Below are positions 1-35,514 of a DNA stretch of 35,514 nucleotides, piece by piece. Numbering within the stretch: the stretch's first letter is position 1; each line of letters starts with the position of its first letter. Below the pieces are notes generated by a model. The model was given only the letters and a program-made list of their open reading frames with translations, was not told the origin of the DNA and did not search any database. The translations under genes were made by a program, and so were the position numbers. The DNA comes from Thermoproteota archaeon (GTDB lineage Archaea; Korarchaeota; Korarchaeia; Korarchaeales; Korarchaeaceae): the NCBI GenBank assembly GCA_027491395.1, contig JAOZFI010000053.1, forward strand, positions 1-35,514. The letters are read 5' to 3'.

Positions 1-33
1 ATTCTGAATTCCTTCTCCCTGTGGGGGGAGAAT

Positions 34-1392
34 ATGGTCGAGATAGAGGAGATAGGCGGAGAGCTGAGGATGGAGAGGATTGGGGCGCACAGCCACATAA
101 AGGGCCTCGGATTGGACGAGAACGGTAAGGCGAAACAGGTGGCGGATGGACTGGTCGGCCAGACTAGGGCCAGGGAGGCGGCCGGTCTGGTCGTGATGAT
201 GGCAAAGGAGGGGAAGCTGAGTGGGAAAGCAGTGCTGCTTGCGGGTCCTCCCGGTACTGGGAAGACCGCCATAGCCGTGGCCATGGCTAGGGAGTTGGGT
301 GAGGATGTTCCTTTCATCCAGCTGAGCGGATCCGAGATATACAGTACTGAGAGGAAGAAGACCGAGGTCCTGATGGAGGCGATGAGGAAGGCTATAGGCG
401 TTAAGGTCAGGGAACTGAGGAAGGTCTACGAGGGAGAGGTCAAGGAGCTGGACATCAAAATGGGATCCAGTCCCTACAATCCCTTCGTGAAGGTTCCCCA
501 AGAGGCCGTCATAACCCTGAAGACCACGGAGGAGGAGAAGAGGATAAGGGTCGGACCGAACGTGGCTAGGCAGCTCGCGGAATTCGGGATCGCTGAAGGA
601 GATGTGATAATGATAGACGCTAAGGACGGTAGGGTATCCAAGGTAGGCAGATCCACTGAATCGTTCTCATATGATCTGGAGGCGGAACAGCTCGTGCCTA
701 GGCCGGAGGGACCGGTTCTAAAGGAGAAGGAGTTCGTGTATGTACTAACATTGGACGATCTAGACAGAATGGTGGCTAGGAGGAGGAGCGGTGGTGGTTT
801 GTTCTCCCTGCTCTTCGGAGTTGAGGAGAAGGAGTTAGATCCCGAGGTGAGGGCCGCCGTGGATCAGCAGGTGAAAGAATGGGTTGAGATGGGCAGGGCG
901 GAGATAGTGCCGGGAGTGATGTTCATAGACGACGCTCACTTGATGGACATAGAAGCTCTGAGCTTCATTTCTAGGGCCATGGAGAGTGAGCTCGTACCCA
1001 TCATAGTGATGGCCACCAACAGGGGAATCACCAAGATAAGAGGAACGGAGATAGAGGCTCCCTTCGGCATGCCCCTTGATCTGCTGGACAGGCTCGTGAT
1101 AATAACAACTGACAAGTACAGCAAGGAGGAAATAGGCCACATACTCAGAATAAGAGCTAAGGAGGAGGGAGTCAAGCTTAGGGATGACGCCCTCGAACTT
1201 CTAATGGAGCTGGGTGCCGAAAAATCCCTCAGATACGCCGTTCAAATACTAGGAATAGCGGGTGTAAGGACCAGGGCCAAAGGAAAGGAGGAGATAGGCA
1301 GAGAAGATGTGAAAGAGGTGGCCAAGAGATTCAGCGATGTGAGGGAAGCGGTGGATCATCTGAGGAGGTACGAGGAGGAGCTGCTCAAGTAA
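34..1392 (+). CDS. TIP49/RuvBL-like AAA+ ATPase
   Basis: This is an archaeal homologue of the eukaryotic RuvBL1/RuvBL2 (TIP49, pontin/reptin) AAA+ ATPases, which form hexameric rings in chromatin remodelling and complex assembly; the archaeal role is unsettled. The N-terminus has the family motif AHSHIKGLGL (residues 18-27) followed by VGQ. Walker A is GPPGTGKT (71-78), Walker B is FIDDAH (about 297-302) and the sensor-1 motif ATNRG lies near 328. An insertion of about 150 residues between Walker A and B matches the OB-fold domain II of the family. The length of 452 aa is typical. The Walker B acidic pair is Asp-Asp where eukaryotic proteins have Asp-Glu. The start is the ATG at 34, with GGGGGAG just upstream. 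The next gene converges on it with a 3-bp gap. Confidence 0.93.
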   Translation: MVEIEEIGGELRMERIGAHSHIKGLGLDENGKAKQVADGLVGQTRAREAAGLVVMMAKEGKLSGKAVLLAGPPGTGKTAIAVAMARELGEDVPFIQLSGSEIYSTERKKTEVLMEAMRKAIGVKVRELRKVYEGEVKELDIKMGSSPYNPFVKVPQEAVITLKTTEEEKRIRVGPNVARQLAEFGIAEGDVIMIDAKDGRVSKVGRSTESFSYDLEAEQLVPRPEGPVLKEKEFVYVLTLDDLDRMVARRRSGGGLFSLLFGVEEKELDPEVRAAVDQQVKEWVEMGRAEIVPGVMFIDDAHLMDIEALSFISRAMESELVPIIVMATNRGITKIRGTEIEAPFGMPLDLLDRLVIITTDKYSKEEIGHILRIRAKEEGVKLRDDALELLMELGAEKSLRYAVQILGIAGVRTRAKGKEEIGREDVKEVAKRFSDVREAVDHLRRYEEELLK

Positions 1393-1395
1393 CCC

Positions 1396-2670
1396 TCATC
1401 TCCCTCTCATTTTGAAGAGAGTACATCTCTCCCCCTGAAACACGGGTTGGGCTCTCAACCTCCTCACGAGAGCTTCAGCCTTTGACGGGAGCGCTGAGCC
1501 CTTCGCCAGAGATCCCGGATGGGAGGGTTGACATATCAGCATGTAGCTGGCCCCTTCAGGCGTGGATGTCACATCAAAACTGAGGGTCTCCGCCCAGTAC
1601 CTGATCTTCACATCGGGGACGAAGATCGGAGAGCGATACCTATCTAAGATGTACTTCATCTCATTGAATGTGGCCATGTCCACGGTGGGCCTCACCGTGG
1701 AAGATAAGGTGAACCCCGAGGAGGCCACGAGCACCAGAGCTAGGACGGCGAGTATCCTCCCTCTCCCTACCTCAGCCTTCCCTCTAGAGAGTACGGCAGA
1801 TAGAGGTATCCCCCCCAAATTTCGAAACCTCATTATCCAACCTCTCCCGTAGAAAGGGAGGCTGAACAGTAGCGAGACTAGACCTAGGGAGCCGTGCATC
1901 GGTTCCTTGCTCTTGTACCATGACCAGAGGAGGAGAAGGGAGGACACTAAGGGCACCAAATCTAGAAGACCCGAAGATCCCACCTCTCCCTCAGCCACCT
2001 GTTCAACGAGGGCCACTCCCTTGGATACATCACCCCCAACTATCCAGGGCTGGAGAAAGGCTAAAGCGAGGAAGGCCGAACTAATTGAGGCCAAGGTCAT
2101 TGCCCTCCTGTCCCTCCTAAGTAAAGCGTAGAGGATGGAGAAGCCTACCGTGAACCCGAAATCTAAGATGTGGGTGAGCATGACCAAGAGAACCGAGATC
2201 GTCGCGCCCACTAGGTTCCTCAACCCACCCTCTCTCCCGTACTTTAATGAGAAGAATAGCCAAGAGAACACCCATATCAGACCAAAAGCATTCTTCACGA
2301 AGTCAGTGACCAATCTAACAGTGTAGTAGGAGGTGGTCAGTGCTAAAGCCCCCAAGATGGCTGCCTCATCATCTCCATCGACTTCCCTGAAGTACATGAA
2401 GGCCGGAACGAACATGAGCGAGGATATCATTGGGACCCCCACTTTCACTGCCAAGATATTGTCTCCAGTAGCTAAGTAGAAAGGAAGCAGCAGGTAGAAG
2501 GTTAGTGGAGGATCTGGATGTCTGAGGGTCCAGTAGCGGGCTATCCAACTCACTTGGGCGGAGTAGTAGGGCCCATCTATTAGGGGAAGCAGGGGGGTCC
2601 TGAAATAGGCGTACAGGTAGAGAGCTAGCGGGATGATCAGGAATAGGAGCCACCTTATCCCTTTAACCAT
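1396..2670 (-). CDS. multispanning membrane protein, probable GT-C-type glycosyltransferase
   Basis: A 424-aa polytopic membrane protein with a first transmembrane helix at residues 5-22 and roughly ten hydrophobic segments in total. The first extracytoplasmic loop carries an acidic motif, IDGPYY (31-36). This resembles the loop-1 catalytic Asp of GT-C glycosyltransferases (ArnT/PMT/GT39 type), which move sugars from lipid-phosphate donors to proteins or lipids on the outer face of the membrane. The C-terminal part after about residue 325 is a short soluble tail. Its start overlaps the upstream 78-aa gene by 16 bp, so the two are probably co-translated. The GT-C assignment rests on topology and loop-1 motif only; a transporter-like or O-antigen-ligase-like protein is possible. 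Confidence 0.6.
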   Translation of the reverse strand: MVKGIRWLLFLIIPLALYLYAYFRTPLLPLIDGPYYSAQVSWIARYWTLRHPDPPLTFYLLLPFYLATGDNILAVKVGVPMISSLMFVPAFMYFREVDGDDEAAILGALALTTSYYTVRLVTDFVKNAFGLIWVFSWLFFSLKYGREGGLRNLVGATISVLLVMLTHILDFGFTVGFSILYALLRRDRRAMTLASISSAFLALAFLQPWIVGGDVSKGVALVEQVAEGEVGSSGLLDLVPLVSSLLLLWSWYKSKEPMHGSLGLVSLLFSLPFYGRGWIMRFRNLGGIPLSAVLSRGKAEVGRGRILAVLALVLVASSGFTLSSTVRPTVDMATFNEMKYILDRYRSPIFVPDVKIRYWAETLSFDVTSTPEGASYMLICQPSHPGSLAKGSALPSKAEALVRRLRAQPVFQGERCTLFKMRGR

Positions 2671-2891
2671 TCTTCAACCTCCTTTCTCAGGAAATAAGGG
2701 AGCTCGTCGAATGTGATGACTGTGGTTCTCGCCCTAAGATACGGTAGATCCCTGTCTTCAAAATTGCTGACAGCCAACACTCCTCCCTCGAACAGGTAGT
2801 ACGATACCTCTCCAATTACCTTGAGCGGAACGGCCTTCTCAAGGGTCACGCCCCTCAACCTCTCCTTGACCTCCTTCAGACTCAAAGCCAC
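2655..2891 (-). CDS. small conserved-type hypothetical protein
   Basis: A 78-aa soluble, charged protein of unrecognised family. It begins with an amphipathic helix (LKEVKERLRG), has a beta-rich middle and ends in an acidic helix with EVEEWLKG. There is no Cys or obvious catalytic motif. The GTG at 2891 is the longest start; a TTG at 2885 has GAGGGGTGG directly in front of it and may be the real one. It overlaps the following membrane-protein gene by 16 bp, suggesting coupled translation and perhaps a shared role. It is divergent from the secreted-protein gene, so the two promoters share the 80-bp gap. Confidence 0.6.
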   Translation of the reverse strand: MALSLKEVKERLRGVTLEKAVPLKVIGEVSYYLFEGGVLAVSNFEDRDLPYLRARTTVITFDELPYFLRKEVEEWLKG

Positions 2892-2910
2892 CCCTCGCCG
2901 AATTAGCCTG

Positions 2911-2959
2911 CAGCATGAAAGTACTTCGCTTCCCCCCTATATCAAACTTTTTCATGCTG
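2911..2959. repeat. 10-bp inverted repeat flanking a TATA box
   Basis: CAGCATGAAA at 2911-2920 is the exact reverse complement of TTTCATGCTG at 2950-2959. The 29-bp spacer contains the TATA-like box of the rightward gene. The geometry is that of an operator, but no adjacent regulator is seen. Confidence 0.6.
2937..2947 (+). promoter_or_regulatory. TATA-like box for the secreted-protein gene
   Basis: CTATATCAAA follows a run of C residues. Its centre is about 30 bp before the TTG at 2974, so it predicts a transcript with a very short leader and supports that start over the ATG-like start at 2821. Confidence 0.5.
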
Positions 2960-2973
2960 GTGCCTGCCTGAAC

Positions 2974-4485
2974 TTGGGTGATAGCACGAAAGCTAGCTGG
3001 AAGCTACTAGCTATTGTAATCACATTTTCAGTGTTGCTCATCCCCCCGCCCCACCTGAGCGCTCAAGATACCTTGACATGGTACGATCCATTGGAGGAGC
3101 CGCAACTACCTCAGCTGGATGTGAAGGCCATGCACATATCTTGGAACGGCAACATCACACTTGCCTTCTATTTCTACGGAACTCCCTCAGCGGAGAACTT
3201 CACCGTGATAGGCAATGTGTATCTGGACAGGCTCGTGGAGGGTGAGGGCGTACCCGAGGGTGACGTCAAGGGAGCGGACTACAGGCTGGTGTTCTTCGTG
3301 AACCCCAACCAGACGGACTGCTCGGTCCAGAGGTTCAACTCACTTAAGAATGGATGGGACAGACTTGCGGCCGCCTGCTGGGTGAGGATGGAGGAGGAGA
3401 GGGTGATACTCACCACCCCCAATGTGACGGCGGCCTTTCCCAAGGGAGAATTCGGTGTCAAGGCGTACATGTGGATGGTTGAGAGGGACGACTTCGACTG
3501 GGTGACCTACAAGCTGGAGAAGGAGGGAGCAGCGAGAATAGACGGAAAACTGGGGGACTACGGTGCCCCTACAATACTGGACTCCGTTGGGGATGCCGAC
3601 AGGGTAGCCGATTACAAGGAACTTTACGTTAAGGACGACTTTTACAGGATTTACTTCGCGATAGTACCTGTGGATGGGCTAGGCTGCAATCTAAGGGGTT
3701 ACGGAGCGAGGCTGGAGAGGTTCTTCAATGTATATGTGGATGCTGATCTAAACAGGAGCAACGGGCATGAGCTGTGGGAGAGCTACCTTTACAGGTGCAA
3801 TCTGACGGGCAGGACATGGGAGAGGCTCCCTACCAAAGCCATATACGTGTCAAATCCTGCCCTTAGGAGGAAGGGCTTGATGGTAGGTGATGTGTTCGAG
3901 TCCTACGTGTACTTGGGTCCGGTGAGAAAGCAGATAGTCAATCACGGCAGGCAACTCGGCCTAAGGGCCAGCGTGGTTACTAGGCTTATGGACGCGATCC
4001 CAGATAGCGGGTGGCTCATCTACCGCAGGGACCACCTCTCTCCAAGCTCCTTCGAGGTGACCGGTCCTGATGTTGACATTAGCATGAATAAGGATCTCTC
4101 AGACAGGTTCAAGGCCTTTGGAAAAGCATCGGGGATCTACAGGATAACATTGGGAGGTCCAGCGGTCAATCCATCCTACGGCGAGCCGGTAAAATTCGTT
4201 AAAGGAGAGAACGGCCTCTTCTATGGAGTTGAAGTCGGCAACACGACCTACTGGGCGTCCTACGGGCGCAGGGACTTCGCGGTAGTCGGAATCCACGAGG
4301 CTGGAGAGGGGATTTACATCACCGCAGCGGGAGTGACTAGGTTCGGGACCAGAGCCGCCTTGATGTGGCTCAGCGAGAACATGCCCCTATTGAAAGAGGG
4401 AACATACATCCTGAGCTGGATCGATGATGGAGACGGCAAGGTGGATATCAGCGAGATAGGGGTGGTAGCAGTTGAAGGATCCTAG
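2974..4485 (+). CDS. secreted protein with C-terminal calcium-loop-like motif, family unknown
   Basis: The reading frame is open from 2821, but that start would overlap the divergent neighbour and put about 50 non-secretory residues first. From the TTG at 2974 the protein begins with a good signal peptide: K/W, then LLAIVITFSVLLIP, then a likely cleavage after LSAQ. The mature part of about 470 residues is beta-rich, aromatic and has several N-glycosylation sequons (for example NIT, NFT, NVT, NLT), as expected for an exported archaeal protein. Near the C-terminus DDGDGKVDISE resembles an EF-hand or dockerin calcium loop, and FFNVYVDADLNRSNG is a second Asp/Asn-rich loop. No enzyme family was recognised; a cell-surface or carbohydrate-associated role is only a guess. 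The last 14 bp overlap the following gene. Confidence 0.7.
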   Translation: MGDSTKASWKLLAIVITFSVLLIPPPHLSAQDTLTWYDPLEEPQLPQLDVKAMHISWNGNITLAFYFYGTPSAENFTVIGNVYLDRLVEGEGVPEGDVKGADYRLVFFVNPNQTDCSVQRFNSLKNGWDRLAAACWVRMEEERVILTTPNVTAAFPKGEFGVKAYMWMVERDDFDWVTYKLEKEGAARIDGKLGDYGAPTILDSVGDADRVADYKELYVKDDFYRIYFAIVPVDGLGCNLRGYGARLERFFNVYVDADLNRSNGHELWESYLYRCNLTGRTWERLPTKAIYVSNPALRRKGLMVGDVFESYVYLGPVRKQIVNHGRQLGLRASVVTRLMDAIPDSGWLIYRRDHLSPSSFEVTGPDVDISMNKDLSDRFKAFGKASGIYRITLGGPAVNPSYGEPVKFVKGENGLFYGVEVGNTTYWASYGRRDFAVVGIHEAGEGIYITAAGVTRFGTRAALMWLSENMPLLKEGTYILSWIDDGDGKVDISEIGVVAVEGS

Positions 4486-5104
4486 GCTCGTACCGGTCGA
4501 GATAGCTATGATGCTCCTCCAAGAGATCCCTCAGAAGCTGCTCCGCGGAGTGGATCTGAAGCAGATAAGGGCTGAAGCCCAGACCATAGTCTACAGCTTC
4601 ATGTCATTGGAGGATCTGGCCGAGCAGGGAATGCTGGACGGGTTGGTTGCTAAGGGTAAAGAGCTACACTCCGTTTGGAGGGAATTGAGAGAGAGGGCCA
4701 GATCTCCATCTGACACCCTGAACGCGGCCAAGGTGAGGTTCGCGGCGATAACCTTAGAGGGCATTCCAAACCGAGTCGGTAGGGAGCAGAGGCTGTACAG
4801 CGGGATTGATTCACTATGGGGAACCATAGTCTCCATCAAACCATTCGATGGACTCAGAGCGACCGTGGTGGATGCGGGCGAGAGGTTCAATGTGGTCACT
4901 AACCTGCAAGTGAGGGAGGAGGAAGTGGTGGCCTTCGCCATACTCCCCCCAAGGAGGTTTAACTCTCATGTCTCGGAGGGCATGTTCATAGAGGCGGAGG
5001 GGAAGGGCAGGAGTGGTCAACCGGCGGCTCCAACCGAGAAGGGTAAGGGATCCATAGAGGCTGTTCTAAGGGAGGAGGCGGCTAGGCTTAAAGTGAAGAT
5101 ATGA
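4472..5104 (+). CDS. EMAP/CsaA-type tRNA-binding-domain protein
   Basis: A 210-aa soluble protein. Residues 1-105 are helical with no recognised fold. Residues about 112-175 resemble the OB-fold tRNA-binding domain found in EMAP-II, CsaA, Arc1p and the C-terminus of MetRS: a VDAG strand, the NVVTNLQV stretch, the VVAFAILPPR strand, and SEGMFIEAEG, matching the family's ending in which SEGM is diagnostic. A disordered Gly/Ser/Pro linker and a short helix follow. The family binds tRNA or structured RNA non-specifically and often helps synthetases; that role here is inference. The ATG start lies inside the previous gene (14-bp overlap), which implies one transcript for an exported protein and an RNA-binding protein, an odd pairing. 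Confidence 0.65.
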   Translation: MKDPRLVPVEIAMMLLQEIPQKLLRGVDLKQIRAEAQTIVYSFMSLEDLAEQGMLDGLVAKGKELHSVWRELRERARSPSDTLNAAKVRFAAITLEGIPNRVGREQRLYSGIDSLWGTIVSIKPFDGLRATVVDAGERFNVVTNLQVREEEVVAFAILPPRRFNSHVSEGMFIEAEGKGRSGQPAAPTEKGKGSIEAVLREEAARLKVKI

Positions 5105-5114
5105 TGAACTAGCT

Positions 5115-6101
5115 CTAATCCCTCCTCAACTCTCTCAGCAGGTTCCTCCAGAAGAGGTAGTCCTGCTCGGCCCTGTACAGCTCTGACCTACCAGTTAGGT
5201 AGGAGTCCCATCTCCCAGCATACTCCAGAAGGAGGTCGTCTTTGTACCACCTCCCCAAGAAGTAAAGGAGCCTCACATGGAGCCTGTGGTAACGCTCATC
5301 TGCCTTTCCATGCTTCTTGGAATAGAGAGACCAGTTTCCTATATCATAATCTGGGAGCATTCTGTGCAGGGTCACGAGTCCCTCCATAACGAGCTGATAA
5401 CTTCTGCTATCATTCATCAGGCAGCTGTAAATGGTCAGTCCCTTCAAGGACAACATGAAGCCGTTTAGCACTAAATCATCAGGGGCGTTAGAATACTCCA
5501 AGAAGAACCTTCCATAGGTGGTATTCACGGAGAATCCACCCTCATTTCTTGGGATCAGGAAGCTGTTCGCGAAACCCTTCGCCGCTCTCAGGTATTTGAT
5601 GTCACCAAATTTCCTATATGCTATGGCGTAGTAACCAGCAGCCAGCCCCTGGCTCAAGGAAGAGTTCCAAGGGATCCCAGAAGCCTCCCATCGAAAGTAG
5701 AAGTTGAAGAACAACGTGTTATCCTTTTCCTCCGCATATGAGAGCATCCAGTCCATTATCTCCTTGAACTCACTCCAGTTCCTCCTGTACAGCAGGGCCT
5801 CAGTGGCTAGGTTCATAGCGTTGGTGGGATGGGCATTGAATCCCTGTCCCCTTATGTAGACGAGGGGGACGACCACACCTTCGGGTCTGTACCTCTCGAA
5901 CTCCAGGGGCATTCTGACCTTCTTGAAGTACTCTAGGTCGGCCTTCAAGGATTCGATCAACTGCTTTCTCGCGGCCTCCCTGCCCCAGACGAGATGCATT
6001 CGAAGCATCGTATCTAAGACATCAGCTAGGAGATAGTTCATCTCACGCCTTCCAATAATGGATCTGTGCTCACTACGGAGTGATGGAAGTAGAAGAACCA
6101 C
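5115..6101 (-). CDS. D-glucuronyl C5-epimerase family protein (GLCE C-terminal domain)
   Basis: It matches the catalytic C-terminal domain of heparan/heparosan glucuronyl C5-epimerase, which inverts C5 of glucuronate in a polysaccharide to give iduronate. The recognisable blocks are QGFNAHPTNAMN (86-97), PWNSSLSQGLAAGYY (144-158), LEYSNAPDDLVLNGFM (201-216) and the terminal (alpha/alpha) segment. Tyrosines in the positions of the animal active site are kept: Y252 in DYDIG, Y260 in LYSK and Y271 in RYHRLH. The GTG at 6101 starts inside a hydrophobic stretch. The frame continues upstream for 18 codons without ATG/GTG/TTG and reads as a signal peptide or anchor, so the real start may be a CTG at 6149 with GAGGTGAG ahead of it. 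The substrate, presumably an extracellular uronate polymer, is unknown. Confidence 0.8.
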   Translation of the reverse strand: MVLLLPSLRSEHRSIIGRREMNYLLADVLDTMLRMHLVWGREAARKQLIESLKADLEYFKKVRMPLEFERYRPEGVVVPLVYIRGQGFNAHPTNAMNLATEALLYRRNWSEFKEIMDWMLSYAEEKDNTLFFNFYFRWEASGIPWNSSLSQGLAAGYYAIAYRKFGDIKYLRAAKGFANSFLIPRNEGGFSVNTTYGRFFLEYSNAPDDLVLNGFMLSLKGLTIYSCLMNDSRSYQLVMEGLVTLHRMLPDYDIGNWSLYSKKHGKADERYHRLHVRLLYFLGRWYKDDLLLEYAGRWDSYLTGRSELYRAEQDYLFWRNLLRELRRD

Positions 6102-6129
6102 TAATAACGCTAGAGAAGCGAGGAGTATC

Positions 6130-7818
6130 TTAGTGCGCTCTCTGGTCAGCGGACCTCACCTCGACCACCTTGTCCCTATAGAACGAGAGGGGGCATACGT
6201 CATTGCATATCCCGCACCTCGCGCACTTGTCGGGGAGTATCCGGGCCTTTCCTTGGATTTCGATTGCTCCAGATTCGCAGTACTCCCTACAAACTCCACA
6301 TCCTGTGCACGCGGATCTGGCGATCAGGACTCTAACCTTCTCCAACTCACCTTTATACGCGAGAAGCCCCCTATCCAAATTGATGACCTCTATCTCGAAT
6401 CCCCTGCCCGATACCCTCTCATTCATGACCTCTCCTAAGCTGTGAGCCAGGGATATGAATGTCTCTCCGTCGAAGGGATCGATAGTCAGATGTTTCCCGT
6501 GCGAATCAAAGGTCACAGTCACCAAAGCCCTTCTCCTCTCGGGACACAACTGCCCCATCCTCCGGGGTGGGTGGATCCACCTCCACATCCCGTACTTGAT
6601 CCAGCACTCGCCTAGCCCCTCTTTCGATGCGTACTCCAAGAGGAACGAGTGCCACCGCTCCCATAGACTCGGATATTGTTCCTTTAATTTCTCAAACTCG
6701 GAGAGTCTGGAAGCAGGGCACAGGTAGCATCCTAACCTCTCGAACCCCCTCTCGTAGAGAGGATTGGTCTTCACGGATCTCAGCCTCAGGTAAAGCCAAG
6801 TCTCTAGAGCGCTCCATTCGTTAATCGGAGCCCCCGTCAGGAATCCGGGGAGCCACCTGTTTCTCCAAATCGGAGGACTTCTCATCCTGGCAAGGGACTC
6901 GAACTTCCTCTGGCCCACCAAGGTGAGTCCCGGAGCTAAATCCCTCAATGCCCTGTAGGTCGGGAGGAGCTTTATTACCTTGCAGCACCACCTGTAATCC
7001 CTCGCGGGAGGTCCGAATCCATCCACGTTCTCCCAGAAGGCATTTCCGGCGTTACCCACTACATCGTATCCAACACCCTCCACGAACTTCAGCGTCTCGG
7101 GAAGCTCCAAACCTGTATCATTGAAGTAAACCAGATGGTCCACGCCACTCCTCCTCACGACCTCTAGGAGGGCTGAGCTATCCTTCCCGCCTGAGAATGA
7201 CACAATGGTCTTATCCGCCCGCTTCGATGCCCTCCACACGAATCTAATGGCCTTGGACTCGTCAGAGAGTAAGCACGGTTCATTCACCTTCAGAACACGA
7301 TTCCAGCTGCTTTTCTCCTCTAATAGGGTATCTCTTGGCTTAAACACCCGGGCAACTACATATTTGCCACCTACCCTCTCCGCCAATCCATTCTCCAGTA
7401 ATTTGAACTTGGGACCTCCATCAGCACGCCCGACTATCTCACCCCTCTTCCCCCCTAGGCTAAGGGTCTCCATCCTGTGACCTATTCTGTCGATTGATTG
7501 CTCGAGCGGTTTGAAGTACCACCTCATCTCGTACAAGTCGAAGAAGAGGTGTCCAAGGACTCCTCCGTCAGATATAACCTCGTAAGCGGTATCTAGATAG
7601 GGAGCCCTGCCAAAGAGGACGACTTCACTCCGTATGAGCTCGTTATAGGCTCCCGAACCGAACTGCTCGTCCACAACCCTCCTAAGCAGCTCGAGGTCCG
7701 CATTAGTCGCGGGTCTGGGATCGCTGATCTTGGATGTGGGGACTATTCTGACCCCCTGCTCGGCGCATCTTCTAGAGACAACGGGCACATTATCTTGAAC
7801 GCTCCAGTACAGCCTCAT
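6130..7818 (-). CDS. PAPS-reductase-like PP-loop protein with C-terminal 2x[4Fe-4S] ferredoxin domain
   Basis: A 562-aa fusion. The N-terminal part has no clear match apart from a PUA-like stretch at about 128-165. The central domain is an adenine-nucleotide alpha-hydrolase of the PAPS-reductase family, with the PP-loop SGGKDS (209-214), a Cys pair RWCCK (277-280) and LGCYLCP (362-368). The C-terminal end has two ferredoxin motifs, CTGCGVCREYC (504-514) and CARCGICNDVC (532-542), each able to hold a 4Fe-4S cluster. Archaeal proteins of this class are annotated as phosphoadenylylsulfate reductases, but many are thought to act in thiolation or other ATP-pyrophosphatase chemistry. The iron-sulfur end supports a redox reaction fed by ferredoxin. 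It is immediately upstream of the C5-epimerase gene and divergent from egsA by 40 bp. Confidence 0.85.
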   Translation of the reverse strand: MRLYWSVQDNVPVVSRRCAEQGVRIVPTSKISDPRPATNADLELLRRVVDEQFGSGAYNELIRSEVVLFGRAPYLDTAYEVISDGGVLGHLFFDLYEMRWYFKPLEQSIDRIGHRMETLSLGGKRGEIVGRADGGPKFKLLENGLAERVGGKYVVARVFKPRDTLLEEKSSWNRVLKVNEPCLLSDESKAIRFVWRASKRADKTIVSFSGGKDSSALLEVVRRSGVDHLVYFNDTGLELPETLKFVEGVGYDVVGNAGNAFWENVDGFGPPARDYRWCCKVIKLLPTYRALRDLAPGLTLVGQRKFESLARMRSPPIWRNRWLPGFLTGAPINEWSALETWLYLRLRSVKTNPLYERGFERLGCYLCPASRLSEFEKLKEQYPSLWERWHSFLLEYASKEGLGECWIKYGMWRWIHPPRRMGQLCPERRRALVTVTFDSHGKHLTIDPFDGETFISLAHSLGEVMNERVSGRGFEIEVINLDRGLLAYKGELEKVRVLIARSACTGCGVCREYCESGAIEIQGKARILPDKCARCGICNDVCPLSFYRDKVVEVRSADQRAH

Positions 7819-7829
7819 TTCCGCTCAAC

Positions 7830-7839
7830 TTTTTATTAG
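7830..7839 (+). promoter_or_regulatory. TATA-like box for glycerol-1-phosphate dehydrogenase
   Basis: TTTTTATTAG is centred about 25 bp before the ATG at 7859, predicting a leaderless transcript. There is no convincing ribosome site in front of that ATG. The box lies in the 40-bp divergent gap. Confidence 0.5.
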
Positions 7840-7858
7840 ATCTATTCATGAGGGTTAG

Positions 7859-8899
7859 ATGCCACTTAAAGAGCTCAATATCAATGTGCCTTATATAATT
7901 CGCGTTGGGAGAGGGTCTATCTCCGAAGCCCCATCCCTCATTTCGGAGACGCTGGGCGAGAGGAGGAAAACCCTCATCTTGGGTAGTAGGAGTATCTGGT
8001 CAGAGGTGGAGTGGCTTTCATCAGAGCTACAAGCGAAAGGTTTAGATACCAAGGTGGCTAAGGTGGGGGCGGCATCCCCCGAGGAGGTCTCTAGGCTCGT
8101 AGGTGAGGGCAGAGGATCTTCCCTCATAATAGGAATAGGTGGTGGAAGGAACATAGATGTTGCCAAGGCTGTGGCCCACGATCTTGGGGCCAAGCTAGTT
8201 TCCATACCGACCACTACATCCACTGACGCCATGGCAACCCCCTTCGCCATTCTGTGGGAAGGAGGTAGATCCAAGGCGGTCAAGGGTGCAACACCCTTGC
8301 TCCTCATAGCCGACCTAGATCTAATATGGAGGGCTCCCGAGAGGCTCCAGTTCTCGGGATTCGGCGACTACATTGCCAAGGTAACCGCTCTCCCTGACTT
8401 GGAACTTGCCTACATGCTGGGCAGGGAGGAGAACTTCAGCCCTGTAGCCATGTCAATGGCCTACCAGTTCACGGAGATGCTCATAGAAGTGGCCGATGGA
8501 ATACCCGTGAGGGACGAGGAAGTGTGGAAGCTCTACGTCCTCCTCTTGGCCTTAGATGGCATGCTTATGAGCATGTGTAACACCACTAGGATAGCCGCTG
8601 GTAGCGAACATCTCTTCGCCTACGCCTTAGAGGAGGTAACTGGAAAGGGACTCCTACATGGGGAGACTGTTGGTCTGGGTGCAGCCCTGCTGGCTACCCT
8701 CCACGGGATAGACAGGGAATACGTGCTCGATGCTTTGGACAGGGCATCCCTACCCACGAGCTTCTCCGACTTGGGGGTGTCCAAGGAAGAGGTGGTTACC
8801 GCGCTCACTATCGCTCATAAAATGAGGAACTGGTACACAGTGCTGGGGGAGGGAATGGGCCGAGAAGCTGCTGAGAGACTGGCTGAGGGCCTCGTCTAA
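7859..8899 (+). CDS. egsA: sn-glycerol-1-phosphate dehydrogenase
   Basis: The enzyme reduces dihydroxyacetone phosphate to sn-glycerol-1-phosphate with NAD(P)H, making the stereospecific backbone of archaeal ether lipids in the cytoplasm. The 346-aa protein has the iron-alcohol-dehydrogenase/dehydroquinate-synthase fold. The nucleotide-binding motif GIGGGRNIDVAK is at 92-103 and IPTTTSTDAMA at 116-126. Zinc ligands are D170 (GFGDYIAK), H251 (GSEHLF) and H268 (LLHGETVG), all present. Length and motif order are normal. The ATG is placed at the expected transcription start. The gene converges on proC with a 4-bp overlap of the stop codons. This gene is a strong marker that the DNA is archaeal. 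Confidence 0.95.
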   Translation: MPLKELNINVPYIIRVGRGSISEAPSLISETLGERRKTLILGSRSIWSEVEWLSSELQAKGLDTKVAKVGAASPEEVSRLVGEGRGSSLIIGIGGGRNIDVAKAVAHDLGAKLVSIPTTTSTDAMATPFAILWEGGRSKAVKGATPLLLIADLDLIWRAPERLQFSGFGDYIAKVTALPDLELAYMLGREENFSPVAMSMAYQFTEMLIEVADGIPVRDEEVWKLYVLLLALDGMLMSMCNTTRIAAGSEHLFAYALEEVTGKGLLHGETVGLGAALLATLHGIDREYVLDALDRASLPTSFSDLGVSKEEVVTALTIAHKMRNWYTVLGEGMGREAAERLAEGLV

Positions 8900-9708
8900 T
8901 CTCCCTCATTGAGTTTCTTGGCTATCTCCTTAGCTCTCTTTGTGGCAGCCTCAACGGCCTTCATCACGGCGGTCCTTATACCGCTCTCCTCCAAGTAGAA
9001 TATGCCTTCTATGGTTGTCCCAGCCGGGGTGAGGACCATCTCCTTTATTTCCGCGGGATGCCTCCCTGACTCGAGGTAGAGCTTCGCCGTCCCGAACACC
9101 GTGTAGGCTGAGCTCAGGTAGGCGAAGTCCCTCGGTAGACCCACCTTCAAACCGGCGTAGGCCATGGCCTCAATCAAGGTCGCTATATAGGCCGGGCCGC
9201 TCCCGCTCAACGCAGTGACTGCATCCATCAGCTCCTCGTCAACCTCGTGGGCCTCTCCCATCTCTTTCAGGAGCTGTACAACTACAGCTTCATCCCTAGA
9301 GTCTAGGTCTGGTCCCTTAGAGTAGGCGGTGAAAGAGGCCTTCACCATGACAGCTATGTTCGGCATCGCCCTGACTATCTTGGCTCCGGGTGCGGCGGCC
9401 TTGAGCTTCTTTATCGGAATCGCTGCAGCCACAGATATTACTATCTTCCCCTCTATCAAGTCTGAGATCTCCTTAAGCACGTCGACCGCCTTGTAGGGTT
9501 TGACGGCGATTATCACTATATCGGAGTTGGCAGCGACCTCCCTGTTGTCGCTCGTCACCCTAACGCCCAGCCTCCTCAACTCCTCCAGCTCGTGCACCTT
9601 CCTCCTAGAAGCTATCACGGACCATCTGCCACTCTCGGCCAGTACCTTGGCCATAGCGGAACCGATCTGACCCGCCCCTATTATACCGACGTTCCTCATA
9701 TTCGCCAA
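8896..9708 (-). CDS. proC: pyrroline-5-carboxylate reductase
   Basis: ProC reduces 1-pyrroline-5-carboxylate to proline with NAD(P)H, the last step of proline synthesis. The Rossmann motif GIIGAGQIGSA is at residues 8-18, AVKPYK is present in the NADP domain, and the P5CR signature around TALSGSGPAYIATLIEAMA and LTPAGTTIEGI is intact. The 270-aa length is normal. The TTG at 9708 gives the longest form. The ATG three codons in, at 9699, is about 26 bp from the TTTTTAAG box at 9722-9730 and is probably the real, leaderless start. The neighbours are not proline genes, so the gene seems to stand alone. Confidence 0.95.
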   Translation of the reverse strand: MANMRNVGIIGAGQIGSAMAKVLAESGRWSVIASRRKVHELEELRRLGVRVTSDNREVAANSDIVIIAVKPYKAVDVLKEISDLIEGKIVISVAAAIPIKKLKAAAPGAKIVRAMPNIAVMVKASFTAYSKGPDLDSRDEAVVVQLLKEMGEAHEVDEELMDAVTALSGSGPAYIATLIEAMAYAGLKVGLPRDFAYLSSAYTVFGTAKLYLESGRHPAEIKEMVLTPAGTTIEGIFYLEESGIRTAVMKAVEAATKRAKEIAKKLNEGD

Positions 9709-9743
9709 CCCTCATTCGATCCCTTAAAAATTGAGTGTGGAAT

Positions 9744-9757
9744 GGGGCTCGAGCCCC
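9744..9757. repeat. perfect 14-bp palindrome between two genes
   Basis: GGGGCTCGAGCCCC abuts the stop codon of the winged-helix gene on its 3' side and lies upstream of the proC TATA-like box. As RNA it could fold into a 5-bp G/C stem with a TCGA loop, a possible terminator. As DNA it could be an operator. Neither can be decided from the sequence. Confidence 0.6.
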
Positions 9758-10045
9758 TTATAGCGCGAGGGAGTAGAGGCCCTCCTCAGATCTCTTCACT
9801 ATCCCCTTCCTTGCGAGGGACCTCATCTTGGCCGCTACCTTCTGTGTGGAGAAGCCAGCCTCTTTCGCTATCTCACCGCACTTGGCGGGCTTTCCTATCT
9901 TCTCCAAGGCCTTCAATATCTTCTTAGCATCCTCATCCACGTCAAGTGCCTCTATCTTGCTCTTCTCGGTCTTCTTGGCTTTTGTCTTCCTGCTAGAGGT
10001 TTTCTTCGTGCTCTTAGACTTGCTACCCTTCTTCTTACAGGGCAT
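9758..10045 (-). CDS. winged-helix protein with lysine-rich N-terminal tail (candidate chromatin protein)
   Basis: A 95-aa protein in two parts. Residues 2-30 are an unstructured, strongly basic tail made almost entirely of Lys, Ser, Thr and Arg. Residues about 36-95 form a compact winged helix: helix DAKKILKALEKI, a turn GKPAKCGEIAKEA, the recognition helix STQKVAAKMRSLARKG, then the wing IVKRSEEGLYSL. The arrangement recalls linker histones, which combine a winged-helix core with Lys-rich tails, although those tails are C-terminal. Small basic winged-helix proteins are also used as transcription factors in archaea. A DNA-coating or global regulatory role is inference. It is a single gene with a 3' palindrome. 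Confidence 0.8.
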   Translation of the reverse strand: MPCKKKGSKSKSTKKTSSRKTKAKKTEKSKIEALDVDEDAKKILKALEKIGKPAKCGEIAKEAGFSTQKVAAKMRSLARKGIVKRSEEGLYSLAL

Positions 10046-10109
10046 TAGATCACCTTTCGCTTGGACCCACGAGCAAAATTAATACTTTACTTTTGAAATC
10101 ACTGATTAA

Positions 10110-10187
10110 GGCAAGGGAATCTACGAGGAAGTCTCAATCCTTTATCATTAAGATCTTTAACTCACATGGTGAGACGGCTTCCTTGCC
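10110..10187. other. inverted-repeat-rich intergenic segment, possible structured RNA or regulatory site
   Basis: GGCAAGG (10110-10116) is complementary to CCTTGCC (10181-10187). Nested inside, GTCTCA (10131-10136) is complementary to TGAGAC (10170-10175), leaving a 33-nt A/T-rich loop. The outer span is 78 nt with a 7-bp end stem, but there is no T-loop or anticodon arm, so it is not a tRNA. It lies in the divergent gap between the winged-helix gene and the small gene at 10252. Confidence 0.4.
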
Positions 10188-10212
10188 TATTTACGTCGAA
10201 CGTTGAATTACA

Positions 10213-10223
10213 TCTATTAAATA
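10213..10223 (+). promoter_or_regulatory. TATA-like box for the small gene at 10252
   Basis: ATTAAATATG is centred about 33 bp before the ATG at 10252, predicting a transcript that starts downstream of the ATG at 10228. This favours 10252 as the real start. Confidence 0.4.
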
Positions 10224-10251
10224 TGATATGACCGTAAATTATGGTGGGGCC

Positions 10252-10509
10252 ATGATCAAGGTGATCGATTGGAACAATTTCCCCGATGTCCCTGAGGATT
10301 TCTCCAAGTTGGACCTCGCTGAGGTCAAGAGAGTATATGATTACGAGCTCCCTCCCCTCGTCGTGTACGCAGGAGTTGCTGAAGACCGTGAAGGTCGTGC
10401 GATCCCTGTTGTGGCTGTGGTAGAGGAGGGTACAGAGATAGCCAAGCTCTATATCCTCGAGAGAGGTGAGGAGAGCGTAGAGAGGGAGCTTATAGCTTCT
10501 CTCGTGTGA
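10252..10509 (+). CDS. small hypothetical protein
   Basis: An acidic 85-aa protein of unrecognised family. The frame is open from an ATG at 10228, but the ATG at 10252 has GGTGGGG before it and fits the upstream TATA-like box better. The sequence suggests an alpha/beta protein: an N-terminal IDWNNFP segment, a helix around LAEVKRVYDYEL, then strands VVYAGVAED, PVVAVVEEG and AKLYILERG, and a final helix. There is no membrane segment, Cys or metal motif. It is followed by a T-rich terminator, so it is probably monocistronic. Confidence 0.65.
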   Translation: MIKVIDWNNFPDVPEDFSKLDLAEVKRVYDYELPPLVVYAGVAEDREGRAIPVVAVVEEGTEIAKLYILERGEESVERELIASLV

Positions 10510-10512
10510 GGA

Positions 10513-10527
10513 ACTTTTTTCTTTTTA
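10513..10527 (+). terminator. T-rich archaeal-type terminator
   Basis: ACTTTTTTCTTTTTAC lies 4 bp after the stop codon, and there is no hairpin, as is usual for archaeal termination. Confidence 0.5.
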
Positions 10528-10545
10528 CAAACCCCCTCTCGTGGG

Positions 10546-12495
10546 GTGGTCCTGTTGATCCGTCGGATTGCTGTTTTAGGAGCTGGTACGATGGGGCATG
10601 GTATCGCACAGGTAGCTGCTATGGCTGGGTACGAGGTGGTAATGAGGGACATAAAGAAGGAGTTCGTTCAGAGCGGACTTAACAGGATAAGGGCTAGTTT
10701 GGAGAAGTTCGTTAAAAAAGGCAAGATGTCGGATGAAGAAATGAAAGAGGTGCTATCGAGAATAAGGACGACTCTTGATCTAGAAGATGCCGTTAGGGAT
10801 GCAGACTTCATTATAGAGGCCATTCCAGAGGTTTTCGACATAAAGGCCGATACGTTCAGGACGGTTGATAGGGTAGCGCCTCGCCATGCCGTGATAGCCA
10901 CAAACACGAGTAGTCTCCCCATAACCGAGCTGGCTTCAGTCACCTCTCGGCCTGATAAATTCGTTGGAATGCACTTCTTCAATCCTCCTCAGCTGATGAA
11001 GCTCGTAGAAGTGGTCAGGGGAGCGAAGACCTCCGATGAGACGGTCAACATCACGGTCGAGCTGGCGAAATCCATGGGTAAGGTGCCTGTAGTTGTGGCC
11101 AAGGATGTTCCGGGCTTCATCGTGAACAGGGTGCTGGTGAGATGGCTTAACGAGGCCTGCCTGATCATGGAGAGGGAAGGAGTGGATAAGCTCCTCATAG
11201 ATGCGGCACTCAAGGGCAAAGCCGGTCTCCCAATGGGGGCTTTCGAGCTATCAGATTTCATCGGTCTTGACGTGATGAGGGACATAATCGACGCGATGGT
11301 CCAGAGAGGCTTTATTCTCACCCCATGCAAGAGCTGGAAGGAGCTCCCCGAGGGTGGAAAGCTGGGCAGGAAGAGTGGCCAGGGCTTCTACGACTGGTCC
11401 TCAGGGAGACCCAACATACCCGCTGACCCCGATGCGCCCTTCGATCCATTGGAGGTCCTGAGCATGGCCATAAACGAGGCGGCATGGTTGGTAAGGAGCG
11501 GAGTAGCCTCAGCAGAGGATGTGGACAGGGCTGTTGTACTGGGGCTCAACTTTCCGAAGGGGCCCCTCAAGATGGCTGACGAGATAGGATTGGATAGAGT
11601 AAAGGCGGTGATAGAGGCTAAGAAGGAAAGGTGCGGCCTCCCGGAGTACGAGGTGGATCCTCTAATCACCGAGAAGGTGGGCAGGGGAGAGTTGGGGGTG
11701 AAGTCCGGCAGAGGTTTCTTCGATTACGGACTCAAGGAGAAGGAGTTTGGACCGGTCCTGTATCGGGAAACCCCACCGATAGCTTGGATCATCATTAACA
11801 GGCCGGATAAGCTCAACGCGATCAACATGGATGTCGTGGAGGGAATAATGTCGGCACTCGACGAAGCTGAGAGCGAGGCCATCAGGGTGGTGGTGATCAC
11901 CGGGGAGGGAAGGGCATTCAGCGCGGGAGCCGATGTGACCATGTTCAAGGAGCTAAAACCCATTGAGGCCTTTGAACTCTCAAAGAGACTTAATGAGGCC
12001 TTTAGAAGGATAAGAGAGTTCCGAAAACCTGTCATCGCCATGGTGAATGGTTTCGCATTGGGTGGGGGCTTGGAACTGGCGATGGCCTGCGATCTGAGGG
12101 TAGCAAGCGACAGGGCGCAGTTCGGACAACCAGAGATAACTTTGGGGATAATAACCGGGGCGGGTGGATCCTACAGGCTCCCTGAACTTGTAGGGAAAGC
12201 CAAAGCCAAGGAGCTTTTGTTAACCGGGGATCTCATAGGCGCTGATGAGGCCCTCAGGATAGGGCTGGTGAATAGAGTTACCCCTCACGATAAACTGGAG
12301 GAAGAAACTAGGTCACTGGCCATGAAGATAGCTGAGAGACCAGCGAAGGCCCTAGAGATATACAAGGCCCTCCTGAATGGCACCAAGTTGGATGTGGAGA
12401 CCTTGGCTTTTGGGCTGGTATTCGGGACTGAGGACTCCAAGGAGGGAATAAACGCCTTCTTAGAGAAGAGGAAGCCCGGGTTCAAGGGTAAATGA
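10546..12495 (+). CDS. bifunctional 3-hydroxyacyl-CoA dehydrogenase / enoyl-CoA hydratase
   Basis: The 649-aa fusion joins an NAD-dependent 3-hydroxyacyl-CoA dehydrogenase (residues 1 to about 390) to a crotonase-fold hydratase (about 398-649). It interconverts enoyl-CoA, (S)-3-hydroxyacyl-CoA and 3-oxoacyl-CoA. The dehydrogenase half has GAGTMG (12-17), the catalytic His in GMHFFNPP (H143), DVPGFIVNR, and a duplicated C-terminal helical domain. The hydratase half has the oxyanion motif around GRAFSAGADV and both catalytic glutamates, E510 (GLELAMACD) and E530 (GQPEITLG), 20 apart as in mammalian crotonase. The same domain order occurs in the crotonyl-CoA hydratase/3-hydroxybutyryl-CoA dehydrogenase of archaeal 4-hydroxybutyrate pathways and in beta-oxidation proteins; which applies here is unknown. 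The GTG at 10546 is the longest start; the TTG at 10555, behind GGGGTGGTCC, is likelier. Confidence 0.92.
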   Translation: MVLLIRRIAVLGAGTMGHGIAQVAAMAGYEVVMRDIKKEFVQSGLNRIRASLEKFVKKGKMSDEEMKEVLSRIRTTLDLEDAVRDADFIIEAIPEVFDIKADTFRTVDRVAPRHAVIATNTSSLPITELASVTSRPDKFVGMHFFNPPQLMKLVEVVRGAKTSDETVNITVELAKSMGKVPVVVAKDVPGFIVNRVLVRWLNEACLIMEREGVDKLLIDAALKGKAGLPMGAFELSDFIGLDVMRDIIDAMVQRGFILTPCKSWKELPEGGKLGRKSGQGFYDWSSGRPNIPADPDAPFDPLEVLSMAINEAAWLVRSGVASAEDVDRAVVLGLNFPKGPLKMADEIGLDRVKAVIEAKKERCGLPEYEVDPLITEKVGRGELGVKSGRGFFDYGLKEKEFGPVLYRETPPIAWIIINRPDKLNAINMDVVEGIMSALDEAESEAIRVVVITGEGRAFSAGADVTMFKELKPIEAFELSKRLNEAFRRIREFRKPVIAMVNGFALGGGLELAMACDLRVASDRAQFGQPEITLGIITGAGGSYRLPELVGKAKAKELLLTGDLIGADEALRIGLVNRVTPHDKLEEETRSLAMKIAERPAKALEIYKALLNGTKLDVETLAFGLVFGTEDSKEGINAFLEKRKPGFKGK

Positions 12496-12502
12496 TCCCT
12501 AC

Positions 12503-12526
12503 TCCTCCTTTTTTCTTTTCTACTCT
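12503..12526 (+). terminator. T-rich terminator after the dehydrogenase/hydratase gene
   Basis: A pyrimidine tract with runs of six and four T lies about 10 bp after the stop, in the convergent gap with the PRC-barrel gene. Confidence 0.45.
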
Positions 12527-12549
12527 AACTCTAGGGAAAAAGTAAGGAA

Positions 12550-12756
12550 TCAGACTTGGACTATGTATATGTCCTTGCAAGCCTTCACGGCATCGTAGGG
12601 TATCGTCCTTCGCTCGCCCCTCCTTCCCGTGGAGACCACTAGGGCGGCCAACCTTCCCTCCACATCGTCGAAAACGAAATCCTCCGTTATCCCCAGATAC
12701 TGACCATCGCTTGTATATACCTGCATCTCATAGAGTTCCGAAATCTTCCTAGCCAT
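12550..12756 (-). CDS. PRC-barrel domain protein
   Basis: A 68-aa single-domain PRC-barrel protein, the six-stranded beta barrel first seen in photosynthetic reaction centre H subunit and RimM. The sequence runs ISELYEMQVYTSDGQYLGI, then DFVFDDVEGRLAALVVST, then RRTIPYDAVKACKDIYIV, which is the normal strand order. In archaea stand-alone PRC proteins are common but have no settled function; protein-protein contact is likely. The start ATG follows GAGGTGATCC, and the stop codon of the upstream acdB gene lies inside that ribosome site. With a 4-bp gap, the two are certainly one operon. Confidence 0.85.
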   Translation of the reverse strand: MARKISELYEMQVYTSDGQYLGITEDFVFDDVEGRLAALVVSTGRRGERRTIPYDAVKACKDIYIVQV

Positions 12757-12760
12757 GGGA

Positions 12761-13462
12761 TCACCTCAGAATGATCCTAGCGTCAACGACCTTTATCCCC
12801 TTCGGATATGCAATGACCGGATTTAAATCCATCTCAGCTATCTCCTCAATGTCAAGTCCCATCTGACCCACCTTTATGAGAGCATCTTTGAGGGCCTCCA
12901 GATCAACCGGTTCCATTCCCCTGAACCCGATAAGCAGCTTGTAGGCCTTGATCTCTTTAATCATGGAGTCCGCGTCGTATTCTGAGAGAGGAGCTACCCT
13001 GAAGGAGACATCCCTGTACACCTCGACGAATACACCGCCCAGTCCGAACATGACCGTGGGCCCGAACTGGGGATCCCTGATCAGACCTATTATCAACTCT
13101 AGGCCTTGGGGAGCGAACTCCTGAACGAGTATGCCAGTTATCCTCGCGTTAGGTACGTTGGCCTTCACGCTCCCCAGAATACCCCTGTAAGCATTTCTAA
13201 CTTCTTCCTCAGTTTTCAGGTTAACCTTAACCCCTCCGATGTCGCTCTTGTGGATGACATCTGGAGACACTATCTTCAAAACAACGGGAAATCCTATCTC
13301 TCTAGCGGCCTCGATAGCCTCATCCTCACTTCTAGCTAGGCGTATCTTGGTTACAGGTATTCCGTAACTAGCTATGAGCTCCTTGGCTTCATGCTCCAAG
13401 AGAACCTTCCTTCCCTCCTCCTTGGCCTTAGAAACGATCTCCTGAGGCTCCAATGAGATCAC
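12761..13462 (-). CDS. acdB: ADP-forming acyl-CoA synthetase, beta (ATP-grasp) subunit
   Basis: This 233-aa ATP-grasp protein is the beta subunit of ADP-forming acetyl/acyl-CoA synthetase, which conserves energy by turning acyl-CoA, ADP and phosphate into acid, CoA and ATP during amino-acid or sugar fermentation. Markers are the N-terminal LEHEAKELIASYGIPV, the strand FPVVLKIVSP, the HKSDIGGV loop, and the end EMDLNPVIAYPKGIKVVDARI. The size is that of the separate beta subunit. The alpha subunit with the catalytic His is not in the window. The GTG start is about 26 bp from the TATA-like TAAATAAA complement at 13484-13491, so it is probably leaderless. It lies close to the dehydrogenase/hydratase fusion, which suggests linked acyl-CoA metabolism. 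Confidence 0.9.
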   Translation of the reverse strand: MISLEPQEIVSKAKEEGRKVLLEHEAKELIASYGIPVTKIRLARSEDEAIEAAREIGFPVVLKIVSPDVIHKSDIGGVKVNLKTEEEVRNAYRGILGSVKANVPNARITGILVQEFAPQGLELIIGLIRDPQFGPTVMFGLGGVFVEVYRDVSFRVAPLSEYDADSMIKEIKAYKLLIGFRGMEPVDLEALKDALIKVGQMGLDIEEIAEMDLNPVIAYPKGIKVVDARIILR

Positions 13463-13525
13463 CGGTAGATCTGGCGGGCATAGTAAATAAAGTTGTCACG
13501 CTTGGGGGCTCCAAAATGGGAGAGG

Positions 13526-14809
13526 TCAGGGCCACCAGAGGCCCTTCTTCAACCTCTTCAGCTTGATAATGCTTCTAGTGACCCTTTTTGTGGGTCTATC
13601 CCTCTTAGCCCTCTTTACCTTCTCGGGTTTCTCCTCTTCCTTCTCTTCATCCCTCGGTCTCGCTCTCAAGGCCTCCTTTGGCACGTAGTACCTTCCAGCC
13701 CTGTCCTTCTCGAGCAGTCCGGTGACTACGAGGGCCTCGAGTCTGGAGTAGGCGAGCGATATGGGGACCTCGGCCTCTATCGCCACCTTCTCCAAACCGA
13801 CGGGTCCACCATTGAAGTTCCTCAGTATGAGGTCTAACTCCCTTCTCATCTTCGGTGGAGCCTTCTTCACATACTCTAAGATCTCCTTCTCGGCATCCAG
13901 CACCTTATCGAACACGTACATGTCCACCCGACTCCTGCCGAGTATGACGGCCACATCGAGGCTTTTGGAGAGTAGCTCGAGTAGCCTCGCAGGATTGCCC
14001 TCAGCGATCCGATTGGCTGCAAGCACCACATCCTCCGTCAACGGATCGAGAGGGGACTCCGGTTCTCTGGCCCTGAACTTGCTCAACCTCTTGGAGACCA
14101 AGCTGATGGCCTCATCTTCGGTTAGGGGAGGTAAGGCTATTCTCTCGTGTACCCTCGACGTCAGAGCTGGGAACCTCTTATCCAGCTCCTCATAGGCCTC
14201 ATCGCTCATGGCCATGACCACCAATATGCCCTCGGGCATAACGGAAACTATCTCCCTTATCATCTCGAAGAAGAAGAAGGACCACCTCTCGTCGGCGTAC
14301 ATCATGTTGTGCACATCGTCAAGTAGCAGCGCTGAGGGAGCTATCGAGTCTAAGGCCTTCACTATCATTCTCCCCGCCTCAGCAGGGGAAGTCTTCAGCT
14401 GATCGAGTTCCTCGTCGGTTAGACTCTCTGGCATTCCCAAGAGGACCTTCTTCAGGGCCTTCGTTATACTCCTAGAGAGTTCGTAGGAGGTTATAAGGAG
14501 ATTATCTATTATGTCGGGTCCCTCTACGACCGATATTTCTTGATAGATGGAATCTAACTCAGCATTTGTGTAGGAGAACTTGAGGAGGTGGAGTCTCAAG
14601 CTTCTACCGGATCCGGGAGGTCCCGTCAGGGCGACAAATGCGGAGGCCACCCCGGACATGGCCTCCGCCGCCAGTGAGTCTAGAATATCGTCCACCCACT
14701 GCTTGCTGAATATGGAACTCGGATCCTCCAACTCGATGATCGACGATCTCAGGAAGGGATTCCTGTACAGCCCTAGAAGCTGATGGTAATGGCTCGGACT
14801 GGCGGACAA
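13526..14809 (-). CDS. AAA+ ATPase with C-terminal winged helix and basic tail; degenerate Walker A
   Basis: A 427-aa protein with the layout of Orc1/Cdc6- or ExeA/TniB-like AAA+ proteins. The N-terminus has YRNPFL (15-20). Walker A is GPPGSGRS (63-70), in which the invariant Lys is replaced by Arg69. Walker B is LLLDDVHNM (161-169). A sensor-1 region lies near VVMAMSD and an arginine-rich RFPALTSRVHERI follows. A lid domain (about 235-290) precedes a winged helix (about 325-385), and residues 387-427 are a Lys/Arg-rich tail suited to nucleic-acid binding. The TTG start at 14809 is preceded by GGGAGATGAT, and no other start fits as well. The role may be DNA binding or regulation; whether it hydrolyses ATP is uncertain because of the substitution. 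It is not a canonical replication initiator by sequence. Confidence 0.75.
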   Translation of the reverse strand: MSASPSHYHQLLGLYRNPFLRSSIIELEDPSSIFSKQWVDDILDSLAAEAMSGVASAFVALTGPPGSGRSLRLHLLKFSYTNAELDSIYQEISVVEGPDIIDNLLITSYELSRSITKALKKVLLGMPESLTDEELDQLKTSPAEAGRMIVKALDSIAPSALLLDDVHNMMYADERWSFFFFEMIREIVSVMPEGILVVMAMSDEAYEELDKRFPALTSRVHERIALPPLTEDEAISLVSKRLSKFRAREPESPLDPLTEDVVLAANRIAEGNPARLLELLSKSLDVAVILGRSRVDMYVFDKVLDAEKEILEYVKKAPPKMRRELDLILRNFNGGPVGLEKVAIEAEVPISLAYSRLEALVVTGLLEKDRAGRYYVPKEALRARPRDEEKEEEKPEKVKRAKRDRPTKRVTRSIIKLKRLKKGLWWP

Positions 14810-15246
14810 CTTTTATCATCTCCCAGCTTGGAGCACTCATCTCCCTTAAAAAAGGCTCGGAGCCATAGGGAAAATCAGCCTAATGTCGCAAAGGTGCTCG
14901 ATCTAAGGTCGACTTGAAGATCCTGCTCTATCTTTGGAGTTCTCTAGCTAGGAAATCAGGGACCTGATCCCCTCCTCTGGTGGCTTTCCTCGGATCTTGG
15001 GGAACATGAACAGGTAGCAACCTTTCTCCGTTCAGATCTCAATGAAAGGGACTTTCTCAGTAAGAAGGAAACTCCCTTCCCTTCTCCTCCTGCCGTATGC
15101 TTAGTGGGATACAAGATAGAACCGTACCCTCTCAGCGACCTCGCCGATACCTACGCACCTATTCACTGCCGGTTGGGCGACTCGCATCCAATCCTCAACC
15201 TTTTTAACTCCGATTGTGAGGGACCCATGACGGTAGGTGATATGAT
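14810..15246. other. gene-free divergent region upstream of EF-2
   Basis: About 440 bp with no plausible reading frame on either strand and normal base composition. At its right end are the EF-2 promoter (TTTTTAAC at 15201-15208) and ribosome site. At its left end is the AAA+ gene leader. The middle has local complementarity, for example a 13-nt palindrome-like GAAAGGGACTTTC at 15041-15053. I could not match it to tRNA, 5S rRNA, SRP RNA or RNase P RNA motifs. Confidence 0.6.
15201..15241 (+). promoter_or_regulatory. EF-2 promoter and ribosome-binding site
   Basis: A TATA-like TTTTTAAC at 15201-15208 should start a transcript near 15231. AGGTGAT at 15235-15241 is a strong ribosome site, 5 nt before the TTG at 15247, and decides that start over the out-of-frame ATG at 15242. 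Confidence 0.6.
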
Positions 15247-17466
15247 TTGCAGAAGTATAAGAAGGTTATAGAGCACCTACAGGGCCTTATGAAGGATCCC
15301 CGGAACATAAAGAACATAGGCATTATCGCGCACGTCGATCACGGCAAGACCACGCTCTCTGATAACTTGCTCTCGGCCGCTGGAATGATCAGTGACAAGA
15401 TGGCAGGTGAGATGCGAGCGCTAGACTATCACGAGATAGAGCAAGCTAGGGGTATAACTATAAAGGCAGCCAACATCTCTCTCTACTATCAGAAGGACGG
15501 CAGGGAGTACGCGATAAACTTGGTGGATACACCGGGCCACATAGACTTCACCGGTCATGTGACACGGTCCCTTAGGGTCATAGACGGCGCTATAGTCGTG
15601 GTAGATGCAGTGGAGGAGGTCATGGTCCAGACCGAGACCGTGACGAGACAGGCGCTGGAGGAGAGGGTGAGGCCACTTCTCTTCATAAACAAAGTGGACA
15701 GGCTCATAAAGGAGCTCAAGCTGACCCCTCAGGAGGTCCAGCAGAAGATTCTCAGGATAATTAGGGAGTTTAATAATCTGATTGAGGCATACGCCGAGCC
15801 CGAGTTCAGGGAAAAGTGGAAGGTAAGGTGGGACAACGACAGCGTGGCCTTCGGTTCCGCCCTTCATGGCTGGGGTCTCACAAACTCTATAGCCGCCAAG
15901 AAGGGGGTCAAGTTCTCCGATATAATAGACTCTTACGCTGAGGATCCGGATGGAGTCATCCTGAGAAAGGAACTACCGGTCCACGAGGCTCTCCTAGACA
16001 TGGTAACCCTACACGTTCCGAGTCCCACTGAGGCCCAGCCCTACAGGATAGACAGGCTGTGGAAGGATCAGCATGACGAGGAGATAGTCAGCGCCCTGAA
16101 GTCGTGTGACCCCAACGGTCCCCTCATCGTTGGAGTCAATGCCGTCAGGGTGGATCCCCATGCAGGTGTGGTCGTTACTGGAAGGGTCTTCAGCGGTACT
16201 CTCAGAGAAGGAGAGGAGGTTTACCTGCTCAACGCGAAGAAGAAACAGAAAATCCAGCAGACAAGCATCTACATGGGCCCATACAGGCTCAGAATGGAGG
16301 AGATTCCAGCTGGTAACATAGCGGCTGTCCTAGGACTCACCTCGGCTAGCTCGGGAGAGACCGTGATATCTCCTGAGATAAAGGAGAGGGTACAGCAGGG
16401 GTTCGAGGCCATAAGGTACGTGACCGAGCCCGTGGTTACCGTGGCAGTTGAGGCCAAGAACCCGCAGGACCTCCCCAAGCTCATAGACACCCTGAGAAAG
16501 CTCACACTCCAAGATCCTAACTTGGTGATGATTCACAATCAGGAGACGGGAGAGATCCTCCTAAAAGGAACCGGAGAGCTTCACCTCGAGATATCCCTTT
16601 ACGAGGTTAAGAAATCCGGGCTGGAATTCGAGGTCAGCGAACCCACCGTGGTCTACAGGGAGAGCGTCAAGGGACAGAGTGATGTCGTGCTGGCCAAGTC
16701 TCCCAACAAGCTGAACAGGCTCTGGGTCACCGCTTCACCCCTCGACGAGAAAGTAGTTAACCTCATCCGCGAGAGGAAGGTCAACGAGAGAATGGACAGC
16801 AGGAGCGTGGCCAAGATACTCAGGGAAGAGGGAGGAATGGAAACTGACGATGCTAGGAATATCTGGAAGATAGACGAGGAGAACTACAACCTCTTCATAA
16901 ACAGGACAGTAGGGGTGCAGAGGCTGGACGAGGTCAGGGAGATCTTAAAGCAGGGCTTCATGTGGGTCATGAGAGAGGGGCCTCTAGCTGGAGAGCCCGT
17001 GATGGGCGTGGCCATAAGGCTGGTCAACGCCATGATACACGAAGACCCAGCCCACAGGGGTCCGGCACAGCTCACCCCTGCCATAAGGAGGGCCATATTC
17101 GGTGCCATGCTGAGCGCCGATCCAGTGTTACTCGAACCGATCTATGAGATACAAGTCTCCACACCACCCGAACTGATAGGGTCGGTGATATCTCTCATAT
17201 CCCAAAAGAGGGGCAAGGTAATTGGAGTGGAGGAAAGAGGTAGGGTAAGCGTTGTGAAAGGCTATATACCGGTCAGGGAGACTCTTGGAGGCTTCAGCAA
17301 CGAGATGAGGAGCGTCACCAGCGGTAGAGCCTTCTGGCAGACCAAGTTCTCTCACTGGGAGCCCTTACCCAAGAGCCTGATGGAGCAGGTCATCTTGGAG
17401 ATAAGGAGAAGGAAGGGCATGAAAGAGGAGATACCTAAAGCGGAGGAGTACATGGATACCCTCTAA
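15247..17466 (+). CDS. fusA: translation elongation factor 2
   Basis: Archaeal EF-2, the GTPase that moves tRNA and mRNA through the ribosome after each peptide bond. The 739-aa protein has all five domains. G1 is AHVDHGKTT (28-36), the switch-2 motif DTPGH is near 94-98, and NKVD is near 148. Domain III-V motifs GTGELHLE and the C-terminal GGFSNEMRSVTSGRA are intact. The domain IV tip, which normally reads DAIHRGPAQ in archaea and carries the diphthamide His, reads DPAHRGPAQ: the His (about residue 603) stays but the two residues before it differ. This suggests loss of the diphthamide modification, as reported for Korarchaeota. The TTG start is set by AGGTGAT. It appears to be a single-gene transcript. 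Confidence 0.97.
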   Translation: MQKYKKVIEHLQGLMKDPRNIKNIGIIAHVDHGKTTLSDNLLSAAGMISDKMAGEMRALDYHEIEQARGITIKAANISLYYQKDGREYAINLVDTPGHIDFTGHVTRSLRVIDGAIVVVDAVEEVMVQTETVTRQALEERVRPLLFINKVDRLIKELKLTPQEVQQKILRIIREFNNLIEAYAEPEFREKWKVRWDNDSVAFGSALHGWGLTNSIAAKKGVKFSDIIDSYAEDPDGVILRKELPVHEALLDMVTLHVPSPTEAQPYRIDRLWKDQHDEEIVSALKSCDPNGPLIVGVNAVRVDPHAGVVVTGRVFSGTLREGEEVYLLNAKKKQKIQQTSIYMGPYRLRMEEIPAGNIAAVLGLTSASSGETVISPEIKERVQQGFEAIRYVTEPVVTVAVEAKNPQDLPKLIDTLRKLTLQDPNLVMIHNQETGEILLKGTGELHLEISLYEVKKSGLEFEVSEPTVVYRESVKGQSDVVLAKSPNKLNRLWVTASPLDEKVVNLIRERKVNERMDSRSVAKILREEGGMETDDARNIWKIDEENYNLFINRTVGVQRLDEVREILKQGFMWVMREGPLAGEPVMGVAIRLVNAMIHEDPAHRGPAQLTPAIRRAIFGAMLSADPVLLEPIYEIQVSTPPELIGSVISLISQKRGKVIGVEERGRVSVVKGYIPVRETLGGFSNEMRSVTSGRAFWQTKFSHWEPLPKSLMEQVILEIRRRKGMKEEIPKAEEYMDTL

Positions 17467-17512
17467 GCTTTTCCCTCTTTCTCTCTGAGAGCCACATCCC
17501 GACTTTATCTTT

Positions 17513-18109
17513 TTATGAGTCCCTGAGCTTACTAACCCTTCTTAGGAAAATGAACGCCCTCTCCAAAGCGGTCAGATAGTTGAGTAAGGCCATGGCTAGC
17601 AAACCCACCCTGACTTGGTTCAAAGCGCAGAAGAGCGCAGCTAGGAGCACCCTCTCAGCCCTCCCGGTCAGACTGTACTGGGTTCCGGTGACCCTCAAAG
17701 ACTCCGCCTTGGCCCTTATGTAGCTCACTAACATGGAGGAATGAATAGCAAGTGCCGCCAAGAGGAGATCCCCGGAGTATATCCCCATACCTAGGAGTAG
17801 GATGCCGTCTTCTATCCTATCAACCACCGAGTCTAGAAAGGACCCTAGCACGCCCGCCTGACCCATCCTTCTAGCTACAGCTCCATCTAATGCATCGGAG
17901 AAACCGGCTAGGATAATCAGTACGGCTGCTCCCACGTAATTCCCCACGTACAGGTAGAAGAAGGACGCCATAGTTAGGAATAAACCGAAAAAAGTTACTG
18001 TGTTGGCTGTAAATCCCATAGAAACCAACCAACCGGCAATCCTGTCCATGAATCCGGAGACGTGGTCCCTAAGCATCTCTAGCATTTTATGACACCTTTT
18101 TTCCAACAC
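17513..18109 (-). CDS. CDP-alcohol phosphotransferase, probable archaetidylinositol phosphate synthase
   Basis: A membrane enzyme that moves an archaetidyl (CDP-archaeol) group onto an alcohol such as inositol phosphate to make polar ether lipids. The family motif D-x2-D-G-x2-A-R-x8-G-x3-D-x3-D is complete: D72, D75, G76, A79, R80, G89, D93 and D97. About six transmembrane segments follow the usual pattern. The closest functional match is archaetidylinositol phosphate synthase, but other head groups are possible. The longest frame starts with TTG at 18109; the ATG at 18085 has AGGTG seven bases before it and is more likely, giving 190 aa. It is convergent with EF-2 and divergent from trmJ. 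With egsA it provides a second ether-lipid gene in the window, although the two are not linked. Confidence 0.87.
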   Translation of the reverse strand: MLEKRCHKMLEMLRDHVSGFMDRIAGWLVSMGFTANTVTFFGLFLTMASFFYLYVGNYVGAAVLIILAGFSDALDGAVARRMGQAGVLGSFLDSVVDRIEDGILLLGMGIYSGDLLLAALAIHSSMLVSYIRAKAESLRVTGTQYSLTGRAERVLLAALFCALNQVRVGLLAMALLNYLTALERAFIFLRRVSKLRDS

Positions 18110-18152
18110 CGAACCAGCGATCTTTTTTTATCTTTATCTGAGGAAATTCTAG

Positions 18153-18866
18153 ATGCCAGATCTCGTGCTCATACTGGTGGAGCCGGAGAAGGCGGATAAT
18201 GTGGGGATGATAGCTAGGGCGATGAAGAACTTCGGCTTCAGGAGGCTCAGGATAGTGAGACCTATGTTCGAGTCCTTCGACAGGGCTTTAGCTGCGGCGA
18301 TGCACGCAAAGGATGTTGTGAACGATGCAGAAATACTAACTACGCTGGAGGAGGCCAGAGAGGGGATAGACCTCCTGATAGGGACAACGGCTAGGGTGAG
18401 CAGGTACTCATTGGACAGGAGGGCCATCCCGATAAGGGACCTCCTGAAGGAGCTGAGTTGGGACGCGACCTATGGCTTAGTGATGGGTAGGGAATCGGTG
18501 GGGCTCACGACTGAAGAGTTGGCCTTCTGCGATGTAGTCACCACCATTCCATCGAGCGAGGAATACCCGGCCCTTAACTTGGCCAACGCTACGGCCATAT
18601 TCCTCTACGAATTCTTCTTGTCGTTTAAAGACCCAACCCGCTTCCAAGAAAAGCCCGTCCCCCGTGAGGTAAGGGAGCTGATGGTTAACTATATAAGGGA
18701 CATTGTGAATGCCATCGAGCTGGCGGACCACAAGAGGGAGAGGGTCGTCCCCCTCGTCAGGAGGATAGTGGAGAGGACCTTCCCCTGTGGTATGTCCGCC
18801 GGTGAGGCCACCTACCTAGTAGGGATTATAAAGGCCGTTAGGGACAAGTTGATGAAGGTGAGGTAG
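18153..18866 (+). CDS. trmJ: SPOUT-class tRNA 2'-O-methyltransferase TrmJ
   Basis: A SpoU-family RNA 2'-O-ribose methyltransferase of 237 aa with the trefoil-knot fold. Motif 1 is EPEKADNVGMIARAMKNFGF (ending near residue 29), motif 2 is GLVMGRESVGLT and motif 3 is YPALNLANATAIFLYE. This order and the N-terminal PEKADN stretch match archaeal TrmJ, which methylates C32 of tRNA. A C-terminal helical extension of about 75 residues is typical. The ATG is preceded by GAGG with a 9-nt spacing. It is the first gene of a six-gene translation and RNA operon, and only 1 bp separates it from the L10e gene. Confidence 0.9.
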   Translation: MPDLVLILVEPEKADNVGMIARAMKNFGFRRLRIVRPMFESFDRALAAAMHAKDVVNDAEILTTLEEAREGIDLLIGTTARVSRYSLDRRAIPIRDLLKELSWDATYGLVMGRESVGLTTEELAFCDVVTTIPSSEEYPALNLANATAIFLYEFFLSFKDPTRFQEKPVPREVRELMVNYIRDIVNAIELADHKRERVVPLVRRIVERTFPCGMSAGEATYLVGIIKAVRDKLMKVR

Positions 18867-18867
18867 T

Positions 18868-19389
18868 ATGTCCCTTAGACCGGCGAGGAACTATAGGGCG
18901 CTGCAGAGGCCCTACACTCGGAAGGAGTACATAAAGAGCATACCCTACAGCAAGATCAACAAGTTCGATCACGGCAATGTGCACGGGGATTTCGACTACG
19001 AGGTGAGGCTCGTAGCGGATGCTAGCTTCCAGGTCAGAAGCAACGCTCTAGAGGCCGCGAGGATGACCATCTTAGCCCAGCTCAGGAAGAGGACCCCATC
19101 GGACGAGTATTACTTCTTCAAGATAGTCCCCTATCCCCATCACATACTCAGGAAGCACGCAATGGCCGGTGTCCACAAGGCGGAGAGGCTTCAGAAGGGT
19201 ATGAGGCTGGCTTTCGGTAAGCCCGACGGCAGAGCGGCTCAGATAAGGAGGGGAGACACCATTCTGTTCATAAGGGTAAAGGAGGAGCACCTAGACGTGG
19301 CCAAGTACTGCGTCAAGCTGGCGAAGCTCAAGATCCCCCACATGACCAAGGTGGAAGTGGTCAAGCTAGATGGAAAGGCCGAGGGATAA
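18868..19389 (+). CDS. rpl10e: 50S ribosomal protein L10e (uL16)
   Basis: The large-subunit protein uL16, called L10e in archaea, sits near the A-site and peptidyl transferase centre. At 173 aa it has the usual length. Recognisable parts are the N-terminal RPARNYRALQRPYTRKEYI, the PYPHHILRKHAMAG loop, and GMRLAFGKPDGRAAQIRRG. The start ATG is preceded by AGGTGAGG. The 3' end overlaps the methylase gene by 20 bp. Position in an operon with trmJ, a METTL5-like methylase, csl4 and rpoL suggests growth-linked co-expression. Confidence 0.97.
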   Translation: MSLRPARNYRALQRPYTRKEYIKSIPYSKINKFDHGNVHGDFDYEVRLVADASFQVRSNALEAARMTILAQLRKRTPSDEYYFFKIVPYPHHILRKHAMAGVHKAERLQKGMRLAFGKPDGRAAQIRRGDTILFIRVKEEHLDVAKYCVKLAKLKIPHMTKVEVVKLDGKAEG

Positions 19390-19990
19390 GAAGGAGCTGG
19401 AGATAGTCCTTCAGGGGCTCAAAGACCTGAAAAACCCCAAGCCGGAGCTGGAACAACACTCCACTCCTCCGAACCTCGCCTCCTCTTTGATCCATTTGGC
19501 ATACCTCATGGGCGATTTGGAGGGATCGAGGGTCGCGGATCTCGGGTGCGGTAACGGAATCTTGGCGATAGGCTCGGTCCTGTATGGAGCATCCTATGCT
19601 ATAGGCGTGGACATAGACCCGGAGGCGGTGGAGGTAGCTAAGGAGAACGCTGGAGCGGTAGGGATTTCGGATAGGACCAAGTTCGTGGTGATGGATGTCT
19701 CAAACTTCGAGGAGAGGGTGGATGTGGTGATACAGAATCCCCCTTTCGGGGTAGTGCGCAGGCACGCGGACCTTAAGTTTTTGGATAAGGCACTCCGGAT
19801 TTCCGGGGTGGTTTACTCCATACACATGGCTGGGAACTCTAGGTTCCTAGCCGAGTACGCCTCTAAGAGGGGAGCTAGGCTGACTCACGTCGAGGGATGG
19901 CCCTTCCCCCTCAGGAGGATCTTCTACTACCACAGGAGGAGGGTTGTCAGCATACCCGTGGAGATGTTGAGGTTCGAGGTGATATCATGA
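19370..19990 (+). CDS. METTL5-like N6-adenine RNA methyltransferase
   Basis: A 206-aa class I SAM-dependent methylase. The N-terminal LEQHSTPPNLAS segment matches the family's LEQY-x-T block. SAM motif I is VADLGCGNGILA (55-66), an acidic motif GVDIDPEAVE follows, and the catalytic NPPFG is at 123-127. NPPF/NPPY marks N6-adenine or exocyclic amine methylation, and in eukaryotes METTL5 modifies 18S rRNA A1832. The archaeal target is likely the equivalent 16S rRNA adenine, an inference. The gene begins inside the L10e gene (20-bp overlap) and its TGA stop overlaps the csl4 ATG by four bases. Confidence 0.87.
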   Translation: MERPRDKKELEIVLQGLKDLKNPKPELEQHSTPPNLASSLIHLAYLMGDLEGSRVADLGCGNGILAIGSVLYGASYAIGVDIDPEAVEVAKENAGAVGISDRTKFVVMDVSNFEERVDVVIQNPPFGVVRRHADLKFLDKALRISGVVYSIHMAGNSRFLAEYASKRGARLTHVEGWPFPLRRIFYYHRRRVVSIPVEMLRFEVIS

Positions 19991-20565
19991 GGGAAAGAAG
20001 GATCGTGGTTCCCGGAGAGAGGTTGGGAGTTGTTGAGGAATTTATACCCGGAGAGGGGGTCAGGGAGGAAAGGGGCACCCTTTACTCAGTTTACTTGGGC
20101 TCCCTGCATGAGAAAGACATTAATGTGTCCGTGAGACCCTTTAAGAAACCTATACTTCCCCTCAGACCTGGGGAGATAGCTTTAGGCGAGATAAGAAATG
20201 CTGACAGGAGCGTCTACCATGTCCATCTCACCGCCCTCGTGAAGCCGAGAAGGGCGCTGCTCTCCCCTCCCGTCCAAGCGGTGATGTCCAAGAGACCTCC
20301 TAACTTGGGAGCTAGGCCCAGCGACATCGTTCTCGTTAGAATAAACTCAGTTGATAACGGCACGGTCACTGTTACGATGGGAGGGCCGCCCGACTTGGGC
20401 GTCATACTGAGCTTCTGTCCCACCTGCGGTGCTCCCTTGAGGAAGGGTGTGGGGTACACCTTGGTGTGCGAGAGATGTGGTAAGGTATATTTAGACAAGA
20501 AGATCAGTAGCAGATACGGGTGGAACCCCTTTAAGGAAGGGCTGATAAGATATGCCAAGAGGTAG
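19987..20565 (+). CDS. csl4: exosome RNA-binding subunit Csl4
   Basis: Csl4 is one of the RNA-binding cap proteins of the archaeal exosome, which degrades and trims RNA 3' ends; it also links the exosome to DnaG. The protein is 192 aa: an N-terminal domain starting VVPGERLGVVEEFIPGEG, an S1 domain (about 62-132), and a zinc ribbon with C144, C147, C161 and C164. The frame is open upstream to 19897, but the ATG at 19987 has GAGGTGAT four bases before it and makes the usual ATGA overlap with the methylase gene. The next gene overlaps its end by 14 bp. Confidence 0.93.
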   Translation: MRERRIVVPGERLGVVEEFIPGEGVREERGTLYSVYLGSLHEKDINVSVRPFKKPILPLRPGEIALGEIRNADRSVYHVHLTALVKPRRALLSPPVQAVMSKRPPNLGARPSDIVLVRINSVDNGTVTVTMGGPPDLGVILSFCPTCGAPLRKGVGYTLVCERCGKVYLDKKISSRYGWNPFKEGLIRYAKR

Positions 20566-21199
20566 CCTCTTAGACAAGAGGAGTTTTGTGCTCTCGCTCT
20601 CTCACGACGAGCTGGAAGATTTCCTTGAGTATCTGGAGAGGAGGATGGAAGGCAGGGATTACTCCTACAAGTATGTGACTGGCTCTGGGCTGAAGATAAC
20701 CCTCTTCGGCACTAGGGAGGAGAACAAGGTAGCGGAGAGCGTGGTGAGACGATCTTACAGGAACTTCAAGATAGTGAGGAATCCCGTTGGGGGGCTCTAC
20801 AGGTATCCGTCGGAGTGGTTGATGGAGCACGGTGGAGGCGTTTCAATGAGCCTCCTGACTCTCTCACTGAAGGGAGCCGGCCTCACTGCCAACTGGAAGA
20901 AGGACCTCCTCTACACGGAGCTGGAGCCTGAGGAGATGGTGGATCTTATGTCCGAACTAAGGACTCTAGTTAACGAGATAAAGTATGAGGTAAGGCAGAG
21001 GAAGGCCAGAGAGGTGGTGGTAGCAGCTGCTGTCAACGCAGGCGTATCCCCAATCGAGGCACTGGAGTTAGCTGAGGAGGAGGGCCTGCTCGAGAGGGAT
21101 GAGAGGGGGATGTGGTGGTTCAGGGCAGATCCCGAGCTCGTGATGGATACCCTGATAAGGAAGCTGTCGGAGATGGAGGTAGATGAGAATGGATGTTGA
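20552..21199 (+). CDS. DUF2067-like archaeal protein
   Basis: A 215-aa soluble protein resembling the DUF2067 family of unknown function. The layout is an N-terminal alpha/beta domain (SFVLSLSHDELEDFLEYLE, then GLKITLFGTREE), a NPVGGLYRYP turn, a helical middle with SLLTLSLKGAGLTANW, and a C-terminal helical domain with SPIEALELAEEEGLLER and a final helix. There are no catalytic motifs or Cys pairs. Overlap with csl4 (14 bp) and rpoL (17 bp at most) indicates tight co-translation. Its position between exosome and polymerase genes suggests a part in RNA metabolism, inferred from context alone. Confidence 0.65.
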   Translation: MPRGSLLDKRSFVLSLSHDELEDFLEYLERRMEGRDYSYKYVTGSGLKITLFGTREENKVAESVVRRSYRNFKIVRNPVGGLYRYPSEWLMEHGGGVSMSLLTLSLKGAGLTANWKKDLLYTELEPEEMVDLMSELRTLVNEIKYEVRQRKAREVVVAAAVNAGVSPIEALELAEEEGLLERDERGMWWFRADPELVMDTLIRKLSEMEVDENGC

Positions 21200-21485
21200 G
21201 GTGAAGGAGGTCGGGCCCAGTGAGATAAGGGTCGTGATCAGGGGTGAGACATACACCCTCCTGACCCCCATAGTTGAGGAGCTTAACGCTCGAGATGATG
21301 TGGAGTTCGCCGGTTATGATGTCCCCCATCCACTTAAGGAGGAGGGAATCATATTTCTGAGGGTCAGGGATGGTCTGGATCCTAGGAAGATCCTGAGAGA
21401 GACCGTAGAGAAGCTCATAAAAGAATATGAGGGCTTAGAAAAGAGCTTCAGGGAGGAACTAGAGAGGATAGCTACCGAAACATGA
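21189..21485 (+). CDS. rpoL: DNA-directed RNA polymerase subunit L
   Basis: RpoL is the archaeal homologue of Rpb11 and part of the alpha-like dimer with RpoD that nucleates RNA polymerase assembly. The protein is about 98 aa. Diagnostic elements are the early strands VEVKEVGPSEIRVVIRGE, LTPIVEELNARDDVEFAGYDVPHPL, and the long C-terminal helix following RKILRETVEKLIKEY. The frame has an ATG at 21183 and one at 21189; GGAGGT at 21176-21181 is too close to the first, so 21189 is preferred. It is the last gene of the operon. Its 3' end overlaps the convergent peptidase gene by 14 bp. Confidence 0.94.
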   Translation: MDVEVKEVGPSEIRVVIRGETYTLLTPIVEELNARDDVEFAGYDVPHPLKEEGIIFLRVRDGLDPRKILRETVEKLIKEYEGLEKSFREELERIATET

Positions 21486-22692
21486 GCCTAGGTATATCCA
21501 TGTAAGCCCTCACAACCTTTTTCAGGGGGCCCAAGTCTAGGTACTCGTCCTGCACGTGCGCCCTCGCTCCCGGGCCCAGTATTATAGATGGAATGCCCGC
21601 AAAGGACCAGAGTATCTCGGCATCGGTGTACCCGGTCCCGTAGGAGAGCTCCGCTTTACCCTCCATGTCTTCCACGACCTTCTTCGCGGCGTTAAGCAGT
21701 CTGCTAGCCTCCTCATTATCGGGCAACATGTAAGGTGGCCTGTTCATGCCGATCTCCTCGATATCCGCTCCGATGTCCCTGCCCAGCTCCTCGAGCCTCG
21801 GCGCCAGCTCCTGCCTCAGCTCCTCGATCACATGCTCCACCAAGCTGGAGTACCGCCTCCTCAACTTTTCTATGTCCTCCCCGTAAACTACCCTCCTGTC
21901 CACCAAGAATTCGGCCTCGTTTGGTATCTGATTTATCGCCTCACCCGCCTTGAAGACATTGATTGAGAGAGGCGGCCTTATCTCGCTGTCTAACGTCACC
22001 TTGGGTATCTTGATTGGATTGGTGTAGTCGTAACTCTCCTTGAAGGCCCTCACCACCTCCATGGCCAGATATATGGCGTTAACCGCGTAGTCTGGCCTCG
22101 ATCCGTGACCTGCTATACCCCTGACCCTGATCTTCATCCTCAACTTACCGTTGTGGCCTATCCTGATGATCAGCCTCCCGTCCTTATCTACGGAACCCTC
22201 CCCCACTATGCCCACGGCCTTCTTTCCTTGGAGGAACGTCTTAGCGAGGTGAAGAGCCCCCCTCATGTTCTCCGGGGTTTCATCGCCGCCTTCCTCCCTC
22301 ACCACGGCAGTGTATATAAGGGGAAGGTCAGTGCAGTTGGCCAGCTCCGCGTAAGCGACGGCCATGGCAGCTAATCCGCCCTTCATGTCCGAGCTGCCGA
22401 GGCCGTAGAGCTTGTCTTCCTCGATGACGGGGTCGAAAGGATCTTTGGTCCATCCTGGCTGAGGGGGGACGGTGTCCATGTGCCCGTTGTAGAGGAGGTA
22501 CAGGCGACCCTCACCGCTCATCGATATGACATTCCCGACCTCATCCCTCCGTACCATCAGTCCCTTGTCTGCCAGCCAGTCGGCTAGGAATTTGGAGATC
22601 TCTTCCTCGCTCCCTATCACACTCGGGATGCTGACTAACCTCCTAGTCAGCTCGACGGCCTCTCTGTAAAGTTCCTCATAATTCCTGCACAT
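21472..22692 (-). CDS. M20-family metallopeptidase / deacylase (ArgE/DapE-like)
   Basis: A 406-aa zinc hydrolase of the M20/ArgE/DapE/carboxypeptidase group, which removes acyl groups or C-terminal amino acids. Metal ligands and catalytic residues are in place: H71 and D73 (NGHMDTVP), D102 (SSDMKGG), E133-E134 (REEGGDE), the YTDAEILWS block and H379 (ARAHVQDEY). The dimerisation domain lies between about 185 and 300 (HNGKLRMKIRVRGIAGHGS). The sequence does not separate peptidase, acetylornithine deacetylase and succinyl-diaminopimelate desuccinylase. There are no biosynthetic neighbours. The nearby peptide-type ABC importer would fit peptide use. Confidence 0.87.
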   Translation of the reverse strand: MCRNYEELYREAVELTRRLVSIPSVIGSEEEISKFLADWLADKGLMVRRDEVGNVISMSGEGRLYLLYNGHMDTVPPQPGWTKDPFDPVIEEDKLYGLGSSDMKGGLAAMAVAYAELANCTDLPLIYTAVVREEGGDETPENMRGALHLAKTFLQGKKAVGIVGEGSVDKDGRLIIRIGHNGKLRMKIRVRGIAGHGSRPDYAVNAIYLAMEVVRAFKESYDYTNPIKIPKVTLDSEIRPPLSINVFKAGEAINQIPNEAEFLVDRRVVYGEDIEKLRRRYSSLVEHVIEELRQELAPRLEELGRDIGADIEEIGMNRPPYMLPDNEEASRLLNAAKKVVEDMEGKAELSYGTGYTDAEILWSFAGIPSIILGPGARAHVQDEYLDLGPLKKVVRAYMDIPRLMFR

Positions 22693-22797
22693 GGTATCAC
22701 TCAGGAGTCTCGGGGTCGAATAACTTAACCGCGCCGGGTGGATCTCCCATTCCCACGAGCCGCAAACTTATTGAATTTTTCATGCACTGAATACACG

Positions 22798-23037
22798 ATG
22801 CCTAAGACCATAACCCTATCAGATGACGTATACAAGGAGTTGCTCAGGATAAAGGGGAAGAGGTCATTCTCAGAGGTCATAAGGGACCTCTTAAAAGAAA
22901 GGAGAGGTAACTCTCATGTATTGCTCATGCTATTCAGCACGATGAGTAAAGAGAGATATAAGGAAATGAAGAGAGCTGTGGAAGAGTTAGAGGAGGAGTT
23001 CGAGAGATGGGGGCAGTCCTTGACACGAACATCGTGA
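22798..23037 (+). CDS. vapB: VapB-type antitoxin (DUF217-like)
   Basis: A 79-aa antitoxin of the archaeal VapB/DUF217 kind. The N-terminal KTITLSDDVYKELLRIKG is the DNA-binding strand and helix, followed by SFSEVIRDLLKERRG and an acidic C-terminal helix that would clamp the toxin. The frame extends upstream to 22738, but the ATG at 22798 matches the family start. A TATA-like stretch (AAACTTATTGAA, 22764-22775) lies about 28 bp ahead. It overlaps the vapC gene by 31 bp, the usual layout in which antitoxin precedes toxin and both autoregulate. Confidence 0.9.
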   Translation: MPKTITLSDDVYKELLRIKGKRSFSEVIRDLLKERRGNSHVLLMLFSTMSKERYKEMKRAVEELEEEFERWGQSLTRTS

Positions 23038-23381
23038 TAGAAATAGCAGCGGGAAATAAGGAGGTCCTAGATAAGGTTCTATCCATAGATATTGAGTTCT
23101 ACCTGACTACCATCAGCAGATTCGAGTTGTTTTCCGGAAATCTGACCGATAGGGAGAAGTTCTGGATAGATCAGTTGATAAGTCTTCCCCTCGACGATGA
23201 TTCCTCCGAGTTGGCGGCCATGCTATTCAAGTCCCTAAAGAAGGAGGGAAGGACTGTATCTCTGAGGGATCTCTTCATAGGAGCCATATGCATGTCCAAC
23301 GGGCTTCCTCTGATAACGTTGAATACAGACTTCCTAGCCCTTCAGTATCACGGTCTTGAACTCCACCTGCTCAGGGATTAG
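23007..23381 (+). CDS. vapC: VapC toxin, PIN-domain ribonuclease
   Basis: A 124-aa PIN-domain endoribonuclease, the toxin partner of VapB, which typically cuts tRNA or rRNA. The four acidic positions are present: D6 (VLDTN), E40 (SRFELF), D88 (LRDLFIGA) and D108 (TLNTDFL). The length is normal. Its start lies 31 bp inside vapB, implying coupled translation. The module appears intact, unlike the two MNT/HEPN loci further right. The convergent ABC ATPase gene overlaps the last 4 bp. Confidence 0.92.
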   Translation: MGAVLDTNIVIEIAAGNKEVLDKVLSIDIEFYLTTISRFELFSGNLTDREKFWIDQLISLPLDDDSSELAAMLFKSLKKEGRTVSLRDLFIGAICMSNGLPLITLNTDFLALQYHGLELHLLRD

Positions 23382-24370
23382 CGGTAGAGGTGGCAGGCCA
23401 CGAACCTACCCTTCTTCACTTCCACAAGTTTTGGCTCCTCCTTATCACACGGCTCAAAAGCCTCTACGCACCTTGGATGGAATATGCATCCTCTAGGCAG
23501 GTCTATAGGGCTTGGAACGTCTCCCTTTATTGGGACCTCCTTCAACTTCCTTCTGTAGTCCACTTGACCCTTGGGAACAGCTTCTACCAGTGCCTTCGTG
23601 TATGGATGCTTGGGATCGAGTATCACGCTATCTGCGGATCCCAGCTCCACTATTTTCCCCAAGTACATGATCGCCAGCCTGTCGCACATGTGATAGGCCA
23701 CCGACAGGTCGTGGGTTATGAAGAGGTAGGTGAGACCATACTTCTCCTTTAGATCGAGCATGAGCTTAAGTATGCCGGCCCTTATAGACACATCAAGCAT
23801 ACTGACCGGTTCGTCGGCGACCACGAACTTGGGGTTCAGTATCAGCGCCCGAGCAATGGCCACCCTCTGCCTCTGTCCCCCCGACAGCTGGTGGGGATAC
23901 CTTATCATGAAGTCCTCGGGAGGCTCCAGCCCCACATCCCTCAGAGCCTGATAAACCATATCGAACCTCTCCTCATCGCTTCGAACTCCGTGTATGCGGA
24001 GAGGTTCCTCTACCAGATCATAGATGGTCATCCTAGGGTTCAGGGACTCGTAGGGATCTTGGAATATTATCTGCATCATCTTCCTATATTCCTTGAACTC
24101 TCCTTTGGGTATGTCGTAGATATTCCTCCCTTCAAAGATGACTTGTCCCTCAGTCGGCTCCAGCAACCTGACCAGAAGTCGGCCAGTGGTGCTCTTCCCA
24201 CATCCCGACTCTCCAGCTAAGCAAAAGACCTCATTCTCCTCAATCGCGAAGTTGAGGTCGTTAACTGCTTTCACGAACTTCTGCTCCCTACCCTTCAGAA
24301 TGTCCGACCAGCTCCTTCTCACGGGGAAGTACTTCTTGAGACCCCTGACCTCTATTATCATAGCTCTCAC
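23378..24370 (-). CDS. dppF: peptide-type ABC importer ATPase (DppF/OppF-like)
   Basis: One of the two ATPases that drive an oligopeptide-type ABC importer from the cytoplasmic face. Walker A is GESGCGKST, the signature LSGGQRQRVAIARAL, and Walker B VVADEPVSMLD. The C-terminal oligopeptide-transporter domain has cysteines in GCIFHPRC, FEPCDKEEP and FVACHLYR, which in related OppD proteins hold an iron-sulfur cluster. The GTG at 24370 directly follows the dppD stop; the ATG at 24361, behind AGGTGAG, is the likelier start. Both ATPases are transcribed away from the binding protein and permeases, so the transporter is split over two divergent units. The substrate is not fixed; archaeal members may carry sugars or peptides. 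Confidence 0.9.
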   Translation of the reverse strand: MRAMIIEVRGLKKYFPVRRSWSDILKGREQKFVKAVNDLNFAIEENEVFCLAGESGCGKSTTGRLLVRLLEPTEGQVIFEGRNIYDIPKGEFKEYRKMMQIIFQDPYESLNPRMTIYDLVEEPLRIHGVRSDEERFDMVYQALRDVGLEPPEDFMIRYPHQLSGGQRQRVAIARALILNPKFVVADEPVSMLDVSIRAGILKLMLDLKEKYGLTYLFITHDLSVAYHMCDRLAIMYLGKIVELGSADSVILDPKHPYTKALVEAVPKGQVDYRRKLKEVPIKGDVPSPIDLPRGCIFHPRCVEAFEPCDKEEPKLVEVKKGRFVACHLYR

Positions 24371-25363
24371 CTAAGATGTCCTGCCTGCAATCAAGTGGCA
24401 AGCCACGAACCTACCCCTCTCCACCTCCACCATCCTCGGCTCCTCCTTATCACACGGCTCGAACCTCTTCGGGCAGCGGGGATGGAATCTACATCCGGGC
24501 GGGGGTTCCAGCAGATTTGGCGGGGATCCTGGTATGTATTCGAACCTCCCCTTCTCTCCCACTCCTATCCTCGGGACCGCCCTCACCAGCAGCTCCGTGT
24601 AGGGATGAAGGGGGTCATCTACTATCTTGTCGGTCGGCCCTATTTCCACTATCTTCCCGGCGTACATTACCGCAATTCTGTCCACCAATTCGAACATAGT
24701 AGTGAGGTCGTGGGTTATGAAAATGAGAGACATGTTAAACTTACTCCTCAATTCCTTGAACAAGTTGAGGATCTGGGCCTGAACCACCACATCAAGGGCA
24801 GTAGTGGGTTCGTCAGCTATAACAATGGGGGGGTTGAGTGCCAAGGCCATGGCTATCATGACCCTCTGCCTCTGTCCCCCGGAGAGCTCATGAGGGTAGC
24901 TCCTAACTCTCTGTCTGCCCACCCCCACCAGATCAAGCAGTTCTTCTGCTCTGGCTAGTGCATCATCCTTACTCATCTCCTCATGGGCCAGTATCGCCTC
25001 AGCTATCTGATCGCCGACTGTGTACACGGGGTTCAAAGCATTCATCGCAGCTTGGGGTATAACGCTAATTTCTTTCCATCTTATTTTCCGCATCTCGTCC
25101 TCTGAAAGCGGAACTACATCCCTTCCATTTATGTAGATCTTACCTCCCACTATCCTACCAGGAGGCGGGACTTCCTTTACTAAAGAGTATGCTACGGTAC
25201 TCTTTCCACATCCAGACTCCCCAGCTAATCCGAAAAATTCACCTTTTTTCACCTGAAATGTCACATCCGATGCCGCATCGACGACGCCGAAGCTCGTCTC
25301 GTACACAACTTTTAACCCTTCTGCAGCCAGCACATGCTCAGAAGAACCGCTTGATAGTGACAT
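24371..25363 (-). CDS. dppD: peptide-type ABC importer ATPase (DppD/OppD-like)
   Basis: The first gene of the ATPase pair, 330 aa. Walker A is GESGCGKST, the signature LSGGQRQRVMIAMAL, and Walker B VIADEPTTALD. The C-terminal domain carries the same Cys pattern as its partner: GCRFHPRCP, FEPCDKEEP and FVACHLI. The ATG start has GAGGTGA 11 nt upstream. The two ATPases are adjacent with no gap and would form the heterodimer below DppB/DppC. The gene is divergent from the substrate-binding protein with an 83-bp gap, giving a shared control region. Confidence 0.9.
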   Translation of the reverse strand: MSLSSGSSEHVLAAEGLKVVYETSFGVVDAASDVTFQVKKGEFFGLAGESGCGKSTVAYSLVKEVPPPGRIVGGKIYINGRDVVPLSEDEMRKIRWKEISVIPQAAMNALNPVYTVGDQIAEAILAHEEMSKDDALARAEELLDLVGVGRQRVRSYPHELSGGQRQRVMIAMALALNPPIVIADEPTTALDVVVQAQILNLFKELRSKFNMSLIFITHDLTTMFELVDRIAVMYAGKIVEIGPTDKIVDDPLHPYTELLVRAVPRIGVGEKGRFEYIPGSPPNLLEPPPGCRFHPRCPKRFEPCDKEEPRMVEVERGRFVACHLIAGRTS

Positions 25364-25446
25364 TTAAAGGCATTCACCTCGAGCCCCAGCTAGGGCCTTC
25401 TAAAAAACCATTGCGGCCCCATAAAACATCATATGAGGTGCAAGTT

Positions 25447-27264
25447 ATGAAGCGTGGTTCGAGTTTCGCGAGCGTTCTATTCGCTCTGCTTTTAACCGCT
25501 CTTATAGCTCTGCCAAGCATTCCTGTTGGTCTTGCTGAGGAACCTACCCTCAGAATCGCTCTACCCAGTCCACCTCAGACATTAAACGCTTGGTCTGATA
25601 CCTCTACTTGGACGATAATCACCCTTGACATGATTTACGAACCGCTGGCGACGACCGATCCGGATGGCAAATACATACCTTGGCTGGCCGAATCTTGGGA
25701 GGCATCTCCCGACGGGAAGGTCTGGACAATAAAGCTGAGGAAGGATGTGAAGTGGCAGGATGGGAAGCCCTTAACCGCCGAGGATGTGAAGTTCACCTTC
25801 GAGTACTTCAAGAAGGATGTCACCGCCAAGAGAGGTCACTCCGATATGGACTACTTGGATCATGTGGAGGTTGTGGACGATCACACGGTCAAGCTCCACC
25901 TGACCGAGCCGTTCGTGGCCGTAGTAAATACGATGCTGACCAACCCAATACTGCCCAAGCACATCTGGGAACCGATAGTCAGAAGGGATGGCTTCGTCGC
26001 CTCGAAATATGAGCCGAAACTCAGTGAGGTCATAGGCACGGGTCCCTTCAAGGTAGTAGAGTACAAGACTAACGAGTACGTCAAGCTAGTGGCTAACGAG
26101 AACTACTGGAAGGGAGCTCCGGCTGTTAAAAACGTTGTGATCCAGTTCGTTAAGGAGGGAGATACGCAAGTCCTGATGATAAAGAAAGGCGAGATAGATG
26201 CTGCCATACACCTCGCCATAAACCCGGCGGTCGAGAAGGATCTGAAGGCCGCTGGAGTGAAGGTTCACAGATACCTGAGGCCCTACTTCTATCACTGGGG
26301 CTTCAACCTCAAGCACTTCCCGTTCACAGAGAAGAAGTTCAGGAAGGCCATGGCGTACGCGATAAACCTGACCGAGATAGTGGAGATAGCTAGGCTCGGA
26401 GCCGGAGAGCCCGGGAGCTATGGAGTGATGCCAGCGGTCTGGAAGGACTGGTACTGCGAGGAAGCCGGTAAGATGTACTCCTACAACCCAGAGAAGGCCA
26501 AGCAACTTCTGGACGAGCTAGGATGGGTTGACAAGGATAATGACGGGATAAGGGAGACCCCCGACGGTAAGGACGTGGCCTTCGAGATATACCCGCCGAG
26601 CTACGATCCCGCTAGGGTCAGGGCCGCTGAGATGATAAGGGATTACCTCAAGGAGATCGGAGTGAAGGTCACCGTGCAGGTAGGCGACTGGAAGGGAGTG
26701 GTGTGGCCTGGTATAAAGGCCCACAAGTTCGATAGCTTCATCCTCGGTGCCGGTCCGACCGAGCCCGATCCCGACTGGATGAGGCTCAGGTTCAAGACGA
26801 ACGCCTCTGCCAACTACTACGAGCTATCTGATCCCGAACTCGATCAGCTGCTTGAGGAGCAGGCCGTGACCCTAGATGTGGCCAAGAGGAAGGAATTGGC
26901 TTGCAAGATACAGCTCAAGCTTGCCGATCTCCTGCCGCTGATAACCCTCTACTATCCTGTGATAATCAACCCCTACAGGACGGACAGGTTCGAGGGATGG
27001 GTCCCGATAAAGTTCGACTGGATAATCAACAGGTGGACCATGCTCAACCTCAAGCCCAAGGCGAAGCCCACTCCGACTCAGACCCAGCCTTCCAAGACCA
27101 CGGCTCCAGCCACGACACCAGCTCCCTCACCTGCTCCAGCCCCCACCTCCGCTCCAGCCACGACACCAGCTCCCTCAGGGCCTGACATGACTATGATAGG
27201 CGCCATCGTGATCCTACTGATCATCATAATAGCGGCGGTCTGGCTGTTCCTCAAGAAGAAATAG
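25447..27264 (+). CDS. dppA: membrane-anchored ABC substrate-binding protein (family 5)
   Basis: Extracellular solute-binding protein of the SBP_bac_5 family, about 605 aa. It has a signal peptide (VLFALLLTALIALPSIPVGLA), the family-5 fold with LAESWEASPDGKVWTIKLR and DVKWQDGKPLTAEDVKFTFEY, and KAMAYAINLTEI. After about residue 535 comes a Thr/Pro/Ala-rich linker, then a C-terminal transmembrane helix and a Lys stop (FLKKK), the archaeal way of tethering such proteins. Two identical 27-bp DNA segments encode the linker. The frame opens at 25189, but the ATG at 25447, behind GAGGTGCAAG, gives the signal peptide. It probably captures peptides or oligosaccharides and delivers them to the permeases encoded just downstream. 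Confidence 0.92.
   Translation: MKRGSSFASVLFALLLTALIALPSIPVGLAEEPTLRIALPSPPQTLNAWSDTSTWTIITLDMIYEPLATTDPDGKYIPWLAESWEASPDGKVWTIKLRKDVKWQDGKPLTAEDVKFTFEYFKKDVTAKRGHSDMDYLDHVEVVDDHTVKLHLTEPFVAVVNTMLTNPILPKHIWEPIVRRDGFVASKYEPKLSEVIGTGPFKVVEYKTNEYVKLVANENYWKGAPAVKNVVIQFVKEGDTQVLMIKKGEIDAAIHLAINPAVEKDLKAAGVKVHRYLRPYFYHWGFNLKHFPFTEKKFRKAMAYAINLTEIVEIARLGAGEPGSYGVMPAVWKDWYCEEAGKMYSYNPEKAKQLLDELGWVDKDNDGIRETPDGKDVAFEIYPPSYDPARVRAAEMIRDYLKEIGVKVTVQVGDWKGVVWPGIKAHKFDSFILGAGPTEPDPDWMRLRFKTNASANYYELSDPELDQLLEEQAVTLDVAKRKELACKIQLKLADLLPLITLYYPVIINPYRTDRFEGWVPIKFDWIINRWTMLNLKPKAKPTPTQTQPSKTTAPATTPAPSPAPAPTSAPATTPAPSGPDMTMIGAIVILLIIIIAAVWLFLKKK
27103..27177 (+). repeat. tandem-type 27-bp repeat in the linker of the binding protein
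   Basis: The 27 bp at 27103-27129 recur exactly at 27151-27177, a 48-bp offset. They encode APATTPAPS in the Thr/Pro linker. The linker probably grew by slippage or unequal crossover. Confidence 0.9.
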
Positions 27265-27274
27265 TCTTAACCAC

Positions 27275-27298
27275 CAACCTTTTTCTTTTTCCGCTCAT
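27275..27298 (+). terminator. pyrimidine-rich terminator or attenuator
   Basis: CCTTTTTCTTTTTCC lies in the 65-bp gap between the binding protein and the first permease. It could reduce read-through, so that the binding protein is made in excess over the permeases, a common pattern for ABC importers. Confidence 0.4.
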
Positions 27299-27329
27299 AG
27301 CCCGCGAGGCCCGCTGGGGTGTTAAATGG

Positions 27330-28307
27330 ATGACAAGCTACAGCGTGTTCCTGATCAGGAAGGTCCTCGCCATATTCCTGACGTTTATCGCCGCCGTGAC
27401 TTTCGTCTTCATAATGGTCAGGTTGGTCGGAGATCCCTTCGGCACCTTAGTGCTCGAGGACCCGAGAATAACTCCGGAGCAGATAGAGAAGATCAAGGCC
27501 GTCTACGGGCTGGACAAACCGCTTCACGAGCAGTACGTGGACTTCATCCTCAACACTTTCAAGGGGGAGTTCGGGTACTCTCTTCACTACCAGAGGCCAG
27601 TCATGGACGTCATCATGGAGAGACTGCCATGGACACTCCTCCTTCTCCTCCCGGCCATCATAATCTCCACCATCCTCAGCATATACACGGGGATGAAGAC
27701 CGCATGGAAGCATGGCACTAGATATGACGTGGTGGTGACCTCGACGGCCCTCTTCATCAGGAGCACCCCTCATTTCTGGCTCGCCCTACTCTTCCTGATG
27801 TTCTTCGGCTACTACCTCGGATTATTTCCCTTGGCCGGATCGGTAACGCCAGCTAAAGAGTTCCCGTCCGTGCTCGACTACCTCGCTGATATAGCCTGGC
27901 ATGCGGCCCTCCCGATCACCGTGTTGGTGATTAGGGAGATTGGGATGTATATGCTCTACATGAGGAACGCTATGGTCGAGGTCATGGGACAGGACTTCGT
28001 CTGGATGGCGAAGCTCAAAGGGTTAGCGGAGAGGACCGTCATGTACAGGCACGCAGCTAGGGTGGCGATCCTGCCCATGGTCACGGTAACGGCCCTGAGG
28101 TTCGGTTTCATGATAAATGGAGCGATCTTGACGGAGACTGTGTTCAGCTACCCCGGCATGGGGAGACTAATCTTCGACGCCATAATGAACGATGATTACT
28201 TCCTCGTCCAAGGGGCCTTCATCATAATGACGGTCACGGTCCTCTTGGCCAACTTGGTGGCCGATCTGCTCTACGGGGTACTCGATCCCAGGGTTAGGGT
28301 GACATGA
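27330..28307 (+). CDS. dppB: peptide-type ABC importer permease DppB
   Basis: Inner-membrane permease subunit, 325 aa, with six transmembrane segments. The first helix follows SVFLIRKVLAIFLTFIAAVTF, and PLHEQYVDFI belongs to the first extracellular domain. The cytoplasmic EAA-like loop, MAKLKGLAERTVMYRHAARVA, docks with the ATPases. The C-terminal ending VLDPRVRV is typical of the DppB group. The ATG at 27330 is used; another ATG at 27326 is out of frame. It overlaps dppC by four bases (ATGA). Confidence 0.92.
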   Translation: MTSYSVFLIRKVLAIFLTFIAAVTFVFIMVRLVGDPFGTLVLEDPRITPEQIEKIKAVYGLDKPLHEQYVDFILNTFKGEFGYSLHYQRPVMDVIMERLPWTLLLLLPAIIISTILSIYTGMKTAWKHGTRYDVVVTSTALFIRSTPHFWLALLFLMFFGYYLGLFPLAGSVTPAKEFPSVLDYLADIAWHAALPITVLVIREIGMYMLYMRNAMVEVMGQDFVWMAKLKGLAERTVMYRHAARVAILPMVTVTALRFGFMINGAILTETVFSYPGMGRLIFDAIMNDDYFLVQGAFIIMTVTVLLANLVADLLYGVLDPRVRVT

Positions 28308-29233
28308 TGACGGCAGTCAGGAAGGAAGAGCTGATAAGGAACCTCAAGAAGACGGGATGGCAGAGGAAAGTACAGGGAATAAAGGAGTTCATGGGCATAG
28401 TCAGGAGCCACAAGGCCTCGCTCTTCGGATCCATCCTGCTCACGATCATAGTGGTGATGGCGCTGTTCGCGCCCTATCTGGCACCCTACGACCCCTACAA
28501 GAGAACCGGCAGACCTCTGGAGCCTCCGAGCTGGAAACATCCGCTGGGCACCAATGATGCAGGCCAAGACATACTGAGCGAGCTGATCTACGGAGCTAGG
28601 ATCTCCCTCATGATAGGAATAGTATCAGCGGTTTCGGCCGTGGCCATAGGTGTGGTGGTAGGAATGGTCGCTGGCTACAAGGGAGGCAAGGTGGACGAGG
28701 TGCTCATGAGGATAGTGGACCTCTTCATGGTTATGCCCAGCCTCCTCTTAGTGATTTTCCTAGCCATGGTCTTCAAGGGCACGTGGTTAGGAACTCAGAT
28801 GTTCTTAGTACTCATCGTGGCCATTGCAATAACGAGCTGGCCCACCGTTGCTAGGGTGGTCAGGAGCATGATACTATCGCTTAAGGAGAGGCCCTTCGTG
28901 GAGAGCGTCAGGGCCTTGGGAGCCTCAGATGCCTACGTGATGGCCAAGTACCTGCTGCCGAATACAGCTCCCCTCATACTGGCGGAAACGCTCCTGAGAA
29001 CGGCCAGCAACATGATAACCGAGGCATCCCTCAGCTTCCTCGGTCTGGGAGATGCTACCCAGAAGAGCTGGGGTATGATGCTTCACTACGCCTTCTCAAG
29101 GCAGGCCATAGTGCTTGGACTCTGGACGTGGGTCATCCCTCCAGGCCTGATGATATCCCTGAGCGTGCTCTCACTACTGCTCGTTGGACAGGCATTGGAG
29201 ATCTATGTGAACCCAAGACTGAGGAGGAGGTAG
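28304..29233 (+). CDS. dppC: peptide-type ABC importer permease DppC
   Basis: Second permease subunit, 309 aa. It has a cytoplasmic N-terminus, then a first helix SILLTIIVVMALFAPYLAPY, the DppC hallmark PLGTNDAGQDILSELIYGARISL, and five more transmembrane segments. The EAA-like loop is FVESVRALGASDAYVMAKYLLPN. The C-terminal YVNPRLRRR is normal. Translation is coupled to dppB by an ATGA overlap. After the stop there is a 73-bp gap before the first nucleotidyltransferase gene, which runs the other way. Confidence 0.92.
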   Translation: MMTAVRKEELIRNLKKTGWQRKVQGIKEFMGIVRSHKASLFGSILLTIIVVMALFAPYLAPYDPYKRTGRPLEPPSWKHPLGTNDAGQDILSELIYGARISLMIGIVSAVSAVAIGVVVGMVAGYKGGKVDEVLMRIVDLFMVMPSLLLVIFLAMVFKGTWLGTQMFLVLIVAIAITSWPTVARVVRSMILSLKERPFVESVRALGASDAYVMAKYLLPNTAPLILAETLLRTASNMITEASLSFLGLGDATQKSWGMMLHYAFSRQAIVLGLWTWVIPPGLMISLSVLSLLLVGQALEIYVNPRLRRR

Positions 29234-29306
29234 ACAGCTGTACATAGCAGTGATATTAGGGAGTAATACACTCTTTCCACTACCTTTTCTAGTCTCCTTT
29301 CCTAGG

Positions 29307-29624
29307 TTAGGCTATCTTGATTCCTCTCCGCCTCGCTTCAGAGAGTAGCTCCGAGGACTCATTCACGATGATTATATCGGGAGGGAGGCCGGCATCCAGC
29401 AGATTTCTGATCTCCTCATCTAGCAGGGAGAAATAATCTACCTTCTCCAAGGGAACTATCACTATATCCACATCGCTCTCTCCAGGAATGACGCAGCCCT
29501 CCACGAGCGAGCCCACCACGTATGCCTCCTTTACTAAGCCCGATAGTTTCCTCCCTATCCTCTCGATTACCTCCCTCAAATCTTCCAAGGAGACAGTCCT
29601 CACCGGATTAGTCATCTTCCACAA
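29307..29624 (-). CDS. MNT-type minimal nucleotidyltransferase (MntA-like antitoxin)
   Basis: A roughly 100-aa stand-alone nucleotidyltransferase. The motif is GSLVEGCVIPGESDVDI: the G38-S39 pair and Asp51 and Asp53, the metal-binding catalytic pair. In MNT/HEPN toxin-antitoxin systems such proteins inactivate the HEPN ribonuclease by AMPylation. The TTG at 29624 gives the longest protein; the internal ATG at 29615 overlaps the stop of the upstream frame and is likelier. Immediately upstream on the same strand is only the C-terminal remnant of a HEPN-like frame, so this antitoxin appears to be an orphan. Confidence 0.78.
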   Translation of the reverse strand: MWKMTNPVRTVSLEDLREVIERIGRKLSGLVKEAYVVGSLVEGCVIPGESDVDIVIVPLEKVDYFSLLDEEIRNLLDAGLPPDIIIVNESSELLSEARRRGIKIA

Positions 29625-29782
29625 CCCTCCGCAGCTCCCTTATTATCCCCTCCATTAGATCCAGATCTTCTTCGGACACTGATGGGATGACCCCGTAATC
29701 CCCTCTTTCCCCTCACAGGGTATGCCTTGGAAATTCCCTTCACAAGCTCTACCTCGGGCCCCAACTCTTCTCTCCTTTGATT
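29608..29782 (-). pseudogene. truncated, frameshifted HEPN-like remnant
   Basis: Reading the minus strand upstream of the MNT gene gives REELGPEVELVKGISKAYPV in one frame, then RGDYGVIPSVSEEDLDLM and IIRELRRVVEDD in another, ending at TAA just after the MNT start. The second part looks like the C-terminal helices of HEPN proteins, which often read DYG-x-IPS-x-EE before the last helix. Only about 55 codons survive, in two frames, with an in-frame stop upstream and A+T-rich DNA beyond. The HEPN identity relies on this pattern and on position before an MNT gene. Confidence 0.5.
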
Positions 29783-29838
29783 CTAGAGTTTATTTAAAAT
29801 TTGTTACTTTATCATCACGTAAATTATTAACGATAATG

Positions 29839-29846
29839 TTTATAAG
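29839..29846 (+). promoter_or_regulatory. TATA-like box of the broken beta-propeller gene
   Basis: TTTATAAG is centred about 27 bp before the ATG at 29870. The spacing fits a leaderless transcript, so this 5' end looks like that of a real gene. Confidence 0.5.
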
Positions 29847-29869
29847 ATGATTAAATTATTATAATTATA

Positions 29870-32078
29870 ATGATCAGAATAATGATCAGAGATATAAGAA
29901 GAATTGTCATCCAAAGAATGTGGATTTTGCTGACCTCTCTTCTCCTTGTTGTATCATTAGTTATTCCTTTAGCCGTCTCAGTAATAGCGTCGGACTATTC
30001 CTATGATATGTCAATAAGTCTCACGAGAAGTGATCTATGTTAGAGTAAATTACCTTGCTTTAATGTACAGGGTTCTAGTACAAACAATATATCTTCCTCT
30101 CTAAGAAATATCTACATAATTCCCGAATCGGAGATGCTGCTAATGAAAAAAGCTTTCAAGAAAAACTTTATGAGTTTAAGCAGAGAATATGTTAAGTATA
30201 TGAACAGCTATAGCACTAAACACTTAAATATATCAAATATAGACGGGTGGGAGTACGGGTTCCCACCGGTATTCTTTACTGCCGAAGAATGGCATATCCT
30301 TATGAATAGAGTAGTTACTCTAGACAGAGAGTTAAGGACATTACTAAGGATGTGCAACATGTCCTTCAAGATCAACATATTAATACCTCCAACGGCTAAT
30401 TCGTCTTATATAATCGCTAGTAGTAAGATCATTAAAAAATACGCCGAAAAACTTGAAAATATTAAGCTAAGTATGATATTTATTATCGACTTAACAGGCA
30501 AAATCAACAGTCTATCGTTGGAGGATACGTACCATGTTCTCAGGGAAGTGTCGGAGATAACAAATATTTCCCTGCAATTGGCCTCGCGCGCGAGGTCACA
30601 ACGGTACCGTTGAGTGGGTGTACGGGAAAGAGAGCCTCAGTGCAGCCCACGCAGACGTAGATGGAGACAGAGAGGGAGAACTCCTAGTATCGACTCCATC
30701 CAGTCTAGAGATCCTCGATAGCACCAGATATCGATTGGAGGTGGAAACCCATCCTTACGAGATCGTCGTCAGGTTAGAGCAAGACATAACACCCCTGATA
30801 GCACAGGAGAGGAGGATCTTCATCAAATCCACAGCCACCACCTTCTACAGAATCAACGATTCCGAAGTCGCCCTGAACGCCCTCCCCGGCAGGTATGAGA
30901 TCGGCTTGATGGTAGGTAATTGGGTCGCGGCCACGCAAAGAGTGGTCGTTCCTTGGGCTCCGACTATGGAGTGGCCGAGCCCCTCAGGATCCGTTTCGAG
31001 GAGTTTCTTGGTGAGGCACGCCACGGGCAAGGGGCTAAGCATCGGACGTGAGAAGACTCTCTTTCCCGACTACACGCTGACTCTCCTCATTGGAGATGTT
31101 GATGGGGATGGTAGCCCCGATCTAGTCCTCATGAACGGTAAGGAGATGCAGATATTCGATATGAGCGGGAGAGTCGTTAAAGTCCAGCTGGACAGCGAAG
31201 CTAGAGGGGGAATCATAGCTGATCTGAATGGGGATGGCATCTCGGAAGTCCTAGTAGTGGAGAGAAGAAAGGTTCAGGCATTCTCCCACCTTACCAACCT
31301 ATGGGACTTCAAAGCTGAGGATGGTGAGGAGTTCACCGGAGCGGCGATAACGCCCGTAGGGAGGGAGAGATGGCTGATCATCACTGCAAGATCGAGCGTC
31401 TACTCCCTCACACCTGGAGGTACCTTGAAGTGGAAGCTGAGCCTAAGTGGGGAGCTGTCGCCACCGGCCATGTCAGATATCGACAACGACGGTGAATTTG
31501 AGGCTGTGGTAGCCGTTAATCTAGGTAATAAGTCCGAGATCCTAGCAGTGGATGAAGGCGGAACTCCCAGCCCGATTATCTCGATGAACTCAAGTGTGAG
31601 GGAGATCTTCGTTTCCGATATTGGAGGCGACGGCACCAAGGATCTCGTAATGCTGTGCAATTCCGGCTCATACATCAAATCAGGTGAAAACATTGTTCTA
31701 ATTCTACCGGATGCCTATCCACCGGCAATAGCCGACATTGACGGAGATTCGAGGATAGATGTAGTAGCGTATTCCAGAGAGGGCATCCTCATGATAGTCA
31801 CAGCTGAGGGCGTCAGGAAGTTTGACTTAGGGTTCGAAGACGCCTCTCCACCCGTAGTAGTCGATCTAAAGAATTGAAGCTCTAAAATTCTATTGGGTGA
31901 CTACCAAGGACGCTTACACTTAATCGACCCAGATGGGGCTGCAATATCTACGATTAAGGTATCTCGCTTTCCCGTGAGGGGAGTCTATCCCGTGGACTTG
32001 GATTCGGACGGTCGCTTGGAAGTGGTAATCACAGATCTCGAGGGAATTCACGTGCTCTCCTCAGGCGATCTTCCCTAA
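29870..32078 (+). pseudogene. broken gene: membrane-anchored FG-GAP/beta-propeller surface protein
   Basis: Four pieces line up into one long reading. (1) 29870-30043: 57 codons with an N-terminal transmembrane helix (MWILLTSLLLVVSLVIPLAV), ending in a TAG at 30041. (2) The same frame continues to 30613 without another stop and has no recognised fold. (3) After a shift of frame within 30561-30613, a 419-codon frame (GTG at 30618, open from 30561) carries FG-GAP repeats such as GDVDGDGSPDLV, ADLNGDGISEVL, SDIDNDGEFEAV and ADIDGDSRIDVV, ending at TGA 31875. (4) The same frame continues past that TGA as SSKILLGDYQGRLHLIDPDG to 32078. Calcium-binding D-x-D-x-D-G loops mark integrin-like propellers on cell surfaces. 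Pieces 1-2 are A+T-rich, 3-4 are not, so this may be a chimera. Three lesions make a pseudogene the simplest reading; recoding is unproven. Confidence 0.7.
30582..30595. repeat. perfect 14-bp palindrome at a composition junction
   Basis: CCTCGCGCGCGAGG reads the same on both strands. A+T-rich DNA lies to its left and ordinary-composition DNA to its right, and the reading frame changes in the same place. Confidence 0.75.
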
Positions 32079-32420
32079 GACGGTTCTAATCATCGCTTCG
32101 AAATCTCTCTGAATCCGTTTCACTATGAATCTCATGATGGAGACCATGCCAGGTGACCTTTCCAGCAGCACCTCTCCCTCCAGTACTTTCGCCCTGAACC
32201 AGGGCGGGGCGTAATCTATTACCCTCACATCCACGGGAATCCCTACGATGCGACTTAGCTCATCCGATAAGGTCTCCTCGTAACAAGGCAGCTCCTCGTA
32301 AGGGACTCTGCCACCAGTAAGAACTCCGACATCGATATCCCTGAACACGGGCGATGAGATGAAGCTCCCGTAGATGAGGACAGCTAGGATCTCCTCCCTA
32401 GGTAAGAGGGCCTCTAGCAA
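32061..32420 (-). CDS. second MNT-type nucleotidyltransferase
   Basis: A 119-aa nucleotidyltransferase with the motif YGSFISSPVFRDIDVGVL: G18-S19, then D28 and D30. It would be the antitoxin (MntA) partner of the HEPN gene just upstream. The TTG at 32420 is the first standard start, but the same frame runs on upstream for about 20 codons to a TGA near 32500. Those codons (RFTFYRLSDSEKGEVKHK) look like part of the fold, with no ATG, GTG or TTG in them. Either a rare start codon is used or the 5' end is damaged. The C-terminal region after residue 70 is helical and of unknown role. Its 3' end overlaps the pseudogene frame by 18 bp, convergently. Confidence 0.75.
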   Translation of the reverse strand: MLEALLPREEILAVLIYGSFISSPVFRDIDVGVLTGGRVPYEELPCYEETLSDELSRIVGIPVDVRVIDYAPPWFRAKVLEGEVLLERSPGMVSIMRFIVKRIQRDFEAMIRTVLGKIA

Positions 32421-32484
32421 CTTATGCTTAACTTCCCCTTTCTCAGAATCGGAAAGCCTGTAGAAGGTGAACCTCTGCCTGTCC

Positions 32485-32899
32485 TCACGGATCCTTAGAG
32501 ATATAAGCCCTCACCTCCTCCAAGAATGATTCTATCGCCTCTATTCCGCCACCTCTTGCTTCTTCATACAACCTGAGATTATCCACCTCCCAGTACCTGT
32601 GAACCAGCATGTTCCTCAGAGATGCGAGTCTCTCCACTTTAGTACCCACGGATGGTCTCACGACTCCCTTCCTGTATAATTCGCTGAAGGACTCCCTATA
32701 CCCTCTGGGTAGCACCCCGAAATCCCTCTCTAAATATAGAAACAGCGATTATTATGAGGAGATACCTCAACGTGTACGGGTTTCTCCTATCCGACAGATA
32801 TTCATCGATGGAGAGCCCACATATTTCCTTTAGACTGGACAAGTAATCTGAAACCTCTTCGATTAGCCTCAGAACCATGTTCCTATAAATATTTGTCAT
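32485..32899 (-). pseudogene. frameshifted HEPN (HepT/DUF86-like) toxin gene
   Basis: Two overlapping frames together make one HepT-like protein of about 137 aa. The first (from ATG 32899) has EEVSDYLSSLKEICGLSIDEYL and PYTLRYLLIIIA, matching the family N-terminus. The second has RGYRESFSELYRKGVV, and the catalytic R-x4-6-H motif RNMLVHRYWEVDN. The shift is one base and falls within about 32730-32750, next to ATAATAATC. The second frame has stops just upstream of that point and the first stops at 32696. Loss of function, a sequencing error or programmed frameshifting are possible. The MNT antitoxin follows on the same strand. Confidence 0.75.
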
Positions 32900-33172
32900 C
32901 TCACGTCGGACGAATGTGGGAGATTTCCTTTAAAAGACATAGGATTCTCCATCCCGCCGTATTGACTGGATGCCGGGTTCGATGCCAAGATCTATAGAGC
33001 ATTCCCTAGCAAGGGCACTATAGCTTTCGAATTCTGCTGGAGTTACGTGCAAATATAGAGCCTTTAAACGTCGAACTGAGTGCTCGACTATGCACGAACT
33101 CTTTTAGGGATGCGCTCCAAACCCCCCATCACTCTTCCAAGGACAAGGTTCACGGGCGGACGGCCTTCCGGG
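32900..33172. other. intergenic region without recognised gene
   Basis: A 273-bp stretch between the HEPN gene and the end of the MmgE/PrpD gene. It contains a T-loop-like GGTTCGATGCC, but no tRNA fold can be built around it, and a weak GTCGA/TCGAC hairpin near 33069-33087. A TTTAAA stretch near 32931 could be the HEPN promoter on the minus strand. Confidence 0.5.
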
Positions 33173-34474
33173 TCATACAATGCTGACAACCTCACCGAGC
33201 TTGCCCGATCTCAGTCTGTCGTAGAGAGCTGCCACCACGGGAGAGGCCCTAACCTCGTAGACCACCTTCCTGTATATCTGATCTAGGTTTGCAGGGTTCT
33301 CCGGATCTCCCGGCGGGTAGTCAACCCTCTCCTGCTTCGATACCTCCCCTCTAACCTCAACTATTGAAGGTTGCCTCTCGGGGAACTGCGTCGACAGCTC
33401 CGGATTCACCACCACATTCACTTTCTTTTCCAAGGCTCTTACCCTAGAATCCCCGAGCCCTCTCTCTAGCTCGTCTAAACCTACTCTCCCGTAGATGAGG
33501 GCCAACGCCACCAAGTAGGGAAGGCTGAATCTAGCCTGATCTACGTTTTTCGGCTCCCTAATTCCCGCGACTTTCGCTGCCTCCTCAAATACATCCACCC
33601 TGACTTCTCTCACCTCCTCAGGATTCACCCCGTCGCTCAGCATTATCGCGGCCGTTAGCGCAGTGTGAGTGTGCCTGCATGTCGGAAAGAACTTGTAACC
33701 GTTCAGTAGTATGGCATAGTTCCATCCGGGGTCCAAGCTCTCCTCTAGCCTGCATTCGGGAGCCATGTTCTTGCAAAATCCTCTTTCGTCCTCGAGGGCC
33801 CTTAGATTCGTTTTCATGCCATTCCTCGCCATTAGTGAGGAAGTAACTCCCAGAAAGGCGGCGTGGCCTGAGCTGAACGGTTTGATGGATGATCCCCCCG
33901 ATATGAAGCCCCAGAGTCCCGAGGCATAATAAGAAGAGATCGCTAAAGCCTGGGGAGCCTCCTCCAAACTTAACCCCAACACCCTCGACGCGGCAGCTGC
34001 AGCGCCCAAAGACCCAGCAGTGGCGGTGGTGTGCCATTTAGAGTAATGATCTCTGCCGAAAGCCCTTCCAAATCTTGCAGCCACCTCATATCCGATAACC
34101 ACGGCCTCAAGCAGCTTCTCCCAGCTGACCTTCCCCTCCCCAAGCGCCAGAGCGGCCGGAACGATAACGCTGCCTGCATGGACGAAGCCCTGTCTCAACC
34201 AGTCGTCATACTCGAGCGAGTGGATAGCGAAGCCGTTTACGAGAGCGGCCATCGATGGAGAAGATCGCCACCAAGCCCCCAGAACTAGAGAACCTTTATC
34301 GATTGGGTAGGCTAGGGAAGCGAACCTCTTCACCCTCTCCTCCCTCTCAAAGCCGAGTATGCCTACTCCAATGGAGTCTAGGAGGGCTTTTCTGGCCTCA
34401 TCCCTGACCTCCAGCGGTAGAGAGGAGTATTCCCAAGACCACACCTGTGACAGGATATCCACCACTACCGGCAT
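33173..34474 (-). CDS. MmgE/PrpD-family protein
   Basis: A 433-aa protein of the MmgE/PrpD family, which includes 2-methylcitrate dehydratase and cis-aconitate decarboxylase (the itaconate-forming enzyme). Diagnostic parts are the N-terminal ARKALLDSIGVGILG, the NGFAIHSLEYDDW loop, the GYEVAARFGRAFG and WHTTATAGSLGAAAAASRVLGL helices, and KFFPTCRHTHTALTAA in the C-terminal domain. The active-site loop HSLEYDD and H/T residues of WHTTAT are kept. The substrate cannot be told from sequence. It is the third gene, after a CitE-like lyase and a partly visible gene, on the same strand. A 101-bp gap separates it from citE and holds the 23-bp repeat. Confidence 0.88.
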   Translation of the reverse strand: MPVVVDILSQVWSWEYSSLPLEVRDEARKALLDSIGVGILGFEREERVKRFASLAYPIDKGSLVLGAWWRSSPSMAALVNGFAIHSLEYDDWLRQGFVHAGSVIVPAALALGEGKVSWEKLLEAVVIGYEVAARFGRAFGRDHYSKWHTTATAGSLGAAAAASRVLGLSLEEAPQALAISSYYASGLWGFISGGSSIKPFSSGHAAFLGVTSSLMARNGMKTNLRALEDERGFCKNMAPECRLEESLDPGWNYAILLNGYKFFPTCRHTHTALTAAIMLSDGVNPEEVREVRVDVFEEAAKVAGIREPKNVDQARFSLPYLVALALIYGRVGLDELERGLGDSRVRALEKKVNVVVNPELSTQFPERQPSIVEVRGEVSKQERVDYPPGDPENPANLDQIYRKVVYEVRASPVVAALYDRLRSGKLGEVVSIV

Positions 34475-34509
34475 CTTGCTACCTAGGGAGTCTACCTTAT
34501 CAACTATGG

Positions 34510-34591
34510 GATCCGTCTAGGCTAGGGATTTCAGTAGTCTTGCTGGTAGTGATGAAACCCATCATTTCGATCCGTCTAGGCTAGGGATTTC
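34510..34591. repeat. pair of 23-bp direct repeats
   Basis: A 23-bp sequence beginning GATCCGTCTAGGCTAGGG occurs at 34510-34532 and again at 34569-34591. They are separated by 36 bp of unrelated DNA. The second copy includes the stop codon and last residues of the citE gene. The flanks are not similar, so this is not a larger tandem duplication. The repeat/spacer lengths resemble a CRISPR unit, but there are only two copies and no cas genes nearby. Confidence 0.85.
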
Positions 34592-35481
34592 CGTTCTGAT
34601 CTGGACTTGATCTCCCTCACTATTTCCAGCAGGGCCCTAGCCTGCTCGTAGTTCATTCGGTCTATCATCATTCCCCTATGAGAAGCCGCTCCTAGCCCCC
34701 TTCTAACCGCCTCCTCGTAAGCTTTGACTATCTCCTCAGCCTCTTTAATCTCTTTCTCGCTCGGAGTGAACACCTCATTGATTATCGGTATGTGGGAGGG
34801 ATGAATCGCGTACTTCCCCTTATAGCCCAGCCTCCTAGCTAGGAGGGCTTGCCTCTTCACCCCCTCCCTGTCAATGATCAGCCCGAGGAAGGGGGTGTCC
34901 AAGGCCGGGATTTTGGCAGCAGTGGATGCGACGCTCACCTTAGACCTAGCATACAGGAGTTCGATCTCATCATCAGAGAGGTCGCTGACGCTCCTGCCCA
35001 AATCCCTCAAGAAGTCCCCCATGCCGAACGAGAGCGCGCAGATCCTATGCGAGGAGAGGGCTATCTCGAGGGATCTCTCAACGCCCATTGCGCTTTCTAT
35101 CAGTGGGATTATCCTGACCTCCTCCAGTCCTCTCTCCTCCTCTAAGCGCTGTACCCGCTCCTCCAAGTACTTAATGTCCTCAATTCTCTCAGTCTTGGGG
35201 AGCACGATCCCGTCCAGCCCCTTCACCATTGTGAACACCAGATCGTCCTCAAGCATCCCAATCGTTGACGAATTCACCCTGACAAACACCTCGCCACTGA
35301 ATTTCCCCCTTTCCTCTTTCAGGAACTCCCTAACAAGCCACCTAGCAGTCTCCTTCTCCCCTATAGGTACAGCATCTTCCATGTCCAGTACCACAACATC
35401 AGCCCCGCTCCTCAACGAGCTCAGCATCAACCTCCAGCTATTGGCAGGTACAAAGAGCAAGGATCTGGCTAGAAAGGTCAT
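34576..35481 (-). CDS. CitE-like lyase (HpcH/HpaI aldolase family)
   Basis: A 301-aa TIM-barrel protein of the CitE/citramalyl-CoA/malyl-CoA lyase group, which cleaves beta-hydroxyacyl-CoAs or their acids. Motifs: SLLFVPANSWRLM at the N-terminus, VVVLDMEDAVP with the metal-binding acidic pair, VRVNSSTI, IVLPKTE, IIPLIESAMGVE, SFGMGDFLRDLG, and YAIHPSHIPIINEVFTPS. The length is normal for the stand-alone CitE-like proteins, which in archaea occur without citrate lyase alpha and gamma subunits. Those subunits are not seen here. The ATG start overlaps the TGA of the preceding gene (ATGA), so the two are translationally coupled. With the MmgE/PrpD gene it suggests a small-dicarboxylate pathway. 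Confidence 0.87.
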   Translation of the reverse strand: MTFLARSLLFVPANSWRLMLSSLRSGADVVVLDMEDAVPIGEKETARWLVREFLKEERGKFSGEVFVRVNSSTIGMLEDDLVFTMVKGLDGIVLPKTERIEDIKYLEERVQRLEEERGLEEVRIIPLIESAMGVERSLEIALSSHRICALSFGMGDFLRDLGRSVSDLSDDEIELLYARSKVSVASTAAKIPALDTPFLGLIIDREGVKRQALLARRLGYKGKYAIHPSHIPIINEVFTPSEKEIKEAEEIVKAYEEAVRRGLGAASHRGMMIDRMNYEQARALLEIVREIKSRSERKSLA

Positions 35482-35514
35482 AAGACATCCCTCAGCAGCT
35501 CGATTATATGCTTG
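35478..35514 (-). CDS. 3' end of an upstream gene, truncated by the window edge
   Basis: The last codons on the minus strand read KHIIELLRDVL and stop at TGA, sharing ATGA with the citE start. Eleven residues are too few to name a family. Given its neighbours, a CoA-transferase or hydratase of the same pathway would be sensible, but this is a guess. Confidence 0.55.
   Translation of the reverse strand, partial: KHIIELLRDVL

Follow-up and report, generated by a model that had tools for sequence, protein, structure and literature searches.

Genes of the EF-2 locus

The window, a stretch of 35,514 nucleotides of korarchaeal DNA analysed here as a whole, carries the gene for elongation factor 2 (EF-2) and, downstream of it, genes for ribosomal protein L10e, a methyltransferase, the exosome subunit Csl4 and RNA polymerase subunit L. 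Table 1 gives an overview of these genes and of the positions in EF-2 that are discussed below. In a profile search the EF-2 product matched the model TIGR00490 over residues 5–728 with 883 bits (equivalog cut-off 738.45) and thus represents a bona fide archaeal EF-2. Only one full-length EF-2 (matches at E ≤ 1e-60) was found in the genome carrying the window, which is assembled in 62 contigs.

Table 1 Features of the EF-2 gene and of the region downstream of it (positions in the window)
Feature	Position	Strand	Evidence or remark
Elongation factor 2 (aEF-2), 739 aa	15247..17466	+	TIGR00490, 883 bits
Leu489 (SPNKLNR), position of yeast eEF2 His583	16711..16713	+	The 98 other canonical archaeal EF-2s all have His
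Asn594, near the loop; also a family-specific change, though less exclusive	17026..17028	+	Asp in 92/98 canonical EF-2s
Diphthamide loop HEDPAHRGPAQ (aa 598–608), ordinary sequence	17038..17070	+	Also in S. acidocaldarius, f28 and f62
His603, diphthamide acceptor in dph-positive organisms, here predicted unmodified	17053..17055	+	
Ribosomal protein L10e/uL16; located left of dph2 in dph-positive relatives	18868..19389	+	PF00252; 40% identity to G027 orthologue
MTS/PrmA-like methyltransferase; located right of dph2 in dph-positive relatives	19370..19990	+	39% identity to G027 orthologue
Empty dph2 site: 20-nt overlap of L10e and methyltransferase genes	19370..19389	+	
Exosome subunit Csl4	19897..20565	+	NF034126, 97.9 bits; true start probably downstream of 19897
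RNA polymerase subunit L (RpoL/Rpb11), closing the conserved block	21183..21485	+	PF13656

The acceptor-His pattern H-x-D-x-x-H-R-G is present in the window EF-2 as HEDPAHRG (residues 598–605), and the reading of the tip as DPAHRGPAQ with a retained acceptor His, given in a preliminary description of this DNA, is confirmed. His603 is found in all 23 members of the family Korarchaeaceae, with both His codons in use, and the whole HEDPAHRGPAQ segment is likewise invariant (23/23).

Elsewhere in the window, a gene for a VapB-type antitoxin is followed by one for a PIN-domain protein (VapBC-like pair, 22738–23381), and a gene for a fused 3-hydroxyacyl-CoA dehydrogenase and enoyl-CoA hydratase (10546–12495) is accompanied by part of an ADP-forming acyl-CoA ligase (12761–13462).

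Diphthamide synthesis genes and the empty dph2 site

Diphthamide is an almost universal modification of EF-2, and it is apparently missing in the translation motor of this archaeon. Profile models for Dph2 (PF01866), Dph5 (TIGR00522) and Dph6 (PF01902), all of which matched in four control archaea, gave no match (0/3) in the genome carrying the window, which is 98.4% complete; none of the three proteins that would go with a diphthamide-modified EF-2 is encoded there. Among the 26 genomes of the class, Dph2 was found by profile search in none (0/26) and Dph5 above the cut-off in none (0/26), and no confirmed Dph2, Dph5 or Dph6 is present in any of them. The preliminary description had seen in this DNA support for a korarchaeal lineage, reported to lack diphthamide synthesis genes, and had proposed a genome-wide search for a dph set. 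The lineage, in a class that includes Methanodesulfokora, and the lack of the synthesis genes are both supported here.

As such, absence of the pathway is already known in this lineage. In the parts of their paper considered here, de Crecy-Lagard et al. (2012; PMC3541065) describe K. cryptofilum as lacking the pathway and yet keeping His603. Strain OPF8 belongs to the same class as the window genome, probably to the same genus; like the window genome it is without Dph2, Dph5 and DUF71, and its acceptor His bears the same residue number (PMC3541065, same parts).

A single strong DUF71 match was obtained in the class, for a protein of a Methanodesulfokora genome (L063, G023:C123) encoded in a cluster for cobalamin transport and synthesis, resembling the DUF71-B12 subgroup described in the same parts of PMC3541065. 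With 154 bits it stays below the Dph6 equivalog cut-off of 197, and its neighbours encode a periplasmic binding protein, a FecCD-type transporter and CobS; we therefore rejected it as a real Dph6. A weak Dph5 match in the same genome was rejected as well, as it corresponds to a tetrapyrrole methylase (PF00590, 202 bits), and a similar weak match in G021 also lies below the cut-off. Weak DUF71 matches in four further genomes (G007, G011, G015 and G016; 19–25 bits over about 115 residues of frames of 323–346 aa) presumably represent other PP-loop proteins.

The only other genomes of the phylum available for comparison (G026, G027, G028) belong to another class and encode Dph2, Dph5 and Dph6; all three matches exceed the cut-offs, and that of Dph2 also exceeds the one set for the archaeal equivalog. 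An EF-2 phylogeny, also proposed in the preliminary description, places the EF-2s of these genomes as sister to those of the family (SH-aLRT 97). According to this tree and to the presence of the dph genes in the sister class, the pathway loss maps to the stem of that class to which the window belongs.

The three dph-positive genomes share the gene order L10e-dph2-MTS-type methyltransferase-Csl4-RpoL. In the window L10e is followed by the overlapping methyltransferase gene and then by Csl4, DUF2067 and RpoL. The short overlap indicates that dph2 is cleanly gone, and tblastn with the three Dph2 proteins as queries found no Dph2 in the window. The EF-2 gene ends about 1.9 kb upstream of this empty site. 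Other korarchaeal loci that are readable across the junction have the same order as the window; the order is L10e-methyltransferase-Csl4 in G001 and L10e-Csl4 in G002. The dph-positive sister-class genomes with dph2 between L10e and the methyltransferase gene, and the empty site in the window, are new here.

From the absence of the genes, His603 would be unmodified in the cell. An unmodified EF-2 had also been proposed in the preliminary description, and this part of the proposal is supported by the gene content, but not by the DPAH loop that was taken as its sign (see below). Modification of His603 by an unknown, non-homologous enzyme would explain why this residue and its loop are so strictly kept in all 23 family members after the pathway was lost, and a methyltransferase gene lies nearby. 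However, the same methyltransferase gene adjoins dph2 in the dph-positive relatives and is thus not a replacement enzyme, and we consider such a modification improbable.

The two loops at the tip of domain IV

For comparison of the diphthamide loop (loop 2), the EF-2s of 150 genomes distributed over the Archaea were aligned. Those with the pattern H-x-D-x-x-H-R-G were regarded as canonical, which applies to 98 proteins outside the family Korarchaeaceae. The residues just ahead of the acceptor His vary freely among them: exact DAIH occurs in 36/98, Pro at position −2 from the acceptor His in 15/98, and the identical HEDPAHRGPAQ in two (families f28 and f62). A full-length alignment with the EF-2 of PDB entry 8hl1, which we take to be that of Sulfolobus acidocaldarius, revealed a loop identical to that of the window EF-2, and the S. 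acidocaldarius genome, one of the controls, matches the Dph2, Dph5 and Dph6 models. The three dph-positive genomes of the same phylum are among the 15 with Pro and carry DPVH. Pro at this place is therefore independent of pathway loss and says nothing on modification.

Loop 2 of the window EF-2 thus lies within the range of dph-positive archaea, and the view of the preliminary description, that the loop is altered and divergent and marks the missing modification, is not supported. That DPAH itself is an adaptation to missing diphthamide, as this view implies, would fit its presence in all 23 family members, but with the identical loop in dph-positive S. acidocaldarius and in f28 and f62, and Pro already at the equivalent place in the sister class, we regard this as very improbable. 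On the same grounds we rejected DPAH as an indicator of the lineage or of an absent modification. As far as the aligned proteins tell, DPAH is an ordinary archaeal loop variant, unrelated to diphthamide loss.

A different position stands out in the other loop of domain IV (loop 1). An alignment scan identified thirteen positions at which the family is uniform but deviates from other EF-2s. Among the 63 columns that are invariant in all 98 canonical EF-2s, a single one is replaced throughout the family, namely residue 489, which is His in 98/98 canonical proteins and Leu in 23/23 family genomes; it is still the sole replaced column when conservation is relaxed to 98% (84 columns). The S. acidocaldarius protein reads SPNKHNK here, with His where the window EF-2 has Leu489. 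The Leu codons in the 23 genomes are CTG (12), CTC (6), CTA (3) and TTG (2), and the EF-2s of the family diverge down to 67% identity. Four synonymous codons in proteins of such divergence argue that Leu489 is kept by selection.

Residue 489 aligns with His583 of yeast eEF2 (fragment ALSKSPNKHNR, starting at 575), the correspondence of residues being based on the alignment and on published yeast structures. In yeast, His583, His694 and diphthamide-699 form the histidine-diphthamide triad (PMC4896748), and diphthamide, with help of His583 and Asp696, contacts the minor groove of the codon-anticodon duplex (PMC8674143). His583 stacks on Pro580 and thereby shapes the loop (PMC4861600), and the nearby substitutions Pro580His, His694Asn and Ile698Ala lead to −1 frameshifts (PMC6193676). 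In place of the triad His583/His694/His699 (yeast numbering), the window EF-2 has Leu489/His598/His603; the tip residues Pro486, Lys488, His598, Asp600 and His603 are kept, and the equivalent of His583 alone is replaced. Judged from these alignments, the tip has its fixed change at residue 489 (His to Leu), in the loop that is the partner of diphthamide, and not in DPAH. This exchange, the unique replaced column among the 63 invariant ones, is newly observed here.

Alternatively, His489Leu may be a neutral or unrelated change specific to the lineage, which arose by chance on the branch of the dph loss. Since one and the same stem branch carries both the exchange and the pathway loss, the two amount to a single event in the phylum, and their association may be coincidence; moreover, about a dozen further family-specific residues occur elsewhere in EF-2. 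On the other hand, no other column of comparable conservation is replaced, residue 489 sits in the diphthamide triad, and Leu is retained there through four codons. As a rough guide to chance, the unmodified partners of the triad make up 2 of the 63 invariant columns, so that a single random replacement would land on one of them in about 3% of cases. We regard a neutral change as a serious alternative, though not the favoured one.

The account of K. cryptofilum in PMC3541065, in the parts considered, describes neither the His to Leu exchange in loop 1 nor the empty dph2 site nor dph-positive relatives in the phylum, all of which were found here.

Possible routes to EF-2 function without diphthamide

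We favour, with a probability of about 0.75, a joint reading in which the window gene is a normal, vertically inherited korarchaeal EF-2 and dph2, dph5 and dph6 were all lost after the class had split from its dph-positive sister class. His603 is predicted from gene content to work as a plain histidine in an ordinary DPAH loop, and in the neighbouring loop of domain IV the equivalent of yeast His583, which aids diphthamide at the codon-anticodon duplex, would have been replaced by Leu and held by selection. Even unmodified, the tip (Lys488, His598, Asp600, His603) most likely reaches into the decoding centre and drives movement of the tRNA-mRNA duplex. We infer that Leu489 is an accommodation to missing diphthamide: the exchange may either have re-tuned the packing of the loop against Pro486, or have become permissible once the modified member of the triad was gone.

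More tentatively, the exchange of one specific partner-loop residue (His583 for Leu, yeast numbering) could have accommodated the loss in Korarchaeaceae so that the frame is kept without the modification, while deeper korarchaeal lineages took other routes, with degenerate tips or with an EF-2 type common to distant archaeal families. This seems quite possible, if somewhat doubtful. The degenerate-loop EF-2s of f15, f42 and f57 keep His at position 489, which suggests that not every non-canonical EF-2 would need to lose this His.

These findings bear on the question why archaea and eukaryotes retain, at considerable cost, a modification of a single EF-2 His that takes several enzymes, and on how a lineage manages without it. 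Korarchaeaceae offer a minimal, testable case: EF-2 is single and vertically inherited, its acceptor loop is intact, dph2 is cleanly deleted, and the phylum contains dph-positive sisters. The single replaced universal residue lies at the contact partner of diphthamide and leads to a hypothesis on how His583Leu acts in the presence and in the absence of diphthamide.

Some archaea without dph genes carry a second EF-2 paralogue that lacks key residues (Narrowe et al. 2018, as cited in the part of PMC10307638 considered here). Diphthamide synthesis is lost in these archaea as in the window genome, but the latter has no second EF-2 without loop residues, and its one EF-2 has an intact loop 2. Within the class, two EF-2s were found only in the deep member G001 (L040, G001:C61, and L043, G001:C14), one without loop 2 and the other with HTDPAHTGYSE and Leu489. 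This pair fits the pattern reported in that part of PMC10307638. The HTDPAHTGYSE copy groups with the distant families f15, f42, f57 and f65 (clade support 100) and shares 56–64% identity with their EF-2s vs. 42% with that of G027 from its own phylum. This placement suggests transfer or deep paralogy, and horizontal spread of a diphthamide-independent EF-2 is possible. The only EF-2 found in G002 (66% complete; L041, G002:C6) has the degenerate loop 2 SPNPKLRGYQQ without acceptor His, and Ala at position 489. Because of long branches, the tree placement of this protein and of the second G001 copy has to be viewed with caution.

Outside the phylum, an independent His to Leu exchange at the position of yeast His583 occurs in L167 (G050:C134:6233–8347), with HVDPSHRSPGQ as loop 2; no dph gene was seen in the 611 kb covered, of about 1.5 Mb of this genome, but the control genes for L10e, Csl4, SRP54 and GPN were not found in this part either. 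An EF-2 fragment at a contig end (L163, G144:C74:5295–7097) reads HEDAINRG, with Asn for the acceptor His, possibly due to an assembly error. In G059:C1, G099:C86 and G119:C25, EF-2 lies in frames of 1105–1390 aa with the model match starting from residue 32, which may reflect an intein or another insertion near the P-loop. Finally, the EF-2 frame at G121:C14:1764–3923 is interrupted by a single TAG, which may be a recoded stop codon.

Follow-up and report, generated by a model that had tools for sequence, protein, structure and literature searches.

Prokaryotic pseudogenes are often failed horizontally acquired genes and are enriched for atypical composition (Liu et al. 2004, PMC522871). Recoding occurs in archaea too; one case is the −1 frameshifting of a fucosidase gene from Sulfolobus (PMC8211752). 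The locus considered here lies in a window of 35,514 nt (the whole stretch of DNA that was analysed) from the metagenome-assembled genome of a Thermoproteota archaeon. It was originally predicted to be one long FG-GAP surface-protein frame broken by a TAG, a frameshift and a TGA. The TAG, the TGA and the change of frame exist; however, they are spread over two genes, designated A and B, and the locus is very probably a non-functional remnant of these two decayed, adjacent accessory genes, fused by a deletion. The genome of the window (G000) was compared with a sister genome, G001, and with G008, which has 97% DNA identity to the window. The features of the locus are as follows.

29838–29869, + strand: putative TATA box (TTTATAA), spaced from the gene A ATG as in a leaderless promoter, read from the sequence and conserved in G001
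29870–30040, + strand: N-terminal part of gene A (57 codons up to the TAG), including a hydrophobic membrane/signal segment; the homologue in G001 continues past this point with a CAG
30041–30043, + strand: TAG, premature stop found in the window only; CAG in G001, site deleted in G008
30044–30584, + strand: remaining 5′ portion of gene A, AT-rich and matching no known domain; aa identity with G001 is 89%
30585–30592, no strand: deletion junction, an 8-bp filler CGCGCGCG between genes A and B, from comparison with G001
30593–31874, + strand: 3′ portion of gene B with FG-GAP-type β-propeller repeats (frame of 30618–31877), from Pfam and identity to G001
31875–31877, + strand: TGA, premature stop found in the window only; GAA in G001, GGA in G008
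31878–32078, + strand: final 66 codons of gene B, then the original TAA stop that G001 and G008 have too

The ORF at 29870–30043 is closed by the TAG at 30041, and translation shows the same phase to be open for 189 further codons, where 190 had been predicted, up to a TGA at 30611–30613. The second frame is open at 30618–31874 (from before 30618) and is closed by the TGA at 31875–31877, past which 66 codons in phase, where 67 had been predicted, lead to a TAA at 32076–32078. Given the local base composition, the chance of open runs of 189 and 419 codons is about 8e-7 and 2e-9 per run, so these runs are not accidental. The 66-codon run is by itself unremarkable (chance 0.04 with the same composition), but its homology shows it to be true gene sequence.

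The first part of the locus does not belong to an FG-GAP protein, since the region at 29780–30584 is AT-rich, has no Pfam match and belongs to the other gene. The GC content at about 29780–30584 is 0.22–0.40, against 0.50–0.60 around it, and rises again to 0.49–0.60 afterwards. The window keeps the first ~715 bp of gene A relative to G001, where the homologue of this 5′ part is at C6:183583–184122. Gene A in G001 is AT-rich and encodes an N-terminal membrane segment and a Cys-rich C-terminus; its single-sequence fold is poor (pLDDT 35), being confident only for the N-terminal helix. The product is probably membrane-anchored or secreted. Searches of gene A against Pfam, NCBIfam and PHROG gave no match, and no PDB entry is significantly related; homologues were found in just 4 of 61 genomes, all from the same genus. 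No intact ortholog of gene A was found at this locus, the G001 copy carrying a TGA, and an intact but divergent paralogue of 398 aa with a Cys-rich C-terminus, belonging to no known family, is present in G009. The leaderless promoter spacing proposed for the locus is plausible: the putative TTTATAA element precedes the ATG at 29870 by 24–30 nt and is also present in G001, where the promoter and start region differs only in lacking a 12-bp tandem duplication that the window carries at its start codon.

Gene B in G001 is an 885-aa FG-GAP β-propeller ORF with an N-terminal membrane segment, and thus an intact ortholog of this gene exists in a close relative. The fragment in the window has 90% aa identity to it, and the G001 ORF starts ~1.2 kb upstream of the matching part; the last ~490 codons are kept in the window and the first ~390 (~44%) are missing. 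In the Pfam search, 30618–31874 exceeds the FG-GAP_3 cut-off (56 bits vs 26.9, E 6e-15), and 30044–30610 has no FG-GAP match, so that FG-GAP sequence begins only after the junction. The FG-GAP score of gene B is 124 bits in G001 vs 56 bits for the window fragment. The AT-rich block of G001 (L029 2800–4600) spans gene A completely and extends ~100 codons into gene B, over its anchor and linker, after which the GC content inside gene B jumps to 0.55. Because the AT-rich block ends, and GC rises, inside gene B, the intact gene itself looks composite from its base composition.

In G001, genes A and B follow one another as separate neighbours, ~64 bp apart. According to BLASTN, the window is collinear with G001 up to 30584 (position 3624 of the G001 locus) and resumes at ~30593 (~5463), so the comparison with the relatives establishes a deletion: 1,838 bp of the G001 arrangement are absent, comprising the 3′ half of A, the intergenic DNA and approximately the first 390 codons of B. 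The GC step coincides with the junction. Eight bases, CGCGCGCG (30585–30592), separate the ends of the two genes; this filler is an 8-bp (CG)4 and forms, with its neighbours, a perfect 14-bp palindrome, CCTCGCGCGCGAGG, at 30582–30595. When searched for in the other fetched loci, the junction palindrome CTCGCGCGCGAG was found only in four loci that represent the same place. No inverted or direct repeats flank the junction. The deleted 1.84 kb was not found elsewhere in the window's 98%-complete assembly; the same search finds the segment in G001 and G008, these matches serving as a positive control. On this alignment, the third break, which had been read as a frameshift at 30561–30613, is an out-of-frame A–B fusion produced by the 1.84-kb deletion.

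Among the window, G001 and G008, the TAG, the TGA and the 1.84-kb deletion occur in the window only. The relatives carry lesions of their own. Gene A of G001 has a TGA where the window reads TGG. In G008, most of gene A is gone owing to another, independent deletion, ~1.25 kb long and bounded by a 4-bp microhomology (TATC), and gene B of G008 contains one +1 and two −1 single-base indels as well as a TAG. No lesion at the A–B locus is common to the window and either relative. A gene A paralogue elsewhere in the genome is frameshifted by one inserted A, common to G000 and G008, and is broken in G001 by lesions that differ from those in G000 and G008; it is this paralogue that is intact, with 398 aa, in G009. 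Inactivation has therefore taken place several times, and the aligned sequences indicate that the A–B locus is decaying independently in three related species. The gene A paralogue loci are listed below.

L008, 1405–2479 (G000:C43): gene A paralogue
L034, 2071–3013: gene A paralogue
L033, 2623–3788: gene A paralogue
L032, 452–1648: gene A paralogue

In G001, genes A and B are flanked by dppC, an oligopeptide permease gene, on one side and by an MmgE/PrpD gene on the other. The interval between these flanking genes contains A–B and MNT/HepT genes in G000, G001 and G008 (in G008 without most of A), is empty in G004 (just ~170 bp) and contains an MNT/HepT stretch without A–B in G015; judged from these gene orders, it is an accessory site, variable in the genus. 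The downstream MmgE/PrpD gene is intact, as are the upstream permease genes dppB and dppC (dN/dS ~0.02). The gene A family adjoins toxin–antitoxin-type modules, which are MNT/HepT-like in G000, G001 and G008 and VapBC-like in G009. The modules, called by ORF reading and, for the window, also by Pfam, are at the following positions.

Window, 29307–29624 and 32061–32899: toxin–antitoxin-type modules by gene A
L008, 2874–3275: toxin–antitoxin-type module by a gene A family member
L031, 693–1330 and 3158–3809: toxin–antitoxin-type modules by a gene A family member

The MNT/HepT copies corresponding to 32061–32899 are seemingly partly degenerate in G001. The MNT/HepT stretch of G015 (L040 1245–2185) has 90% DNA identity to window 32025–32945, whereas the flanking dppC and MmgE genes of G015 are just 71–72% identical to those of the window; because of this difference, the stretch is likely to have reached G015 by recent transfer. 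It includes the 3′-terminal ~50 bp of gene B, and this remnant may be a trace of a gene B once present in G015.

Gene B has a dN/dS of 0.20 between the window and G001, with 41 nonsynonymous and 69 synonymous changes on the long branch, which indicates constraint in the past. The count of substitutions that the original prediction had proposed gives 7 nonsynonymous and 4 synonymous changes in gene B on the window's own branch. With the window and G008 taken together against the long branch, the Fisher p is 0.11, or 0.04 with stops counted, few changes separating the window from G008; taken alone, this points only weakly to relaxed constraint on gene B in the window's lineage.

In the window's lineage, the deletion took away the 3′ half of A together with ~44% of B at its start, leaving the two remnants fused in different frames; separately, single-base substitutions turned one codon of each gene into a stop, TAG in A and TGA in B. 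The underlying cause may have been that selection was relaxed on this pair of genes, which would be dispensable and were possibly acquired horizontally, and both genes have presumably lost their function in the window. The original prediction of a recently dead gene was correct as to the outcome; what remains is not one gene with three point breaks but the 5′ half of A followed by the 3′ half of B, its downstream neighbour. It is unlikely that the repeated independent inactivation of the A–B pair and the A paralogue was favoured by selection, for example as an escape from viruses binding their products, instead of reflecting neutral decay.

Shorter functional genes might persist in place of the original ones, namely a truncated A, a truncated FG-GAP protein starting from GTG 30618 and a small 3′ ORF. 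The ORFs at 30134–30613 and 30618–31877 are sizeable, and translation of the open stretches that separate the lesions could give shorter proteins. Separate genes ending naturally at each stop, an arrangement that the original prediction had considered, occur in neither relative, however; neither the membrane segment nor the first propeller repeats are left in the B fragment, and the changes on its own branch are mostly nonsynonymous. Functional persistence of this kind is highly improbable. Assembly or sequencing error at the three sites is conceivable because the compared genomes are draft assemblies, but a 1.84-kb deletion with an 8-bp filler in a syntenic contig, accompanied by two substitutions, is unlike a base-calling error. 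Each side of the junction corresponds to one end of a single G001 locus, which makes a chimeric join unlikely, and the sister species have other, independent lesions there; error is scarcely to be credited.

A surface protein that is switched reversibly, through phase variation or cassettes, would be consistent with the surface-type product and the independent inactivation of one locus in three species. With no silent copy of the deleted segment elsewhere in the 98%-complete assembly, no recombination repeats at the junction flanks, and no homopolymer or short tandem repeat at the TAG or TGA, this explanation is barely tenable for the locus. Programmed recoding would yield one long protein if TAG were read as pyrrolysine, TGA as selenocysteine and the frame shifted in a programmed way; it accounts for the coding sense preserved past every break, but its probability is negligible: neither stop occurs outside the window's lineage, which leaves recoding without a conserved site, the shift site is a deletion junction of two different genes, and neither PylS (20 bits vs a cut-off of 178) nor tRNA-Sec (best 40.9 vs 47) exceeds its cut-off in the window's genome.

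The locus can thereby be struck from the candidates for recoding or phase variation in archaea, and the different lesions in one accessory locus and a paralogue, in three close species, provide an example of parallel gene loss. Like the Sulfolobus α-fucosidase gene fucA1, which employs −1 programmed frameshifting (PMC8211752), the window has an archaeal coding region distributed over two frames; unlike fucA1, it has no conserved shift site, and its frame change is a gene–gene deletion junction. Gene B resembles FG-GAP β-propeller proteins (PF13517, PF01839) in scoring well above the cut-off and differs from them, in the window, in lacking approximately the first 390 codons and in having an in-frame TGA. 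The probably dead gene pair is an ordinary finding: like the prokaryotic pseudogenes described previously (PMC522871), the copies in the window have stops, frame disruption, atypical composition and a patchy distribution, and they differ from those pseudogenes in that a deletion has, in addition, joined the two adjacent genes.
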